From: Lactobacillus sp. 0.1XD8-4
Lineage (GTDB): Bacteria > Bacillota > Bacilli > Lactobacillales > Lactobacillaceae
NCBI RefSeq assembly: GCF_009663775.1
Contig: NZ_RDBR01000001.1
Span: 1-64,000 of the forward strand
Direction of reading: 5' to 3'
Length of the DNA: 64,000 nt
In this document: in pieces, positions 1 through 64,000 of the stretch
Layout: every line of letters starts with the position of its first letter
Position numbering within the stretch: position 1 is the stretch's first letter
The notes under the pieces: generated by a model
What the model was told of the DNA's origin: nothing
Database searches by the model: none
What the model saw: the letters and a program-made list of their open reading frames with translations, nothing else
Made by a program: the position numbers and the translations under genes

Positions 1-57
1 TTCTTTTGATTAGGGATATTCAAAAGTCTATCACAAATGGCTTTTTATTTTTTCTAA

Positions 58-222
58 CTTAATTTTACAAACGACGAATATAAATATGGAAACCGACATT
101 TTGGGGCCGAAGGCTACTATGTAAGTACAGTAGGGTTGAACGAATCCACAATAAAGAAGTATATCCGAGATCAAGAAAAGCATGATATTGGAATGGATAA
201 GTTAACAAGTGTGGAATACTAA
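58..222 (+). pseudogene. IS200/IS605-family TnpA transposase, C-terminal fragment
   Basis: Read in the frame that ends at the TAA at 220-222, this stretch gives the C-terminal end of an IS200-type Y1 transposase: a YGNRHFGAEGYYVSTVG segment followed by the helix KKYIRDQEKHDIG, whose tyrosine (codon 160-162) is the expected catalytic residue. The N-terminal half with the HUH metal-binding motif is missing, because an in-frame stop lies at 55-57 and the window begins there. Translation past the TAA continues with DPFKGK, which resembles the usual family tail, so the TAA may itself be a late nonsense mutation. Recognised by motif memory only. Confidence 0.6.
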
Positions 223-309
223 GACCCTTTTAAGGGTAAGTGAAGTAGTCAGAGCATTTTGGCTTGAGCAAAGCGAAAGCCAGCGCCTTGAGACGCCGGC
301 TTTTATTAT

Positions 310-352
310 CGGCTTATAGCCGATGTGCAAACCACCCGTTTGACGGGTGGTT
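310..352. repeat. Paired hairpins resembling an IS200-type end
   Basis: Two adjacent palindromes: CGGCT-TAT-AGCCG at 310-322 and a 10-bp arm pair AACCACCCGT/ACGGGTGGTT at 330-352 with a 3-base loop. Such small subterminal hairpins are typical of IS200/IS605 ends, and the tnpA fragment lies just upstream. The second hairpin falls inside the residual reading frame of the neighbouring IS1182 pseudogene, so it may mark the junction between the two elements. Confidence 0.45.
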
Positions 353-1950
353 ATGATTTATGAAATTAGTCTCCAATCGACTAATTGATTGGCCAAATTT
401 CGTTAGATTTAATGCCATCAGGGCTAGCCCGATATCATTTTCCACAGCCCGTTGTCCACGTAAATGAGTTCGTCGTATGCCAAAATCCCTCTTCATGTGA
501 CCAAAGACTGGTTCAACGTCGAACTTCCGTCGACGATAAATTGCTTTGCCTTCGTCACTTGAGAGGGCATCTTTAACTTTAGCTTTATAATAATTTCAGG
601 TTGGGTTAACCTTCATATAGCGTTGCCGACCACCTGGTGTCTTTGCTAGTTCATCTAATTTAACTGATAGTTGATGTTTATCAGCACGATAGATTTTAAA
701 GTCACGCTTAAAGCCATACTTATCAGTGGATTTACTATAGCGATAAAAACTAAAACGAACTCCTTGATGATCAATGTAGTAGTCGTCATTAGCGTTATAT
801 TTCCAATTCTGTGACCTAGTTGGATCGTTTTTAAATTTACGTTTCTGTTCCATTTGATAAGTTGTGTATGGAATAACCGGCTGCTTTTTAAACCGATCAA
901 GAATCGTTGTGTAATTGTACTCACTACCATAGCCTGCATCGGCGACGATATGTTCAAAGAAATCTAAAGCATGAAACTGGGTAAGGAATGGCACTAAGGT
1001 CCTGATGTCAGTTGGATTTGAAAACAGCTCGTAATCAAGGATAAATTGCTTATGGATAGCGATTTGCAGGTTATAGCCGGGCTTTAACTACCGATTCATC
1101 ATCGGATCTTCCTTCATACACATAAAGGTCGCATCATGATCAGTCTTAGAATAGCTATTACGGCCTTGGAAGATATTTTCGGCGCGTTCATACTTTTGGG
1201 CACGCGGAATTAGGTTGTTGCTTAATTGGTGACGAAGCTTTTTTAGAAAACGACGGCGCCGTTTTCTAGCTGAACCACCTTTGATGATTTTTGGTTCTTG
1301 CTCAATCTCTTCATCTAATTTAGTAATTTTCTCCGCCAATTCTTGTTCCATTACTTCCATGCCTTCGGCGGAAGTAACCAGCTCCGGTGCCATTTCTTGC
1401 ACCACTTGTTTTTCTACTAGTTCCTCATAAAGCTTACTTGTCTTTTCTCTTAACTTAGCGTGATACTTTTCAACTGCTCGCCGCCAAGTAAATGAATATT
1501 TATTGGCATCGGCTTCTACCTTAGTCCCATCGATAAAAACCGCATCGTTTTGAATTAGTCCGTGATCTTTTAAAGCCATGGTACAGTATACAAAGGCATG
1601 TTTAATTAGCTTACTAGCGTGCTGACTGCGGCGAAAATTATTGAGGGTACGGTACGGTAGCTATAAGTATAATCATGAGCTAACCAACGCATTGGCAGGT
1701 TCTCATCCAACATCATTTCAATCTTTCTTCCAGAATAAGTTTGGCGTGAGTAGGCAAACAAGAGAATCTTAAGCATAATTGCTGGATGCGATGAAGGGCG
1801 GCCGGTAGCCGCTACTGAATCTTCTAATAGCACATCTTGTGGAATCGAGTCGACAAAATCACTAATTAGTCGCGCAACATGATTCTGTGGTAAATCATAG
1901 TTATAGTTTAGTACGAATTCGGTTTGCCCTATGGTATAATTTTGATACAT
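314..1950 (-). pseudogene. IS1182-family transposase, broken
   Basis: Three minus-strand pieces line up as one IS1182-type transposase. The N-terminal piece (1606-1950) begins MYQNYTIGQTEF and contains the RPSSHPAIMLKILLFAYSR region; the middle piece (1088-1579) has DGTKVEADANKYSF, with one catalytic aspartate; the C-terminal piece (596-994) has the VADAGYGSEYNY aspartate motif. Lesions: a frameshift near 1606-1640, an in-frame TAG at 1088-1090 (probably a former glutamine) and an in-frame TGA at 596-598 (probably a former tryptophan). The frame then runs on to 314 through EPVFGHMKRDFG, but its last residues lie over an IS200-like hairpin, so the true 3' end is probably replaced. It cannot encode an active enzyme. 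Confidence 0.85.
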
Positions 1951-2018
1951 GGAAATCGCTCCCTTTAGTTGTTTTTAGGGGTAATTACATCATATCAGGA
2001 ACGATTTTCTGTGTACAT

Positions 2019-2064
2019 AAAAACCGGATGATGAATTGTTCAAAAAATTCATCATCCGGTTTTT
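2019..2064. terminator. Perfect 19-bp inverted repeat, bidirectional terminator-like
   Basis: The arms 2019-2037 and 2046-2064 are perfect reverse complements around an 8-base loop; the outer ends are five A and five T, giving a bidirectional terminator shape. It lies between the IS1182 pseudogene and the IS110 element. Just to the right (about 2073-2097) the minus strand carries an AGAGGCTGGGA motif, related to the one after the nucleoside hydrolase near 58,180. Confidence 0.6.
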
Positions 2065-2202
2065 ATTTTGGAGTAGGAGTTTTTTCCCAGCCTCTTTCCT
2101 ACGATTAGTCAAGAAAAATATTTAGAAAAGAAGAGTATACTAAACCAACCCGGTTCTTCTTCAAAAATCGAGAATTAGTGGTATATTAAATTTGTGAGAC
2201 GA

Positions 2203-3423
2203 TTATGCCCTCACAGGGACCATAGAGTCCGTATACCGATAGTGGTATTTTTCATGGTGCTTAATCATGGATAAGAGACATTTCAGAGTTTTATTCATAC
2301 AAGCTACCATGGCGACCTTATTCAGTTTTGGATAAGGTCGTTTTTCTTTTAAACGATAATAATATTCAACAATGTGATTAGGATTGACGTGTTGTTGGCG
2401 AATCATATTACCAATGGTAAAATACAACAGTTTACGGGCAATTGGGTTTCCACGCTTATTAATGTGGTCTTGACCGGCATAAGTTCCAGAGTGGTGACGG
2501 CGAATATCAATCCCAACATAGGCATTGAGTTGGTTAGAGTTATCAAAACGACTAATGTCACCTAATTCTCCCACTAGTTGGGTGGCAGTCTGCTTGCCAA
2601 TTCCCGGAAAAGAATAGTACAGGCCATACTCTGGCAAGAGCTGGGCAATAGATTCTATCCGCTTGATCACCTCTTCTTTTTTACGTGCTAAGGCAATTAA
2701 TTGGCGAGTATAGTAGCGAACTTCATCAACCTGAATAGCGTCACTAGAAACAGCCGGATATGATTGTTGGGCAAGATCGATTAATCGATCGGCATACTTA
2801 TAAGTTTTCATCTTAGATATTCGTTTATCTGTAGATGCCATTAGAATATTCTTTAATTTAACTCTCGAATAAGGCCTAACTAGTGCTGGGTGAGGGAAAA
2901 GCTCCACGATATTCAACGCTAATTTAGATGTTTTATTTACAAATAATTGCTTAAGTTCTGGAAAAACCTGTTCAAGTGCAGTATGAAGATGGTTTAGACG
3001 ATAGTTCCAATCAGCGTTGAGCTGATTATAGAACCGACTAAGCTCATGTAGCTGAAGATAGTCTTTTTTCCAAGGAACTGTTAATCGAAAAGTATTTTCC
3101 TGGACAGTGAGAGTAATCCGGTGAGCGTCTTTCTGATCGGTCTTAACTCGTCGTAGACTCTCGGACTTTAAATGAAGTTCTAGTGGATTAAGACGGCAAA
3201 AGCGGAGACCATTGGTCTCAAAGAAATGTTCAATTACTCGCGAATAAATTCCAGTCGCTTCAAAGTAGATAATTGGCTTCTGAGCTTCATTAATCATATC
3301 TCGTAGAGCATTAAACTCCGCTTTCGTGTGTACTAAAGAAAACTCTTTTAAGCAGTGTTTCCCTCGATACCAGACACAGTAACTTTTCCCCATTGAAACA
3401 TCCAAGGCAAATATATCAGCCAT
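2203..3423 (-). CDS. IS110-family transposase (DEDD recombinase)
   Basis: A full-length 406-residue IS110-type transposase. The N-terminal RuvC-like DEDD domain shows the first aspartate in FALDVSMGK, the glutamate in YFEATGIYS and two aspartates in KTDQKDAHR. The C-terminal Transposase_20 region has the helix-hairpin-helix-like PGIGKQTATQLVGELGD and NAYVGIDIRRHHSG. No internal stop or frameshift is seen, so the element may still be active. IS110 enzymes recombine DNA guided by a bridge RNA transcribed from the element's noncoding end; the AT-rich stretch before the start codon is the natural place for it. A good ribosome site (AAAGGAAG) precedes the start. Confidence 0.92.
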   Translation of the reverse strand: MADIFALDVSMGKSYCVWYRGKHCLKEFSLVHTKAEFNALRDMINEAQKPIIYFEATGIYSRVIEHFFETNGLRFCRLNPLELHLKSESLRRVKTDQKDAHRITLTVQENTFRLTVPWKKDYLQLHELSRFYNQLNADWNYRLNHLHTALEQVFPELKQLFVNKTSKLALNIVELFPHPALVRPYSRVKLKNILMASTDKRISKMKTYKYADRLIDLAQQSYPAVSSDAIQVDEVRYYTRQLIALARKKEEVIKRIESIAQLLPEYGLYYSFPGIGKQTATQLVGELGDISRFDNSNQLNAYVGIDIRRHHSGTYAGQDHINKRGNPIARKLLYFTIGNMIRQQHVNPNHIVEYYYRLKEKRPYPKLNKVAMVACMNKTLKCLLSMIKHHEKYHYRYTDSMVPVRA

Positions 3424-3600
3424 AAAAAGACTTCCTTTCTAGAAATAGAGCTAGTCATTACCACCATCCTAGATTTGTACTTCATTTCCTAAACACCCGA
3501 ACTCACAGTTCCACAACCTAAAAGCAAAATATCAAATCAAAGATAGCGGAAATCATTTTTTAATACGGACTCGAAGTCCCTGAGGCTATGTACGACCTTA
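3424..3600 (-). ncRNA. Candidate IS110 bridge-RNA region upstream of the transposase
   Basis: About 180 bases of noncoding DNA precede the IS110 start codon. Read on the minus strand it contains a tight hairpin (GGACT-TCG-AGTCC, 3567-3579) followed by a structured-looking, non-coding stretch up to the ribosome site. In the IS110 group the bridge RNA lies in this 5' noncoding end. No fold or guide loop could be computed here, so this is inference from position and hairpin content. Confidence 0.3.
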
Positions 3601-3618
3601 GCTCTATCTTTAGAGTAA

Positions 3619-3656
3619 CAAAAAAGTTCAGAACAAAATTATTTTTGTCCTGAACT
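3619..3656 (-). terminator. Terminator downstream of tRNA-Asn
   Basis: On the minus strand an AGTTCAGGACAAAA/TTTTGTTCTGAACT hairpin (3625-3656) is followed by a run of T, 22 bases downstream of the tRNA 3' end. This is a standard intrinsic terminator for the tRNA transcript and separates it from the IS110 element. Confidence 0.75.
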
Positions 3657-3677
3657 AATCTTAGGTTGTTTTACCAA

Positions 3678-3750
3678 CTCCGGCAGTCAGACTCGAACTG
3701 ACGACAACCTGATTAACAGTCAGGTGCTCTACCAACTGAGCTATGCCGGA
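3678..3750 (-). tRNA. tRNA-Asn (GTT)
   Basis: The minus strand gives a complete 73-base cloverleaf: acceptor stem TCCGGCA/TGCCGGA with discriminator G, D arm GCTCAGTTGGTAGAGC, anticodon stem CCTGA/TCAGG around loop CTGTTAA (anticodon GTT), and T arm GTCAG-TTCGAGT-CTGAC. CCA is not encoded. The gene lies at the edge of the GC-rich block. Confidence 0.96.
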
Positions 3751-3880
3751 ATAACTTTAACACAATAATTATACCGAACGAGAGCCAGCGCCATCAAGGG
3801 GCTTTTCAACCGTTATTACCTCTAGGCGCCGCTGAGATCCGCCCGCCACACCGTCATTGATTGGCACCACTATAACTTCA

Positions 3881-3922
3881 ATAACGACTAAGCTACGGAA
3901 ACTTCCGCGGCCTAGCCGTTAT
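3881..3922 (-). repeat. Near-perfect 20-bp palindrome downstream of folD
   Basis: The arms 3881-3900 and 3903-3922 are almost perfect reverse complements. On the minus strand most differences become G-U pairs (three, with one real mismatch), whereas on the plus strand they are A-C mismatches, which suggests that the structured RNA is the minus-strand transcript, i.e. the 3' end of the metE-metF-folD message. No T-run follows, so it is not a canonical intrinsic terminator; it could be an RNA-stabilising stem or a repeat. The surrounding 3,760-3,959 is GC-rich and shows no gene. Confidence 0.45.
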
Positions 3923-3959
3923 CTTTATGCTTAATAATATTTAAGATGAACCGGCGGCA

Positions 3960-4794
3960 TTAGCCTACACGGAAAGCGGCTCGTTCCCGTCGCCATTCGG
4001 CCAGCTCAACCGTCTGACGCATCAGCATGGCGACCGTCAACGGGCCCACGCCCCCGAGAACTGGGGTAATCAGCCGTGCTTGGGAGACAACACTTGCGAA
4101 ATCAACGTCGCCGACCAGCTTGCCAGACGGCAGGCGGTTGATTCCCACATCTATTACCACCGCCCCTGCCTTGACGTCCCCCGCTTTAACCAGGCTAGGA
4201 ACCCCGGCAGCAACAATTAGGATGTCCGCCTGCCTGGTCAGTGTAGCCCGCTTCTTGGTATGCCGGCCAACAAAGGTCACCGTCGCGTTCAGATTATTCA
4301 GCAGCGCCAGGAGCGGTTTGCCAACCAGGAGGCTCCGCCCAACAATGACCACGTTGGCCCCTGGTACTGCTTTAATAGTGCCATGATCCCCCGGGGCGTA
4401 CAGGCGACCGGATAGTGGCCGCCCTGGTTGAGCGGGTGAAGGTCATCGGCGTCCTTTGTCAGGTCGATTGCGTTAACAATTTTCTCACCATTGAGCTGAG
4501 CCGGGAGGGGCGCCTGTACCAGGATGACGTCTACACTGTCATCCCAATTTAATTTCCGAACCTGCTGTAAGACGGTCGCCTGGTCGACATCAGCCGGGAA
4601 ATGGTACCGGGTCGAAGCAATCCCCAGCTTTTGAGCAAGGCGGTGCTTTGTGCGGGTGTAGACCAGACTAGCCGGATCATCGCCGACCAAGATCACCGCA
4701 ATTCCTGGCGTATGCTGGTGCGCTTTTAATTCTGCAACCTGTTGGCGGGTTTGTGCATTTATTTCCCGGGCAATTTTTTACCATCAATAATCAT
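3960..4794 (-). pseudogene. folD: Methylenetetrahydrofolate dehydrogenase/cyclohydrolase (FolD), frameshifted
   Basis: FolD interconverts 5,10-methylene- and 10-formyl-tetrahydrofolate. The gene is in pieces. The start MIIDGKK (ATG at 4792-4794) runs into a frameshift at an A-run near 4773-4778, where a base seems to be missing. The next frame carries LVGDDPASLVYTRTKH and the substrate/cofactor region VQAPLP, CTPRGIM. Near 4,350 the frame changes again; the last frame holds the NADP-binding [10 protein letters not shown] and the C-terminal [16 protein letters not shown] few residues also seem lost at the second break. It follows metF by 11 bases as the last gene of a methionine/one-carbon operon. 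A second intact folD elsewhere is expected. Confidence 0.85.
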
Positions 4795-4805
4795 CGCATC
4801 GCCCC

Positions 4806-5651
4806 CTAACAGCTGACCTGGAGGAGAGCGCCGATGTTTTGCTCAACCTGACGGGCAGTGTCCGCCTGATTCATTGTGTACAGGTGGATCCCGGCAACGT
4901 CATTGGTCACCAGATCGACAATTTGATCAATCGCGTAGCTAATTCCCGCCTGCTTCAGGGCCTCGGGATGGTCATGATACTTGGCCAGGATGTCCTTAAA
5001 CTTCTCCGGGACCGTCACCGCGCTGGTCCGCAAAATCCGGTTTGCCTGCCGTTCGTTGATAATTGGCATAATGCCAGCAATAATCGGCACGTCAATTTCG
5101 GCAATGGCACACAGCTCACGAAAGCGGTAGTAACTCTGGTTATCCAAGAAAAGCTGGGTAATAATCTGGTCACACCCCGCGTTTACCTTCAGCTTTAAAT
5201 GCTGCAGCTCGGCTACCATATCCAGCGACTCCGGGTGTTTTTCCGGGTAACAGGCACCCGTGATTTGAAAATCGGGGTAATTCTGCCGGATGTAGGCAAC
5301 TAGGTCACTGGCGTGGGGGAAGTCGTCCTTTTTGGCTAGCCCAGGGCGTTCGTCCCCGCGCAGCACCAGCACCCGGCCAACGTGGCGTTCCCGTAGCTGC
5401 GCCATGATCCGGTCAACATCAGTGCGGCTAAGGTACCAAGCCGGGAGGTGGGCCATCGCCGGCACATGACAGCAATTTTCAACATAATCGGCAACCCTGA
5501 CCGTCTCTTGGGCCAAGCGGGCCGTTTTGCTGCTGCAAGTGACACTGATGAACGACGGTTCAAGATCTTGCAGGGCGGCGAGTACCTGGTTCAGATGGTT
5601 AATGCCGACCGCGGAGTTGGGTGGGAAGACTTCGTACGATAAACTGGTCAT
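4806..5651 (-). CDS. metF: 5,10-methylenetetrahydrofolate reductase (MetF)
   Basis: 281 residues, a normal length for bacterial MetF, a flavin TIM-barrel enzyme that makes 5-methyl-tetrahydrofolate for methionine synthase. Recognisable features are the N-terminal SYEVFPP, FISVTCSS, the central VLRGDE, the GACYPEKHPES segment and QLFLDN followed by PIIAGIMPI, the usual substrate and FAD contacts. The ATG directly follows the TAG stop of metE with no gap, and the ribosome site (GGAGAGGGTG) lies in the end of metE, so the two are translationally coupled. Its codons end in G or C far more often than those of genes after 11.9 kb. Confidence 0.95.
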   Translation of the reverse strand: MTSLSYEVFPPNSAVGINHLNQVLAALQDLEPSFISVTCSSKTARLAQETVRVADYVENCCHVPAMAHLPAWYLSRTDVDRIMAQLRERHVGRVLVLRGDERPGLAKKDDFPHASDLVAYIRQNYPDFQITGACYPEKHPESLDMVAELQHLKLKVNAGCDQIITQLFLDNQSYYRFRELCAIAEIDVPIIAGIMPIINERQANRILRTSAVTVPEKFKDILAKYHDHPEALKQAGISYAIDQIVDLVTNDVAGIHLYTMNQADTARQVEQNIGALLQVSC

Positions 5652-7916
5652 CTAATCACCCTCTCCTAACTGCCTGCGAACTGCCCGCGTCGCCGCAAGC
5701 ACGTTGGTTAAACTAGCCTTGGTTTCTTCCACGCCCCGGGTCTTGAGCCCACAGTCAGGATTGATCCAGACCTTCGGCGCGGCAATCTTCGTCAGGATCC
5801 GCTTAATCGTCGTCTGCACCTCGTCAACTGACGGAATCCGCGGTGAGTGGATATCGTAAACGCCAGGGCCGACTTCGGTTTCAAAGTGCTGCTTCTTCAG
5901 CGCATCGAGGATTTCCAGGTTGGAGCGTGACGCTTCAAAGGAGATCACGTCGGCGTCCATGGCGTCGATTGCCGGGATAATGTCGGTAAATTCGCTGTAA
6001 CACATATGGGTGTGAATCTGAGTTTCCGGCTGGACCTTACTATGGACCAAGCGGAAGGCTGGGATGGCCCAGTCGAGATATTCGGAGTACCAGTCGGACT
6101 TTCGCAGGGGCAGCTTCTCACGCAGAGCCGCTTCATCGATCTGGATGATCTTAATTCCGTTGGCTTCCAGGTCGAGGACCTCTTCCTGAATTGCCAGGGC
6201 TAGCTGGAGGGTCGCTTCTTTCAGGCTGATGTCTTCCCGGGGGAAGGACCAGTTCAGAATCGTCACCGGTCCCGTCAGCATCCCCTTGACCAGCTGCTTG
6301 GTTTGGCTCTGGGCGTACTTAGACCACTTGATGGTAATCGGCTGCTGGCGCTTAACGTCACCCCAGATGATTGGCGGCTTTACGCAGCGGGTCCCGTATG
6401 ATTGGACCCAGGCGTTCTTGGAAAAGAGGTAGCCGGAGAGGTGTTGTCCGAAGTATTCGACCATGTCGTTGCGTTCAAACTCCCCGTGCACCAGGACGTC
6501 TAGCCCGACCTGCTCTTGCCACTTTAGCCACTCGTCAATCTTGCCCTTAATAAAGGCATCATACTGTTCCTGGCTAATTTCGTGCCGGCGGAACTGGCGC
6601 CGAACCTGGCGGACTTCCTTAGTCTGCGGAAAGGAGCCGATCGTAGTGGTTGGCAAAAGCGGCAGGTGGAACGCTGCCTTTTGGAGCCGTTCACGGACCG
6701 GACGGACGGGCTGGCGGGTAAAGTCCTCATCCTTCAGGCTAGCAATTTTGGCGTGGAGTGCGGCGTCTTCCTGCACCCGTGGGTGGGCAAATAACGCTTG
6801 GTTGGCGTGCAGTTTCTCGGCACCGTGGCCATCGTAAATCGACGCAAGGTCTTGGAGCTCTGCCAGTTTTTCCTTGGCAAAGGCGAAGTGCTCCTTGACC
6901 GCTGGTGCAAATTCTTCGTTTTCAACGGTCAGCGGGACGTGGAGCAGGGAACAAGAAGTGCTGACCACGATTTGTCGGGCCCCGGCTGCTTTGAGCTGGG
7001 CCAGGCTTTGGTCATAGTGGTTGCACCAAATGTTTTTCCCGTTAACCACCCCGGCAAAGAGGACCTTGTCGGCGGGAAAACCGCGGCTGACCAGCTGCTG
7101 GGTTTGCTTCCCCTCCACAAAGTCTAGTCCGAGCCCATCGAACGGCAGCTTGACCAAGTCGTCATACACATCCCGAACGTCACCAAAATAGGTCTGTAAG
7201 AGGACCCTTAATTTTCCCTTGGCGGCCAGCAGCGGCCGGTAGAGATCGTTAAATAGCTGACGGTCCTCTGCGGTCAGGTCCTTAACCAGCGCTGGTTCAT
7301 CAAGCTGAATCCAGCGGGCGTCCTGCGTGCTGAGCTTGGCGAAAACCGCCTGGTAGGCCGTCACGGCGTCCTTTACAAAGTCGCCGGCGGCCGCATTTTG
7401 GTACTCACTCAGCTTTAACAGGGTGAAGGGACCAAGCAGGACCGGCCGGGTAATAATTCCTAATTCTTTGGCCTCCGCAAACTCGGCAAAAATCTTGTTC
7501 CCGGTCAGCTTAAAGCGAGTGTCCTGGTTAAGCTGGGGAACCAGGTAGTGGTAGTTGGTGTTAAACCACTTCTTCATTGGCCAGGCTAAGACATTGCCCT
7601 CCCGGCCCTGGTAGCCCCGTGCCAGGGCAAAATACTTATCTAATTCAGAAAATGGCAGGTCCTGGACCGGTTGGGGAACCAGGTTAAATAAAAAGGCGGC
7701 GTCTAAGGTCTGATCATAGTAGGAAAAGTCATTGCTAGTGATTTCGCTGATGCCCGCCTGGCGGAGCAGCTCCCAGTTGTGGCGCCGCAGCTGCTTTGCC
7801 GTCGCCCGTAACTCTTCCTGGTCGATTGCGTTTCTAAAGTACTTCTCGGTAGCAAATTTCAGTTCACGCTTCTCGCCAATCCGGGGGAAGCCGATAATTG
7901 TGGTGGTTGTCATCAT
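5652..7916 (-). CDS. metE: Cobalamin-independent methionine synthase (MetE)
   Basis: 754 residues, full length. MetE transfers the methyl group of 5-methyl-tetrahydropteroyl-polyglutamate to homocysteine in the cytosol. The N-terminal barrel starts [16 protein letters not shown]. The catalytic C-terminal barrel has the zinc site HTHMCYSEF (His and Cys) and the last cysteine in [10 protein letters not shown], plus the homocysteine-binding [10 protein letters not shown]. The first of two tandem ATG codons is taken as the start. It is the first gene of metE-metF-folD' and is divergent from a LysR regulator, 129 bases apart, a common arrangement for control of methionine genes. GC-rich codon use suggests import from a higher-GC lactobacillus; that origin is inference. 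Confidence 0.96.
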
Positions 7917-7962
7917 TCAGTCATCTCTTTCGTTTTTTATTTGTCTAATAATCTACCATGAA

Positions 7963-7978
7963 TATTCGCTATTGAATA
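7963..7978. promoter_or_regulatory. Dyad in the metE/lysR intergenic region, candidate LysR operator
   Basis: TATTC-N6-GAATA is a perfect inverted repeat in the short AT-rich region between the divergent metE and lysR starts. Its size suits a LysR-type regulator half-site pair. No T-box, SAM riboswitch or other leader RNA fits in the short metE upstream region, so transcription-factor control is the likeliest mode. The assignment rests on position and symmetry only. Confidence 0.4.
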
Positions 7979-8045
7979 ACTGTTAAAGATTTGAACCCGA
8001 TATAAGGAAAGACTATAATGCTAATAAAAAAAGGGGATGGTCCTG

Positions 8046-8984
8046 ATGCGGATTAAGCAACTGGAATACTTAGAGGCGGTGATTGAAACCGGATCAATCA
8101 ACGAGGCGGCGAAACGGCTCTACCTCACCCAGCCCAGCCTCTCGAGCGCGATTAAGGATCTGGAGAAGGAGATGAGCATCACCATTTTGCAACGAAGCAA
8201 TTCCGGCGTCCGGTTGACTGCTGACGGCCGCGAATTCATGAACTACGCCAAGCAGATCTTAGACCAGGTCCGCCTGCTCGATGACCGCTTCAAACAGCAG
8301 CAGCCTCTCCACCAGTCCTTTGCCGTTTCGGCCCAGCACTACGCCTTTGTGGTCAACGCCTTCGTGGAACTCATCAAGGAGATCAACTCGCCAAGCTATA
8401 AGTTCACCCTGCGAGAAACCGAAACGGAAAATATCTTCAACGACCTGCGCACGTTTAAAAGCGAACTGGGCGTGCTCTACATCAACAACTTTAACCGCCG
8501 GATCATCAGTAAACTGCTAACGGAAAGCGGCTTGGAGTTCACACCGCTTTTTACAGCCCGGCCGCACGTGTTTTTGAGCCGCTATAATCCCCTTGCTGGA
8601 CGTCACTCGATTAGTCTTACCGACCTGACTGAGCTACCCTACCTGTCCTTTGAGCAGGGGGAGAATAACTCCTTTTACCTTTCCGAAGAAATCCAGTCGA
8701 CCCTCAGCCATAAGAAGGAAATCAAGGTTAGCGACCGTGCAACCATCTTTAACCTGATGGTCGGCTTGAACGGCTACACCATTAGTTCGGGGATCATCAG
8801 CAGCAAGCTCAACGACGACAAGATTGTCGCGATTCCCTTGGAGCTGGATGACCCGATCACACTGGGAATTGTCCAGCACCAGCACACAATCACCAGCCAG
8901 CTGGGTCAGGAATACATCCAATTGCTAAAGAACCACATTCGCGATTACGGCTTCCCGATTATTGGCGAAGATGAAATCGAGTAG
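8046..8984 (+). CDS. LysR-family regulator, probably of metE-metF
   Basis: 312 residues. The N-terminal winged helix-turn-helix is typical (MRIKQLEYLEAVIETGS, then LYLTQPSLSSAIKDLE); the rest is the periplasmic-binding-like effector domain. The ATG at 8046 is preferred over one nine bases upstream because AGGGGATGG then sits at proper distance and the protein starts as family members do. It diverges from metE and shares its GC-rich composition, so it most likely controls the methionine operon like MetR/CmbR-type proteins; the effector is unknown. The last codons ATC GAG TAG appear to belong to the 3' end of a group II intron inserted on the opposite strand, so the ancestral protein probably ended after GEDE. 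Confidence 0.88.
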   Translation: MRIKQLEYLEAVIETGSINEAAKRLYLTQPSLSSAIKDLEKEMSITILQRSNSGVRLTADGREFMNYAKQILDQVRLLDDRFKQQQPLHQSFAVSAQHYAFVVNAFVELIKEINSPSYKFTLRETETENIFNDLRTFKSELGVLYINNFNRRIISKLLTESGLEFTPLFTARPHVFLSRYNPLAGRHSISLTDLTELPYLSFEQGENNSFYLSEEIQSTLSHKKEIKVSDRATIFNLMVGLNGYTISSGIISSKLNDDKIVAIPLELDDPITLGIVQHQHTITSQLGQEYIQLLKNHIRDYGFPIIGEDEIE

Positions 8985-10886
8985 GAGATAATTGATTAGT
9001 TCAATTATCGACCTCTCACACCACCGTACGTACGGTTCCGTATACGGTGGTTCGACAACTTAATCACATTGAATTGACTGGAGCGTCTTGGACATATTCA
9101 TAAGTCCGAGTTGTTTCAGTTTTCTATTAGTTAGAGAATAGCTCAAGGTCTTACTGTGTGCAGTTCGTCAGTACCCCTTGCGGGTACTAGCGAAGACATA
9201 TGCATCATGCTGAGACAGCCCCAGCTTCTGTAAATTAGTTACCTTAGTTTTAAACTTCTTCCATTGCTTCCAGATATACTGCCTTATTCGGGCTCTCAAC
9301 CACTTGTCAAGGCGTTGAATAAAGTCAGTTAGTTTCCCAATTGAGTAGTACTGAAGCCACCCACGCATTTTTCGATGAATTTCTTCAAACATTCTTGTCA
9401 GAGATATTCCACGATTACGTTTAGTTAATAACTTCAATGCTTTCCTTACTCGTTGTTGCGATTGCTTAGCTGGACGGGCGTAGGCCCCATTGTGGTCTAC
9501 GCCCAACGAAAAGCCAAGAAACTTCAACCGTAGAGGACTACCGACTTTGGTTTTATCTGGGTACACTTTAACTTTCAAGCGCTTTTCTAGAAAATGGGTA
9601 ATGCTTCGCATTACTCGTTCTCCGGCTCGTTGACTTTTAACATAGATGTTACAATCATCCGCATAGCGCACAAAGTGATGACCACGTCTAGTCAACTCTT
9701 TGTCCAACTCATTTAGATAGATGTTCGCCAGTAGTGGGGACAATGGCCCTCCTTGTGGGGTTCCTTTTTCGCTCTTAGCGAAAAGCCCATGGTCTAAGAC
9801 TCCACTAGTTAGAAACTTACGAATGAGTCTTAGTGTCCATGGGTCCATCAATATATTGTTGGAGATACTTAATCATCAAGTCATGATTAACGTTATCAAA
9901 ATAGGCTTTTAGATCTAAGTCGACAACTCTTCGATAACCTTGATTATAAAGATCTACTACTTTTGCAATAGCGTCATGGGCCCCACGGTGGGGACGAAAG
10001 CCAAAACTATTATCAGAGAAAGCGCGCTCAAAGATAGGCGTAAGAATTTGGGCCACAGCTTGTTGAACCATTCGGTCCACCACCGTTGGTATTCCAAGTC
10101 TTCTTACTCCACCATTAGGCTTCGGAATTTCTACCCGTTTGACTGGAGCTGGTTTATACTTGCCCTCACGCAAACTAGCGATCAGTTCCGTCTTATTTTC
10201 TCTAAGATATGGCAGAAGGTCATTGACTGTCATATTGTCAACGCCTGCTGCTCCTTTATTTCTCTTAACTCGCAAATAAGCCTGATTAAGGTTATTACGA
10301 TCCAAGACTAAGTCTTGGATAGTGACACTCATACCTTTACCTTCACCATAACCGGTACTACGCGCCCTTGTGTACTTTCGGTTTTCCAAATCTATCCTCG
10401 ACAAGCGATCAGCTTGTTGTTCTGTTTTCTGCGATTGTCGCACCTGATTACACCTCCGATATAAGTTACAAGTTATTGTCGTTCAGTCCTTCATCTGATT
10501 ATTCAAACTACTATGACCTCGGCTGACTTCTGGCTTACTCAACACTGCATCACTGCACCGCTTGTTTCTGTGGAAATTAAACTTATTCCTCCTGTCGGAA
10601 ACGTGTAGGCCAGATCTCCCCGGGTAAGGATATTAACTTTCATACCATGTCACCGTTAGCTTTACTAAGAGTAACTTCGAGTAGTATTGGACTTCAGTTT
10701 GGTTTGCAACCTTATCCAGTTACCCTCAGCCTTATAGCTACTTCTTGTTCATCGGTGCAGTATTTTGCCTTAGACTTCCTTCAGATTCCACCTCACAGTG
10801 GACACCCTTGTCCTCAGCTCATGGTTCCAACTACTATGGCCCATAGCGGACTTTCACCGCCTAGCTAATATTCATGCCTAGCGCAC
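8976..10886 (-). mobile_element. Group II intron, probably class C, inserted after the tpx terminator
   Basis: The minus strand from 10,886 starts with the group II consensus GTGCG and reads through a long structured 5' region, an intron-encoded reverse transcriptase, a domain V-like hairpin (9020-9051) and a domain VI-like hairpin (8987-9009), ending ...CTACTCGAT. The first intron base directly follows the T-run of the tpx intrinsic terminator (10,888-10,929), the insertion habit of class C introns. Removing 8976-10,886 joins the lysR frame to TAA and the terminator, giving a clean ancestral sequence; this supports the 3' boundary, which is otherwise inferred. Splicing RNA may still fold, but the protein is broken. 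Confidence 0.8.
9060..10443 (-). pseudogene. Group II intron reverse transcriptase/maturase, broken
   Basis: Begins with GTG at 10,443 (GGAGG ribosome site nine bases upstream) and should run about 460 residues to the TAA at 9060-9062. The RT fingers and palm are recognisable: RRLGIPTVVDRMVQQA, FGFRPHRGAHDA, GTPQGGPLSPLLANIYL and the catalytic YADD, followed by the maturase domain (MFEEIHRKMRGWLQYY). Two lesions: an extra G in the GATGGACCC stretch near 9,850 shifts the frame, and TGA replaces the expected tryptophan of KGYWR at 9168-9170. Without trans-acting help the intron should be immobile. Short C-terminal length and no endonuclease domain fit class C. Confidence 0.88.
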
Positions 10887-10887
10887 T

Positions 10888-10929
10888 AAAAAGGCGCGTG
10901 AACCGCCGGAAATTGGTAGTTCACGCGCC
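10888..10929 (-). terminator. Intrinsic terminator of tpx (and originally of lysR)
   Basis: On the minus strand an 11-bp perfect GC-rich stem (arms 10,893-10,903 and 10,919-10,929) is followed by five T and then at once by the group II intron. The hairpin originally lay between convergent tpx and lysR and probably served both. Confidence 0.85.
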
Positions 10930-10998
10930 ACTAAACGTTAAAAGGCCGGTTGACATTAGCGGCAGCCGGTCTATGTGTTTAATCTGAAATTGCTAAGG

Positions 10999-11499
10999 CT
11001 ACTTCGCCAGTGTTTCCTTCAAGGCCGCCAGTGCCTGGTCATAATCCGGCTCGTCAGTCAGTTCAGCCACGACCTCCCGGTAGACAACCTTCCCCGCTGC
11101 GTCAAGAATCCAGACTGACCGGGCCAGGAAGCCCTCGTCCGGGATCAGTAGCTTGGATTCGTAGCCAAACGACTCTTCACTATCAGAAACGAGTTGCATA
11201 TTCTTAACGCCTTCATCCGCACACCATTTTTGCTGGTCTGCCGTGGTATTGGTCGAAATTGTCAAAAAGTTGACGTCTGGAAACTGGTCCATGGTTGAAT
11301 TAAAGCGCTTGGTCTGGAGACTGCAGACCGGGGTATTAATGTCGGGGACAACGCTCAGCAGGGTCACCTTGCCCAGCAGCTCCTTCATCTTAACCTTGTG
11401 ACCGTCCTTGTCAAAAACCTTGAAATGAGGAAAATCATCGCCAACCGCGGGCGGGTTACCGACCAACTGCCGCTGCTCACCATTGATTGTAATTTCCAT
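10999..11499 (-). CDS. tpx: Thiol peroxidase (Tpx)
   Basis: About 166 residues, atypical 2-Cys peroxiredoxin that reduces hydrogen peroxide and organic peroxides in the cytosol. The peroxidatic cysteine is in PDINTPVCSLQTKRF and the resolving cysteine in QQKWCADEG, the usual Tpx spacing. The ATG at 11,499 (MEITINGEQ) fits family N-termini; another ATG lies three codons upstream but crowds the AAGGAAG ribosome site. It belongs by composition to the GC-rich block and converges on lysR, with its terminator now flanked by the intron. Confidence 0.92.
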   Translation of the reverse strand: MEITINGEQRQLVGNPPAVGDDFPHFKVFDKDGHKVKMKELLGKVTLLSVVPDINTPVCSLQTKRFNSTMDQFPDVNFLTISTNTTADQQKWCADEGVKNMQLVSDSEESFGYESKLLIPDEGFLARSVWILDAAGKVVYREVVAELTDEPDYDQALAALKETLAK

Positions 11500-11508
11500 C
11501 CGTATCAT

Positions 11509-11970
11509 CTTCCTTTCTCAATCGAATTATGTTCAGTATAACAAACTTCGCCTAGAAAGCAGTAACGAATTAAAAAAACTGGATAATTTCCTCTCATCAG
11601 AAATTATTCAGTCCATATAAATTAGTGCCAACTAGAAGATCCGACTTCATCCTTATACCATTGCAAGGAGTACTCCAAATTAGTTATGAATTTAATGCGT
11701 TAAATTCTTGTATTGATCATTTAACTGACTTGCGTCATCAGTCTTTAATTCTTACCAGTACATAGCTCATCATATCCAATAACCTTACATCGCTATTGAA
11801 AAATTTCGAAGTTATATAAAACTATCTTCCATTCCTAATAGTAAAAGCACCCGGTTTTCACACTGGATGCTTTCTTATGGCAAATATGTTATTTTCGATG
11901 AGTTAGTCGAGTTTTAACACTACCAAAAGACGGTTATATCGCAATTCCAACTCTAAGTAACATTGTAATC
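11509..11970. other. Intergenic region, no gene recognised
   Basis: About 460 AT-rich bases between tpx and guaA, marking the right edge of the GC-rich block. Every frame is interrupted by stops. A short minus-strand phrase LEYSLQWYKDEVGSSSW near 11,640-11,690 hints at a decayed gene but is too short to name. A terminator-like hairpin for guaA lies at 11,845-11,872. Confidence 0.5.
11845..11872 (-). terminator. Probable guaA terminator
   Basis: On the minus strand AAGCATCCAG/CCGGGTGCTT forms a stem with one G-U pair and one mismatch, followed by TTTT. It lies about 100 bases downstream of the guaA stop. Confidence 0.55.
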
Positions 11971-13524
11971 CTACTCATATTCAATCGTCGAAGGCGGCTT
12001 ACTCGTGACATCGTAAAGAATGCGATTAACGTGATCGACTTCATTAACGATTCGAACTGAAATCTTTTGCAGAATATCCCATGGAATCTTAGCAAAATCA
12101 GCTGTCATCCCATCAATTGAAGTAACGGCCCGGATAGCAACTGCATAGTCATATGTCCGTCCATCACCCATGACACCAACTGAACGAATACCTGGCAAGA
12201 CAGTAAAGTATTGCCAGATTTCTTCATCAAGACCAGCTTTCTTGATTTCTTCACGCAGGATTGCATCACTTTCACGAACAATCTCAAGCTTTTCAGGGGT
12301 AATTTCGCCAATAACTCGAATTCCAAGACCTGGACCGGGGAATGGTTGCCGCCATACTAATTCATGCGGAATACCAAGTTTTTCACCTAACTCACGCGTC
12401 TCGTCCTTAAATAGCTTCCGTAATGGTTCAATGAGCTTAAAGCCGAGCTTCTTTGGCAAACCACCAACATTATGGTGAGACTTAATCGTCTGGGCGGTAT
12501 CTGTTCCAGATTCAATTACGTCCGTATAGAGCGTACCTTGTGCTAAGAAGTCCGCATCCTTAATCTTCTTTGCTTCTTCGTTAAAGACTTCGATAAATTC
12601 CTTACCAATAATCTTTCGCTTTTGTTCTGGATCAGTAACGCCTTCAAGCTTACCTAAGAACCGATCTGCTGCATCAACTTTAATGATATTAACGCCAAGG
12701 TCGCGGCTCAAAGCATCCATCACTTGGTCAGCTTCGTTCTTACGCAACAATCCGTGGTCAACAAAGATACAAGTAAGTTGATCACCAATTGCTTTATGAA
12801 TCAAAACAGCGGTAACACTGGAGTCAACACCGCCAGAAAGACCCAAGATCACCTTCTTGTCGCCGACTTCTTGACGGATTTCATCAATTTGCATATCAAT
12901 AAAGTCATCCATTGTCCAGTTTGCTTTAGCGCCACAAACATCAAAAGCAAAGCGGCGTAAAATATCTAACCCATATTCGGAATTACGAACTTCAGGGTGA
13001 AATTGAACACCATAGAACTTACGGTCATTATCAGCAATCGATGCAATCGGACAGTTTTTACTAGTAGCAGTAACTTCAAAACCAGCTGGGGCTTGCGTTA
13101 CTAAATCACCATGACTCATCCATACATATTGCTTCTTTGGCAAACCTTTGAATAATACAGCCTCGTCATCAAGTACTTCAATATCTGCTCGTCCGTATTC
13201 AGAGTTATCAGCTTTTTCAACTTTTCCGCCAAGGTCGTATGACATTAATTGCATTCCATAACAAATACCTAAGATTGGGATACCAAGCTTAAAGATTTCT
13301 GGATCGACCTTGAATGCGTTTGGATCATAAACACTGTTAGGTCCACCTGAGAAGATGATCCCCTTAGGATTAATCTCTTTGATCTCGTCCGCAGTCAACT
13401 TATGAGAAAGCAATTCGGAATAAATACCGAAATCACGAAGCCGACGAGTAATCAATTGATTGTATTGGCTACCAAAATCCAAGACAATGATCTTATCAAA
13501 CGCATCTAAATTGATGTTTGCCAC
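11971..13524 (-). CDS. guaA: GMP synthase (glutamine-hydrolysing)
   Basis: 517 residues, the family's standard length. GuaA aminates XMP to GMP with glutamine and ATP. The N-terminal class I glutamine amidotransferase domain has the nucleophile GICYGMQ and the His/Glu pair FHPEV; the ATP pyrophosphatase domain has the P-loop LSGGVDSSV, and the C-terminal dimerisation domain ends in the conserved KPPSTIEYE. The GTG at 13,524 is chosen because AAGGAAG sits seven bases upstream and the -10/-35 promoter lies just before it; an in-frame codon at 13,593 falls within the -35 box and cannot be the start. No purine riboswitch is visible upstream. Confidence 0.97.
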
Positions 13525-13564
13525 AATGACACTTCCTTTGTTCAAATTTTTATTCTTAAAGGCT

Positions 13565-13593
13565 AGTTTACAGGCTGAGTATTGCATGGTCAA
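13565..13593 (-). promoter_or_regulatory. guaA promoter
   Basis: On the minus strand TTGACC, 17 bases, TAAACT: a good sigma-A promoter whose -10 lies about 40 bases before the GTG start of guaA. Confidence 0.75.
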
Positions 13594-13614
13594 TGATTAT
13601 TTAATATTCCATAA

Positions 13615-13650
13615 CAAAAAAGACGGGAGCATATTTTCTCACGCCTTTTT
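13615..13650 (-). terminator. Terminator between the small ORF region and guaA
   Basis: AAAAAGGCGTGAG/CTCCCGTCTTTTTT on the minus strand forms a stem with a G-U pair and one mismatch and ends in a T-run. It would end transcription of the small minus-strand ORFs before the guaA promoter. Confidence 0.6.
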
Positions 13651-13681
13651 CGTTAGATGGAATTTTATTGAGGATATTTAA

Positions 13682-13771
13682 TTAGTGTTCTAAGTCAATA
13701 TTTAATAGACGTAATTCTTCATCAACCGCTTGTGCTTCAAGTGTTTTAGTATCTTTATCAGTTCTTATCAT
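13682..13771 (-). CDS. 29-residue ORF, possibly an antitoxin remnant
   Basis: ATG at 13,771 with a GGAGG ribosome site nine bases upstream, ending TAA at 13,682. The peptide starts MIRTDKDTKTLEAQAVDEEL and continues RLLNIDLEH. The pattern (beta strand, charged helix, then LRLLNI) loosely recalls the start of RelB/DinJ-type antitoxins cut short, but similarity at this length is weak. It is followed by a terminator, so it may be a real transcription unit. Function not assigned. Confidence 0.35.
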   Translation of the reverse strand: MIRTDKDTKTLEAQAVDEELRLLNIDLEH

Positions 13772-13793
13772 TTCGCCAGCCTCCTCATCTCAT

Positions 13794-13991
13794 TTAATCT
13801 GTATCCTTCTTAAGTGGTCTGTCAGTAATTGTCAATAAAAATGAGTCATAAATATTATGTGCAACCGTTTCGAACCTTGATATATTAGGATTAAAAAGGT
13901 TCATTTTTTTACTTTTACTAAGAGCTTTAACTAAATTTTCTAGTGCAGGATTTGTAATCCATTCCAAATTCAGTTGATTTGAATGCGCTTT
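13794..13991 (-). pseudogene. Open fragment of about 65 codons without a clear start
   Basis: A minus-strand frame open between stops at 13,992-13,994 and 13,794-13,796 and directly upstream of the 29-residue ORF. It reads LEWITNPALENLVKALSKSKK and, after a methionine, FNPNISRFETVAHNIYDSFLL, ending RPLKKDTD. There is no ATG with a ribosome site at its upstream end. Composition looks coding, so this is probably the C-terminal remnant of a lost gene. Family not recognised. Confidence 0.3.
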
Positions 13992-14037
13992 CTACATTTG
14001 ATAAGATTTAGTTAGCTATTTTTACTTGAGGTGCAAT

Positions 14038-15228
14038 ATGTTTACTCGGACAAAATATCTTAACCAACTAATAAACAACATGGACCAGCCAACAATTAAG
14101 ATCCTCGTTGGGGTTCGTCGGTGTGGTAAAACGACTATTCTTGACCAGTTCCGAGCAACTCTTCGGCGACAAGAAATATTCCCAAGCCAAATTCAGGTGA
14201 TCAACTTTGAATATCTCCTAGAAAATGAATTATGCAATCCAGAATATCTTTTACAATTTATCCTTGACCGGCTTAGTAAACACCAGATGAATTATATTTT
14301 TCTCGATGAAGTTGAAGTGGTTCCCCAGTTTGCCCGCGTTGTAAATGCCCTAAATTCACTCTCCAATACTGATATCTATATTACAAGTTCCAACAAAACT
14401 ATTCTGGAAAAAGAAAATCTTCAGCAAATGACTCCCTACATCATCATCCCCGTTTTCCCTTGCAGCTTCCGTGAATACATAAAAAGGAACCAACAAGAAG
14501 CTGATTCCCAAACGTTATATCAATATTTAAATGAGGGTGGTTTCCCCTATACTCACGAAATTCACGGTCCAATCAACCTCCGTAATTATGTGAATGGGAT
14601 CATCAACACGATTATCATTACCGATTTCACTCAGCAAGCGACTCTTTGTAATCCAGGACTGACTAAACAACTCGCGCATCACCTAGCTCATCATGCTGGG
14701 ACCACACAAAATATCTCCCAGATTGTCGATAGTCTTAAACGTCACCACATCACTACTTCCAATAAGACGGTTGATTTTTATTTACAGTTCTTACAGACGT
14801 CCTTTATCTTTTACCCATGCAAAGAATATGATTTTTCCCGTCGCCACGTCAAAAGTACCAATATTCGTTATTATCCGGTAGATCCTAGTATTCGGCAAGC
14901 TCTTACGCTGAAAAAGAATGTCCTTTCTCAACGAATCCTTGAAAATATTGTCTTTATTGACTTATTGAGCCAAGACTACCAAGTATATAGTGGCCGTATC
15001 AAAGATAATGAGATTACCTTTGTCGCAATCAAAAATGATATTTTTACCTGTATTCAAATTGCTTATTCGCTTGCTGATGATGGCGCCTATCGTCGGGCGA
15101 TCAGCGGATTACGGCAACTTTCCTCAAAATATAAAAAGCTTTTAATTACAGTAAAACCAGCGCTCAATTACGCTGGCTTAGATCCTGATATTGAAATTAT
15201 TGACTTGTATAGTTGGCTAACCAATTAA
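14038..15228 (+). CDS. AAA-type ATPase with C-terminal DUF4143-like domain
   Basis: 396 residues. The N-terminal AAA_14 domain has the P-loop GVRRCGKTT (about residue 26) and a Walker [11 protein letters not shown]; the C-terminal half (residues about 200-390) resembles the DUF4143 domain often fused to it, with [16 protein letters not shown] and a nuclease-like end ([13 protein letters not shown]). The role of these ATPases is unknown. The ATG at 14,038 is preferred over an upstream TTG because GAGGTG lies five bases before it. It converges on coaA with overlapping stop codons. No partner gene beside it. Confidence 0.85.
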
Positions 15229-16148
15229 CCCCGTCGCAAGTAAAGCTTATCCACGACGTGGCCAGTGGTTTTGTGTAAAATTACGTCAGCACGACTCTTA
15301 GTTGGCAGGATAAACTCCCGTAAATTAGGAAGGTCGACACGTTGCCAAACATCTTTTGCCATTTTAAATGCTTCTTGACGGTCCCCCTTCGAATAAGGAT
15401 AGTAATAGTTTGATGGGTCAGTAAAGGCTGTCTCTAACAGCATCCCAAATCGTTGAAGATACCAATGCTCAATCAAGCCCGGCTCTGCGTCAACGTACAA
15501 TGACCAATCGAAGTAATCACTGACATACAGTTGTTGGTTACTTGGCAATTGCAACGTGTTAATCCCTTCTACAATCAATATGTCTGGGCGATTAATTACC
15601 AAGGGCTTATCCATTTGAACATCATAAACCTGATGCGAGTATGTAGGTGCCTTAACAACTGGTTCTCCTGCTTTGACATCATTCAGAAACTTAAGAAGTC
15701 TTTCCATATCATATGATTCGGGAAAACCTTTTCGATCCATGATTCCCCGCCGTTTTAATTCTGCATTAGGATATAAGAACCCATCCGTTGTCATTAATTC
15801 TACCCGCTTATCAGGCAACATCTTATTTAGTAAGATACTAATCAGCCGAGCGATGGTGCTCTTCCCAACCGCAACCGAACCTGCAATTCCAATAATATAT
15901 GGAATGCGAATCGTGGAACGCTGTAAAAAGTTTGCCTTTTGCATCTGCCATTCCAAAAAGTTCTGGTAGCGCAGTTGAATTAATTTTATTAATGGCAAAT
16001 ATACATCCTGCACATCCTCAATTGAAATTCGGTCATTCAACGATTTAATTTCATCCAAGTTTCCTTGGGTTAACCGCACTGAATCAGTTGGAAAAAAGCC
16101 GTGCCATGTTTGCCGATCAAATTGTTCGTAGTTCATCCATTCATCCAT
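15225..16148 (-). CDS. coaA: Pantothenate kinase type I (CoaA)
   Basis: 307 residues, normal length. CoaA phosphorylates pantothenate, the first and rate-limiting step of coenzyme A synthesis. It shows the P-loop GSVAVGKST (about residue 93), the TTDGFLYPN segment, KGFPESYD and the substrate-binding [24 protein letters not shown] lies nine bases before the ATG. Its stop overlaps the stop of the convergent AAA ATPase by four bases. Transcribed alone; a cre-like site lies upstream. Confidence 0.96.
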
Positions 16149-16177
16149 TATGCAAAATCCTTTATTTCACCCGTTAA

Positions 16178-16191
16178 TGAAAACGGTTACT
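16178..16191. promoter_or_regulatory. cre-like site upstream of coaA
   Basis: TGAAAACGGTTACT matches the CcpA operator consensus except at the last base. It lies 30 bases before the coaA start. Candidate only; a 14-base degenerate motif occurs by chance. Confidence 0.3.
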
Positions 16192-16294
16192 CACGTTTAA
16201 TAGTAACATATTATAAACATAATTAAAGCTCAATCTAGCTTGTGAACACCTAAACATTTTACCAGATAATTAGCGCAACGCAACTGTTTGAAAT

Positions 16295-16333
16295 AAAAAT
16301 GGAGACTAGTACTATTACTGGCCTCCATTTTCT
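16295..16333 (-). terminator. ltaS terminator
   Basis: The stem AAAATGGAG/CTCCATTTT with flanking A/T runs lies immediately after the ltaS stop on the minus strand; it can also act for nothing on the plus strand because no plus gene ends here. Confidence 0.7.
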
Positions 16334-16338
16334 TCTTA

Positions 16339-18435
16339 TTATGGTTTAGGGAAGGTTAATTTCGGATAATCCTTTAACTCAGGTGCATCGGTTGTGTAAT
16401 CATCGAAGGTACTCTGGTTATTATTTTCCGACTTCAAACTTGTCTTCTGTTTCTTTTGTTGCTTCTGTAAATTCTTCAAGCTCTTCTTAAGGTTATAAGT
16501 ATATTGTTTTTTATCAACTTTCTTAAATCCTGGTAGTTTGTAGAAACGAAGCAAGTCACCATTCACGACTTTATCTGATAATCCAAGATCAGTTGTAACA
16601 TATTTTTGAATCTTGCCAATTTCTTTGCGTTGAGCCGCGGTTTGGTGAGTAATTTGCTTACCATTCTTAGTGTAATAGTAATCACCATTATACTTAGTGT
16701 ATTTAGGCGTTACCCAATCACCATTTCTAAACGGTACGATTTGCTTATTTTCAGGAGAAAGTAAGTCTTGTCCGAATTGAATGTAATTCTTAGAGCTAAT
16801 TCCTAACAAGTCCTCAAGAGTAGGTAAGACATCAATTTCACCACCATAAGTATGATTAATCCCGCCTTTTAGGCCAGGCATATTAATCATAAATGGTACT
16901 TTTTGGAACATTGCTAGATCATAATTAGTTACTTTCTTCTTACCTAAGATTTGCGCAATGGCTGGTTGGTGGTTGTTAGAGATCCCATAGTGGTCACCAT
17001 AAAGAACTAACACACTATTTTGCCGTAACCCAGTCTTGTCAAGATAATTAAGAAATTCGCCAAGTGATTCATCTAAGTAGCGTGCAGTCTGAATATAAGG
17101 GTCGACCGTGTCATCGCCAGTCTTCCACGCTTCGATATCCTTATTCTTTTTATCAAGGATATATGGATAGTGGTTAGTAACTGTGATGATCTTTGCATAG
17201 AATGGTTGTGGAAGTTGCTCAATATAGTGAGCTGATTCTTTCATGAAGATCTTGTCCTTCATCCCATATCCAGCATCATAGTCCTTAGTCTTTGGATAAT
17301 ATTCTTTACTAAAGAAGTATTGGTAACCAAAAGACTTATAAGCATTATCACGGTTCCAGAAACTAGGAACATCCCCGTGGAATGATGCCGTAGTATAGCC
17401 TAGTTTTTGATGAAGAAGCGCTGGTGCAGACTGGAAGGTATTAGTCGTCCCATCAGTAACCATCGCTGATCCTTCCGGAAGACCAAATAGCGAGTTTTCG
17501 AGCATTGTTTCAGCATCCGCCGTCTTTCCCTGACCAACTTGGTGGAAGAAGTTATCAAATGCCAACGTATTATCTGCATGGTACAACTTATTCAGGTTTG
17601 GCATTACTTCTTGACCATCTTGCTTATAGTCGATCATGAACTGCTGGAGACTTTCAAGGTGAATGATAAAAATATTCTTTCCTTTAGCCTTACCATAATA
17701 TTCAACATTTGGCGCAGCATAATTACTATGGATGAAATGCAAAACCGGCTTTAATTCGTCACGATTAGCACGCGCTTTTACTACACTATTATTAGTCGTC
17801 TTAACTCCATCATAAACTGTATATGCTTCGAGCCCTAGATACTTAACAATATAGTTATTATCAAAAGTTCGCGTAAGTAATTGTGAACGATCACTTTCTG
17901 CCATTCCTAAGTTAACTCCAAATAGCACAAAGCCAAGGGCAGTAATCGTCATCGCATATCTAACTTTAAAGCGCCGCATATCAACACGGACAAAGTGGAA
18001 AAGTAAGATGAGTGCTAAAATTACAACATCCAGGTAAACCAAAAAGTCTTCGGGACGTAATATTCCCATTAAACTTTTACCAAGATTATTTGAAGCCGCT
18101 CCAGACCCCTTTATTACGTTAAAGGTAATGAAATCTGAAAATTCTCGATAGTACAAAATATTTGCAAAAAGCCATGTCGATAATGCCGCATTAATTATCA
18201 GCATCATCCAGTAAGATAATCGACCACGGAAATACAATGCAATTCCTAAAAATACAAGGGCACTTGGAATCGTATTAAATGCTAAAAGAAAATGCTGCAT
18301 GCTCCCCTTAACACCTAAGTTAAATTCATTTTGATAAGCCCAATAGCTCTTTAAACAAAATAAGAGTACAACAAGCAGAAAAAAACCGAGCTTGGTATTC
18401 AAGACACGGCGGAGCTTCTGCAACGCTGTTTTCAT
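16339..18435 (-). CDS. ltaS: Lipoteichoic acid synthase family protein (LtaS-type)
   Basis: 698 residues from the ATG at 18,435, which has a GGAGG ribosome site. Five N-terminal membrane segments (about residues 15-190) precede an extracellular sulfatase-like domain. The catalytic threonine is in VGQGKTADAE; metal ligands are visible in IIHLESLQ, SFHGD and LYGDHYG. LtaS polymerises glycerol phosphate from phosphatidylglycerol onto a lipid anchor outside the membrane. A lysine/glutamine-rich tail follows the domain. Lactobacilli often carry paralogues, so it could be a primase-like or secondary enzyme. Confidence 0.9.
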   Translation of the reverse strand: MKTALQKLRRVLNTKLGFFLLVVLLFCLKSYWAYQNEFNLGVKGSMQHFLLAFNTIPSALVFLGIALYFRGRLSYWMMLIINAALSTWLFANILYYREFSDFITFNVIKGSGAASNNLGKSLMGILRPEDFLVYLDVVILALILLFHFVRVDMRRFKVRYAMTITALGFVLFGVNLGMAESDRSQLLTRTFDNNYIVKYLGLEAYTVYDGVKTTNNSVVKARANRDELKPVLHFIHSNYAAPNVEYYGKAKGKNIFIIHLESLQQFMIDYKQDGQEVMPNLNKLYHADNTLAFDNFFHQVGQGKTADAETMLENSLFGLPEGSAMVTDGTTNTFQSAPALLHQKLGYTTASFHGDVPSFWNRDNAYKSFGYQYFFSKEYYPKTKDYDAGYGMKDKIFMKESAHYIEQLPQPFYAKIITVTNHYPYILDKKNKDIEAWKTGDDTVDPYIQTARYLDESLGEFLNYLDKTGLRQNSVLVLYGDHYGISNNHQPAIAQILGKKKVTNYDLAMFQKVPFMINMPGLKGGINHTYGGEIDVLPTLEDLLGISSKNYIQFGQDLLSPENKQIVPFRNGDWVTPKYTKYNGDYYYTKNGKQITHQTAAQRKEIGKIQKYVTTDLGLSDKVVNGDLLRFYKLPGFKKVDKKQYTYNLKKSLKNLQKQQKKQKTSLKSENNNQSTFDDYTTDAPELKDYPKLTFPKP

Positions 18436-18562
18436 AGTCGTTCCTCCATAAAAAAATATCATTATTAACAATAATACACTAATGAGACGACCGCAACATT
18501 ACAATATTATTTTTCCAAAAAGTTTAAAAAGATATCATGTTTTCATCTTATTAACCATTTTT

Positions 18563-18576
18563 AGAAATCGCTTTCA
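18563..18576. promoter_or_regulatory. cre-like site before the DMT permease
   Basis: AGAAATCGCTTTCA fits the CcpA cre consensus at nearly all positions and lies about 40 bases upstream of the permease start, in the expected promoter area. Candidate only. Confidence 0.4.
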
Positions 18577-18605
18577 CGTGTTAAGATTGGGTACTATTAA
18601 TATGT

Positions 18606-19514
18606 GTGAAAGGACTGATCTTTATTTCGAAGAAAAAAGCTAACGTAATGCTCCTCATCGTTGCCATTTTATGGGGCAGCAGCTATGTCTTTGCTAAGTT
18701 AACGATTCAAGCTGGGATGCATTCTGGTGTTATCAATGCCTGTCGCGGAACAATGTGTGTTATTGCTGGATATCTTATTTTCCATAAGCAAATTAACCGC
18801 ATGACATTGACCGACTTCAAACTTGGCTTAATTATGGGAACCATTAATTTTCTCGGCTATTTTTTACAAACTGACGCCCTTCGCTACACAACTCCTGCTA
18901 AAAATGCTTTTTTAACAACCCTTTATGTTGCAATTGCGCCACTATTGCTTTGGTTATTTTGGCATGAACGTCCCCAAAGAAAAACCTACTTTGCGGTAAC
19001 TCTCGCCCTAATCGGAATGGCTGTCATTACTAATGTTGTTAACACTGGTCTTCAGCTTAATTTTGGTGATTTTTTGACCGTTATTTCTGCTATATTCTGG
19101 GCTTTACAACTGATTTTCTTTGGTAAATACGCACCAAAAGTATCAAGCCCCTGGGTTGTTATTTTCATGATTGGTTTATGCCAAGGCACTTATGGCTGGA
19201 TTACAACAGCTTTGTTTGAGCGGGCTAATTTGGCCCAAATTCACTGGATTCAAGCTTTAATCCCGCTTGCTATTTTAGCAATTGTTGTTACATTCCTGGC
19301 ACAGGGAATGCAAATTACCGCCCAGCGTTATACAGATGCGACTTCTGCTGGCCTTTTACTAATGCTCGAATCATTCTTCGCAAGTACGATGTCCGTTATT
19401 ATGGGATACGATCCGTTAACTCCGCAACTAGTATGGGGCGGCATGATTCTCCTGCTTGCCAATGCCATTATGCAAATTAATTTCCAAGATGTTCCATTTT
19501 TAAAGCAACAATAA
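18606..19514 (+). CDS. EamA/DMT-superfamily permease
   Basis: About 296-302 residues with ten predicted membrane helices in two EamA repeats (LWGSSYVFAK at the start; the second repeat begins near FGDFLTVISAIFWAL). Members export or import metabolites such as amino acids; substrate cannot be told. The start is unclear: the GTG at 18,606 lacks a ribosome site and overlaps AAAGGA, which is ideally spaced (nine bases) for the ATT at 18,624, giving a typical N-terminus MSKKKANVMLL. Preceded by a cre-like site and followed by a terminator; stands alone. Confidence 0.85.
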   Translation: MKGLIFISKKKANVMLLIVAILWGSSYVFAKLTIQAGMHSGVINACRGTMCVIAGYLIFHKQINRMTLTDFKLGLIMGTINFLGYFLQTDALRYTTPAKNAFLTTLYVAIAPLLLWLFWHERPQRKTYFAVTLALIGMAVITNVVNTGLQLNFGDFLTVISAIFWALQLIFFGKYAPKVSSPWVVIFMIGLCQGTYGWITTALFERANLAQIHWIQALIPLAILAIVVTFLAQGMQITAQRYTDATSAGLLLMLESFFASTMSVIMGYDPLTPQLVWGGMILLLANAIMQINFQDVPFLKQQ

Positions 19515-19560
19515 AAGATAGGTGTCACCATTTATTAATTGGCTGATACCTATCTTTTTT
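19514..19560. terminator. Bidirectional terminator
   Basis: AAAGATAGGTGTCA pairs with TGATACCTATCTTT, with T-runs on the plus strand and A/T flanks on the other side. It separates the convergent permease and NADH oxidase genes. Confidence 0.8.
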
Positions 19561-19568
19561 AGTGCTAT

Positions 19569-20921
19569 TTATTTTTTCTTATCTTCTTTAGCAACGGCCG
19601 CTTGTGCTAGTAAGTTAACATAGTTAAATAGCCGGTCAAAGTTTGGCTGGAATAATGTATCGACATAGGCAAGAAAATCAATTGAGTTGCGGTTTTGAAT
19701 ACATACAGATACTAGGTTAGCTGATTGTGAAACATCATGCTTACTCATAAACTGTGCACCAAGAATCCGCCGCGTTCCTTTTTCCCATACTAGTGTCATG
19801 AAGACAGGCGTAGTGGTTGGCATAAACTCTGGACGATAATTATCTTCAATTGTAACTGAATCGGCATCGATACCGAACTCTTTTGCCCGGCGTAATGTCA
19901 GCCCAGTACATACCATTGTGTTACCGAATAGGTGCAAGCCAGTCGTTGACTGTGTCCCCATATATTTCATCTGGTTGCCAAAAACGTTAACACCCGCAAT
20001 TGTTCCTTGACGAACAGCATTAGTTGCTAACGGAACATAACGGTCAGTGTTAGTCGGATTAAAGTGAACAGATGTAACATCCCCACCAGCATAAATATCT
20101 GGATCAGAAGTCTGCATATATTCATTAGTCTTGATTGTGCCATCTGGGTGTAATTCAATCTTGCCACGAACAAGATCACTATTTGGCCGGAAACCGACAC
20201 AAAGAACCGCCATGTCAGCATCATAAATCTTACCGTTATTTGTCGTAACACTTACGCCGCCAGTCCCATTATCCTTGAAACCGGTGACCCGTTGACGTAA
20301 TTCAAGGTGAGCATTATGGTCTTTGAAAACCCGGCCAATCCGATCAGAGTATTGCTTATCAAAGTATTTCAACAACATTTGATCAGAACTATCAATCAGC
20401 GTAACTTCTCGTCCCTGGCGAAGGTATGCTTCTACTAATTCGACACCAATGTAACCCCCACCAACAACGATAATCTTCTTCGCTTCTTTTGCAAGGTGGA
20501 AGAGCTTCTTGGCATGGTAATAGGTCTTACATAAGTATAGGTTCTTATTTTCAAGCCCTGATACAGGCGGAATCACTGGCCATGAACCAGTAGTAATAAT
20601 TAACTTATCATAGTAGTCAGCAGTTAATTTACCAGATTCTTGGTCCTCAATTTCAAGGGTCTTGGTAGCTGGATCAACACTCAATACATTGTGCTTTACT
20701 TTAACTGTGGCCCCCATGTCTTCCAGTTGCTTAGGACTAGAATAAAACATTGCGTCCGGGTCCCCAACTTCACCACTCAAATAAACGGCAATTCCACATG
20801 AAAGGAATGAAACCGTATCATTTCGTTCGTAAATAACAACTTCAGCATCTGGATGCGCATTTAAAATCTGGGTTGCTGCTATCGTGCCCGCGTGCGTACA
20901 GCCAACAATAACTACTTTCAT
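19569..20921 (-). CDS. nox: NADH oxidase (water-forming type)
   Basis: 450 residues. A flavoprotein of the NADH oxidase/peroxidase group that regenerates NAD+ by reducing oxygen in the cytosol. The FAD-binding GCTHAGTIAA stands at the N-terminus, the redox-active cysteine in SFLSCGIA (about residue 43), the NADH-binding VVGGGYIGVE, the second FAD motif YAGGDV, and the C-terminal dimerisation domain with IEDNYRPEFMPTTTPV. GAGGTG precedes the ATG. The neighbouring upstream gene on the same strand is a degenerate copy. In heterofermenters this enzyme spares ethanol formation. Confidence 0.93.
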   Translation of the reverse strand: MKVVIVGCTHAGTIAATQILNAHPDAEVVIYERNDTVSFLSCGIAVYLSGEVGDPDAMFYSSPKQLEDMGATVKVKHNVLSVDPATKTLEIEDQESGKLTADYYDKLIITTGSWPVIPPVSGLENKNLYLCKTYYHAKKLFHLAKEAKKIIVVGGGYIGVELVEAYLRQGREVTLIDSSDQMLLKYFDKQYSDRIGRVFKDHNAHLELRQRVTGFKDNGTGGVSVTTNNGKIYDADMAVLCVGFRPNSDLVRGKIELHPDGTIKTNEYMQTSDPDIYAGGDVTSVHFNPTNTDRYVPLATNAVRQGTIAGVNVFGNQMKYMGTQSTTGLHLFGNTMVCTGLTLRRAKEFGIDADSVTIEDNYRPEFMPTTTPVFMTLVWEKGTRRILGAQFMSKHDVSQSANLVSVCIQNRNSIDFLAYVDTLFQPNFDRLFNYVNLLAQAAVAKEDKKK

Positions 20922-21033
20922 ATCTACACCTCATTTTACTTTCCTACTATTCTAAAGTAAGACTTTTTACTCCCATAATCAATAAGTTAATCAAATAACC
21001 TTATACTCATTTACCATTTTAACAGATTATTTA

Positions 21034-22377
21034 TTAGTCGTTACCCGCTTTTGCCATCGCGGCTTGACCAAGCAAATTAACATAATTAAAAGCACGGTCA
21101 AAGTTTGGTTGGAACATCGTATCATACATTCCTAAAAACTCAATCGTATTTTTATTTTGAATACACAATGAGATTAAACTCAATGATTCAGAAATATCAT
21201 GTTTGCTCATCATTTGGGCGCCTAGTATCTGTCGGGTATCTTTATCCCAAACAACTGTCATTAGGACCGGTGTAGTCGTTGGCATAAACTCTGGTCGATA
21301 ATTATCTTCAATCGTAACTGAATCAGCATCAATTCCTGCTTGTTGTGCCCGTGCTAATGTAAGACCAACTGATGCCATTGTGGTTCCACTAAGGTTTAAA
21401 CTCATGCTTAGTTGGGTTCCAGAATCTTTTACTTGTTTTCCCATCACATTTTCTGCAGCAATTACTGCTTGGCGAACTGCTTCTGTTGGTTGAGGATCAT
21501 AGATACGTTGCCCTGTCGGATTGTATCGAAGAGTGGTGGAACCACCGACAACATATATATCAGGTACGGAGGCTTGCAGAAATTCATCTACCTTGATTGC
21601 CCCGTGATCATCCATTTCTAATACTCCATGGTAAATAGATGTATCGGGTTCTTGTCCGGATGAAATTACTGCTCGGCTAGCATTATAAGTTCCCTTGTCT
21701 GTTGTCACCGTGATTCCAATTCCGTTATCATCAATCCCTGCTACATGTTCATTGGTAACAACATTGATATTATCAGCCGTTAAGAGGTCTTTAGCACGTT
21801 TAGAATATTCATCTTCAAAGTAGTATTGTAATACCGGTGCGCCATTTGTTATTAGAGTAACTGTTTTTTTCTGTTGACGAAATGCATCAACCAAGCCAAG
21901 GCTCAAAGCATCATTACCAATAACGACAATCTGTTGGTCAATTGTTGATAAAAGAACAGCTGCCTTGGCATCCTGCTGGTCTTTAATAAGGGTAACGTTG
22001 GTACTATCGACTCCTTTAAGGCTAGGGGCAGTTCCGGTAGGGTCATTAGCAATAATCAACTTATCATAATGCTCAGCGGTCGTATCATCATCAAGCATCC
22101 CCATTACCTTAACGGTCTTTTGTGCTGGATCGACATGCATTAACAGGTATCCCATTTTAACGTCCGCACCCATCACTGTTAGTTGTTGTGGACTTAACTC
22201 TGTCCGCAATCGTGGGAATTCTGCATCTTGGTCATCGTAATCATTAATCTCATATGAAATTGAGGGAACCACTGCATTACGGTCATAAATGGTGACCTCC
22301 GTGTCTGGATGACTCTTTAAAATTTGTGCCGCGGCTGTCATCCCCGCATAGGTGCAACCGATTATAATTACCCTCAT
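21034..22377 (-). CDS. Degenerate NADH oxidase paralogue
   Basis: 447 residues, collinear with the downstream nox over its whole length and nearly identical in the C-terminal IEDNYRPEFMPTTTPV and TMFQPNFDRAFNYVNLL. The active features are altered: the redox cysteine motif SFLSCGIA has become SISYEIND, the NADH glycine motif GGGYIG has become GNDALS, and the FAD motif GGDV is GGST. The first GCTYAGMTAA is kept. The frame is intact with a proper GGAG ribosome site, so it is an expressed-looking but probably non-oxidase protein: either a regulatory/scaffold partner of Nox or a drifting duplicate. No oxidase activity is predicted. Confidence 0.82.
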   Translation of the reverse strand: MRVIIIGCTYAGMTAAAQILKSHPDTEVTIYDRNAVVPSISYEINDYDDQDAEFPRLRTELSPQQLTVMGADVKMGYLLMHVDPAQKTVKVMGMLDDDTTAEHYDKLIIANDPTGTAPSLKGVDSTNVTLIKDQQDAKAAVLLSTIDQQIVVIGNDALSLGLVDAFRQQKKTVTLITNGAPVLQYYFEDEYSKRAKDLLTADNINVVTNEHVAGIDDNGIGITVTTDKGTYNASRAVISSGQEPDTSIYHGVLEMDDHGAIKVDEFLQASVPDIYVVGGSTTLRYNPTGQRIYDPQPTEAVRQAVIAAENVMGKQVKDSGTQLSMSLNLSGTTMASVGLTLARAQQAGIDADSVTIEDNYRPEFMPTTTPVLMTVVWDKDTRQILGAQMMSKHDISESLSLISLCIQNKNTIEFLGMYDTMFQPNFDRAFNYVNLLGQAAMAKAGND

Positions 22378-22468
22378 AGTACTACTCCTCGTCGAAATTA
22401 TTTCGTTACTTTTTATCCGTATTTAAATTATAAATCTAATATTGTAAAGTGCAATATTCGTATTATCT

Positions 22469-24775
22469 TTATTTATTATTCATAACCTTTTCGTATTCGT
22501 CAACCGGTACTTGATCAATTAAACTCGTTACCTTGTCAATAGATACCAAGCTAAGCGCATGCATAGCTCGTGAACAAATAGTATAGAGTAGCTGACGCTC
22601 ATCGTTTCCGTGATATTGCTGTTCATTAGCATTCCAGACAATTACCGCATCGAATTCTAATCCCTTCGCGAGATAAGAAGGAACAATAAGCGGGCCTTTG
22701 ACTAACCGTTGATTTTCTGTCCGAATCAACGTGGTCTTAATATTACGGGCCATTAACTTTTGGTAAAGCTCTTCACTGTCTGCTAAGGTTTTACCAATAA
22801 TCGCTACGGCATCATGCTCTTTCTTATATTTAGCCAGTGTATCAACTACTGCTGTCACCGCGTCGTCTGCTGTTTTAGTCTCCCAAACTTGCGGTTTTGT
22901 CCCCTGACGTTCAAAAGCCTCAATTGCTTCCCCATCAATTAAGATATGTTTTGTAAAGTCGGTAATTTGTTTTGTCGAACGATAGGACTTAGTAAGTTGA
23001 ACTACTTTAGTCTTTTCTGGATCAAACATTGTCCCTAACTGTTGTAAAAGTGATTTACTATTTTCATGAGTAAAAATGGCTTGATTAAGGTCACCGAGCA
23101 AGGTAAATTTAGCACGCGGGAAACGATACTTAAGATAAGCTAATTGGTATGCATCATAATCTTGGACTTCATCAACAAAAACATACCGGATATCCCGTTG
23201 GCCACGTTTCCCTGTAATTAAATCATACAAGTAAAGGTAAATAGTAATTCCGCTAGCACTAATTTTCCCTTTTTTCAAATTTTCTTTTATGCTATCAACA
23301 TAATTCCGCCACTGCTCTTCATTAATGTCATAATCGTCAATTTTAACAAGCTTGGGCGTTACCCGAAGAAAGTGCAGAAATTGACCATTAATGTTAAGCC
23401 ATTGATTATGGTCAATCGCTTTTTTGATTGGGGCAAATGCCCGCATAACAATTTGTCGTGCTAAAAATTTGTACTCCTTATCTTCGTCTTCAAATTCACG
23501 CGGCTGATTGCCAAAAAGGTTATCAATTTCTTCCTTACTCAAGCTCTGGATTTCATCTTCAACCCATTTATTCCGCATTTCACTGCTAACACGGTGGTTA
23601 AGGTACTTGATTAGTTCTTCTTTTGTGCCATCTAACCTATTTCCCAGGTTATAATTATTGTTAAATGAATAATAAATTTCTTTAATCTTATCCTTGCTTA
23701 AAAAGACTTTGCCATTAAACATCAAATTACGAAAGCGCATATTAGCACGTCCTAGGTGTTTTGCATAACGCTCCGTTGCCTTAAAGTATTGTAAGCTGGT
23801 TAATAAACGTTGGGCATTTTTAGCTGTTGTATCTTGGTAATTTTCAAATCGTTGTTCAAGATTTTGAACATGTAACCTAGGAACACGGCGATTAGCAAAT
23901 TGGAAGTAAGTCATTTGCACCATGTTATGTTCACCAAGTTCTGGTAAAACCTGGTCAATATAATCATTAAATAATTGATTAGGCGAAAATAGCACAACTT
24001 GCGAGGAAGTTAAATTGCCCCGATAACGATAGAGTAACCACGCAACACGCTGCAAAACGGCTGCTGTTTTTCCTGAACCTGCAGCACCTTGGACGAATAA
24101 TAATTCATCATTCGTATCACGAATAATCTCATTTTGCTTTCGTTGAATCGTCGTTACAATACTCTTCATTTTTGTACTTGAATGATTGCCTAGTGCTTCT
24201 AAAAGCATTTGGTCGCCAACTTGTTCATCTGTATCAAAGATTGTAACTATTACCCCGTCTTTAATCTGAAATTGACGCTTTAGGGTCAGGTCAACCTCCT
24301 GTTCGCCTACTGGGGTTTGGTATTTAACTTTTCCTAGCTTCCCCTCATAGTAAACTGATGAAATAGGGGCCCGCCAATCATACACAAGAAAATGATCAGG
24401 CTTATCAGTAAATGATGCTAATCCAATATAAACACTTTCATTTTCCGCGGATCCCTTTTCACGAAAATCGATCCGCGCAAAGTAAGGTTTCTTTTCAAGG
24501 CGCTGCAAAGTTGCTAATCGATCTGCCGCATGCTGCCAACTATTTTGCCGTTCATCCAGCATTTGTTGTTGAGCACGAAATGACATGGCAGTATCCATCA
24601 TGCCAGAATAAGTAGTGGTGTTTAAATGAATATCATCAATCTGTTTATTTATTCCTTTAATATCATGCCGCGCTGATTTAATTTTTTCTTCAGCTTTTTG
24701 TTCAGCTTCTCTTACTTTATCAATAACGTTATCAAGATATTTTTGCTCTAATTCCTTTTCCGTGTTTGCGGCCAT
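22469..24775 (-). CDS. helD: HelD-type superfamily I helicase (RNA polymerase recycling)
   Basis: 768 residues. The N-terminus is a charged antiparallel coiled coil (about residues 1-80), typical of HelD, which inserts into RNA polymerase. The helicase core has Walker A GAAGSGKTAAV (about 230), Walker B VFVDEVQDY, motif III LLGDLNQ, motif IV LTKSYRS, motif V AKGLEFDAVIVWNA and motif VI YTICSRAMHAL. HelD uses ATP to free stalled polymerase from nucleic acids. It could also be called a UvrD-like helicase; the coiled-coil start argues for HelD. Single-gene unit. Confidence 0.87.
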   Translation of the reverse strand: MAANTEKELEQKYLDNVIDKVREAEQKAEEKIKSARHDIKGINKQIDDIHLNTTTYSGMMDTAMSFRAQQQMLDERQNSWQHAADRLATLQRLEKKPYFARIDFREKGSAENESVYIGLASFTDKPDHFLVYDWRAPISSVYYEGKLGKVKYQTPVGEQEVDLTLKRQFQIKDGVIVTIFDTDEQVGDQMLLEALGNHSSTKMKSIVTTIQRKQNEIIRDTNDELLFVQGAAGSGKTAAVLQRVAWLLYRYRGNLTSSQVVLFSPNQLFNDYIDQVLPELGEHNMVQMTYFQFANRRVPRLHVQNLEQRFENYQDTTAKNAQRLLTSLQYFKATERYAKHLGRANMRFRNLMFNGKVFLSKDKIKEIYYSFNNNYNLGNRLDGTKEELIKYLNHRVSSEMRNKWVEDEIQSLSKEEIDNLFGNQPREFEDEDKEYKFLARQIVMRAFAPIKKAIDHNQWLNINGQFLHFLRVTPKLVKIDDYDINEEQWRNYVDSIKENLKKGKISASGITIYLYLYDLITGKRGQRDIRYVFVDEVQDYDAYQLAYLKYRFPRAKFTLLGDLNQAIFTHENSKSLLQQLGTMFDPEKTKVVQLTKSYRSTKQITDFTKHILIDGEAIEAFERQGTKPQVWETKTADDAVTAVVDTLAKYKKEHDAVAIIGKTLADSEELYQKLMARNIKTTLIRTENQRLVKGPLIVPSYLAKGLEFDAVIVWNANEQQYHGNDERQLLYTICSRAMHALSLVSIDKVTSLIDQVPVDEYEKVMNNK

Positions 24776-24996
24776 CCTATATTCCCTGCCTTTCTTTTTA
24801 TGAAACCATTTTGGAATTGTCCTATCCTATTAAAATCATCCAATTATTATATCATTTTCAGTGATTATCCTGTTAAAATTCCCCTTTGATCTGCTCTAAA
24901 TTATTAAATGTCACTTAATTTTATTGCCAAACGGGCCTAAATGACAAAAATAAAGCTACAATAAATAGAATTATATGTTAGAGAGGAGCAGAGCCC

Positions 24997-25647
24997 ATGG
25001 CACACCTTATTTATATTCTTACCCACATCGCGGAAACTGTTATTCCGATGTTTGAATGGATGGGACCGTGGAGCTATGTTCTTCTTTTTATTTTAATTTT
25101 TATGGAAACAGGCTTAGTTATCTTCCCCTGGCTTCCTGGCGAATCACTAATTTTTTTGACCTGTTCATTTATTGCTTACCACCCTGTATTAAAAATTGAG
25201 ATTGTTATCCCTGTATTTTTCTTTGCCGCGTTAATCGGTGACACCGTTAATTACTTTATCGGACATTCACTGTCCCATTGGCAGTGGCTGCAAAAACAAA
25301 TGGTTGGTCCGCGGTTTGACAAGGCCCAAAGATTTCTTAACCGCCATGGAATAAAGGCAGTTGCCCTTGGTCGTTTTGTTCCCTTTATCAGGACTTTTGT
25401 TCCTTTGATCGCAGGAACAATGCGTTTTCCGTTTTATCGTTTCACAATCGGTAATATTATTGGTGTCACTCTATGGGTAGCAATCGGCGCTAGTGTTGGT
25501 TTTTACTTCGGAACAATTCCTTTTGTTCGTCAACATTTTTCTCTTATTATCTTAGCGTTTGTCGGATGCTCGCTGATAGTAGTGATTCTTCTTGCAACCA
25601 TTAAAATGCTGCGCCAGCGAATTATTAAACATAACCGAATGCTTTAA
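24997..25647 (+). CDS. DedA-family membrane protein
   Basis: 216 residues, SNARE-associated/VTT fold. Conserved landmarks are ETGLVIFPWLPGES near the N-terminus, GDTVNYFIGH and GRFVPFIRTFVPLIAGTMRF with the paired arginines. Four to five membrane helices. DedA proteins are thought to flip lipids, including undecaprenyl phosphate or phosphatidylethanolamine. AGAGGAG precedes the ATG. Followed by a phosphatase gene 74 bases on with its own ribosome site. Confidence 0.9.
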   Translation: MAHLIYILTHIAETVIPMFEWMGPWSYVLLFILIFMETGLVIFPWLPGESLIFLTCSFIAYHPVLKIEIVIPVFFFAALIGDTVNYFIGHSLSHWQWLQKQMVGPRFDKAQRFLNRHGIKAVALGRFVPFIRTFVPLIAGTMRFPFYRFTIGNIIGVTLWVAIGASVGFYFGTIPFVRQHFSLIILAFVGCSLIVVILLATIKMLRQRIIKHNRML

Positions 25648-25721
25648 TCCCTTTTTCTTGAGTGAATTCATGTTAAAATATAATAAGTATTTTTTATTTC
25701 GATTAAAGGAGTACAGTAACT

Positions 25722-26375
25722 ATGGCAATTAGCGTTTATTTTGTGCGACACGGACAAACCTACCTCAACCTCTACAATCGGATGCAAGGATGGTCTGACG
25801 GTCCGCTGACGCCAAAGGGACAAGAAGACGCCAGACGAGTAGGACGGGCGTTAGCACCACTTCAATTTGACTACGTATTTTGCAGCGACCTTGCACGTAC
25901 AGTTTCAACTACCCGTTTCTTGCTCGCTGAACATCCTGGTAATAATCCAAAACCAGTTACCGAACCAGCATTTCGTGAAGAATTTTTCGGCTATTTTGAG
26001 GGAGAAAATGGTCAACAATTCGCTGACTTTTTAGGCGGTCCAGAAGGATACCACAGTTTTGCTGAGATGGTTGCCGGTTGGGGCCCTGATAAATTAAAAG
26101 ATAAGATTGCTGCTGCTGATAATTATGGCACGGCAGAGGACCACGTTGCTTTTTGGAAGCGGGTTGATAAAGGATTTGACCGGCTTCGGGCACTGCCGGA
26201 TGGATCCACAGTACTTGTTGTTTCACATGGTGCTACTATTCGCTCAATCGTCCAGCGTTATTCCGACGCCTATGATCCAGGCGACTCACCACGCAACGGC
26301 AGCATTACTAAGTTAACACTTTCTCAAGATAATACCACTGTTGATTTTTATAATAAGCTTGAATTACCACAATAA
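25722..26375 (+). CDS. Histidine phosphatase (phosphoglycerate mutase family)
   Basis: 217 residues. The catalytic motif VRHGQTYLN stands at residue 7, the substrate arginine in CSDLARTVSTT, the acid in REEFFGYFEG and the second histidine in VVSHGATIRS. These enzymes dephosphorylate small molecules or act as cofactor-dependent mutases; the substrate is not evident. AAAGGAG precedes the start. It lies 33 bases before hflX. Confidence 0.88.
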   Translation: MAISVYFVRHGQTYLNLYNRMQGWSDGPLTPKGQEDARRVGRALAPLQFDYVFCSDLARTVSTTRFLLAEHPGNNPKPVTEPAFREEFFGYFEGENGQQFADFLGGPEGYHSFAEMVAGWGPDKLKDKIAAADNYGTAEDHVAFWKRVDKGFDRLRALPDGSTVLVVSHGATIRSIVQRYSDAYDPGDSPRNGSITKLTLSQDNTTVDFYNKLELPQ

Positions 26376-26408
26376 TATCCATTCATAAAGGGGGATCTTT
26401 ATTCTTCA

Positions 26409-27686
26409 ATGGACACTACCATACAAAATGATGAACCAGTAATTATCACTGGTCTAGACACAGGGCAAAAAGATTTTGATTATTCGATGGTTGAGTTAGC
26501 CGAATTAGCTCAAGCCAACCACATGGAAGTTGTTACCCGTATTGACCAAGTCATTGACCGACCAAATCCGGCAACATACTTTGGCAAAGGAAAAGTCGAA
26601 GAAATTCGTGACGTTGCTGATGCTAATCATGTATCGACAATTATCACAAACGATGAACTTTCGCCTAGTCAATTGCGGAATCTGGAGGAAGGCACTGACT
26701 GCCGTATTCTGGACCGAACTGCCCTCATTCTTGAAATTTTCGCCAATCGTGCGCAAACGAAAGAAGCCAAACTCCAAGTACAAATTGCTGAATTACAATA
26801 CCGGCTCCCACGGCTGCAAACGAGCGCAAGCGAACGATTAGATCAGCAGACGGGGGGAGGAAGCGGCTTCACTAACCGTGGTGCTGGTGAAACTAAACTC
26901 GAAATGGATCGTCGAACAATCCAACACCACATCTCCCACCTTCGACAAGAACTTGCGGCCATTGATAAATCTGAACAAACAAAACGAAAACTACGGGCAA
27001 AAAGTGCTATTCCTACCGCTGCACTAGTTGGTTACACTAACTCTGGTAAGTCAACAATTATGAACGGGCTAGTCCGTAAGTACGGAGCAGCTGAGGAAAA
27101 AACTGTTTTTGAAAAAAATATGTTATTTGCTACGCTTGATACAAGCGTTCGGCAATTAACGCTTCCTGATCAAAAACGATTCTTATTAAGCGATACGGTT
27201 GGTTTTGTTAGCAAATTGCCGACCCATCTTGTTGAATCGTTTAAGTCAACGCTGGCGGAAGCTGCTAACGCTGATTTACTGATCCAAGTAATCGACTATT
27301 CTGATCCGCACTATAAACAAATGATGGCAACTACCGCTAAAACCCTTAAACAGATCGGAATTGAGGACATTCCAATGATTAATGTCTTTAACAAGGCCGA
27401 TAAAACTGAGATTGAATTTCCAATCTTAGAGGGGGACGATCAAGTTGTAATCTCTGCTAAGCAAGATGCATCACTTGACTTATTAGTTGATGTGATAAAA
27501 AAGCACCTTTTCAAAGACTATGTAACTGCAACCCTCCTAATTCCCTTTACTGATGGTCATGTTGTTTCGTACCTAAACGAGCATACTAACATCCTTAAAA
27601 CCGAATACGAAAGTAATGGGACACTGTTAACTGTTGAGATGTCGGCTCAGGATTACCAACGCTATAATAAATATGAAAAATCATAA
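26409..27686 (+). CDS. hflX: Ribosome-associated GTPase HflX
   Basis: 425 residues. The N-terminal HflX domain (NPATYFGKGKVEEI) is followed by a coiled linker with GGSGFTNRGAGETKLE, then the G domain: G1 GYTNSGKST, G3 DTVGF, G4 NKAD. HflX splits or rescues stalled ribosomes under stress. The AAAGGGGG ribosome site is rather far (12 bases) from the ATG, but no nearer start exists in frame. Ends at a strong terminator. Confidence 0.95.
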   Translation: MDTTIQNDEPVIITGLDTGQKDFDYSMVELAELAQANHMEVVTRIDQVIDRPNPATYFGKGKVEEIRDVADANHVSTIITNDELSPSQLRNLEEGTDCRILDRTALILEIFANRAQTKEAKLQVQIAELQYRLPRLQTSASERLDQQTGGGSGFTNRGAGETKLEMDRRTIQHHISHLRQELAAIDKSEQTKRKLRAKSAIPTAALVGYTNSGKSTIMNGLVRKYGAAEEKTVFEKNMLFATLDTSVRQLTLPDQKRFLLSDTVGFVSKLPTHLVESFKSTLAEAANADLLIQVIDYSDPHYKQMMATTAKTLKQIGIEDIPMINVFNKADKTEIEFPILEGDDQVVISAKQDASLDLLVDVIKKHLFKDYVTATLLIPFTDGHVVSYLNEHTNILKTEYESNGTLLTVEMSAQDYQRYNKYEKS

Positions 27687-27690
27687 AAAT

Positions 27691-27733
27691 AATCGGGATC
27701 AAGCAACCCTAGTTCTGCTTGATCCCGATTTTT
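27691..27733. terminator. Terminator after hflX
   Basis: A 15-bp perfect stem (AATCGGGATCAAGCA and its complement) ending in TTTTT, between convergent hflX and lrgB; can serve both. Confidence 0.85.
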
Positions 27734-27752
27734 ATCATTATTATTGTTGAAG

Positions 27753-28484
27753 TTACATAAAGATTTGTGCAAAAGGAATAACGACTAGATCAACTACAAT
27801 ACCGATAATCACAACACAAACTGACGCCATTGCTCCTTCGAGTTCACCGAACTGTAATGCCTTCGCTGAGCCGACTGTTCCACCAGTACCCAAGCCTAAA
27901 CCGAGACCGATTTTGGAGCCTTGCAGTCTGAACAATCTGATGAATGCATCTGCTAAAGCGTATAAGATTACCGCCTTTAGAATACAAGCCATGGCCGTAA
28001 TTGCCGCATTTCCACCAATCGCATCCGCTACTGGCATCGCAATTGCCGTTGTAGCAGCTTGTGGGAGCATTGCAGCAGCTGATTGATGAGATAAGCCAAC
28101 AAGCTTCGATGCACCAAGAATTATAAATAAGGCAATAACACTACTAATTACTAATGAAATCAAAATATCAAACCAATATTTTTTTAAGACCTCGTTGCGC
28201 TTAAACAATGGAATTGCAAAGGCAATTGTTGCCGGGTTAAGAAACCAAAAAATAATATCTCCCCCCGGCTTATAATAATGGCGGTACACATACGAGGTCG
28301 GCATTCCACCAACTTTTCCCCAAATAAATAACAAAATAATACCAACAATCATCCCGAAAAATAATGGCTGAAATAAGAAAAAACCTTTAGTAATTTTAAA
28401 TAACCACTGTCCAAGAAGGAAAACAGCTAACGATATAAAGATTCCCGTAAATGGTAGCGCAAGGTTATTATTCAATGCTGCCAT
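27753..28484 (-). CDS. lrgB: LrgB-family membrane protein
   Basis: 243 residues, about seven membrane helices, with the family pattern LPQAATTAIAMPVADAIGG and GTGGTVGSAKALQFGE. LrgB works with LrgA in murein hydrolase control or pyruvate uptake in Gram-positives. GGAGGTG lies eight bases before the ATG, inside lrgA; the two genes overlap by 17 bases, so they are translationally coupled. Confidence 0.93.
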   Translation of the reverse strand: MAALNNNLALPFTGIFISLAVFLLGQWLFKITKGFFLFQPLFFGMIVGIILLFIWGKVGGMPTSYVYRHYYKPGGDIIFWFLNPATIAFAIPLFKRNEVLKKYWFDILISLVISSVIALFIILGASKLVGLSHQSAAAMLPQAATTAIAMPVADAIGGNAAITAMACILKAVILYALADAFIRLFRLQGSKIGLGLGLGTGGTVGSAKALQFGELEGAMASVCVVIIGIVVDLVVIPFAQIFM

Positions 28485-28911
28485 CTTCTACACCTCCTTG
28501 GGTCACTTGCCCTCGTTTCTTATTAATATGGCGGTGGATCGCAATGACAAAGCGCGTGACATACGCGGTTACAACCAATAAGGCAATTGTTGCAACAATA
28601 ATTACAAACACGATTTGCAGTCCCTCCTCGCGCAATACCCCAAGGTCATTAGCTATTTGAATTCCTGATGGCACAAAAAGGAAACCGATTAAACTAATCA
28701 TAAACATTCCAAATTCTTCTACCCACTCAACTTTGATAATCCGAAAGGTAAGCAACAAATATAGCAAGACTAAGCCAATTACTGGCGTCGGAACGATAAA
28801 ACTACTTGGTAGGATACCAGAAATAATACTAGCAACCCATAATACTCCGGCAAAGATCCCCATTTGAACAAGAATCGGCGCCTTTTTTTCTTTTTTACCT
28901 TTTGGCGTCAT
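28468..28911 (-). CDS. lrgA: LrgA/CidA-family membrane protein
   Basis: 147 residues from the ATG at 28,911, which has GGAGG nine bases upstream; an in-frame ATG further up lacks a site. Four membrane helices after a lysine-rich start; the family motif IPTPVIGLVLLYLLL-like segment (FIVPTPVIGLVLLYLL) and FLFVPSGIQI are visible. Holin-like partner of LrgB; in streptococci the pair transports pyruvate. A cre-like site lies upstream, consistent with carbon control. Confidence 0.92.
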   Translation of the reverse strand: MTPKGKKEKKAPILVQMGIFAGVLWVASIISGILPSSFIVPTPVIGLVLLYLLLTFRIIKVEWVEEFGMFMISLIGFLFVPSGIQIANDLGVLREEGLQIVFVIIVATIALLVVTAYVTRFVIAIHRHINKKRGQVTQGGVEDGSIE

Positions 28912-28974
28912 AGTTAGTAGTCCTCCGTATTTCATTTATTTTCAATAATAATTATACGGGAGTTAACGCGTTTA

Positions 28975-28988
28975 TGAAAGCGCTTTAC
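28975..28988. promoter_or_regulatory. cre-like site upstream of lrgAB
   Basis: TGAAAGCGCTTTAC, 64 bases before the lrgA start, contains the palindromic core GAAAGCGCTTT of CcpA sites. CcpA control of lrgAB is known in Streptococcus mutans; here it is inferred. Confidence 0.45.
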
Positions 28989-29003
28989 TTGTGGCTGTTT
29001 TCA

Positions 29004-29528
29004 CTAAATTTGCTTTTGCCGTACCTTGTAAATAACAATCGCGATCCACGTTGAAATTAAAGCAGGAAATAAGGCCATAATTAAGTAATCAGGGTTAATT
29101 ATTCTGCTTTCTGCTACTATCCTTATCATATATTTAGATGATTTTGAAAGGTCATTAAAAATTACTTGATAAATTGTTGTATAAATTAACGACCATTGAA
29201 TGTAGTATTCCATAATGGTTAAACTCGTAGGCCGATAATGGAAATGCTTTTGAAACCACCGTAAGAAGTTTGACATTAAAATTCCAATAAGAACCGCAAT
29301 AAGCAAAATTAAGCTAAAAATTGAATCAACATGAAAAATTTTTAAGTCAAAGATTAAGGTCATTACACAATATAATAAAATAATAAAGCTAACCATACTC
29401 ATACCAACCATAATCGTAATCAACACTAGTGAATGAACATATATTAGGCTATGTGTTCGCTGGACACTAAATGTAGTTGAACCTAATATGAGAAAGGCTA
29501 ATAAAATCCAGTAAATAATTTTTCCCAT
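29004..29528 (-). CDS. Small membrane protein, function unknown
   Basis: 174 residues with four predicted membrane helices (about 5-25, 30-60, 65-95 and 148-168) and a basic stretch FLRWFQKHFHYRP in the middle. AAGGAG abuts the ATG. No family recognised. It stands alone between the csbD-glsB unit and lrgAB. Confidence 0.65.
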   Translation of the reverse strand: MGKIIYWILLAFLILGSTTFSVQRTHSLIYVHSLVLITIMVGMSMVSFIILLYCVMTLIFDLKIFHVDSIFSLILLIAVLIGILMSNFLRWFQKHFHYRPTSLTIMEYYIQWSLIYTTIYQVIFNDLSKSSKYMIRIVAESRIINPDYLIMALFPALISTWIAIVIYKVRQKQI

Positions 29529-29581
29529 CTCCTTAAAGATTACTATTTATAGTTTAAGCTAATCAGTATAAAAATCGAAAA

Positions 29582-29608
29582 AAGAGACTTGGAAAATCCA
29601 AGTCTCTT
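29582..29608 (-). terminator. Terminator of csbD-glsB
   Basis: A perfect 12-bp stem AAGAGACTTGGA/TCCAAGTCTCTT with a 3-base loop, followed by T-run on the minus strand, 25 bases after the glsB stop. Confidence 0.85.
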
Positions 29609-29632
29609 ATGTGTAGCTATTCATGCTAACCT

Positions 29633-29884
29633 CTAATGATCAGTTCGGATCCCGAAGACGAGAGATACAATCATGACAAGGATAACGGCCCCTATCACTG
29701 ACGGTACAATCGCCATTCCTGCTACTTGCGGACCCCATGCACCAAGAATTGCTTCACCGATTACTGAACCTACTAATCCAGCAATAATATTGCTAATTAT
29801 ACCCATGGAGCCACCACGTCGCGTCAAGGCACCGGCAGCTAATCCAATTAGCCCACCAATAATTATAACCCAAATCCAATACAT
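29633..29884 (-). CDS. GlsB/YeaQ/YmgE-family stress membrane protein
   Basis: 83 residues, three membrane helices rich in glycine, with the family signature GGLIGLAAGALTR and IIAGLVGSVIGEAILG. These small proteins accompany envelope and acid stress responses; exact role unknown. Its ribosome site overlaps the stop of the upstream csbD gene, so both are one unit. Confidence 0.9.
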   Translation of the reverse strand: MYWIWVIIIGGLIGLAAGALTRRGGSMGIISNIIAGLVGSVIGEAILGAWGPQVAGMAIVPSVIGAVILVMIVSLVFGIRTDH

Positions 29885-29886
29885 AA

Positions 29887-30075
29887 TTATCCCTCCCTTT
29901 TGTTTCCTTTATCTTTTAGGTCGTCTTTAAGGTCAGCTGCTTTATCCTTAATTTTACCCTTAAGTTTTTGCAGTTTTCCTTCACCTTCACGAGATTTATC
30001 GTCAGTCAATTTACCCTCGACTTCCTTTAATTTTCCCGCAACTTTATCTTTCATTCCATGTTTATCGCTAGCCAT
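29887..30075 (-). CDS. CsbD-family stress protein
   Basis: 62 residues, extremely charged and hydrophilic (MASDKHGMKDKVAGKLKEVE, then a KLKGKIKDKAADLKDDLKDK tail), typical of CsbD proteins induced in general stress. The ATG at 30,075 fits AAAGGA nine bases upstream; two ATG codons lie close together. First gene of the csbD-glsB pair. Confidence 0.9.
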   Translation of the reverse strand: MASDKHGMKDKVAGKLKEVEGKLTDDKSREGEGKLQKLKGKIKDKAADLKDDLKDKGNKREG

Positions 30076-30468
30076 TATCATCAGTCCTTTCGTCTGTTTT
30101 TGGCTATTAGTGGCTGACAACATTCCGTTAAATAAAACTCCTTTCTTGTTTGACTAGTGGTAATTGATGATTCTAAGTCTAACAGCTACCTTCTAAGAAA
30201 GCGATATCTTATCTATTTAATTATGGTTTACTTAATAATATTGTTTATATCTTAAATAAATAAAATTGAAGAATGCCCCACTTTTAAGCAATTAAAAAGG
30301 AACTGTGACATAAGTAGTTGAAAGTGCTACAGCGCAGTACACAAAGGGACTCTAGCATTCGGAAAATCCGAACACTAGAGTCCTCTTTGTGCTTGCGGGG
30401 GTTCCCTAAAGGCTAGCTTCGCGTCGAAAAACGAACTAGCAAGCTAGTTCTGTCTCACTCCCTAAACT
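30076..30468. other. Intergenic region with a palindromic repeat
   Basis: About 390 bases between csbD and the dehydrogenase. The left half is AT-rich and should hold the csbD promoter; the right half (30,301-30,463) is a copy of repeat family A, listed separately. No ORF with a ribosome site. Confidence 0.6.
30301..30463. repeat. Intergenic palindromic repeat, family A, copy 1
   Basis: Contains a long interrupted stem (30,340-30,391, CACAAAG...CTTTGTG, with the inner arms GGACTCTAG/CTAGAGTCC) and a second palindrome GAACTAG-CAAG-CTAGTTC (30,433-30,450). The borders CTGTGACATAAG and CTGTCTCACTCCC are imperfect inverted repeats. A nearly identical copy lies at 50,347-50,500, where the segment around CTAAAGGCTAGCTTCGCG is absent. 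Confidence 0.8.
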
Positions 30469-30476
30469 TAAGATAT

Positions 30477-31469
30477 TTACATGCGAATTTCGTTTCGTGA
30501 ATGTTTTCCCTCGACAACTGATACTACATCACTTAGGCTAATTTCAACCATATTACGGATAGAAGTTTGGGTTAAGAAAGCAATATGCGGAGTTATAAGA
30601 ACATTTGGCATTGCTGCTAATCGCTTATAATCACCAGGAACTTCATCAGGGGAAACTTTCTTTGAGAAGAAAGTAGTTTCATCCGCGAGCGTATCTAACC
30701 CAGCTCCAGCAATCTCATGCTTCTCCAATGCAGCGATAAGGTCTGAAGTATTTACCAGACCGCCCCGTGCCATATTAATTAAGTAGGCATTATTTTTCAT
30801 CATCTTAAACTGTGGAGCTGCGATCATGTTTTCTGTACTAGGAAGCAGCGGTGTATGTAAAGTTAAAATGTCTGCATTCTTAACCACTGACTCAAAATCA
30901 GTATATTCAACATACGGTTCATCTTCGACATTATAGAACGGATCATAAGCTAATACGCGGGCACCTAAGGCCTTATAAATCCGAGCTGTAGCGCTACCAA
31001 TATTACCTAATCCAACTATCCCCACAGTTAAATTATAGATTTCATCACTAATTAGGTCATCGCTCCAACGAAAGTCACCATGATCCATTCGTTCCCGAAA
31101 CTCACCAATCCGCCGCAAGAGGTACATCGCTTGGGTAACGCCCATTTCTGCAATTGCTCGCGGAGAATAGACGGGAACGTTGGTTACAACAATCTTATTC
31201 GCCTTACAAGCATCAAGATCAATCATATCAACACCAACCGTCCGTGTTGATAATTGTTTAATCCCCATCGCTGCCAATTCTGCATATAGCTTGGCATTTC
31301 CAAGTTTTGTTGTTTGTTGAATAGATATGCCATCATAATTACGGGCAAGTTCAACAGTTTTATCATTTAATGGTTCAGTTACCATTTTAACTTCATGACC
31401 TGTTTTCTTCGCCCAAGCGGTAATATATGGCTTCTCCGCTTCCCGCACACTATATATAATTAATTTCAT
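30477..31469 (-). CDS. ldhD: D-2-hydroxyacid dehydrogenase (D-lactate dehydrogenase type)
   Basis: 330 residues. NAD-dependent enzyme interconverting pyruvate and D-lactate. The Rossmann motif is GIVGLGNIGSATARIY, the catalytic arginine is in NMARGGLVNT, the glutamate in GLDTLADETTFF and the histidine in ITPHIAFLT. The ATG at 31,469 (MKLIIYSVRE) is preferred because an ATG four codons upstream abuts the AAAGGA site. It may prefer other 2-hydroxyacids; lactobacilli carry several paralogues. Confidence 0.88.
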   Translation of the reverse strand: MKLIIYSVREAEKPYITAWAKKTGHEVKMVTEPLNDKTVELARNYDGISIQQTTKLGNAKLYAELAAMGIKQLSTRTVGVDMIDLDACKANKIVVTNVPVYSPRAIAEMGVTQAMYLLRRIGEFRERMDHGDFRWSDDLISDEIYNLTVGIVGLGNIGSATARIYKALGARVLAYDPFYNVEDEPYVEYTDFESVVKNADILTLHTPLLPSTENMIAAPQFKMMKNNAYLINMARGGLVNTSDLIAALEKHEIAGAGLDTLADETTFFSKKVSPDEVPGDYKRLAAMPNVLITPHIAFLTQTSIRNMVEISLSDVVSVVEGKHSRNEIRM

Positions 31470-31629
31470 CAGTTTACTCATTCCTTTCGATGAAACTGTT
31501 TACATAATTAGCTTATCACTATTTTTCCAGATCAGCAGTAGATTAAGCTCAGATATAATGAACATTTAATTATTTGATGAATAAAAAATAAGCCTGTAAT
31601 AGCATGATCGCTATCACAAGCTTATTTAT

Positions 31630-34497
31630 TTATTGTTCGCCATTTTTTTGTTGGTCTGGTCGTTCTTGTTGGAGGTGCATACCATCATAGTCACCTTCAG
31701 GACCAAGTAGTTCTTGGTTATTATCTAACTCCGAGCGCCCAGCGTAGTGGTGTCGCTGCAACCAAATCATTCCGAATAAGAGAAGAACGAAGAATACTAC
31801 AGCGATGACGATAAGGACAAGATTGCAGTACATTGTGTAGTGCTGTCCTAAACCACCGGAAATTGAATCACGCAATCCAAGAATTGAATATGTCATTGGT
31901 AAATACCAGTGAATAACGTTATAGAATTTCATCGTGATTTGCATTGGGAAGGTACCACCTGATCCCCCTAATTGAAGCATCAAGAGAACCATTGCAACAA
32001 ATCGTCCTGGGTTATCAAAGAGCATCGATAAGAACATAACAATTCCCATTGAAGCTAACCCGAAGCAGATCGTTGTGATGAAGAATGATGCAGGATGAAT
32101 AACGGTTAATCCACACGCCATCATAATTGCATCTTCAGCAACGGCCATGGCGGTAACGGCAACTGATCCAACAACAACCTTACTTGCCCACCATGCTGCT
32201 GGCGATTTGCCATATTCTGCCACCCGTCGAATTGGGTAAACAAAGTTAAAGACAAGGACACCAACATACAAGGCAACTGACAATACGTATGGAGCCAAGG
32301 CATGACCATAGTTTGGCACATAACTATAATCGGTGTGTTTAAGCGTGGTTGGTTCCGCAAACATCTTAGCTGTTCGTGGCGAAGTCTTAATACCATTAAC
32401 TTTCTTAGCGCCACCTTCAAGCGAAGTTGCAAGTTGAGAAGCACCAGCATTCAAGCGGGCAATCCCAGAAATAAGTGCTGGGGAATTATCTTGAAGTTGT
32501 TGGGTTCCGGCTGCCAATTGGTTAACACCGGCAACTAATGCGGGAACTTGTCCATTTAATTGTCCCAGTGCGCCCGCTAACTGCGCAGCCCCAGCATTCA
32601 AGGCTCCGCTATTAGCATTGAGTTGGCTAATTCCGTTACCTAATTGGCCGACACCGGCTGTATATTGACCAATACCACTAGCTAATTGACCAGCACCCGC
32701 ACCGGCTTGGGCAACTCCGGCTGTATATTGACCAATACCACTAGCTAATTGACCAGCACCCGCACCGGCTTGGGCAACTCCAGCTGTATAAGCACCAATA
32801 CCAGCATTAAGCGTCCCAGCACCAGTAGCAGCACTATCAACCCCGTTAGTATATTGGTTAACACCTGCATTTAGAGTACTTGCACCCGATGAAATCTGAC
32901 TAGTAGCATTTTTGAGCTGGTTAACAGCATCTGGCATAGCTGCCAGAGTACCTTTATAGCCATTTAATGTTGCTAATAATGTATTAGCTTGCTTAATTGT
33001 ACCATCAGCATTGTTTAATACGGTTGACATTTGTGAGAGCTGGCCAAGCTGTTGCTGCATTCCGCTAAGACTGCCCTGAAGACTGTTTAATTGGCCTAGT
33101 GTACCACTTAGGCCCTGAATCGTTGCAACATTACTACCTGCTTTACCAGCAATTTGTTGGGCCGCTGCCTTAGTAGAGTCACTAGCTTTATCATCCTTAA
33201 GAATTTGTTGTGCTAAACCAGCAATCTCTGCATCATTAGTAGCAACACCTTTAAGCTGATCGCCTGCACCAGCAACGCTAGACAATGAACCAGAGGCTTG
33301 TTGTAATTTTCCAGCGCTATCCTGGACACCAGCAAGTGCATTCTTGGCGGTAGCAAGACCTGTTTGCAATTGCCCCAAACCTTGTTGAAGGCTTTGCGCT
33401 TGGTCCATTGCCCCCATAATACCGTTAAAGTTAATATTACCGAGTTGACTATTAACTGTTGAATTTAACTGGCTTGCACCAGATGCTAATTGGCCAGAAC
33501 CATTACGAAGGCTAGATGAGTTTCCTTTAAGTGTATTTAAACCACTGCTTAACTGACCCGCACCAGTGCTTAAAGCGCCAGAGTTAGCCATTAATTCGTT
33601 AAGGCCACTGTTTAATTGACTAGCACCAGAATTTAACGCACCAGAATTGGCCATTAAAGTGTTTAAACCACTGCTTAGTTGACCTGCCCCTGAATTTAAG
33701 GCACCAGAGTTAGCCATCAACTGGCCGACACCGTTACCCAAGAGACTAACACCCCCGGTATACTGAGCAATTCCATTAGCCAAAGTTTGACTACCTGTCG
33801 CTAATTGTTGAGCACCGCTTACCAATGGGGCAACACTCACTCGAAGCGTTTGGATCCCGTTATTTACTTGGGACACTCCAGCAACGTACCGGTTTACCCC
33901 ATCACTGAGGGTTACCATCCCCGTATCAATTTGTTTAGCACCATCGGCGGCTTTAGTCATCCCCTTACCAACAACATGCAATTGCTTAAACATTACTGTC
34001 GCATAAGCATTAGTGACAGATGCCCGAATCTTTTCGTTTAGCTTAGTCATGCCCATTTGGGTAATAACTTGTCCAATGTAGTTCAATGATCCATTTGTTT
34101 CATATTTTAACTTCATTGGTTTTGGATGCTTGTGTAAAACAGTTGTAGCATTTTCTGAAAAATCCTTTGGAATTGTAACTACCGCATAGTATTTGCGATG
34201 ACTCATCCCATATTTTGCTTCTTTAGGGGAAACAAATTCCCATTTTAGTTGATGATTTTTCTTTAACTCATCAACCGTTTGTTTTCCAACATCCATTTTC
34301 CGGCCTTGATATTCAACAGGGACATCTTTATTGACAACCGCTACCGGTAAATTCTGTGTACTTCCATACGGGTCCCATACTGATTTTAAGAAGAAAATAC
34401 TATATAGGAAAGGTATGAAGCAGATAACCGTTACTGATAGAAGTAATAACCGGTTATGCAAAATATGACGAAATTCGTCTTTTATCATGCTCCACAT
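31630..34497 (-). CDS. YhgE/Pip-family giant membrane protein
   Basis: 955 residues. One N-terminal membrane helix, an extracellular N-terminal domain (PVAVVNKDVP), then about 500 residues of glycine/serine/asparagine-rich heptad repeats (SGLNTL, ANSGALNSGAGQL, QYTAGVAQAGAGAGQLASG), then five to six C-terminal helices like an ABC-2 permease. The family includes the lactococcal phage infection protein Pip and YhgE and resembles type VII-associated EsaA. Repeats have a 21-residue period and include an exact 63-base tandem duplication (32,654-32,779). It follows a TetR gene by 40 bases on the same strand, so it is probably under its control. Function unknown. Confidence 0.9.
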   Translation of the reverse strand: MWSMIKDEFRHILHNRLLLLSVTVICFIPFLYSIFFLKSVWDPYGSTQNLPVAVVNKDVPVEYQGRKMDVGKQTVDELKKNHQLKWEFVSPKEAKYGMSHRKYYAVVTIPKDFSENATTVLHKHPKPMKLKYETNGSLNYIGQVITQMGMTKLNEKIRASVTNAYATVMFKQLHVVGKGMTKAADGAKQIDTGMVTLSDGVNRYVAGVSQVNNGIQTLRVSVAPLVSGAQQLATGSQTLANGIAQYTGGVSLLGNGVGQLMANSGALNSGAGQLSSGLNTLMANSGALNSGASQLNSGLNELMANSGALSTGAGQLSSGLNTLKGNSSSLRNGSGQLASGASQLNSTVNSQLGNINFNGIMGAMDQAQSLQQGLGQLQTGLATAKNALAGVQDSAGKLQQASGSLSSVAGAGDQLKGVATNDAEIAGLAQQILKDDKASDSTKAAAQQIAGKAGSNVATIQGLSGTLGQLNSLQGSLSGMQQQLGQLSQMSTVLNNADGTIKQANTLLATLNGYKGTLAAMPDAVNQLKNATSQISSGASTLNAGVNQYTNGVDSAATGAGTLNAGIGAYTAGVAQAGAGAGQLASGIGQYTAGVAQAGAGAGQLASGIGQYTAGVGQLGNGISQLNANSGALNAGAAQLAGALGQLNGQVPALVAGVNQLAAGTQQLQDNSPALISGIARLNAGASQLATSLEGGAKKVNGIKTSPRTAKMFAEPTTLKHTDYSYVPNYGHALAPYVLSVALYVGVLVFNFVYPIRRVAEYGKSPAAWWASKVVVGSVAVTAMAVAEDAIMMACGLTVIHPASFFITTICFGLASMGIVMFLSMLFDNPGRFVAMVLLMLQLGGSGGTFPMQITMKFYNVIHWYLPMTYSILGLRDSISGGLGQHYTMYCNLVLIVIAVVFFVLLLFGMIWLQRHHYAGRSELDNNQELLGPEGDYDGMHLQQERPDQQKNGEQ
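32654..32779. repeat. Exact 63-bp tandem duplication inside the YhgE gene
   Basis: Two perfect copies, 32,654-32,716 and 32,717-32,779, encode 21 residues each (three heptads containing GQLASGIGQYTAG). A diverged further copy begins at 32,780. A perfect match implies recent duplication, so copy number may vary between strains. Confidence 0.9.
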
Positions 34498-34537
34498 TTA
34501 ATACTTCACCTCAAAATTATCCTTTCATAATTTTATT

Positions 34538-35074
34538 CTAATTAATTAATAATCGTGCTGTAGCTCGTGCAAATTTGATAACATCTTCCTTTGGCACATC
34601 GTAATTATTTCCTTGCCACCAATAGAAAGTTCCGATAATCGCACCACTTAAAACGTAAGCAAGCATTTCAGGATTATCTGATTTTTGCAGAGCTATCACA
34701 ATTGGATCGTTCGTCTTAATATTTCGACGTTCAAGTAGAATTTGACTCAAAATAGTAAGAATTTCTGTGTATAAAGAGCTACGCGCACTATTAGGTGCTA
34801 AGTGACGAATAACTTCCTTATGCTGTTCAATATATGATATTAATTGCTTAATAATGTCATCTTCGGAATCCGTATTATCCGTCAACTTATTAATTTGAGC
34901 ATTTAGCGTCTGCTCTAAAAGATCATATTTATCACTAAAATAGCGATAAAAACTACTTCGATGCAACAATGCTTCTTTACAAATTTGATCAACCGTCAAA
35001 TGTTCAAACGAATTTTTTTCTAATAATGTCAATAATGCATTTTCAAAATCACGAATAGTTCTTGTAACACGCAC
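34538..35074 (-). CDS. TetR-family regulator
   Basis: 178 residues. The N-terminal helix-turn-helix is clear (NALLTLLEKNSFEHLTVDQI, then LLHRSSFYRYFSDKYDLLEQ); the C-terminal domain is the TetR_C type often found next to YhgE genes. It probably represses itself and the downstream YhgE gene. The signal is unknown. Confidence 0.88.
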   Translation of the reverse strand: MRVTRTIRDFENALLTLLEKNSFEHLTVDQICKEALLHRSSFYRYFSDKYDLLEQTLNAQINKLTDNTDSEDDIIKQLISYIEQHKEVIRHLAPNSARSSLYTEILTILSQILLERRNIKTNDPIVIALQKSDNPEMLAYVLSGAIIGTFYWWQGNNYDVPKEDVIKFARATARLLIN

Positions 35075-35381
35075 AACTTTTCCCTCCCTAACAATACAAA
35101 TTTAACATGCCTATTCTATCCCGTTGCAAATCACTACAACAGGGCTAATTAAAGATAACCATCTCTAAATAGGACTAATTAACAATTTTGTCTTAAGAAA
35201 TGATTTGAATTGTATTTTTTCTAGACGAAATACTATATTATTCTCTTATAATGATGCGGTCAAGATTATCTCATCTTTATCCAGTTATACCGACTATTCA
35301 CTACTTGCGACGTTATAAGTATTTGCTTACAATTAAGGTATATAAGTATTAGCAAGAGATATCCAAAAGGAGGTTCTTATA
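35075..35381. promoter_or_regulatory. Divergent intergenic region between tetR and pspC, with direct repeat
   Basis: 306 bases. It holds the pspC promoter (35,305-35,333) and, nearer to tetR, the 12-base direct repeat AGGGCTAATTAA (35,140-35,151) and AGGACTAATTAA (35,171-35,182), exactly 31 bases apart, with an inverted AGAT-N4-ATCT between. This spacing places the copies on one helix face and makes them candidate TetR operators. No ORF. Confidence 0.4.
35305..35333 (+). promoter_or_regulatory. pspC promoter
   Basis: TTGCGA, 17 bases, TACAAT, with an AAAGGAGG ribosome site about 35 bases further on. Confidence 0.6.
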
Positions 35382-35627
35382 ATGGCAAAAGCGAAAAAAC
35401 ATTTAACAAAATCAAAAAATAAAGTATTCCTCGGTGTATTCGGCGGAATTGCCGATTACTTTGGTCTTGATGAGACCCTTGTACGGGTAATTGGTCTGCT
35501 GATTTTCGTTTTCACAGGGTTCTTCCCACTTGGCGTTTTCTACTTATTAGCAGCATTAATCATGCCAGAATATAACAGTAAAAGTAGTAATGATAACATA
35601 GTCGATGGAGAATTTAGAGAAAAGTAG
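35382..35627 (+). CDS. PspC-domain membrane protein
   Basis: 81 residues. The PspC domain is evident: LTKSKNKVFLGVFGGIADYFGLDETLVR followed in the chain by one hydrophobic hairpin (VIGLLIFVFTGFFPLG). PspC proteins act in envelope stress sensing. Lysine-rich N-terminus, acidic C-terminus. AAAGGAGG lies nine bases before the ATG. Stands alone with its own promoter and terminator. Confidence 0.9.
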   Translation: MAKAKKHLTKSKNKVFLGVFGGIADYFGLDETLVRVIGLLIFVFTGFFPLGVFYLLAALIMPEYNSKSSNDNIVDGEFREK

Positions 35628-35640
35628 GATTAATCAATAA

Positions 35641-35679
35641 AAAAGCTAGTTCAAGCTCAATAACCGAACTAGCTTTTTA
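35641..35679. terminator. Bidirectional terminator
   Basis: AAAAGCTAGTTC pairs perfectly with GAACTAGCTTTT, between convergent pspC and the following membrane gene. The core CTAGTTC matches the palindrome in repeat family A. Confidence 0.8.
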
Positions 35680-35680
35680 T

Positions 35681-36520
35681 TTAAGCTTCTTCACGCTGCT
35701 TGTAAGCAACCTGAACTTGTAAACTATAATCCTCATCCGTCAAAATCGTTGAACCGCTACGCCCAGCTATTTTATTCGGACCACCATCGACCACAACTGA
35801 GGCAAGATACAACTGGTATTTATCATGCGCTGTATGGACATCAGTAAGACCAATTTTGGTAATGTGACCAACTGGACGCCGTTCCATCTGGTTAATCCCA
35901 ATATATACCTCCAGACGGTGACGTAATTCATCATGAACTAATTCAAAGTATGGTGGTACAGATTGCGAGTTGAGAGCTGTTACGGGCTTGTCAGTAGCAT
36001 GATATTGCTCAACAATCTCTTTTTCACTTAAGCCATCATAACCATTAACAAAAATACCTTCCATTAACAAGCGGTCAACTACTTTGTGTAAATTACGCTG
36101 TTCATGTTCATCAATAGCAACCGCAGCTGGAATAGTATCTGCATTTGTAAAGAGGCCGTTAGAACGGTTAGCTAATTCAGCTGCTAAACGCTGTTGTGCG
36201 TCTAATGGCACTTTTGCCTTACCATCTTCAAACTTTTGCCCCGTAATCTTAGCCACTCGTGGTGAAATTATATCAAATTTTGAGGTTTTTTCTAAAAAGT
36301 AAAATACAAAATTTAAATATATAAAGTACGTTAAACCAATTACTGCTAAACAGTATAGTAATGCCCGCAGCCAGACATGGTTCATAAATAAACGAAATGT
36401 AACGTACACTAAGTAAATGTCACCTAAAGTTGCAATAATAATATAAATTCGACTTTTTAATTTAACATCTAAGTTGAAATAACTCAATGACGAGTTAATC
36501 ATATCAAGAAAGCTAAACAT
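35681..36520 (-). CDS. Membrane protein with cytoplasmic domain, function unknown
   Basis: 279 residues. Two to three N-terminal membrane helices (about 22-80) are followed by a soluble domain of about 190 residues (RVAKITGQKFEDGKAKVP, PPYFELVHDELRHRLEVYIG, then a beta-rich end). It resembles a lactobacillus-specific conserved family but no function is known to me. It starts 18 bases after the low-complexity protein gene on the same strand, so the two are likely co-expressed. Confidence 0.7.
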   Translation of the reverse strand: MFSFLDMINSSLSYFNLDVKLKSRIYIIIATLGDIYLVYVTFRLFMNHVWLRALLYCLAVIGLTYFIYLNFVFYFLEKTSKFDIISPRVAKITGQKFEDGKAKVPLDAQQRLAAELANRSNGLFTNADTIPAAVAIDEHEQRNLHKVVDRLLMEGIFVNGYDGLSEKEIVEQYHATDKPVTALNSQSVPPYFELVHDELRHRLEVYIGINQMERRPVGHITKIGLTDVHTAHDKYQLYLASVVVDGGPNKIAGRSGSTILTDEDYSLQVQVAYKQREEA

Positions 36521-36538
36521 TAATAACCCGCCTCCTTA

Positions 36539-37033
36539 TTATTCATTTGAAGTCGTTCCAGTAGTATTATTAGTCGTTCCTTGTGTTGACGTTGTATTAT
36601 TACCAGTTGTTGTATTTCCTGTTGATTGTGAAGTACTACTCCGATTAGCAGTAGTATTTTCATTATTATTGTTATTATTTGACCGATTTGTGGTTGTATT
36701 ATTATCTGTATTGCCCGTTGACCTTGTAGTCCGATCAGTACCAGTGTCATTATCAGTATCACCAGTAGCACTATTATTACTATTGCTAGTCTTAGTGGCT
36801 GATGAACTATCTGCGTCATTATCATCATCACGCATACTCTGCGAATCACGACTCGATTGGTCGCTTTCATCAGCACCTGATTGTTGAAATTGACGGCTGC
36901 TAGACACTGACGTCACCTTGGCACCTTCCGAAGTATGCGTTGCCTTATTAACCACAACATTAGTGGCTCCTAACGCAAGAACTAAAGAAACAAGTGCGAA
37001 CGGGGTTACTAGCGGCGGTATCTTTGCTCCCAT
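36539..37033 (-). CDS. Anchored low-complexity Ser/Thr/Asn/Asp-rich protein
   Basis: 164 residues. One hydrophobic segment (about 9-28, PFALVSLVLALGATNVVV) after a short basic start, then 130 residues made almost only of S, T, N, D, G and Q, with an NNNNNNEN run. It has no cysteine and no cell-wall anchor. The tail should be disordered and extracellular, perhaps a wall-spanning spacer. Its composition invites slippage, so length may vary between strains. Co-directional with the next membrane gene. Function unknown. Confidence 0.7.
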   Translation of the reverse strand: MGAKIPPLVTPFALVSLVLALGATNVVVNKATHTSEGAKVTSVSSSRQFQQSGADESDQSSRDSQSMRDDDNDADSSSATKTSNSNNSATGDTDNDTGTDRTTRSTGNTDNNTTTNRSNNNNNNENTTANRSSTSQSTGNTTTGNNTTSTQGTTNNTTGTTSNE

Positions 37034-37092
37034 ATTTCATTCTCCTTTTCCAGAGTATATCATACACGAAAATAGTCACGATAAATATGAAT

Positions 37093-37530
37093 TTATTTTA
37101 AAGATTTTGCCTGACATTTTGCACAGATTCCATGTAATTCAAAGCGATGACCCGTAATTTGGGCTCCCGGAAGTTGTTTTTCAAAAAATTGCATATCAAG
37201 CGGTGGCATCTGAATCTCTTGAACCCGTCCGCAAATATCACAAATAAAATGATGGTGGTGCGCAGTATCACATGAATACTTGACTTGCATCTGATCATTA
37301 TGCTGACGCAATTCAACGATTCCCAGCTTTTCAAATTCTTTAAAATTCCGATATACCGTATCATGACTTAATCCTGGATATTGTTTGCGGAGATATTGAT
37401 CAATCTCAATAATGTTAAAATAACGATCAGGCTGTTGAGCCACTGCGGCAATCATCATCTTTCGCTGCTTAGTCCACCGCAAATGATTCTGCTTGATGAT
37501 TGCTTGCGCTTGATTGATTAATTCCTGCAT
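37093..37530 (-). CDS. Fur-family metal regulator, Zur-like
   Basis: 145 residues. The winged helix carries YPGLSHDTVYRNFKEFEKLG; the YRN pattern in the recognition helix is closer to Zur than to Fur or PerR. Metal sites: HHHHF, and two CxxC pairs, CDIC and CAKC, that bind structural zinc. The ATG at 37,530 has GGTGGAG just before it. The regulon is not visible here; no zinc transporter lies beside it. Zur versus Fur is inference from motif style. Confidence 0.85.
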   Translation of the reverse strand: MQELINQAQAIIKQNHLRWTKQRKMMIAAVAQQPDRYFNIIEIDQYLRKQYPGLSHDTVYRNFKEFEKLGIVELRQHNDQMQVKYSCDTAHHHHFICDICGRVQEIQMPPLDMQFFEKQLPGAQITGHRFELHGICAKCQAKSLK

Positions 37531-37579
37531 TCTCCACCACACCTCCAGATTAGAACAAATATTTTACCATAATTTTCAT

Positions 37580-38146
37580 TCAAACGGATACTATTTGCTT
37601 AACAATTGCATCAATTTGATTTTTAGTTTCTTTCCACTGATCATTTACAACAACATGCGCGATGCCTTTTAGCATTGGAGGCAGCATAAGATCACGATGA
37701 TATTCTTTGCTCTTTAGCCGTGACCTTATTGCCGCGTTTTGATCACCGCGGAGAGTCATCCGCCGTGCTAAAGTCTTCATATGAGTAACAGTTAGAAAGA
37801 TTATCACTGCTTGAGAACCTAATTGTTGATGATAAGTAATCGCCCCAGCCGTATCTAACACAATGACATCATTTTGCCCATTATGCCATCCTTCCTCAAG
37901 TCCTTCCACCGATGAACCATATTGCGATTGATCATATGTTACTTGTTCAAGAAGGTGAAGTTTTTTAATCGTTTCAGGAGTTTCGAAATGGTAATCAATA
38001 CCATCTCGTTCTCCTGGTCGTGGCAACCGCGTCGTATGAGTTATTACACGATGCATATGATATTGTTCTTGCAAATAGTTAGCTACAGTAGTCTTTCCCG
38101 AGCCAGCTGCTCCGGTAATTACAAATACGTAATTATTTTTTTGCAT
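37580..38146 (-). CDS. Guanylate-kinase-like P-loop protein
   Basis: 188 residues. P-loop GAAGSGKTTVA at residue 12, THTTRLPRPGERDGIDYHF matching the GMP-binding region of guanylate kinase, and a C-terminal RRMTLRGDQNAAIRSRL lid-like segment. The essential housekeeping Gmk is usually closer to consensus and about 205 residues, so this is likely a paralogue of unknown nucleotide specificity. It begins two bases after a Nudix gene and is surely co-transcribed. Confidence 0.8.
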   Translation of the reverse strand: MQKNNYVFVITGAAGSGKTTVANYLQEQYHMHRVITHTTRLPRPGERDGIDYHFETPETIKKLHLLEQVTYDQSQYGSSVEGLEEGWHNGQNDVIVLDTAGAITYHQQLGSQAVIIFLTVTHMKTLARRMTLRGDQNAAIRSRLKSKEYHRDLMLPPMLKGIAHVVVNDQWKETKNQIDAIVKQIVSV

Positions 38147-38148
38147 AG

Positions 38149-38562
38149 CTATTTAGTCAAATGGTCATTAACTTGGTCAAGCAACATTCTTAAATTATCA
38201 TAAGTCAACTGCTGACGAGCATCCTGATAGGAGAACCACCCATAATTTTTAATCTCTGCCACTTGCAAATGGATATCTTCATGATTATCTAATTCGGCGG
38301 TATACAATGTCATCTGCTTACGGTTTCCATTAGGGAGATCGTACTCAGTATAAACATTAAAACTGGTGTCAATTGGCAATTCGAGTTGTGTTTCTTCTTT
38401 TATTTCTCTAATGGCGGTTTCTGCTAGAGATTCTTCTCCTTCAACATGCCCTTTAGGGAACCCCCAGAAATGTCCCTTATTTTGACTTTCTAGTAAAAGA
38501 TACTCAATTCCTTTATCCCCATTGCGATATACAACTGCACCACTAGTTACTTCAATTGCCAT
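38149..38562 (-). CDS. Nudix hydrolase, diadenosine tetraphosphatase type
   Basis: 137 residues. The Nudix box is complete: GHVEGEESLAETAIREIKEE (G, then E, REx2-EE), preceded by WGFPKGH as in asymmetrical Ap4A hydrolases. Such enzymes clear Ap4A or similar nucleotides in stress. Operon with the guanylate-kinase-like gene, suggesting shared nucleotide metabolism. AAAGAGGG lies before the ATG. Confidence 0.9.
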   Translation of the reverse strand: MAIEVTSGAVVYRNGDKGIEYLLLESQNKGHFWGFPKGHVEGEESLAETAIREIKEETQLELPIDTSFNVYTEYDLPNGNRKQMTLYTAELDNHEDIHLQVAEIKNYGWFSYQDARQQLTYDNLRMLLDQVNDHLTK

Positions 38563-38595
38563 TTTTATCCCTCTTTTTGTAATTTAATTTTCTAA

Positions 38596-38625
38596 TTGAC
38601 TTTTAATATTGATTACAGGTATCAT
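38596..38625 (+). promoter_or_regulatory. Promoter of the APC permease gene
   Basis: TTGACT, 18 bases, TATCAT. The leader that follows holds a small imperfect hairpin GTGCCGCA/TGCAGCAC (38,639-38,661) before the AAAGGTGG ribosome site. Confidence 0.5.
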
Positions 38626-38694
38626 TATTAATTATAAATGTGCCGCAGTGTTTTTGCAGCACGTACACTATATTATAGCAAAGGTGGTTTAAAG

Positions 38695-40089
38695 ATGAGC
38701 TTAAACATTATGCGAAAAGAAAGTCTTGATCGTTATCTTGGTGAAGATAAGCTTTTCGTTAAATCAATGAATGCTCGTGATCTCATGGCAATTGGGATTG
38801 GTACCGTTATCGGTACTGGGATTTTTATCCTTCCAGGAACAATTGCCGCTAATTCAGCTGGACCAGGAGTGTCGTTGTCATTTCTGTTTTCAGCGATTGT
38901 CTGTGCTTTAGCTGCAATGTGTTACGCTGAATTTGCCTCGGCCCTTCCCGTTGCAGGAAGTGCTTATTCATATGGAAATGTAGTGTTTGGCGAATTTTTT
39001 GGCTGGTTGCTTGGCTGGGCGTTAGTGCTTGAATATATGTTAGCCGTTGCATCAGTTTCTACTGGATGGGCTGCCTATTTCAACACCTTACTCGAAGGTG
39101 CTGGCATACATTTGCCTAAAGCTTTATCTGGCCCGTTTGATCCTGCTCATGGAACTTATGTAAATATTGTTGCGGTTGTAATTGTCCTATTAATTACGAT
39201 TATGTTAGCTCACGGAATGCAGTCCTCAATTCGGATCAATAATATTGCTGTTTTCCTTAAAATTGCAATTATCTTGATTTTTATTATTGTTGGCTTCTTC
39301 TTCATTAAACCTAAAAATTATCACCCATTCCTTCCCTACCACATGAAAGGCGTTATCCACGGCGCTACAATTGGTTTCTTCGCCTACCTTGGTTTCGACT
39401 GTGTTTCAAGTTCAGCAGCTGAAGTTAAAAATCCTAAACGTAATATGCCATTAGGAATTATTGGTACCTTGGCTGTTGCAACAGTTCTTTATACCGGGGT
39501 CGCAGTCGTGTTAACCGGGATGGTCAAGTACACCAAACTCGACGTAGCCAATCCGGTTGCGTTTGCCCTTCAAATGGTTAATCAGGATTGGCTTGCTGAA
39601 TTATTATCAATCGGGGCCCTAATCGGGATGTTTACGATGATGGTTTCCATGATCTACTCAAGTTCACGGTTAATCTATGCAATCGGTCGTGATGGTCTAC
39701 TTCCTTCATTTCTGGGCAAGCTTGATAAAAAGAGCCACTCCCCACAGATTGCGCTATGGATTGTTGCCATTATCATTGCCATTATGGGTGGACTAGTTTC
39801 CCTGGATCAACTTACAAGCTTAGTAAATATCGGGACCTTATTTGCTTTCATGTTAGTTTCATTTGGAATTATTCCACTTCGCAAACGAAAAGACATTGGT
39901 AACCGTGGCGGATTCAAAGTGCCGCTTTATCCAGTCCTCCCCATCATTTCTGGGCTGGCCTGCCTTGGAATGATGACACAACTAAAAATGGAAACTTATA
40001 TTGGGGCAGCGATTTGGTTCGGTATCGGAATCATTATTTACTTCACATATGGCTACTGGCACAGTAAGCTAGCGCAAAATAATAATTAA
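38695..40089 (+). CDS. APC-family amino acid permease
   Basis: 464 residues from the ATG at 38,695, six bases after AAAGGTGG; an earlier in-frame ATG lies in the leader hairpin and has no ribosome site. Twelve membrane helices with GIGTVIGTGIFILPG in TM1 and GFFAYLGFDCVSSSAAEVKN in TM6, typical of cationic amino acid transporters of the CAT/YfnA type. The likely role is amino-acid uptake by proton symport; substrate not determined. Followed by a terminator. Confidence 0.9.
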   Translation: MSLNIMRKESLDRYLGEDKLFVKSMNARDLMAIGIGTVIGTGIFILPGTIAANSAGPGVSLSFLFSAIVCALAAMCYAEFASALPVAGSAYSYGNVVFGEFFGWLLGWALVLEYMLAVASVSTGWAAYFNTLLEGAGIHLPKALSGPFDPAHGTYVNIVAVVIVLLITIMLAHGMQSSIRINNIAVFLKIAIILIFIIVGFFFIKPKNYHPFLPYHMKGVIHGATIGFFAYLGFDCVSSSAAEVKNPKRNMPLGIIGTLAVATVLYTGVAVVLTGMVKYTKLDVANPVAFALQMVNQDWLAELLSIGALIGMFTMMVSMIYSSSRLIYAIGRDGLLPSFLGKLDKKSHSPQIALWIVAIIIAIMGGLVSLDQLTSLVNIGTLFAFMLVSFGIIPLRKRKDIGNRGGFKVPLYPVLPIISGLACLGMMTQLKMETYIGAAIWFGIGIIIYFTYGYWHSKLAQNNN

Positions 40090-40094
40090 ATCAT

Positions 40095-40138
40095 AAAGCT
40101 GCGGAGCCTCTTCTTTAAAGGGACTTCGCAGCTTTTAT
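40095..40138 (+). terminator. Terminator after the APC permease
   Basis: AAAGCTGCGGAG pairs with CTTCGCAGCTTT (one mismatch), followed by TTTATTT. Confidence 0.75.
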
Positions 40139-40224
40139 TTCACAAGGTAATTTGCGTCAACTATTTATTTTTGTTAGGCTAATATTACTTACTTTTTATT
40201 TTTTCACAAGGAGGAATCAAATAT

Positions 40225-40261
40225 ATAGGCTAACTTTTCATTTATCATAAGCCTATTTTTT
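40225..40261 (+). promoter_or_regulatory. Hairpin plus T-run between ribosome site and start of the MFS gene
   Basis: ATAGGCT (40,225-40,231) pairs with AGCCTAT (40,250-40,256), followed by TTTTTT directly before the ATG at 40,262. An AAGGAGGA ribosome site lies upstream of the hairpin (40,208-40,215) with no start codon at proper distance. It looks like an attenuator or an insertion that separated the site from the gene. Confidence 0.4.
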
Positions 40262-41569
40262 ATGGAATATACAAAGAAAAATTACAAAAAAGCACCATTA
40301 TCATCAATTCATTTTAGGATCTATTTTGCACTCGTTTTTGGGCAAATTGCCTGTGGCTTTGCTCTTGGGATCAGTGGCACAGCCCTTTCTCAAGCAACTA
40401 ATTATATTGATATCAACGACTTTTGGGTCGGCTTGATTGGCGCGGGGAGCTTAATCGGGTTAGCTGGTAGCGCATTAATGGGTAAAATTGCTGACCAATT
40501 TGGTCGCCGAAAGATGTTGATGCTTGATATGTACCTTTTTTCTGTATTTTCTCTCTTACAATTACTAACGACAAACCTCGTTATTCTCTTTACCCTACGG
40601 ATTTTAATCGGTTTGATGATTGCAATCGATTATACTGTCGGAAACGCTTTATTAGTAGAATGGTTGCCTGCAAAAGAAAGCGGCCGATTACAAAGTCAGC
40701 TAATTGTCTATTGGACAATCGGTTTTATCGCTTCGTACATTACCGGGATTCTAATTACTGGCTTTGGCGCCCATAATTGGCAAGTTATTCTTGCGTCAAG
40801 TATTGTGCCGGGGTTAATTGCAGCAGTGTATCGATCTTTCTTTCGCATTCCTGCATCCCCAAGTTGGCTCGCTAGTCAAGGAAAAAACAAAACTGCCCAG
40901 AAATTAATTCAAAAACATCTTGGTAAAAAATGGGGACTTTCACTAAAACAAATTCGTAGTAAGAAACCAAAGGATATTTCCCTCAAAACCTTGTTCAACC
41001 CGCCATATCGGCGACGAACCGTTGTTGGGGGCTTATTCTATGCTTGCCAGGCATTCTCTTTCTTTGGGATTAGTATCTTTTTGCCAATCCTCTTAAAGAG
41101 CATGAGCCTTGGCAACGACAACCTTTCTGGAATTATCTATAATAGCTGTATCTTCATTGGTGTGATTATCGGTAGTTGGATCTTTAAGCTTATTAGCCGC
41201 CGAATGTTTTTGATCGGGACATTTTTCCTTTCAGCTAGCGCGTTAATCATATTAATGTTAGGAAAGGGGCTTTCCCCAATTCTTCAGATCAGCATCTTCG
41301 CGATTTTCGCGATCATTCTCTCAGCTGGCCTTGTTTTAGATTATCCATACCCCACGGAACTATTTGATATTAAAGTTCGGGCTAGTGGAGTCGGGACTTG
41401 TATTACTATTAGTCGTTTTGGCGCTGCTAGCGGGACCTTCTTATTGCCAATTTTGACTCATCTCGGTGGTTCAAACTTAGCAATGCTAGTTTGTACTATT
41501 GTCTTACTAATTGGCGGAATCATCTGTCTTTTGTGGGCACCAGAAACCTCGCCAAGATTCGTTAAATAA
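40262..41569 (+). CDS. MFS transporter, sugar-porter-like
   Basis: 435 residues, 12 membrane helices. Between TM2 and TM3 stands GKIADQFGRRKMLMLD, the classic MFS loop; VEWLPAKESGRLQS follows TM4. The second half starts near RRRTVVGGLFYACQ. The fold resembles metabolite/sugar:H+ symporters; the substrate cannot be inferred. The ATG at 40,262 has no ribosome site at normal distance (see the hairpin feature), yet no other start exists before the first helix. Confidence 0.85.
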   Translation: MEYTKKNYKKAPLSSIHFRIYFALVFGQIACGFALGISGTALSQATNYIDINDFWVGLIGAGSLIGLAGSALMGKIADQFGRRKMLMLDMYLFSVFSLLQLLTTNLVILFTLRILIGLMIAIDYTVGNALLVEWLPAKESGRLQSQLIVYWTIGFIASYITGILITGFGAHNWQVILASSIVPGLIAAVYRSFFRIPASPSWLASQGKNKTAQKLIQKHLGKKWGLSLKQIRSKKPKDISLKTLFNPPYRRRTVVGGLFYACQAFSFFGISIFLPILLKSMSLGNDNLSGIIYNSCIFIGVIIGSWIFKLISRRMFLIGTFFLSASALIILMLGKGLSPILQISIFAIFAIILSAGLVLDYPYPTELFDIKVRASGVGTCITISRFGAASGTFLLPILTHLGGSNLAMLVCTIVLLIGGIICLLWAPETSPRFVK

Positions 41570-41605
41570 TTAATCCTGACTAAGCTTTTAGCTTGGTCTT
41601 TTTCT

Positions 41606-42895
41606 TTATTTTGCTAGTAAATATTTGCGATCATGAAAAATAACAAAAACCCCTGTGATAATAAACAAAATAATCATACTTACCCGCAAATAAAACATTT
41701 CCCGACTATATTGCAGTTCTTGCTGGTGATCGATATATGGAATTAAAAGCGCGCTTTTATTATCAAGTTTGAAAAAGGAAATTACTTCAAGCATCCCAAA
41801 AAGCGCTATCTGATTACAAAGCGATCCAAAAACAGATAGCTTTTGATCAATACTACTATATTTGTCAGGCACCTGAACTTTTACCCACTTACCTAGTAAC
41901 ATTGAACTTAAAACAGTAATCGCCGTCCCTATTAAGTAGGTACGGTCTGTATAAGTCAAAAATAAACCTAAGCATAAAACCCCTAGTGTGGCCTTATAAC
42001 GCACCGTTAAATTAATTTCTTGCAGTTTTTTATTGAAAAAACCAATTAACATTCCACTAACCATTAATTCAATAAAAACAACAAAAATCCAGTAAACTTT
42101 ATTTTGTTGAAAGGCAAACAATAAGGTGTAAATAATGACATAGTTTTTTATTGCCCCTAGCCAAATCCGAAAAAGCTTAAATGGCTGACCAAATATATTC
42201 CGTAGTTCTAAAATAATACCAAGAATAGCTAAAACAATCAGTACCCAGCTAAAGTCAGAAATCCGCCCCGTTTTCTTAAAAAAACTAATGATAAACACAA
42301 CTACAAGAACTGCAATTGCTGGAAAGGCCGTTTTTAAGTTAAATGAAAATTTAAGGTCAAGCGGGGTTTTATCCCTTTTAACAACGACATAAGCATATAA
42401 AACCTCGAGCCCTAATATAATAGTATAAAAAATAAAACCATATACTAACGATGTTTTCATCATCAACAGGCCAAGAACAATTAAGCCCGCAATAACACTA
42501 AAACCGGCAATCATATTTACCCGCTTAAAGTTAATCCCCGCAACTTCTTTATTCGGATCTCCCAATAATTTCAAACCAGTAACACCAAAGCCAATCGCAA
42601 TCGCTGCGATACTAGCAATCCACTCTATACGGAAATAAATACCAATACAGGCCAAGATACCACCAATAAAGGCAACGATTGAGCAAAACTTAGTTACTCC
42701 CGACCAAGCCGCAAGATTAAGTCGTCCGTCTAGGATAAATGGCATTACTTTTTCAACAGTGTATACAAAAATAAACGGCCATACAAACATAATTACATTG
42801 GCATGGGCAATGATAGAAAACGCAAATAGCAAAGTTGGAAATAAAATATAACTACGAGCGACAAGCTCATGATTAATTGCCAAAAATTTTTTCAT
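41606..42895 (-). CDS. Polytopic membrane protein, function unknown
   Basis: 429 residues, about 12 hydrophobic helices with short loops and few conserved charges (GDPNKEVAGINFKRVN after TM4; YTDRTYLIG near TM10). No transporter signature recognised; perhaps a divergent MFS-like or polysaccharide-related permease. It converges on the MFS gene and is 100 bases from the potD end on the same strand. Sufficient ribosome site (GGAGGTAAC) before the ATG. Confidence 0.7.
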   Translation of the reverse strand: MKKFLAINHELVARSYILFPTLLFAFSIIAHANVIMFVWPFIFVYTVEKVMPFILDGRLNLAAWSGVTKFCSIVAFIGGILACIGIYFRIEWIASIAAIAIGFGVTGLKLLGDPNKEVAGINFKRVNMIAGFSVIAGLIVLGLLMMKTSLVYGFIFYTIILGLEVLYAYVVVKRDKTPLDLKFSFNLKTAFPAIAVLVVVFIISFFKKTGRISDFSWVLIVLAILGIILELRNIFGQPFKLFRIWLGAIKNYVIIYTLLFAFQQNKVYWIFVVFIELMVSGMLIGFFNKKLQEINLTVRYKATLGVLCLGLFLTYTDRTYLIGTAITVLSSMLLGKWVKVQVPDKYSSIDQKLSVFGSLCNQIALFGMLEVISFFKLDNKSALLIPYIDHQQELQYSREMFYLRVSMIILFIITGVFVIFHDRKYLLAK

Positions 42896-42959
42896 AAGTT
42901 ACCTCCTGCTCTTTGCCGTTTACTTTTAGTAAATCACATCTTGAACCAAAAATAAAAGA

Positions 42960-42993
42960 ATAGGACTTTAACCATTAAGTTAAAAATCCTACT
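42960..42993 (-). terminator. potABCD terminator
   Basis: AGTAGGATTTTTAAC/GTTAAAGTCCTATT on the minus strand forms an imperfect stem followed by TTCTTTTATTTTT, just after the potD stop. Confidence 0.6.
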
Positions 42994-42996
42994 CTT

Positions 42997-44070
42997 TTAT
43001 TTGGCAAACATCTTAAATTCTAAAAATAAATCATTATACTCCCCTAAGACACGCAATGGTAGATCACGATAAACTTGTAAGTGCTTCATTGTGGCCTCTG
43101 GCGGATAAAACGCTTTGTCTGAGGTAATTTTTTTAGGAAGTTGTTTCTTCGCTGCTTTATTCGGGGTGGCGTAACCAACATACTTAGCATTTTGGGCAGC
43201 ATTTTGCGGGTCAAGCATAAAATTGATAAATTCATAAGCGGCTGCCTTATTCCGGGCCGTTTTAGGGATAACCATATTATCAAACCAAATATTGCTTCCC
43301 TCACTTGGCACAACGTAATGTAAGTGTGGATTAATATCCATCATCTCCCGCGCGTCCCCAGAATAAGTTACCCCAACTGCTGCTTCATCTTGTTCCATGT
43401 ACATCTTCATCTCATCAGCAATAATTGCTTTGACATTAGGTGTTAGCTGTTTTAAGTGTGCTTGTGCAAGCTTCAATCGGTGATAGTTGGTCGTGTTAAC
43501 AGACTGGTGTTGGGTAATTAATGCCACGGCAAAAACATCCCTAGCACTATCAATTAACATTACATTATTTTTAAGACGCGGATTCCATAGCTGCTCCCAA
43601 TGTTGAACGTCTTTTCCCTGAACTTTTTGATCATTATAAATAATTCCTAATGTCCCCCAGAAATACGGGACTGAATAACGGTTTGTAGGATCAAATGATT
43701 GATTCAGAAATTGGGAATCAATATAGCGTAAGTTTGGTAACTTATGATGGTCAAGGGGGGCAATTAAATGCTCCTTTTTCATTCGTTGAACTGTATACTC
43801 ACTTGGAACAACTACATCATAGTTAGTCCCGCCTTGACGAATCTTAGTTAACATCGATTCATTACTGTCAAAAGTTTCATAATCAACATGGTAACCAGTC
43901 TGGTGCTCAAATTTTGTAAGTAGCGCGGGGTCAATATAATCGCCCCAATTATAAATTGTTAATGTTTGCTTTCCACCACCAGTCTTTTGCTGATTAAATG
44001 CAACATCACCAAGGGCTAATAGGATACAAATAATAACAATCGCAAGGAAGGCACTGAATAATTTTTTCAT
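42997..44070 (-). CDS. potD: Spermidine/putrescine-binding protein PotD
   Basis: 357 residues. N-terminal membrane segment (LFSAFLAIVIICILLALG) without an evident lipobox cysteine beyond the helix, then a type II solute-binding fold: LTIYNWGDYIDPALL, YDVVVPSEYTV, VGVTYSGDAREM. It captures polyamines outside the cell for the PotBC permease. Its ATG overlaps the potC stop by four bases (ATGA). Last gene of the operon. Confidence 0.93.
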   Translation of the reverse strand: MKKLFSAFLAIVIICILLALGDVAFNQQKTGGGKQTLTIYNWGDYIDPALLTKFEHQTGYHVDYETFDSNESMLTKIRQGGTNYDVVVPSEYTVQRMKKEHLIAPLDHHKLPNLRYIDSQFLNQSFDPTNRYSVPYFWGTLGIIYNDQKVQGKDVQHWEQLWNPRLKNNVMLIDSARDVFAVALITQHQSVNTTNYHRLKLAQAHLKQLTPNVKAIIADEMKMYMEQDEAAVGVTYSGDAREMMDINPHLHYVVPSEGSNIWFDNMVIPKTARNKAAAYEFINFMLDPQNAAQNAKYVGYATPNKAAKKQLPKKITSDKAFYPPEATMKHLQVYRDLPLRVLGEYNDLFLEFKMFAK

Positions 44071-44885
44071 TGTGCATCCCCTTCCTTAATTGCAACAATT
44101 CGTGGACGCCGACCGCCGCGTTTACTGATAGCATAATAACCAATTACTAGCAGCAGCGACACAATGAACATTAGTGTTGATAGGGCATTAATTTCAAGAT
44201 TAATTCCTTGCCGTGCCCGAGAATAAATTTCTACAGAGAGCGTTGAAAAGCCATTACCAGTTACAAAAAAAGTAACCGCAAAATCATCAAGCGAATAGGT
44301 AAACGCCATAAAATAACCAGCAAAAATCCCAGGGGCAATTGATGGCAATATTACCCGGGAAAGTACTTGCCAGCGACTAGCCCCAAGATCGTACGCTGCA
44401 TCAACTAAAGTGGGTGACATTTCGTTTAACTTCGGCAAAACCATTAAAACTACAATCGGAATACAAAAAGCGATATGACTCAGGAGAACCGAGATAAATC
44501 CTAACCGAATACCAAGCATGGTGAAGAAGATTAAGAAACTTGCTCCGATGATAACATCTGGCGAAACCATTAAAACGTTATTTAGTGATAGAAGGCTATT
44601 CTTCCATGGACGGCGGGCATCCTTAATTGCTAACGCCCCAAGCGTGCCGATAATTGTAGCTAACAATGATGCAAGAAAAGCTACTAATAAAGTATTAATC
44701 ACAATTGTAATCATTCGACTATCAGCAAGCAGATCAGCATAGTGTTGAAGCGAAAAGCCATGGTATTTTTCCATTGTCTGACCGCTACTAAATGAGAAAA
44801 CAACCAGGTAAAGGATTGGCGCATATAAAATCACAAATACTAATGCTAGATAAATGTTTCCCCATGACCAATAATGCTTTTTCAT
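44067..44885 (-). CDS. potC: Spermidine/putrescine ABC permease PotC
   Basis: 272 residues from the ATG at 44,885, which overlaps the potB stop (TAATG); a longer upstream frame lies inside potB. Six membrane helices and the EAA loop near DAAYDLGASRWQVLSRVILPS. Forms the channel with PotB. Confidence 0.93.
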   Translation of the reverse strand: MKKHYWSWGNIYLALVFVILYAPILYLVVFSFSSGQTMEKYHGFSLQHYADLLADSRMITIVINTLLVAFLASLLATIIGTLGALAIKDARRPWKNSLLSLNNVLMVSPDVIIGASFLIFFTMLGIRLGFISVLLSHIAFCIPIVVLMVLPKLNEMSPTLVDAAYDLGASRWQVLSRVILPSIAPGIFAGYFMAFTYSLDDFAVTFFVTGNGFSTLSVEIYSRARQGINLEINALSTLMFIVSLLLVIGYYAISKRGGRRPRIVAIKEGDAQ

Positions 44886-45691
44886 TAGCGATGTCCCCCT
44901 TTCCGCTTTTCTTCGCCAGTCACAAACATAATAATAAACATTGCAATAATAAGAACGACCCCGATTGTCGAACCCATTCCCCAATTCTGGGTCGTAAGAA
45001 AGTGCTCCTCAATCGCTGTCCCAAGGGTAATAACTCGGTTTCCGCCAATTAAACGCGTAATCATAAACAGTGAAAGCGATGGAATAAACACTGCTTGGAT
45101 TCCTGCTTTTACTCCCGGCATTGATAATGGCCAAATTACCCGACGAAACGTTTGCCAGTGAGTAGCTCCCAAATCATAACTTGCATTAATCAACGATGGG
45201 TTGATCTCTGCTAAATTATTAAAAATCGGCAATACCATAAAGGGAATTTCAATATAGGCCGCAACGAACATAAAACTTGCATCCGTAAATAATAGCTGGT
45301 GGCTACCAAGCCCCACGAATTGTAAAAATTCGTTAATTGTTCCTGTTCGGCTAAAGAGGCCGATAAAAGCATACGTTTTTAGCAACAGGTTAATCCAAGT
45401 AGGCAAGATAACTAACAACAGCCAAAACTGCTTATTAGGCAATTTATTCAAGATATAAGCTGTTGGGTAGCTGATAATTAAGGTCACAAGGGTAATTAGA
45501 AAAGCATACCAAACCGAATTTATGGTCATTTTTAGATATACGCTCGAAGTAAGATATTCTGCATAATTATTAAGGGTCACCTGACCATTAATATTAAAAA
45601 ATGATTGATATAAAATTAATACTAACGGCGCAATAACAAATAAGATAATCCACAAAGCATATGGAACAATAAACATCGCTTTTTGTCGCAT
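44885..45691 (-). CDS. potB: Spermidine/putrescine ABC permease PotB
   Basis: 268 residues, six membrane helices, with the ABC-contacting loop NASYDLGATHWQTFRRVIWPLS. It overlaps the potA stop by one base and the potC start by one base, giving tightly coupled translation. Confidence 0.93.
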   Translation of the reverse strand: MRQKAMFIVPYALWIILFVIAPLVLILYQSFFNINGQVTLNNYAEYLTSSVYLKMTINSVWYAFLITLVTLIISYPTAYILNKLPNKQFWLLLVILPTWINLLLKTYAFIGLFSRTGTINEFLQFVGLGSHQLLFTDASFMFVAAYIEIPFMVLPIFNNLAEINPSLINASYDLGATHWQTFRRVIWPLSMPGVKAGIQAVFIPSLSLFMITRLIGGNRVITLGTAIEEHFLTTQNWGMGSTIGVVLIIAMFIIMFVTGEEKRKGGHR

Positions 45692-46782
45692 TAGTCCGCC
45701 TCCTCATAACTATCTAAGCGGGCATCGAAATCTTCTTCGGTTTCGTTGTATCGCATAACGTGGATATCTTCGGGATCAAAAGTAATGCCAACCTTTGCCC
45801 CAACCTTTGTTTTATGAATTGAATTAATCTTCCATTTATGATTTCGCTGATCGATTACTGTAATTTGGTAATCAACCCCGCGGAAAAGTTGCGTTTCAAC
45901 TGTACCAATCAGCTTTCCTTTTTCAACTGTGGTTATATCGAGGTCCTCTGGTCGAATTACTACTTCAACTTTTTCATTGGGTTTCATCCCCGCATCCACA
46001 CAATCAAAATCTTGTCCGTTAATTGAAACAACGTAATCTTTTTTCATAATTCCCGGCACAATATTGCTTTCCCCGATAAAGTCAGCAACAAAGTGGTTCA
46101 GCGGCTCATCATAGATATCAACCGGCGTCCCGCTCTGTTGAATTTTTCCATCATTAATAATTAAAATTTGGTCACTCATTGCCAATGCTTCTTCTTGATC
46201 ATGAGTAACAAAAATAAAGGTGATCCCTAGTTGTCGTTGCAATTGTCGCAATTCCGTCTGCATTTGAACCCGTAATTTATGATCAAGGGCAGACAAAGCT
46301 TCATCAAGCAGCAACACCTTAGGTTTATTTACTATTGCCCGGGCAATAGCCACTCGTTGTCGTTGCCCACCCGACATTGCTGTAATTTCACGATTATCGT
46401 AGCCATCAAGTTGAACCAGATGCAGTGCTTCTTTTACCCGTTGTTTGATTTCATTTTTCTTTACGCCTTTTATCTGTAGCCCAAAAGCCACATTTTCAGC
46501 AACATTCATATGCGGAAATAGGGCATAATCTTGAAAAACAGTATTAACCTGTCGCTGATTTGCTGGAACATCATTGATCCGCTGACCATCAAAATATATA
46601 TCACCAGCAGAAGTATGATCAAACCCAGCAATCAATCTTAGGATAGTTGTTTTTCCCGATCCTGATGGTCCTAATAAGGTATAAAACTTTCCTGCTTCAA
46701 TTTCAAAGCTAATATCACGCAGCACGATATTATCATCATACTGCTTGCTCACATGCTGAAATTCCATTATGTTCTTTGCCAT
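45691..46782 (-). CDS. potA: Spermidine/putrescine ABC ATPase PotA
   Basis: 363 residues. Walker [11 protein letters not shown] loop, signature [14 protein letters not shown], Walker [13 protein letters not shown], switch histidine in FVTHDQEEA, plus the C-terminal TOBE domain ([12 protein letters not shown]). The ATG at 46,782 (MAKNIMEF) follows GGGGAAGAG; an ATG six codons upstream lacks a site. First gene of potABCD, divergent from pepX. Confidence 0.95.
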
Positions 46783-46922
46783 CGGCTCTTCCCCAATCAT
46801 GATTTTTTAAACTAAATATCAGTATAAATTATACGCTCTAAATCGCAACCACTGTTAATTCTAAGCAAATTAATATAAAAGTGCGATAATTAATATATCA
46901 AATTCTATGCGAGGTGTTCCAA

Positions 46923-49331
46923 ATGAAAATTAATCAATTTAGTATCACTACAACCACACCACAACAGCGTCGGCAGGAATTAATGTCAATCCGCTTACTA
47001 AGAAAAAACGAGGAAAACAAACTAACGCCCAACGCAATGTGGGAAACATTATTGGCACGCATTCATATGGCAAGTAACCAGCCTATTGTAACTAAACAGT
47101 GGCTGCATGACCTTTTAGCTACTCCCGATCTGGCACTTGATGACTGGTTTGATAAACAAGAGCCGCTCACCAACAGTATCTTTTATCTCGTTGCGTTACA
47201 ATTACTCGAATTTGAAGCTGCTGTTGATTTTGACATTGCAGATCCCCTAACAATGGTTAAGCAGACGGGCCTCCCAACCGAATACCATCAACAATGGACA
47301 ACTGCTAATGTCATCGACGCCTTTTACCTCCTATTAAATACTCATGGAAAAAACGGGCAATCGCTCATCGATCATTTAACTGCCAAAGGTTTTATGGCAT
47401 GGACTTATCAATTACCGCCTGAACAAAAGCCCTTATATTTTAACGGGAAACCCCTTGCCTGTTTTGACCCTGCTAAATTTATCCGCGAAGTTGTCTACAT
47501 TGAAACAGATATGGATACAGATTTTGATGGTAAAGCAGACTTAGTTAAAGCCGAAATTATGCGGCCGCTTGAATCAGATCATGGGTTAAAAGTACCCGCA
47601 GTATTTACAGCCAGTCCTTATAATCAAGGAACTAATGACGAATGGGGAGAAAAGGCAACCCATAATGTCAACATTCCACTGACCCACAAATCAACTAATT
47701 ATCATGCTCCTGCTGAAGAAAAGTTTCCAACCACTTTTTCTTATCAACAAGTGACTGGTCAAGCCCACCATGCAACAGAGACTTTTAGTACGACCCCTGC
47801 CTATACACTAAATAATTACCTTGCAGTTCGCGGATACGCAATTGTCTATGCTGCTGGGATTGGTACTAAAGACTCCGATGGTCTCCAAACCTGCGGCTCA
47901 CCTGAACAAACTAATTCAATGAAAGCAGTGGTTGAATGGCTTCACGGTGACCGTCATGCATTTACTGATCGTAACAGTGGGACAGAAATTCAAGCTAACT
48001 GGTGTAACGGCAAAGTCGCCATGACTGGCCGATCATATCTGGGAACCCTTGCTACCGCCGTTGCTACTACTGGCGTTGCCGGACTTGAAGCAATTATTAG
48101 TGAGGCAGCTATTTCTAGTTGGTATGATTATTACCGTGAAAATGGTCTTGTCCGTGCTCCAGGCGGTTTCCAAGGTGAAGACGCTGATGTCCTTGCTGAT
48201 GAAACATTCAGCCGAACTAAGCGGCCTGCTGACTACCGAAGAATCGAAAAAACGAATACTAAGTACATTAACAAAATGCAAGCCGCTATGGATAGAAAGA
48301 GCGGCAATTATAACGCCTTTTGGGATAATCGAAATTATCGTCATGATTTTGCTAACATTAAAGCTGCTGTAATGATGGTTCACGGTTTAAATGATACCAA
48401 TGTTCGTCCTAGTAATGTTAAGGCCCTATATGACAGCCTTCAAAAGTTGCCTGTAACGAGTAAAATTATTTTGCATCAAGGGCAGCATATTTATATCAAT
48501 GCTTTTCGGTCGCTTGATTTCTCTGACATGGTTAACCTATGGCTCGCTAATAAACTGTGGGGACAAGAGAATTATGCTGATGTAACTTTACCAAAAGTCC
48601 TTGTCCAAGATAACAGCAATCCCGAAACTTGGAATACTTATCGCCAATGGACAGCAGGAAAAAAGCACGAGTACCAATTTAATGACCAACGTTTGACGGC
48701 AATCCAAGGACTTGGTATTCAAAGTTTTAGCGATTATCAGCCTGAAGAAAAGTATTTAAAGTGGTGCCAAAACCCTCATGAATGGGCAAAAGCACTCATT
48801 AAGGATAATGGGCAGTTTAGTCGGCATTTTGTCAGCGTTCCAACTGAAACTGACATAATTCTACGCGGAACACCAACCGTAACGTTAAAAGTTGCTTCTT
48901 CCAAAAACTATGGCATGATTAGTGCCCGCCTTGTTGATTTTGGGAACGGAAAACGGTTAACAACTTCTCCTGTCCTTTTTAATCGTAACGGCCTTGAACT
49001 TGGCTATCACTGGAAGACTGACGACCTCCGTGAATTCAAGCTTCAAAAGTCATCCACCACTGATAAGATAATCGCAAGCGGACATATTAACTTACAAAAT
49101 CGTCATACTCCCGCACAAGTTGATAACCTAACTGCTAATCAATTTGTTACGGTTAAGTTCAACTTGCAGCCAATTTTCCATCGCCTGGTCGCTGGTCATC
49201 AATTAGGGTTAATTATTTATAGTACCGATTATGAATATACACTTCGTGGCAATGAGCGAATCGAGTATCAACTAGACCTCGCTGGGTGTCACCTTAATAT
49301 TCCTGGTGTATCTCTGGACAATGATCAATAA
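46923..49331 (+). CDS. pepX: Xaa-Pro dipeptidyl-peptidase (PepX)
   Basis: 802 residues from the ATG at 46,923, six bases after GAGGTG. Cytosolic serine peptidase of family S15 that removes X-Pro dipeptides, important for casein-type peptides. N-terminal helical domain, then the alpha/beta hydrolase with the nucleophile GRSYLGTLA, the aspartate in VHGLNDTNVRPSN and the histidine in LHQGQHI; a C-terminal jelly-roll domain ends the chain. Followed 90 bases on by pepI, also proline-specific. Confidence 0.96.
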   Translation: MKINQFSITTTTPQQRRQELMSIRLLRKNEENKLTPNAMWETLLARIHMASNQPIVTKQWLHDLLATPDLALDDWFDKQEPLTNSIFYLVALQLLEFEAAVDFDIADPLTMVKQTGLPTEYHQQWTTANVIDAFYLLLNTHGKNGQSLIDHLTAKGFMAWTYQLPPEQKPLYFNGKPLACFDPAKFIREVVYIETDMDTDFDGKADLVKAEIMRPLESDHGLKVPAVFTASPYNQGTNDEWGEKATHNVNIPLTHKSTNYHAPAEEKFPTTFSYQQVTGQAHHATETFSTTPAYTLNNYLAVRGYAIVYAAGIGTKDSDGLQTCGSPEQTNSMKAVVEWLHGDRHAFTDRNSGTEIQANWCNGKVAMTGRSYLGTLATAVATTGVAGLEAIISEAAISSWYDYYRENGLVRAPGGFQGEDADVLADETFSRTKRPADYRRIEKTNTKYINKMQAAMDRKSGNYNAFWDNRNYRHDFANIKAAVMMVHGLNDTNVRPSNVKALYDSLQKLPVTSKIILHQGQHIYINAFRSLDFSDMVNLWLANKLWGQENYADVTLPKVLVQDNSNPETWNTYRQWTAGKKHEYQFNDQRLTAIQGLGIQSFSDYQPEEKYLKWCQNPHEWAKALIKDNGQFSRHFVSVPTETDIILRGTPTVTLKVASSKNYGMISARLVDFGNGKRLTTSPVLFNRNGLELGYHWKTDDLREFKLQKSSTTDKIIASGHINLQNRHTPAQVDNLTANQFVTVKFNLQPIFHRLVAGHQLGLIIYSTDYEYTLRGNERIEYQLDLAGCHLNIPGVSLDNDQ

Positions 49332-49421
49332 ATGTTTCATATGAAACCAAGCTAGTTTTAGCAGAATCCTTATAATTGCGGTAGAATGAATAATATGCAC
49401 AATTAAAGGAGAGATTTGAGA

Positions 49422-50333
49422 ATGAAACAAGGAACTAAAATTATCACCCTCGATAATGGTTATCATCTCTGGACAAATACACAAGGTGACGGCAATATTC
49501 ATTTGTTAGCTCTTCATGGTGGTCCAGGTGGCAATCATGAATATTGGGAAGATGCTGCTGAACAGTTAAAAAAGCAAGGACTAGATGTACAGGTAACAAT
49601 GTATGATCAACTTGGTTCACTCTACTCTGACCAACCAGACTATTCAGATCCTGAAATTGCAAAGAAGTACCTGACTTATGAATATTTTCTTGATGAAGTT
49701 GATGAAGTACGAGAAAAGTTAGGCCTCGATAACTTCTACTTAATCGGACAAAGCTGGGGAGGATTACTCGTCCAAGAGTATGCTGTTAAATACGGTCAAC
49801 ACCTTAAAGGAGCAATTATTTCATCGATGGTTGATGAGATTGACGAATATGTTGACCACGTTAATGCATTACGTGATCAAACACTTTCCACTGAAGACGT
49901 TGCTTTTATGAAAGAATGTGAGGATAACGACGACTACAGTAATCCAAAGTATCAACAATTAGTTCAAGTAATGAACGAACAATATGTTGATCGTAAACAG
50001 CCATCTAAGCTTTACCATCTTAAAGACCTCGGTGGAGATGCAGTCTATAACGTTTTCCAAGGCGACAACGAATTTGTTATCACAGGAAAACTTAAAGGCT
50101 GGCACTTCCGCGATCAATTAAAGAATATTAAAGTTCCTACTTTAATTACCTTTGGTGAACACGAGACAATGCCTGTTGATACTGCTAAAACGATGAATAA
50201 GCTCATTCCTAACTCTAAACTCGTTACAACTCCAAATGGTGGTCATCACCATATGGTTGATAACCCTGACGTTTACTATAAACACCTTGCTGATTTTATC
50301 CGCGACGTTGAAAACAATAATTTTAATAAATAA
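49422..50333 (+). CDS. pepI: Proline iminopeptidase (PepI)
   Basis: 303 residues from the ATG at 49,422 with GGAGAG upstream. Alpha/beta hydrolase of family S33: oxyanion motif HGGPGGNHEYW, nucleophile GQSWGG, aspartate/glutamate region FGEHETMP and histidine in NGGHHHM. Releases N-terminal proline from peptides and complements PepX. Could also hydrolyse other N-terminal residues (tricorn-factor-like). Confidence 0.92.
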   Translation: MKQGTKIITLDNGYHLWTNTQGDGNIHLLALHGGPGGNHEYWEDAAEQLKKQGLDVQVTMYDQLGSLYSDQPDYSDPEIAKKYLTYEYFLDEVDEVREKLGLDNFYLIGQSWGGLLVQEYAVKYGQHLKGAIISSMVDEIDEYVDHVNALRDQTLSTEDVAFMKECEDNDDYSNPKYQQLVQVMNEQYVDRKQPSKLYHLKDLGGDAVYNVFQGDNEFVITGKLKGWHFRDQLKNIKVPTLITFGEHETMPVDTAKTMNKLIPNSKLVTTPNGGHHHMVDNPDVYYKHLADFIRDVENNNFNK

Positions 50334-50346
50334 TGAGCTATTAGCG

Positions 50347-50500
50347 AGGGGCTGTGACATAAGTCTCCTATATAGTTGAAAATGCTACAGCGCAGTACAC
50401 AAAGGGACTCTAGCGTTCGGAAAATCCGAACACTAGAGTCCTCTTTGTGCTTGCGGGGGTTCGAAAACGAACTAGCAAGCTAGTTCTGTCTCACTCCCTC
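50347..50500. repeat. Intergenic palindromic repeat, family A, copy 2
   Basis: Nearly identical to 30,301-30,463, with the long stem at 50,398-50,449 and the GAACTAG-CAAG-CTAGTTC palindrome. The end GGGGCTGTGACATAAG and CTGTCTCACTCCC resemble terminal inverted repeats. It can end pepI transcription, but its sequence conservation goes beyond terminator needs. Confidence 0.8.
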
Positions 50501-50502
50501 TA

Positions 50503-50640
50503 CCATTTTAACGAACCACGGCAAGATAACGTGACAAATAACCCCAAGGCTTGGGTCTAAGGACGGCTGATAATCAGCTCGCGACGGGTTTCCTAGCTTA
50601 GTCCACCGCCTTGTCGAGAAGGTTATTTCCTACTCACTTT
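50503..50640. repeat. Intergenic repeat, family B, copy 1
   Basis: Begins TTTTAACGAACCAC and ends GAGAAGGTTATTTCC; AAATAACC and GGTTATTT are inverted near the ends. The same framework, with a shorter middle, returns at 58,219-58,295. Inner part holds GC-rich palindromes. Directly abuts family A. Confidence 0.7.
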
Positions 50641-50884
50641 TTGCTTTAATAGCAGTATTTATGAAACTCTCAAATTATTTATTAATAATCTATGAATCAT
50701 GTTTTAAAAAAATCTTAATTAGCACTAAAAAATCAAATGGATATGATACGATATTTATACGATAAATAGCGAAGGAATGATTAAAGCAAAAACTTGATAT
50801 GGCTTCACTGATGTTGTTTCTCTTAAAGTGCGGGAGCTTTAAGAATAGTTACTTTACTAAGTTATATTTATTCAAAGGGGAAAA

Positions 50885-53548
50885 ATGAAAGAAAAATATC
50901 AATTAACTACCGATGAGGTAAAAAAGGAATATCAATTAACTGAATTTACAGAAGGACTTAAAGAAACGACTGTCCAGAAAAGACTGGCGGAGGACGGGCA
51001 TAATGTAATCGAAGTTAAGCCAACGCCAAAATGGAAAATGTTTCTTCGGCAGTTTAATAACATCGTTATCTACATTTTATTAGTAGCGACCCTATTGACT
51101 ATTTTGATTGGGCACTATACTGATGCGATTGTTATTGGTGCTGTAGTAATCCTTAATTCGTTAATTGGTTATTTCCAAGAATCTAGTGCCGCTAATGCAT
51201 TAGCAAAGATTAAAGAAATGATGGCACAACATGCTACTGTCTACCGTGATGGCAAGCGTCAAGATATCAATGCTGCCGATTTGGTTCGTGGAGATGTAGT
51301 CTTCTTAGAAGCAGGTGACAATGTCCCAGCAGATTTACGAATTGTCTCTGCTGACAACTTACGGATTGAAGAATCAGCATTAACTGGTGAAACTAATTCA
51401 GTAATCAAAACAGATGAAGCGATTACTGACGAAGATGTTCCATTAGCCGATCGGGTCGATATGGCCTATGCTTCTACTTCCGTAACTAGCGGAAGCGGCC
51501 TTGGGGTTGTTGTTGCAACTGGGGAACACACAGAAATTGGGAAAATTTCGCAAGAAGTTGCGCAAATCAAGCCAAAGAAGACCCCGCTAACAAAAGAAAT
51601 CGATCATGTTGGTAAAATTGTTTCTTATATTACAATTACCGCTTCTGTGATTGTTTTTATCGTTGGTTTCTTCCTCAAAATATACTCCCTACCAGCGCTT
51701 GCACTTGCTGTTGTCGCAATGCTTGTAGGGGCTATTCCAGAAGGTTTACCAGCAATTACTTCTGTTATCCTTGCGTTTGGTATTAGCAAAATGGCAAAAG
51801 AACATAAAACAATCATTAAATCAATGCCAGCCGTTGAAACTCTTGGATCGGTTGATGTGATTGCTACTGATAAAACTGGTACTCTTACTAAAAATGAGAT
51901 GACTGCAATCGAACTCTGGGTTGGTAATCAGCATTATACGGTAACGGGAACTGGATATGCGCCTAATGGACAAATTCTATTAAACCAAAAACCGGCTCCC
52001 ATTAATCACGAACTAAAATTATTCTTAGAAGCTGGTTATCAAGCTAATGATACTGTTTTGACTGATGAGGATGGTAATTGGCATATCAATGGCGAACCTA
52101 CCGACGGTGCCTTTTTAACTCTTTACCACAAAGCTTTTGGTGCAAAGTATGAATCTCCGTACAAGGCAATTGACCTTTTACCGTTTGACTCTGATTATCG
52201 TTATATTGCAGAATTAACGCGCGATCCAGAGAATGATAAACAAGTTATTTTTGTTAAAGGTTCTCCTGATAAGCTCTTTGAGATGGCAGCTAAAGAAGAT
52301 CCACAGTTTGACACTGCCAAATGGCAAAAACGGGTTGACGATTGGTCAAAGGCTGGTAAACGGGTAATCGCTGTCGGGTATCAACCAGTTAATGGTGAAA
52401 ACTTAATGGAAGTTGAACACGATCACCTTTATAACGGAATTCACCTGCTTGGATTAGCCGCCCTCCAAGATGCTCCTCGTGAAGAAGTAATCGTTGCCTT
52501 AAAGCAAATGAATCGTGCGGGCGTATCTGTCAAAATGATTACAGGGGACGACCCGCAAACAGCTTGGGCAATCGGAAAACAATTAGGTTTAACTAATGGC
52601 CCAATCCATGCAATTACTGGTGCACAATGGGATAAACTTTCTACCGCTGAACGGGAAGAAGCTGCTTTATCAAACCAAGTTTTTGCCCGAACAACCCCAC
52701 AAAACAAACTTGAAATTGTGGAAGCGTTGCAAAATCGTCAAAAAATTACCGCAATGGTGGGGGACGGAGTTAATGATGCTCCAGCGCTTAAAAAAGCCGA
52801 TATCGGGATTTCAATGGGAATCAAAGGGACTGATGTGGCTAAAGATGCGGCCGATATGATCCTCGGTAACGATAACTTTGCTGTTATGGCTGCCGTTATC
52901 AAAGAAGGTCGGCGGATTTATGATAATATCAAAAAGAGTATCCTCTTCTTATTACCAACATCATTTGCTGAAGGATTAGTTGTTGCCTTCTCAATTCTTA
53001 CTGGACAACAAGTTCCGCTACAACCAGCACAATTGTTATGGATTAACTTAATTGCCGCAATCACAATTCAATTTGCATTCGTCTTTGAAAAAGCTGAAGA
53101 AGGAATTATGGATCGATCACCACGACCAGTTACGCAAAGATTGATGAACCGACATGATTTAATTCAAATGGGTTACGTCTCTGCTTTGATGGCAATCTTT
53201 GCCCTTATTGGTTACGAATGGTTTATTAATTCTGGAGCTGATGTAGTTAATGCAACTACAATGATGGTCAATACGATTGTTATAAGCAAAGCTTTCTACT
53301 TCTTTAGTATCCGGACTGAACATTATGGACTTAAAGAGATTGGTAATATTGGTAAAAAAGCCTGGGGAGTAATTGGATTAATGGTCCTTTTCCAGTTAAT
53401 CTTCACCTATGTTCCATTTATGCAGATGGCATTCCACGTTACCAGCATTAGCCTAATGGAATGGTTAGCTGTTATCATTTTCTCCTGTCTGATCTTCTTA
53501 TGTACTGAATCAGACAAGATGGTTAGATTCCGGCTAAATAGACGTTAA
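50885..53548 (+). CDS. P-type cation-transporting ATPase (P2, Ca2+/Mn2+-like)
   Basis: 887 residues, complete. N-terminal cation-ATPase domain (GLKETTVQKRLAEDGHN), actuator motif LTGET, TM4 ion site GAIPEGLP, phosphorylation DKTGTLTKNE, nucleotide-binding KGSPD, hinge MVGDGVNDAPALKKADIG. Ten membrane helices. The PEGLP motif and C-terminal six-helix domain place it with calcium or manganese pumps (PMR1/YoaB-like); the ion is not certain. AAAGGGG lies four bases before the ATG. Its long leader may have regulatory structure. Confidence 0.92.
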   Translation: MKEKYQLTTDEVKKEYQLTEFTEGLKETTVQKRLAEDGHNVIEVKPTPKWKMFLRQFNNIVIYILLVATLLTILIGHYTDAIVIGAVVILNSLIGYFQESSAANALAKIKEMMAQHATVYRDGKRQDINAADLVRGDVVFLEAGDNVPADLRIVSADNLRIEESALTGETNSVIKTDEAITDEDVPLADRVDMAYASTSVTSGSGLGVVVATGEHTEIGKISQEVAQIKPKKTPLTKEIDHVGKIVSYITITASVIVFIVGFFLKIYSLPALALAVVAMLVGAIPEGLPAITSVILAFGISKMAKEHKTIIKSMPAVETLGSVDVIATDKTGTLTKNEMTAIELWVGNQHYTVTGTGYAPNGQILLNQKPAPINHELKLFLEAGYQANDTVLTDEDGNWHINGEPTDGAFLTLYHKAFGAKYESPYKAIDLLPFDSDYRYIAELTRDPENDKQVIFVKGSPDKLFEMAAKEDPQFDTAKWQKRVDDWSKAGKRVIAVGYQPVNGENLMEVEHDHLYNGIHLLGLAALQDAPREEVIVALKQMNRAGVSVKMITGDDPQTAWAIGKQLGLTNGPIHAITGAQWDKLSTAEREEAALSNQVFARTTPQNKLEIVEALQNRQKITAMVGDGVNDAPALKKADIGISMGIKGTDVAKDAADMILGNDNFAVMAAVIKEGRRIYDNIKKSILFLLPTSFAEGLVVAFSILTGQQVPLQPAQLLWINLIAAITIQFAFVFEKAEEGIMDRSPRPVTQRLMNRHDLIQMGYVSALMAIFALIGYEWFINSGADVVNATTMMVNTIVISKAFYFFSIRTEHYGLKEIGNIGKKAWGVIGLMVLFQLIFTYVPFMQMAFHVTSISLMEWLAVIIFSCLIFLCTESDKMVRFRLNRR

Positions 53549-53562
53549 TAGTAAATTAAGGG

Positions 53563-53670
53563 GGGGCTGTCCCATCAGTCTCCTATATAGTAAAAACTCT
53601 ATAGCGCATACACAAAAGGGGGGCGTGAAGATGAAGTCGTAAATGACTTCTATCACGCTCCCTTTTTAGC
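53563..53670. repeat. Diverged family A repeat with terminator
   Basis: Starts GGGGGGCTGTCCCATCAGTCTCCTATATAG-like, matching the left border of copy 2, then a different stem: GGGCGTGAAGATGAAGTC pairs with GACTTC-TATCACGCTCCC (53,618-53,662), ending in TTTTT. It terminates the P-type ATPase gene. Confidence 0.65.
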
Positions 53671-53686
53671 CGACATTATTATATTT

Positions 53687-55060
53687 TTATTTTAATTTTT
53701 TATCTTCTAATCGCAATTCAGCCAACCATTTTGAATGCTTTTCTTCATAGCTGCGATCAGTTTTAATAAAGAAGTAAGCGCCAGCAGCAGCCACTGCAAT
53801 TACAGTTCCCACTAATAATGTCTTCGCCGTAAAGTTTGTCACCATATAGCAAGAAACTAAGAGTGCCAATACTGGAATTAAATATTTCCCGGGTAATTTG
53901 AAGCCATGAGTTGGATATTCATTGCTGTGTTCAAATTTTATAACTGCTAAAATTGAAGGAACATACTGAATAAATGAGGCTAACACTGTACAGCTAACCA
54001 GGAAAAGATAACTTTGAGTAGCGAATAATGCCGAAAGAATTGAAGTAAGGATAATTCCGACCCAAGGGGCATCATGCTTATTCTTCTTACCAATAAATTT
54101 GGGGAGCATCCCGTGTTCGTTAGCCATCGACGCAATTAGCGACGGTGTATTAAATGATGCTGAAAAGGCAACCCCAAAGATACTTACAAGCATTCCAAAG
54201 ATAATAAAGGCATAACCCCATTTACCGATTGCAAGGCCTAATGCATTAGCTAATGGCGTCGAGTAACCGCCCAATTTTGTTCCGGCCAGCCCAACTGCAA
54301 CAATCATCATTAATGCATCCAAAATTGTGACACTAACCATTACTGCAATTAGTACTCGTGGAATATTCTTTTCTGGGTTATTCATTTGCTTAGCAGCGAT
54401 TGGCAGAAAAGAAAAGCCAGTAAATAAGTAAAAAATCGGTGTAAATGCTGCGCCAAAATGGTGAAGAAACGGCATCGGTCCCCTTAAGGCTGCCTGTGGA
54501 ATAATCGGTGAAAAGTTTGCCTTATGGATAAAGAAAACCCCGACTACAATAAAAATAATTAATGTTAAAATCTTTGCAGCCGCTGAAATATTATTAACTA
54601 ACTTTACAAGGCTTCGGCCAAAAAAGTTAATAAGTGCAAATAGGAGAATTAAACCGAATGCCCCAATACCATAAATGAATGGTTTGTTAAAAATTGGTAG
54701 AAAGCTTTTGAGAGTTGTTAATAGAGCAACAATTTCAGCAGAAAGCGTACAACAGCCTAAGAACCACGTAAAAATGCCTAATTCATATCCAGTAAATCTT
54801 CCAAATGCATGATAAGAATATAACCATGCTGCTCCTGAGCCCGTAAACCGGCTTGAAAGATCCGCATAACACAATGCAATCATCGAAACGGTAATTGCAG
54901 TACATAGCAAAACAGCAACAGCAGATAGGTTCATGTCACGATAAATAACGGATGGAAGCAAGAATGTTCCTGAACCGATAACACCATTAATTCCTAAAAA
55001 GTAAATCGACATAAATGACAGTTTTTTAGGTACAGACTTTTGACTAGCGATAGTAATCAC
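53687..55060 (-). CDS. APC-family amino acid permease, second
   Basis: About 453-457 residues, 12 membrane helices; TM1 motif GINGVIGSGTFLLPS and TM6 FTGFSFLPIAAKQMNNPEKNI. Related to amino acid/polyamine permeases; substrate unknown. Start is uncertain: the GTG at 55,060 overlaps the GGGGTGA that would serve as ribosome site for the ATC at 55,051, giving MASQKSVPKKLSF, a typical N-terminus. Converges on the P-type ATPase. Confidence 0.85.
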   Translation of the reverse strand: MITIASQKSVPKKLSFMSIYFLGINGVIGSGTFLLPSVIYRDMNLSAVAVLLCTAITVSMIALCYADLSSRFTGSGAAWLYSYHAFGRFTGYELGIFTWFLGCCTLSAEIVALLTTLKSFLPIFNKPFIYGIGAFGLILLFALINFFGRSLVKLVNNISAAAKILTLIIFIVVGVFFIHKANFSPIIPQAALRGPMPFLHHFGAAFTPIFYLFTGFSFLPIAAKQMNNPEKNIPRVLIAVMVSVTILDALMMIVAVGLAGTKLGGYSTPLANALGLAIGKWGYAFIIFGMLVSIFGVAFSASFNTPSLIASMANEHGMLPKFIGKKNKHDAPWVGIILTSILSALFATQSYLFLVSCTVLASFIQYVPSILAVIKFEHSNEYPTHGFKLPGKYLIPVLALLVSCYMVTNFTAKTLLVGTVIAVAAAGAYFFIKTDRSYEEKHSKWLAELRLEDKKLK

Positions 55061-55223
55061 CCCACATAAAATTATAATTCCATTTATATTGTAGTCGTCT
55101 TTGAACGAAAAGGTAAATTATCAGCTACCAATCTCTAAAATAATTTATTTTTATAATGTTGTACTGATAAGTAGTGTTATACAATGTGTTTGTACTTATT
55201 TTTAATAAAAGGATTGGATAGAA

Positions 55224-55871
55224 ATGCCACAAAAAATTACTAACTTTATTTTCGATATCGACGGAACCTTGATTGATACGTTAGACATGTATATGCCAGC
55301 GATGATTGATACGTTAGCCAAACACGGGCATCCGGTGGCTCCCGATAAGATAGAACAAACAAAACACGACTTATTTGGTATTACTGGACAAGATGCTCTT
55401 CGTCTTGCTGGAATTAGCGAGGATGAGATTCCGGCTGTTCAAAAAGACTGGTTTGAACTCTCCTATAAACGACTTGACCAAGTTAAAGTTATCGATGGAA
55501 TCCCAGAAATGCTCAACTCACTTGCTAAACGCAATGACACTCAACTTGCAATCGCCACTTCAAAATTAGCAGATGAATATCAAAAATATTTTGTCGAGAA
55601 GTATGACTTTGCAAAATTATTTAAGGTTGCTATCACATCTGCGGATACTAAAAAGCATAAGCCCAGTCCTGACCCCATCTTAGCAGCAATGAAACGCATG
55701 AATGCTATTCCCGAAAAAACAGTATACGTTGGCGATACAATTAACGATTTAAAAGCCGCCCATGCTGCGGGAATAAAATTTGCTGGGGCACTATATTCCT
55801 CAGCCAATCCAGATAATATCAAAAATGCTGATTTCCCATTGAATAAGCCCAGTGACCTCTTAGAAATCTAA
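55224..55871 (+). CDS. HAD-superfamily phosphatase, phosphoglycolate-phosphatase type
   Basis: 215 residues. Motif I FDIDGTLIDT, cap helix region, motif II IATSK, motif III lysine near KKHKPSPDPI, motif IV VGDTINDLKAA. Removes phosphate from a small substrate; family names (Gph, PpaX) are not distinguishable here. Followed by a strong palindromic terminator. Confidence 0.88.
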   Translation: MPQKITNFIFDIDGTLIDTLDMYMPAMIDTLAKHGHPVAPDKIEQTKHDLFGITGQDALRLAGISEDEIPAVQKDWFELSYKRLDQVKVIDGIPEMLNSLAKRNDTQLAIATSKLADEYQKYFVEKYDFAKLFKVAITSADTKKHKPSPDPILAAMKRMNAIPEKTVYVGDTINDLKAAHAAGIKFAGALYSSANPDNIKNADFPLNKPSDLLEI

Positions 55872-55890
55872 AATTGGGGGGGAGGAGCAT

Positions 55891-55940
55891 AAAAAGAGCG
55901 CTAATATTCGGACTGTCCGAACACTAGCGCTCGCTTTTTT
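55891..55940. terminator. Palindromic terminator related to repeat family A
   Basis: AAAAAGAGCGCTA pairs with TAGCGCTCGCTTTTTT around an inner TTCGGACTGTCCGAA palindrome, the same inner design (ATTCGGA/TCCGAACA) as in family A. The preceding GGGGGGGAGGAGC border is also similar. Confidence 0.75.
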
Positions 55941-56036
55941 ATCTCTGTTACACTTATAAAAATAAAGGGTCGAGAAAAAATTTCGCTTTATTAATGTCAA
56001 AAGCATTAAAGACTTTTCATTTTAAGAGTTTCTTCT

Positions 56037-57035
56037 TTACTTACTAATCCCCATTGAAGAACTATGCATTGCCATCCGCTTATCTGGGTATAACTTCTTG
56101 GCTAAGGCTGTAACAGCAGTTGGTGCCTCACCAAAACCGGCAGCAATTAATGCTGCTTTACCTAGATAAGTTACGCCATCCCCAATGGCATATACCCCCG
56201 TGACACTGGTTTCCATCATTGAATCAACCTTGATTAGGTTTCGTTCAGCCGCAAGGTCCAGTGACCATTGATTCAGAGCAGCATTATTCGAAGTAAAGCC
56301 ATAGTTTACAACAAGTTTGTCAACATTTAACCGTGCCTCATCATCACTTCTCATCTTCTTAAGGTTCAACGTTACTGTTTGATCATCCTCTACTTTTAAT
56401 GCACGTGGTAAAAACGGAGTATCTAACTGAACGCTTGAATTTTTGAGCTGAGTTACTGTGTGTTCAAGGCCGCGGAATTGGTCACGACGATGGACAAGGT
56501 GAACCTCCTTTGCTACCGGTTCGAGCATAAGGGCAATATCAATTGCTGAATCACCGCCGCCAAGGACTGCAACCCGCTTATCTGTATAGTCAGCCTTACG
56601 ATTAACAAAGTAAGATAGCTGTTGCCCCTCAAGTGCATCTGCTCCATCTAAAGCAAGTTTACGTGGGGTAAAAGCCCCATTACCAAGCGCGATTATAACT
56701 GCTCGAGAGTGAGATATTCGCTTAGCAGATTTAATTGTAAATGTACCATTATCTTCTTTGATTACATCTTCAACTGTCTCACCAAGATACTGGTCAATCG
56801 GCGCTATTGCCATCTGTTCTGTAAGTTTAGCAATAAGTTTCCGACCAGTAACTCCCGGCATTCCAGCGATATCCCAAATTTGTTTTTCTGGATAAAGCGC
56901 GCCAACCTGGCCCCCTAATTGCGGTAAACTTTCAATTAATTGAGCATTTAATTCGTGAAGTCCACAATAAAATGAAGCAAACATTCCTGCCGGTCCCCCA
57001 CCAATAATTGTCACATCATAAATTTGATCTGCCAT
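56037..57035 (-). CDS. Ferredoxin-NADP reductase, thioredoxin-reductase-like type
   Basis: 332 residues. FAD motif IIGGGPAGMFASFY, NADP motif VLGGGDSAIDIAL, C-terminal FAD motif GVYAIGDGV. The CxxC of thioredoxin reductase is missing, which places it with the YumC/TrxB2 ferredoxin(flavodoxin)-NADP+ reductases. Electron donor for redox enzymes in the cytosol. Ribosome site AAAGGAAT before the ATG. Confidence 0.9.
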   Translation of the reverse strand: MADQIYDVTIIGGGPAGMFASFYCGLHELNAQLIESLPQLGGQVGALYPEKQIWDIAGMPGVTGRKLIAKLTEQMAIAPIDQYLGETVEDVIKEDNGTFTIKSAKRISHSRAVIIALGNGAFTPRKLALDGADALEGQQLSYFVNRKADYTDKRVAVLGGGDSAIDIALMLEPVAKEVHLVHRRDQFRGLEHTVTQLKNSSVQLDTPFLPRALKVEDDQTVTLNLKKMRSDDEARLNVDKLVVNYGFTSNNAALNQWSLDLAAERNLIKVDSMMETSVTGVYAIGDGVTYLGKAALIAAGFGEAPTAVTALAKKLYPDKRMAMHSSSMGISK

Positions 57036-57206
57036 TTTTCTTTTATTCCTTTCACTTTTATCTGTGAAACTATTATAGCATTTTCAAAATTGCAAAGTTT
57101 TTCCAAAAATTCGTAAGCGGTACCAAATTTTATTTGTAATTAGTCGCAAATTAAATTAACATATTAAGTAAAGGTAGTAAATTTTACTTAAATTGGAGGA
57201 ACTACA

Positions 57207-58169
57207 ATGGCAAAACGTAAAATGATTCTTGACTTAGATACTGGTGTTGACGACGCTTTAGCAATTGCTTACGCGCTCGCTGATCCCGAAGTTGATCTAA
57301 TCGGAATTGTTAGCTCATATGGTAACAACTTACTAGATGTTTGTGCGGAAAACAGCCTTAAGTTATTGGAATTATTAGGGCACACTGATATCCCCGTATT
57401 CAAAGGCCTCCCACATTCATGTACAAGTGACCATTTCGATGTAATGCAGGTATCAAAGGACATTCACGGAGATAACGGTATTGGTGACGTTGATCTTCCT
57501 GCACCAAGTCATTCAATTGAAGAACAATCTGGTGTAGACTTTTATATTGAAGCTGCCCACAAGTACGGTAAGGACTTAATTATTATCCCTACTGGTCCAA
57601 TGACAAACCTTGCGGCTGCTCTTAAGAAGGATCCAGAAATTGCTGATCTTATTGGTAACGTAACCTTTATGGGCGGAGCTTTAACTGTTGAAGGTAATGT
57701 TACTCCTGTAGCAGAAGCTAACATTAACCAAGACCCTAAGGCTGCTGACGAAGTAATGAAGTCTAACTTACCACTTACTATGGTTGGCCTCGATGTTACT
57801 TTACGAACATTACTTACTAAGGACGATACTAAGCAATGGCGTGAATTAGGAACCAAAGCAGGTAAGGCTTACGCTGATATTACTGACTTCTACATTGACG
57901 CTTACTATAACTTAGACATTGATAAGCGTGGTTGTGCTCTGCATGATCCATTAGCCGTTGGTGTTGGTATCGATCCATCATTTGTTACAACAATCAGCCT
58001 GTTCATGAAAGTTGTTTACGAAGAAGGACCTTACTATGGTCGAACAATTGGTGATAACGCTAAGTTAAACGACGATAACCCTAATGTTAAGGTTGCTGTT
58101 AATGTTGACAAAGAACGTTATCTCAAGGTCTTCATGGATCATTTGACTAACCTTTTCAAAGAAAATTAA
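57207..58169 (+). CDS. Nucleoside hydrolase (IunH family)
   Basis: 320 residues. The calcium-binding N-terminus LDLDTGVDDALAIAYAL, GPMTNLAAALKKDP, the substrate region EANINQDPKAADEV and CALHDPLAVGVG are all typical. Cleaves the N-glycosidic bond of ribonucleosides for base salvage; purine or pyrimidine preference unknown. GGAGG lies eight bases before the ATG. Confidence 0.93.
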   Translation: MAKRKMILDLDTGVDDALAIAYALADPEVDLIGIVSSYGNNLLDVCAENSLKLLELLGHTDIPVFKGLPHSCTSDHFDVMQVSKDIHGDNGIGDVDLPAPSHSIEEQSGVDFYIEAAHKYGKDLIIIPTGPMTNLAAALKKDPEIADLIGNVTFMGGALTVEGNVTPVAEANINQDPKAADEVMKSNLPLTMVGLDVTLRTLLTKDDTKQWRELGTKAGKAYADITDFYIDAYYNLDIDKRGCALHDPLAVGVGIDPSFVTTISLFMKVVYEEGPYYGRTIGDNAKLNDDNPNVKVAVNVDKERYLKVFMDHLTNLFKEN

Positions 58170-58183
58170 TAAAATAAGAAGAG

Positions 58184-58216
58184 GCTGGGAGAAACAAGTT
58201 TTTCTCCTAGCTTTTT
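58184..58216 (+). terminator. Terminator after the nucleoside hydrolase
   Basis: GCTGGGAGAAA pairs with TTTCTCCTAGC (one G-U pair) and TTTTT follows. The preceding GAGGCTGGGA recurs near 2,090 on the opposite strand. Confidence 0.75.
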
Positions 58217-58218
58217 CT

Positions 58219-58295
58219 ATTTTAACGAACCATCACAAGATAACACGGCCAATAACCACAAGGCGATTGGCGAGAAGGTTATTTCCCGCTCCCTT
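58219..58295. repeat. Intergenic repeat, family B, copy 2
   Basis: TTTTAACGAACCATCACAAG at the left, AATAACC/GGTTATT inverted pair and GAGAAGGTTATTTCC at the right, matching 50,503-50,640 with a shorter centre. Confidence 0.7.
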
Positions 58296-58404
58296 TCTTT
58301 TTATTTGCTTTAAGAAAGTCGTTATTCTCACGTTTTTTATTGGGAGTTGTTATAATTAAATTTGTAAATGGTTACTTTGATTTTTCTAAGGAAGTGTCTA
58401 ATCA

Positions 58405-59160
58405 ACGGGTCGTTTAGATAATAAAGTTGCAATTGTTACTGGTGGTTCAAAAGGTATTGGGGCTGCCGTTGCTAAAAAATTTGTCGAAGAAGGCGCCAAA
58501 GTTGTTTTAACTGCCCGCAAAATGGATGAAGGTCAGAAAGTTGCTGATCAATTAGGTGACAATGCCATTTTTATCCAGCAAGATGTTGCTCGCAAGGGTG
58601 ATTGGGACCGTGTTATCCGTCAAACCGTTCAAGTTTTTGGCAAGCTTAATATCGTCGTAAACAATGCCGGAATTGCAGAATACGCTGATATTGAAAAGAC
58701 TGACGCCGAAATCTGAGATAAAACAATCGATGTTAACCTTACAGGAACAATGTGGGGGACTAAACTGGGAATTGAAGCTATGAAGAATAATGGTGAGAAA
58801 AACTCCATTATCAACATGTCATCAATTGAAGGTTTAATTGGTGATCCTGACCTCTTCGCTTATAACGCGTCTAAGGGTGGTGTTCGACTTTTAACTAAAT
58901 CAGCTGCCCTTGACTGTGCTCGTAAGGGATATGATATTCGCGTTAACACAATTCACCCTGGGTATGTTTCAACACCATTAGTTGATAATCTCATCAAGGA
59001 TGATCCAAAAGCAAATGACCACCTAGTTAGTCTACACCCAATGGGCCGGCTTGGTCAGCCAGAAGAAATTGCTAACCTCGCCTTATACTTAGCTTCCGAT
59101 GAATCTAGTTTTAGCACCGGATCTGAATTTGTTGCTGACGGTGGTTATACTGCTCAATAA
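58405..59160 (+). pseudogene. R-specific short-chain alcohol dehydrogenase, inactivated
   Basis: A 251-codon SDR frame closely resembling the R-specific alcohol dehydrogenases of Lactobacillus brevis/kefiri. NADP motif TGGSKGIG, NNAGIAEYAD, catalytic serine in INMSSIEG, YNASKGG (Tyr-x3-Lys) and the C-terminal GGYTAQ are all present. Two lesions: the expected start codon is ACG (58,405-58,407, after an AAGGAAG ribosome site at normal distance) and TGA at 58,714-58,716 stands where homologues have tryptophan. Except for those single-base changes the frame is intact, so decay is recent, or the stop is read through at low level. Confidence 0.82.
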
Positions 59161-59173
59161 TCGGATTTAAATT

Positions 59174-59212
59174 ATCTCCAGAGTTCATAATGAAGAATTC
59201 TGGGGATTTTTA
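59174..59212 (+). terminator. Terminator after the dead dehydrogenase
   Basis: ATCTCCAGA pairs with TCTGGGGAT (G-U pair) around an AGTTCATAATGAAGAAT loop, then TTTTATTTT. Confidence 0.65.
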
Positions 59213-59296
59213 TTTTAAAAAGTGCAAAAGGTAATTTTTTACGTATATATATTTTAGAGGGTCTTCCTCAAGAATAAAGTACGGGAGAAATTACTT

Positions 59297-60151
59297 ATGT
59301 GTACAAATTTAGCAAAGAATATCGCAACGGCATTAGCAAAATGGGAAACGATGACGATTACCAGCGACCCACTATTTGGGATGGTGATGGAAAATAAGGA
59401 AATCTGTTTGGAACTGATCAATCGGGCATTGCCGCACTTAAAGGCCAAGAAGATTATCCAGCTGGTGACACAAAAGGACATTAATGTAGTTGCTGCCCGT
59501 CGCGTTCGATATGATGTTTATGTCCGTGATGAACACGGCAATATTATTGTCATTGAAATGCAGGTAGCTGATCGGCAGAATCTGCCTTATCGTTTACGGT
59601 ATTATCAAGAACAGATCGATCATGGCGTATTATTACCCGGGAAAAATTACCAAGACCTAAGTGATCACCCAACCTATGTCATTATGTTTTGTGATTTCGA
59701 CTACTACGGCCGGGGCTGGGCACGGTACACCTTTGAAAATACTTGCCTCCGTGATTCAACCTTAAAGCTCGGTGATCAACGCACGGTGGTAGTCTTTAAC
59801 GCCCTCGCAAAAGAATTTGCGCAAGACGAAGAACCGATAAAAACCTTTCTTGCTTTAATGCGCAATCAAGTAGACAATAGAAGTAAATTCATTACTAAGA
59901 TTCAGAACGAGATTGTCAGAGTAAAGCAAGATCCAGAGAGGAGACGGGGCTTTATGAAGTTTGAACTGGAACTGATGGATGCGCGCCGAGAAGGAATGGA
60001 AAAAGGAATAGAAAAAGGTGAGACTAAAGGAATTTATGCTCTTATCCATCCCCTTCGTGACCTTGGCATTGATGAAGCCGTTATTAAGCAAAAAGTGATG
60101 AGCAATTTCAATCTTTCCGATGCCGATGCAACTAAATATTTACAGAATTAA
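59297..60151 (+). CDS. Rpn-family PD-(D/E)XK nuclease (recombination-promoting)
   Basis: 284 residues. The nuclease core is seen as RRVRYDVYVRDEHGNIIVIEMQ (D at about 76, then ExQ), with RLRYYQEQIDHG and PTYVIMFCDFD before the helical C-terminus and a basic/acidic tail EGMEKGIEKGETKG. Rpn/YhgA-like proteins cut DNA and raise recombination; they often occur as scattered multicopy genes and are sometimes called transposases. GGGAGA precedes the ATG. Flanked by terminators on both sides, like a mobile single-gene cassette. Confidence 0.88.
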   Translation: MCTNLAKNIATALAKWETMTITSDPLFGMVMENKEICLELINRALPHLKAKKIIQLVTQKDINVVAARRVRYDVYVRDEHGNIIVIEMQVADRQNLPYRLRYYQEQIDHGVLLPGKNYQDLSDHPTYVIMFCDFDYYGRGWARYTFENTCLRDSTLKLGDQRTVVVFNALAKEFAQDEEPIKTFLALMRNQVDNRSKFITKIQNEIVRVKQDPERRRGFMKFELELMDARREGMEKGIEKGETKGIYALIHPLRDLGIDEAVIKQKVMSNFNLSDADATKYLQN

Positions 60152-60159
60152 ACAATTTA

Positions 60160-60209
60160 AAATGAGTCATTAACATTCAAACTCATCGAATGCTAATGAC
60201 TCATTTATT
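60160..60209. terminator. Bidirectional terminator
   Basis: A 13-bp perfect stem AAATGAGTCATTA/TAATGACTCATTT, with a second inner ACATTC/GAATG pairing, between convergent rpn-like and tauE-like genes. Confidence 0.85.
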
Positions 60210-60211
60210 TT

Positions 60212-60997
60212 CTACATCAAATTTCTTATTACAAGTGATCCAGCTAAGATTAGCGCCCCAATTCCTACTATTATCTGCATTAAGCGACCAGGTAAATGGC
60301 GGACAATAATAGGTCCCACATAGCCGCCAACTACATTCCCGATCATTAGCGGAATCACATAGTTCCAATAAATTGTCGTTTCAATAGCAAAAACAATCCA
60401 GGAAGTCGTATTCGTAACTGTCATTGCAACATTTTTTAAAGCATTATTAACGGCAAAACTCTTTTGACTATTTATTACTGTGAGCAAAGTCAGCATTAAG
60501 ACTCCTGCTCCGGCATTAAAAAAGCCTGAGTAAATTCCAACAATAAAAATTCCAATAATTGAGAAAAATTGGCTAATCCGTGACTTACCAAAAAGTTTAC
60601 TATTAGCCCCCATTGTTGGGGCCGCTTTTTTAGGATGATGGGGAAAAAGTAAAATAATTCCCGCTAAGGCAATACATAGCGGCACCAACTCAGCAAACAA
60701 TTTACCGGGAACTGCAAAGAGCAAAAAAGCACCGATAATCGAGCCGGCAAAAACCAATGGTAATATTAGCCATAATTGGCGACGATTATTTTTCAACTCT
60801 TTAAATGATGCAAAAACGGAACTGTAATTCCCCGTAACTGTAGAGAAAGCACTTGTAACGTTGGCCATTACTGGAGGCAATCCTAGTGCCAAGAGTGAGG
60901 GGTAAGATACTAACGAAGCTAATCCGGCAGCAGCACTAACAATTCCCGAAAGGATTCCAATCCCAAATAATAATAAAATAAAAGTTATTCCACCCAT
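60212..60997 (-). CDS. TauE/SafE-family permease
   Basis: 261 residues, seven to eight membrane helices, internal repeat typical of TauE/SafE (GIVSAAAGLASLVSYPSLLA at the start, GFFNAGAGVLML in the second half). Members export sulfite, sulfoacetate or other organic anions; the substrate here is unknown. Confidence 0.9.
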   Translation of the reverse strand: MGGITFILLLFGIGILSGIVSAAAGLASLVSYPSLLALGLPPVMANVTSAFSTVTGNYSSVFASFKELKNNRRQLWLILPLVFAGSIIGAFLLFAVPGKLFAELVPLCIALAGIILLFPHHPKKAAPTMGANSKLFGKSRISQFFSIIGIFIVGIYSGFFNAGAGVLMLTLLTVINSQKSFAVNNALKNVAMTVTNTTSWIVFAIETTIYWNYVIPLMIGNVVGGYVGPIIVRHLPGRLMQIIVGIGALILAGSLVIRNLM

Positions 60998-61175
60998 TTA
61001 TCTATAACCATCCCTTTAATTAATAACTTTTATTTTAAACCACTTTTGAAATCGAGTGTAAAAATTTTACTAGATTTTTTGTAAAATAATAAATAAGCAT
61101 GAACTATTTCGTCCCTTCACTATTTCTTTTCATGTTTGCATTTTTAAATAATATTCGCTATCATAATGATGAAAA

Positions 61176-61252
61176 TAACTATCTGGGGTGCCTTTCGGCT
61201 GAGATAATACCCATTGAACCTGCTCTGGTTAATACCAGCGAAGGGAGATTCA
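61176..61252 (+). ncRNA. TPP riboswitch (THI element)
   Basis: All conserved THI blocks are present: GGGGTGCC, GGCTGAGA, ATACCC, TGAACCTG, CTGGTTAATACCAGCG and AAGGGA. The aptamer binds thiamine pyrophosphate and is followed by a terminator (61,279-61,310), so the downstream thiamine-precursor transport genes are off when TPP is plentiful. Confidence 0.96.
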
Positions 61253-61278
61253 GTGATATTAACTTAATTAAACTTTTG

Positions 61279-61310
61279 ACTCCATGATGTTTTTGTCATG
61301 GAGTTTTTTT
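61279..61310 (+). terminator. TPP riboswitch expression-platform terminator
   Basis: ACTCCATGA/TCATGGAGT stem with a 8-base loop, then seven T, between the THI aptamer and the first gene. Confidence 0.9.
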
Positions 61311-61338
61311 ACCCTTATAGTAATTAAGGAGTTTTATT

Positions 61339-61899
61339 ATGGCTAAACATCAACTACACTTACGCGACATTATTCTACTTGCGCTAATTGGAATTATCTT
61401 TGGCGTTATTTATTTTGCGGCTGGATTCATTTATAATGGTCTGACAATTTTATTAACCCCGATTGGCTACGGTCCGATGGCTAATGACCTTACCATGGGA
61501 ATCTGGTGTATGGCAGGACCGCTTGCCGGATTTCTCATTCGCATACCAGGGGCCGCTTTCCTTGGTGAATTTTTTGGTGCAGTCGTTGAAATGCTGCTAG
61601 GTGATCAATGGGGAGCCGTCAATCTTATTTCTGGAACTGTTCAAGGCCTCGGGGCAGAACTTGGTTTTACCTTTACGTTTTACAGGACTTATAACTGGCT
61701 GACCCTTCTAATTTCATCGCTTACGTTAACCCTTGTTACTTTTGGCTGGGATTGGTTTAGAAATGGCTATAGTCACTTTAGTGGTCAAATGCTTATAACC
61801 ATGTTAATCGCTAGATTCATTTCAGTGTTTGTCTTTTCTGGTATTATCGTTAAATTAATTGCCAATATGTTACAACGCGCCCACTTAATCAAGCAATAA
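61339..61899 (+). CDS. ykoE: ECF transporter substrate-binding component, YkoE type
   Basis: 186 residues, five to six membrane helices. The YkoE family pattern is visible in LRDIILLALIGIIFGVIYFA, GIWCMAGPLAGFLIRIPGAAFLGEF and GAVNLISGTVQGLGAELGF. It binds thiamine or the hydroxymethylpyrimidine precursor. Located directly under a TPP riboswitch, first of three genes for a dedicated ECF transporter. AAGGAG precedes the ATG. Confidence 0.9.
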   Translation: MAKHQLHLRDIILLALIGIIFGVIYFAAGFIYNGLTILLTPIGYGPMANDLTMGIWCMAGPLAGFLIRIPGAAFLGEFFGAVVEMLLGDQWGAVNLISGTVQGLGAELGFTFTFYRTYNWLTLLISSLTLTLVTFGWDWFRNGYSHFSGQMLITMLIARFISVFVFSGIIVKLIANMLQRAHLIKQ

Positions 61900-61903
61900 A
61901 CCT

Positions 61904-63277
61904 ATGGAAAAAATACTATTTAACAACCTCTCATTTGCATTTGATAAACAGCCCATTTTAGAAAATATCAATGCAGAATTTAAGTCAGGAAAAATTCACC
62001 TTTTAACAGGTATTTCTGGAAGCGGCAAGTCAACCCTTCTGAAATTGATTGCTGGACTATTGCCAAAACATGGGGGCAAAATAACTACAGGAACAGTTTC
62101 GATATCTACCAACGGCCGCATAGGCATGCTGTTTCAAGATCCACTAATGCAGTTCGCCCTTGATACGCCCCGTCATGAATTAGAATTTACCCTTGAAAAT
62201 TGCCAAGTTCCCTCCGCTGAAATTGATTCACGAGTTAAGAATGCCCTACAATTCGGTAAAGTTGAGGCACTAGCTAACCAGCTAATCTCAACCCTGTCTG
62301 GCGGGCAGCAGCAACGAGTTGCTTTATCGGTTGTCATGGCCATGCAGCCATCTATTCTCTTGTTAGATGAACCATTTGCTAATGTCGATGAAGAAAACCG
62401 CCAATTGATCCTTGCACAGTTACTAAAGATTAATCAAGAAAACCATACAACTATCATTATTACTGATCACGATCTCCACGGTTACCAAAAGCTTAATCCG
62501 CTTGTCTGGCAGCTAAAGAATCGGCAAATTTCAACATTATCAGCCTCCCAAAGACGTAAGGTTTTACAAGATAATCGTTCTTCTATTAAGACATCGCTAC
62601 CACCAGCAACATCATTATCAATTATTAATTTTACTAAGTTATCACTCAAACAAGGTGATAAGACTTTATTGACCCCTGCTTCGCTTGCCCTCTTAAAAAA
62701 TAAAGCAACTCTTTTAACCGGGCCGAATGGAATTGGCAAGTCAACCCTCTTAAAGGCAATTGCCAAATTAGTTAAATATCAAGGAACCATAACATACAAC
62801 AATCAAAATATTCAAAAAATATCACCCAGGAAATACTATCAGCAACTCGGCTTAATTTTTCAACATGCTAATGATCAATTTTTGAACGTTACCGTTGGCG
62901 AAGAATTAAACCTTAGCCGCAAAAATGGTCACAATCCATATTTTACTAGCCGCCAAATTCAACAAGCTTTAGCTGAGCTTGACTTAGCAGGACGAGAAGA
63001 GCAAGTAATCTATTCCCTTAGCGGAGGACAGAAAAAGAAACTACAGATATTGCTGATGCTGATGATGGGACAAGAGGTACTATTATTTGATGAACCATTT
63101 ACTGGATTAGACCAAGACTCGCTTAAAACGGTTCTAAAACTCATCACCGCTAGTCGTAAAATATATCCGCAGACACTGCTGATTATAAGTCACCAGTTAA
63201 ACGGTCTGGATGAGTTCATCGACTACCACTTAGAAATGAATCATCAGCAACTTAAGTATTGCGGAGGTAATTCATGA
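61904..63277 (+). CDS. ykoD: ECF transporter duplicated ATPase, YkoD type
   Basis: 457 residues with two ABC domains in one chain. Domain 1: Walker A GISGSGKSTLLK, signature LSGGQQQRVALS, Walker B ILLLDEPF. Domain 2: GPNGIGKSTLLK, LSGGQKKKLQIL, VLLFDEPFTGLD. It energises YkoE/YkoC transport. Starts four bases after the ykoE stop and overlaps ykoC by four bases, so the three are coupled. Confidence 0.92.
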   Translation: MEKILFNNLSFAFDKQPILENINAEFKSGKIHLLTGISGSGKSTLLKLIAGLLPKHGGKITTGTVSISTNGRIGMLFQDPLMQFALDTPRHELEFTLENCQVPSAEIDSRVKNALQFGKVEALANQLISTLSGGQQQRVALSVVMAMQPSILLLDEPFANVDEENRQLILAQLLKINQENHTTIIITDHDLHGYQKLNPLVWQLKNRQISTLSASQRRKVLQDNRSSIKTSLPPATSLSIINFTKLSLKQGDKTLLTPASLALLKNKATLLTGPNGIGKSTLLKAIAKLVKYQGTITYNNQNIQKISPRKYYQQLGLIFQHANDQFLNVTVGEELNLSRKNGHNPYFTSRQIQQALAELDLAGREEQVIYSLSGGQKKKLQILLMLMMGQEVLLFDEPFTGLDQDSLKTVLKLITASRKIYPQTLLIISHQLNGLDEFIDYHLEMNHQQLKYCGGNS

Positions 63278-63927
63278 ATCCTAGCTTAAAATTATTTCTT
63301 ATTTTATTTCTCTCACTTGAATTAACCTTTACTAATAAATTATGGGTAAACATAATCGTAATCACCGTATGTCTGGTCCTGTTAATTCATTATCATTTCC
63401 GCTGGCAGCAATTTTGTTGGCTAATCTTTATTCCGCTTTTTCCAGCAATTGCCATTTTTACCACCATCGTACTCTTTAGTCCCGGTCATAGTTTATTTTA
63501 TGGTTTGGTTTTATTTAGTCGGTTATATATGTATGTCAGTTTGGGAACAATTTTTACATTTACTACTAATCCGCTAGCCCTAGCCCGGTCATTAGAACAA
63601 AATTGTCATTTACCTAGTAAATATGCCTATGGGGTCTTAGCAGCTCTTAATTTAATTCCGAAAATGAAACAAGCAGTTACAACAATCTATATAGCTGGCC
63701 AAATGCGCGGAGTGACCCTGCATTGGTGGTCGCCAACTTTATACTTCAAGGCAATTTTAGTCGCGCTTCAATGGTCAGATCAACTAGCACAGGCAATGGA
63801 GTCTCACGGTTTTGTTGAAGGACAGGCACGAACTAGGACCATTAATATTCCGATTACTGCTCGTGACTGGGTAATCACAAGCACTTTAATTATCCTCATT
63901 CAAATAATTGTAATTGCACTCCCCTAA
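63274..63927 (+). CDS. ykoC: ECF transporter transmembrane component, YkoC type
   Basis: 217 residues, about five helices, with the CbiQ/EcfT family coupling helix LARSLEQNCHLPSKYAYGVLAALNLIP and ARG-type motif QMRGVTLHWWSP and AMESHGF. GGAGG precedes the ATG inside ykoD. Completes the riboswitch-controlled ECF unit. Confidence 0.9.
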   Translation: MNPSLKLFLILFLSLELTFTNKLWVNIIVITVCLVLLIHYHFRWQQFCWLIFIPLFPAIAIFTTIVLFSPGHSLFYGLVLFSRLYMYVSLGTIFTFTTNPLALARSLEQNCHLPSKYAYGVLAALNLIPKMKQAVTTIYIAGQMRGVTLHWWSPTLYFKAILVALQWSDQLAQAMESHGFVEGQARTRTINIPITARDWVITSTLIILIQIIVIALP

Positions 63928-63967
63928 TAGAGCATGCGATAATAGAAGAAAAGAAAGGACTGATACA

Positions 63968-64000
63968 TTGAACGATTATAATTTAACTGACCGTATCGTT
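63968..64000 (+). CDS. Start of a further gene, cut by the window end
   Basis: TTG at 63,968 lies eight bases after AAAGGA and opens a frame reading MNDYNLTDRIV up to the window end. As fourth gene of the thiamine unit it is probably a thiamine-salvage or biosynthesis enzyme, but eleven residues do not allow a name. Confidence 0.4.
   Translation, partial: MNDYNLTDRIV

Follow-up and report, generated by a model that had tools for sequence, protein, structure and literature searches.

A NADH oxidase paralog without its catalytic residues is conserved beside an intact copy in Lactobacillus sp. 0.1XD8-4 and its relatives, and may be a non-enzymatic partner of it

In lactic acid bacteria, NADH oxidases take part in the handling of oxygen and in the NAD balance, and they also serve for NAD regeneration; pseudoenzymes in general are well known. 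In CoADR, residues such as Tyr361 and Tyr419 may be donated across the dimer, a piece of background that is not used as evidence here. The closest described relatives of the gene analyzed below are the water-forming NADH oxidases (Nox), such as LbNOX of L. brevis (5ER0/5VN0) and the enzyme of L. sanfranciscensis (2CDU), where Cys42 is described as the peroxidatic cysteine (PMC4584968). Next to them stands the branch of NADH peroxidase and CoA-disulfide reductase within the pyridine nucleotide-disulfide oxidoreductases, the single-cysteine parent family, whose homodimers are described as showing subunit asymmetry and whose catalysis is joined by residues of the opposite subunit (PMC6026696). 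Dead subunits with effects on live ones are described in other families. Prozymes are dead paralogs that form a complex with an enzyme and thereby activate it, as reported for the trypanosome AdoMetDC (PMC5201418) and for deoxyhypusine synthase (PMC3663545), and in ALDH2 an inactive variant is reported to inhibit the wild type within mixed tetramers (PMC10211241). A literature search, whose coverage leaves out most subscription journals, found no description of a pseudo-NADH-oxidase.

The window is a stretch of 64,000 nucleotides from Lactobacillus sp. 0.1XD8-4 (contig NZ_RDBR01000001.1, positions 1 to 64,000). It contains a gene, here called S, placed between a helicase-like gene and an NADH oxidase gene, here called N; the names helicase-like and EamA-like given to the flanking genes are a reading of their sequence.

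18606..19514, plus strand: EamA-like transporter gene, the flank on the other side, in the same place in relatives
19569..20921, minus strand: N, NADH oxidase adjoining S, 450 residues, every catalytic motif present and activity assumed from these motifs
21034..22377, minus strand: S, pseudo-NADH-oxidase open reading frame, 447 residues and a stop codon, with matches to Pfam Pyr_redox_2 (120 bits) and Pyr_redox_dim (50.5 bits)
22469..24775, minus strand: UvrD/HelD-like helicase gene, the upstream flank of S, in the same place in relatives

S starts with ATG, has zero internal stops and is collinear with N at 47.4% identity over 445 columns, which bears out the sequence-only reading of this frame as a full-length collinear copy of nox that has stayed open. 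S and N match the same two main Pfam domains, and the matches of S (four families) are to the parent families only. Under NCBIfam NF046103, which has a cut-off of 600 bits, S scores 273.6 bits, and N also falls below, with 424.6 bits. A second Nox of the same genome, N2, lies intact on another contig (locus L003, G000:C79:27834-29165) and is 48% identical to S. As a guess, N2 is possibly the ortholog of the noxE of L. reuteri, which is described as peroxide-induced (PMC6722424).

The AF2 model of S, built without Met1, has a pLDDT of 86.6, and its best match among solved structures is LbNOX (Z of 43.4 over 435 residues, rmsd 2.8). Both Pfam and the comparison of the model with solved structures thus place the family fold and the domains of water-forming NADH oxidase in S, which shares with LbNOX and 2CDU the whole-length fold, the domain order, the interface domain and the first FAD glycine motif. 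An FQPxFD stretch in its interface domain is common to NADH peroxidase. The segment 38-59, around the old active site, has a pLDDT of only 32-36 in S; because the same segment of N, taken as a control, also drops, though less (56-58), the notion of disorder there as a trait specific to S is weakened. A loop near 421-429 is of low confidence in the S and N models alike, and the model of S says little about the active site or the interface.

Intact S was found in 7 of the 50 genomes of a search of the genus, the window genome counted; of 467 loci in the contig scan for relatives, the 80 best were retained. The six further intact orthologs, which carry the same or equivalent losses, as the sequence-only reading had thought worth checking, belong to other Limosilactobacillus species and occupy the same position there; they come from L. 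rudii (87% identity), L. caviae, L. balticus, L. agrestis, L. caccae (70%) and a strain labelled L. reuteri WF-AA1-C. In all seven genomes an intact N lies alongside and the helicase-like gene lies upstream. As a reference we took 83 Nox-type rows (8 N and 75 others), assumed active from their motifs, and called a position Nox-invariant when its residue is at least 95% invariant in these rows. There are 160 such positions aligned in S: 79 are kept in all seven copies, 33 are mixed and 48 are lost in all seven, these last including His10, Cys42, Gly43, Gly112, Gly156, Gly159 and Asp279. The motifs concerned lie as follows.

22342..22359, minus strand: codons 7-12 of S, first FAD-binding glycine motif retained as GCTYAG, with G7, C8, T9, A11 and G12 in 7/7 S
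22348..22350, minus strand: codon 10 of S, Tyr (Phe in 4/7 copies) for the His10 of Nox
22252..22254, minus strand: codon 42 of S, Tyr for the redox Cys42 of Nox (Tyr in 7/7 S, Cys in 83/83 Nox-type rows)
22042..22044, minus strand: codon 112 of S, Asp for the Gly of Nox (Asp in 7/7 S, Gly in 83/83 Nox-type rows)
21901..21918, minus strand: codons 154-159 of S, GNDALS for the NADH-binding GGGYIG, Gly154 being kept and Gly156 and Gly159 lost in 7/7 S
21541..21543, minus strand: codon 279 of S, Gly for the FAD-binding Asp of the GD motif (Gly in 7/7 S, Asp in 83/83 Nox-type rows)

The changes claimed from the sequence are all present: SISYEIND, in which Cys42 has become Tyr; GNDALS; and the loss of the Asp of GGDV, a motif that reads GGST in S (Gly279). 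The intact first FAD glycine motif was not among the features that the sequence-only reading listed. In comparison with the water-forming Nox, S lacks Cys42, His10, two glycines of the NADH motif and the Asp of the GD motif, and has Asp for Gly112; in comparison with the NADH peroxidase and CoA-disulfide reductase branch, it lacks the single redox cysteine. All seven copies share these losses, with His10 replaced by Tyr or Phe. Across copies the NADH motif reads GN.[AP]L[SA] in S and G[GA]GYIG in Nox, and among the 93 long open reading frames of the fetched loci, which include a few repeats, only the seven S are without Cys42. We take the first glycine motif, Gly112 (of the ATG motif) and Asp279 to be FAD contacts; the first is kept in 7/7 S and the other two are lost in 7/7, so that two of the three are gone. 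Without the peroxidatic cysteine, with the NADH glycine motif ruined and with two of three FAD contacts gone, S should be incapable of the Nox reaction. A redox sensor had also been proposed, and since residue 42 is Tyr in 7/7 S, thiol-based sensing from the former active site is improbable.

The replacements are themselves conserved. Among the 48 lost positions, 28 are fixed to one other residue in S, versus 29 of 78 Nox-variable positions (p = 0.027). There are 41 residues fixed in the seven S that none of the 83 Nox-type rows has, and the old active site has polar newcomers (Asp/Glu43, Asn45, Asp112, Asn155). Codons 38-61 of S (22195-22266, minus strand) are acid-rich, almost fixed among the S copies, unlike Nox, and poor in the model; this stretch is a candidate for a new contact surface.

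Selection was analyzed with a one-omega codon model on seven species, with one genome per species and the species tree taken from the S/N phylogeny. Omega is 0.076 for S and 0.027 for N, and omega = 1 is rejected for S (2dlnL of 1260). Synonymous change is large, and absolute dS is therefore uncertain for S; the three closer pairs of S agree with the overall value, with omega of 0.070, 0.105 and 0.127. The sequence-only reading had called for dN/dS by domain, and here, across species, the segments of S give 0.111 (1-105), 0.051 (106-240), 0.105 (241-318) and 0.043 (319-447). Its refuting condition, a lack of orthologs together with dN/dS close to one throughout, therefore fails at the level of species. 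It had also argued that a neutral pseudogene would collect stops: by a crude estimate, neutral evolution to the divergence measured against the nearest ortholog would have introduced about 53 stop-creating changes, and 0 are present. S is kept by purifying selection after the loss of its catalytic residues. For the seven intact copies, the codon model and the absence of stops refute the reading of S as a pseudogene whose frame owes its openness to chance or to gene conversion from N, a reading which we consider extremely improbable.

At the 48 lost positions omega is 0.072, versus 0.076 for the rest, and fixing it at 1 there costs 2dlnL of 397, the lost class being defined by the states of S themselves (Nox residue absent in all seven). 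Hence, the replacements are held in place. Such strong constraint at replaced positions, together with the new polar residues at the old active site, would also suit an enzyme that has acquired a different catalytic activity. However, with the cysteine, the two NADH-motif glycines and the two FAD contacts missing, no cofactor chemistry is recognized, and Pfam shows the parent families alone, so that we consider a new enzyme a fairly improbable outcome.

The losses are not evenly spread along the protein.

21037..21423, minus strand: interface (dimerization) domain of S, codons 319-447, in which 38 of 48 Nox-invariant positions are kept, 6 are mixed and 4 are lost

Outside this domain there are 112 Nox-invariant positions, of which 41 are kept, 27 mixed and 44 lost. 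The ratio of kept to lost is thus 38:4 in the interface domain versus 41:44 elsewhere (Fisher p = 1.9e-6, mixed positions omitted), in agreement with the earlier claim that the catalytic residues were lost selectively and the interface kept. The further claim of a nearly identical C-terminus holds for residues 354-373, where 19/20 are identical to N, but not for the whole of 319-447, where identity is only 68% (88/129); in the other three segments it is 46/105, 44/135 and 33/78.

Part of this similarity has another source. At codons 352-372, the sharing of codons between S and N of the same species is raised (reached in 0.0006 of 5040 relabellings; 0.0042 for 340-395), which signals a short local gene conversion with N. 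Because of it, S-N identity at these codons is not due to selection alone. A pseudogene repaired from N might leave such a trace, yet no excess of shared codons within species is seen in residues 1-318 (0.38 of relabellings) or in 319-447 taken as a whole (0.15), and gene conversion as the only cause of the similar C-terminus is unsupported across the whole domain on the same 5040 relabellings.

The conservation of the interface would fit a homodimer of S equally well. S could be a kept pseudoenzyme that pairs with itself, for example binding a nucleotide or a flavin fragment through its first Rossmann motif and signaling elsewhere, with no contact with N. The first FAD glycine motif, kept in 7/7 copies, favors this, as do the residues fixed in S and absent from Nox, 35/41 of which lie outside the interface domain and suggest new surfaces or ligand contacts, and the nearly fixed stretch 38-61. 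We regard the homodimer as a serious rival, if on the unlikely side, given the company that S keeps in genomes.

The S copies group on a very long stem, and their branching is the same as that of N (seven species; one fork of N is weak, 90/56), which indicates that the two genes were passed on together by descent. The trees do not single out one particular Nox from which S would descend: S joins the N clade weakly (78/12), the AU test does not reject a grouping with the N2 clade (p-AU of 0.42), and it lies within the group of all three clades with a support of 99/94. Outside the genus, no S-like score was found in 301 sampled genomes of the family, the best score there being 477 bits and the best non-S score overall 516 bits, versus 930-939 bits for the three intact S sampled.

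The site itself is informative. In 14/17 outgroup loci with the helicase-like gene, the neighbor is EamA-like or LTA-synthase-like and there is no match to S or N; of the 17 fetched loci, two reach the end of the contig and one is without any of these neighbors, and some of the EamA-like matches are only 52-62% identical. This clade probably acquired, or retained, the two genes together. Since both are present at a site where 14 of the 17 outgroup loci show neither, the site counts for a pairing of S with N, and their joint absence from the outgroup loci seen speaks against a homodimer indifferent to N.

The clade can be delimited as the 13 genomes in which the helicase-like gene is at least 84% identical (our cut; the next is 82%), and these are also the 13 genomes in which S is present, whole or in part. 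S is intact in 7/8 of those with intact N and in 0/5 of those in which N is lost or truncated (Fisher 0.0047, kinship ignored); the five genomes without N amount to about three events, S and N being linked. That intact S occurs only alongside intact N is again at odds with the homodimer. Four of the five genomes without N retain an intact second Nox-type gene elsewhere (unplaced in the tree), and the state of S therefore tracks N and not the second Nox. This pattern is suggestive and fits a loss of use of S once N goes; linkage or a shared loss of need could also produce it.

The six broken copies differ in kind. In G024, a metagenome-assembled genome (MAG), a one-base deletion breaks S beside an intact N. 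Three indels disrupt S in G037, where N is reduced to its first 303 residues. In G038, S has deletions of 13 and 4 bases and runs out into the tail of N, which is otherwise gone, and in G034, G022 and G035 about the last 80 codons of S are left, ending in the tail of N, again with N gone. Two of the approximately three losses of N thus look like recombination between the two copies, by which N was deleted and S became fused to the N tail. Breakage in 6/13 genomes is also what a pseudogene would show, but the three broken copies that were measured still have an omega of about 0.09 versus an intact relative, which indicates that they were lost recently, after long constraint.

Some further observations concern these remnants. 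At least two different S/N breakpoints are found in loci L124, L125, L126, L127 and L128 (G038, G034, G035, G022 and G024). G024 has two versions of the locus (L059 and L128), one with nox intact and the other an S/N remnant, and this MAG probably mixes strains. In G034 (L125, 4150-5960), DNA next to the S remnant, on its far side, resembles a transposon-like element of the IS200/IS605 type, as read from its sequence.

Upstream of S there are signals compatible with its expression.

22381..22390, minus strand: ribosome-binding site GAGGAGTAGT of S, invariant in 7 species
22427..22432, minus strand: TATAAT, a probable -10, within a 12-base block upstream of S that is invariant in 7/7 upstream regions
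22449-22454, minus strand: weak TTGCAC, 16 bases upstream of TATAAT

A general promoter scan gave 9 matches, versus 10.2 expected from shuffles, and did not list the TATAAT site of S; a terminator search found none. S is probably expressed.

From these elements we infer that the S protein is made, is inactive, dimerizes with N and affects it. S would then be a conserved pseudo-NADH-oxidase that dimerizes, most likely with N, and works without enzymatic activity, a reading to which we give even weight for and against. It would keep the fold and the interface domain and act through protein-protein contact, pairing with N to make up a heterodimer and altering the stability, the output or the oxygen response of N. 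A dead subunit could tune a live one since residues of the opposite subunit act in catalysis in this family, as described in PMC6026696.

The more specific proposal, which we put forward only tentatively, is prozyme-like: S and N would pair with each other obligately or by preference, one site of the dimer being live and the other permanently silent, and S would decay after the loss of N. An alternating-site homodimer would thereby become a one-site enzyme with altered handling of oxygen or peroxide. Like the prozymes as described, S would be a dead paralog of an active multimeric enzyme lying beside a live copy; unlike S, a bacterial oxidoreductase known from sequence, the prozymes described are eukaryotic, belong to other enzyme families and have demonstrated complexes. 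The likeness to ALDH2 as reported lies in a dead subunit that affects live oxidoreductase subunits, and the difference is that the dead ALDH2 subunit is a variant of the same gene and not a separate conserved gene. The purpose of half-of-sites behavior is described as still unknown in many enzymes (PMC6026696). If the partnership of S with N is true, the dead subunit preserved in nature would offer a probe of the communication between subunits in the NADH oxidase family, and a gut bacterial oxidoreductase would join the dead paralogs that may regulate live ones.
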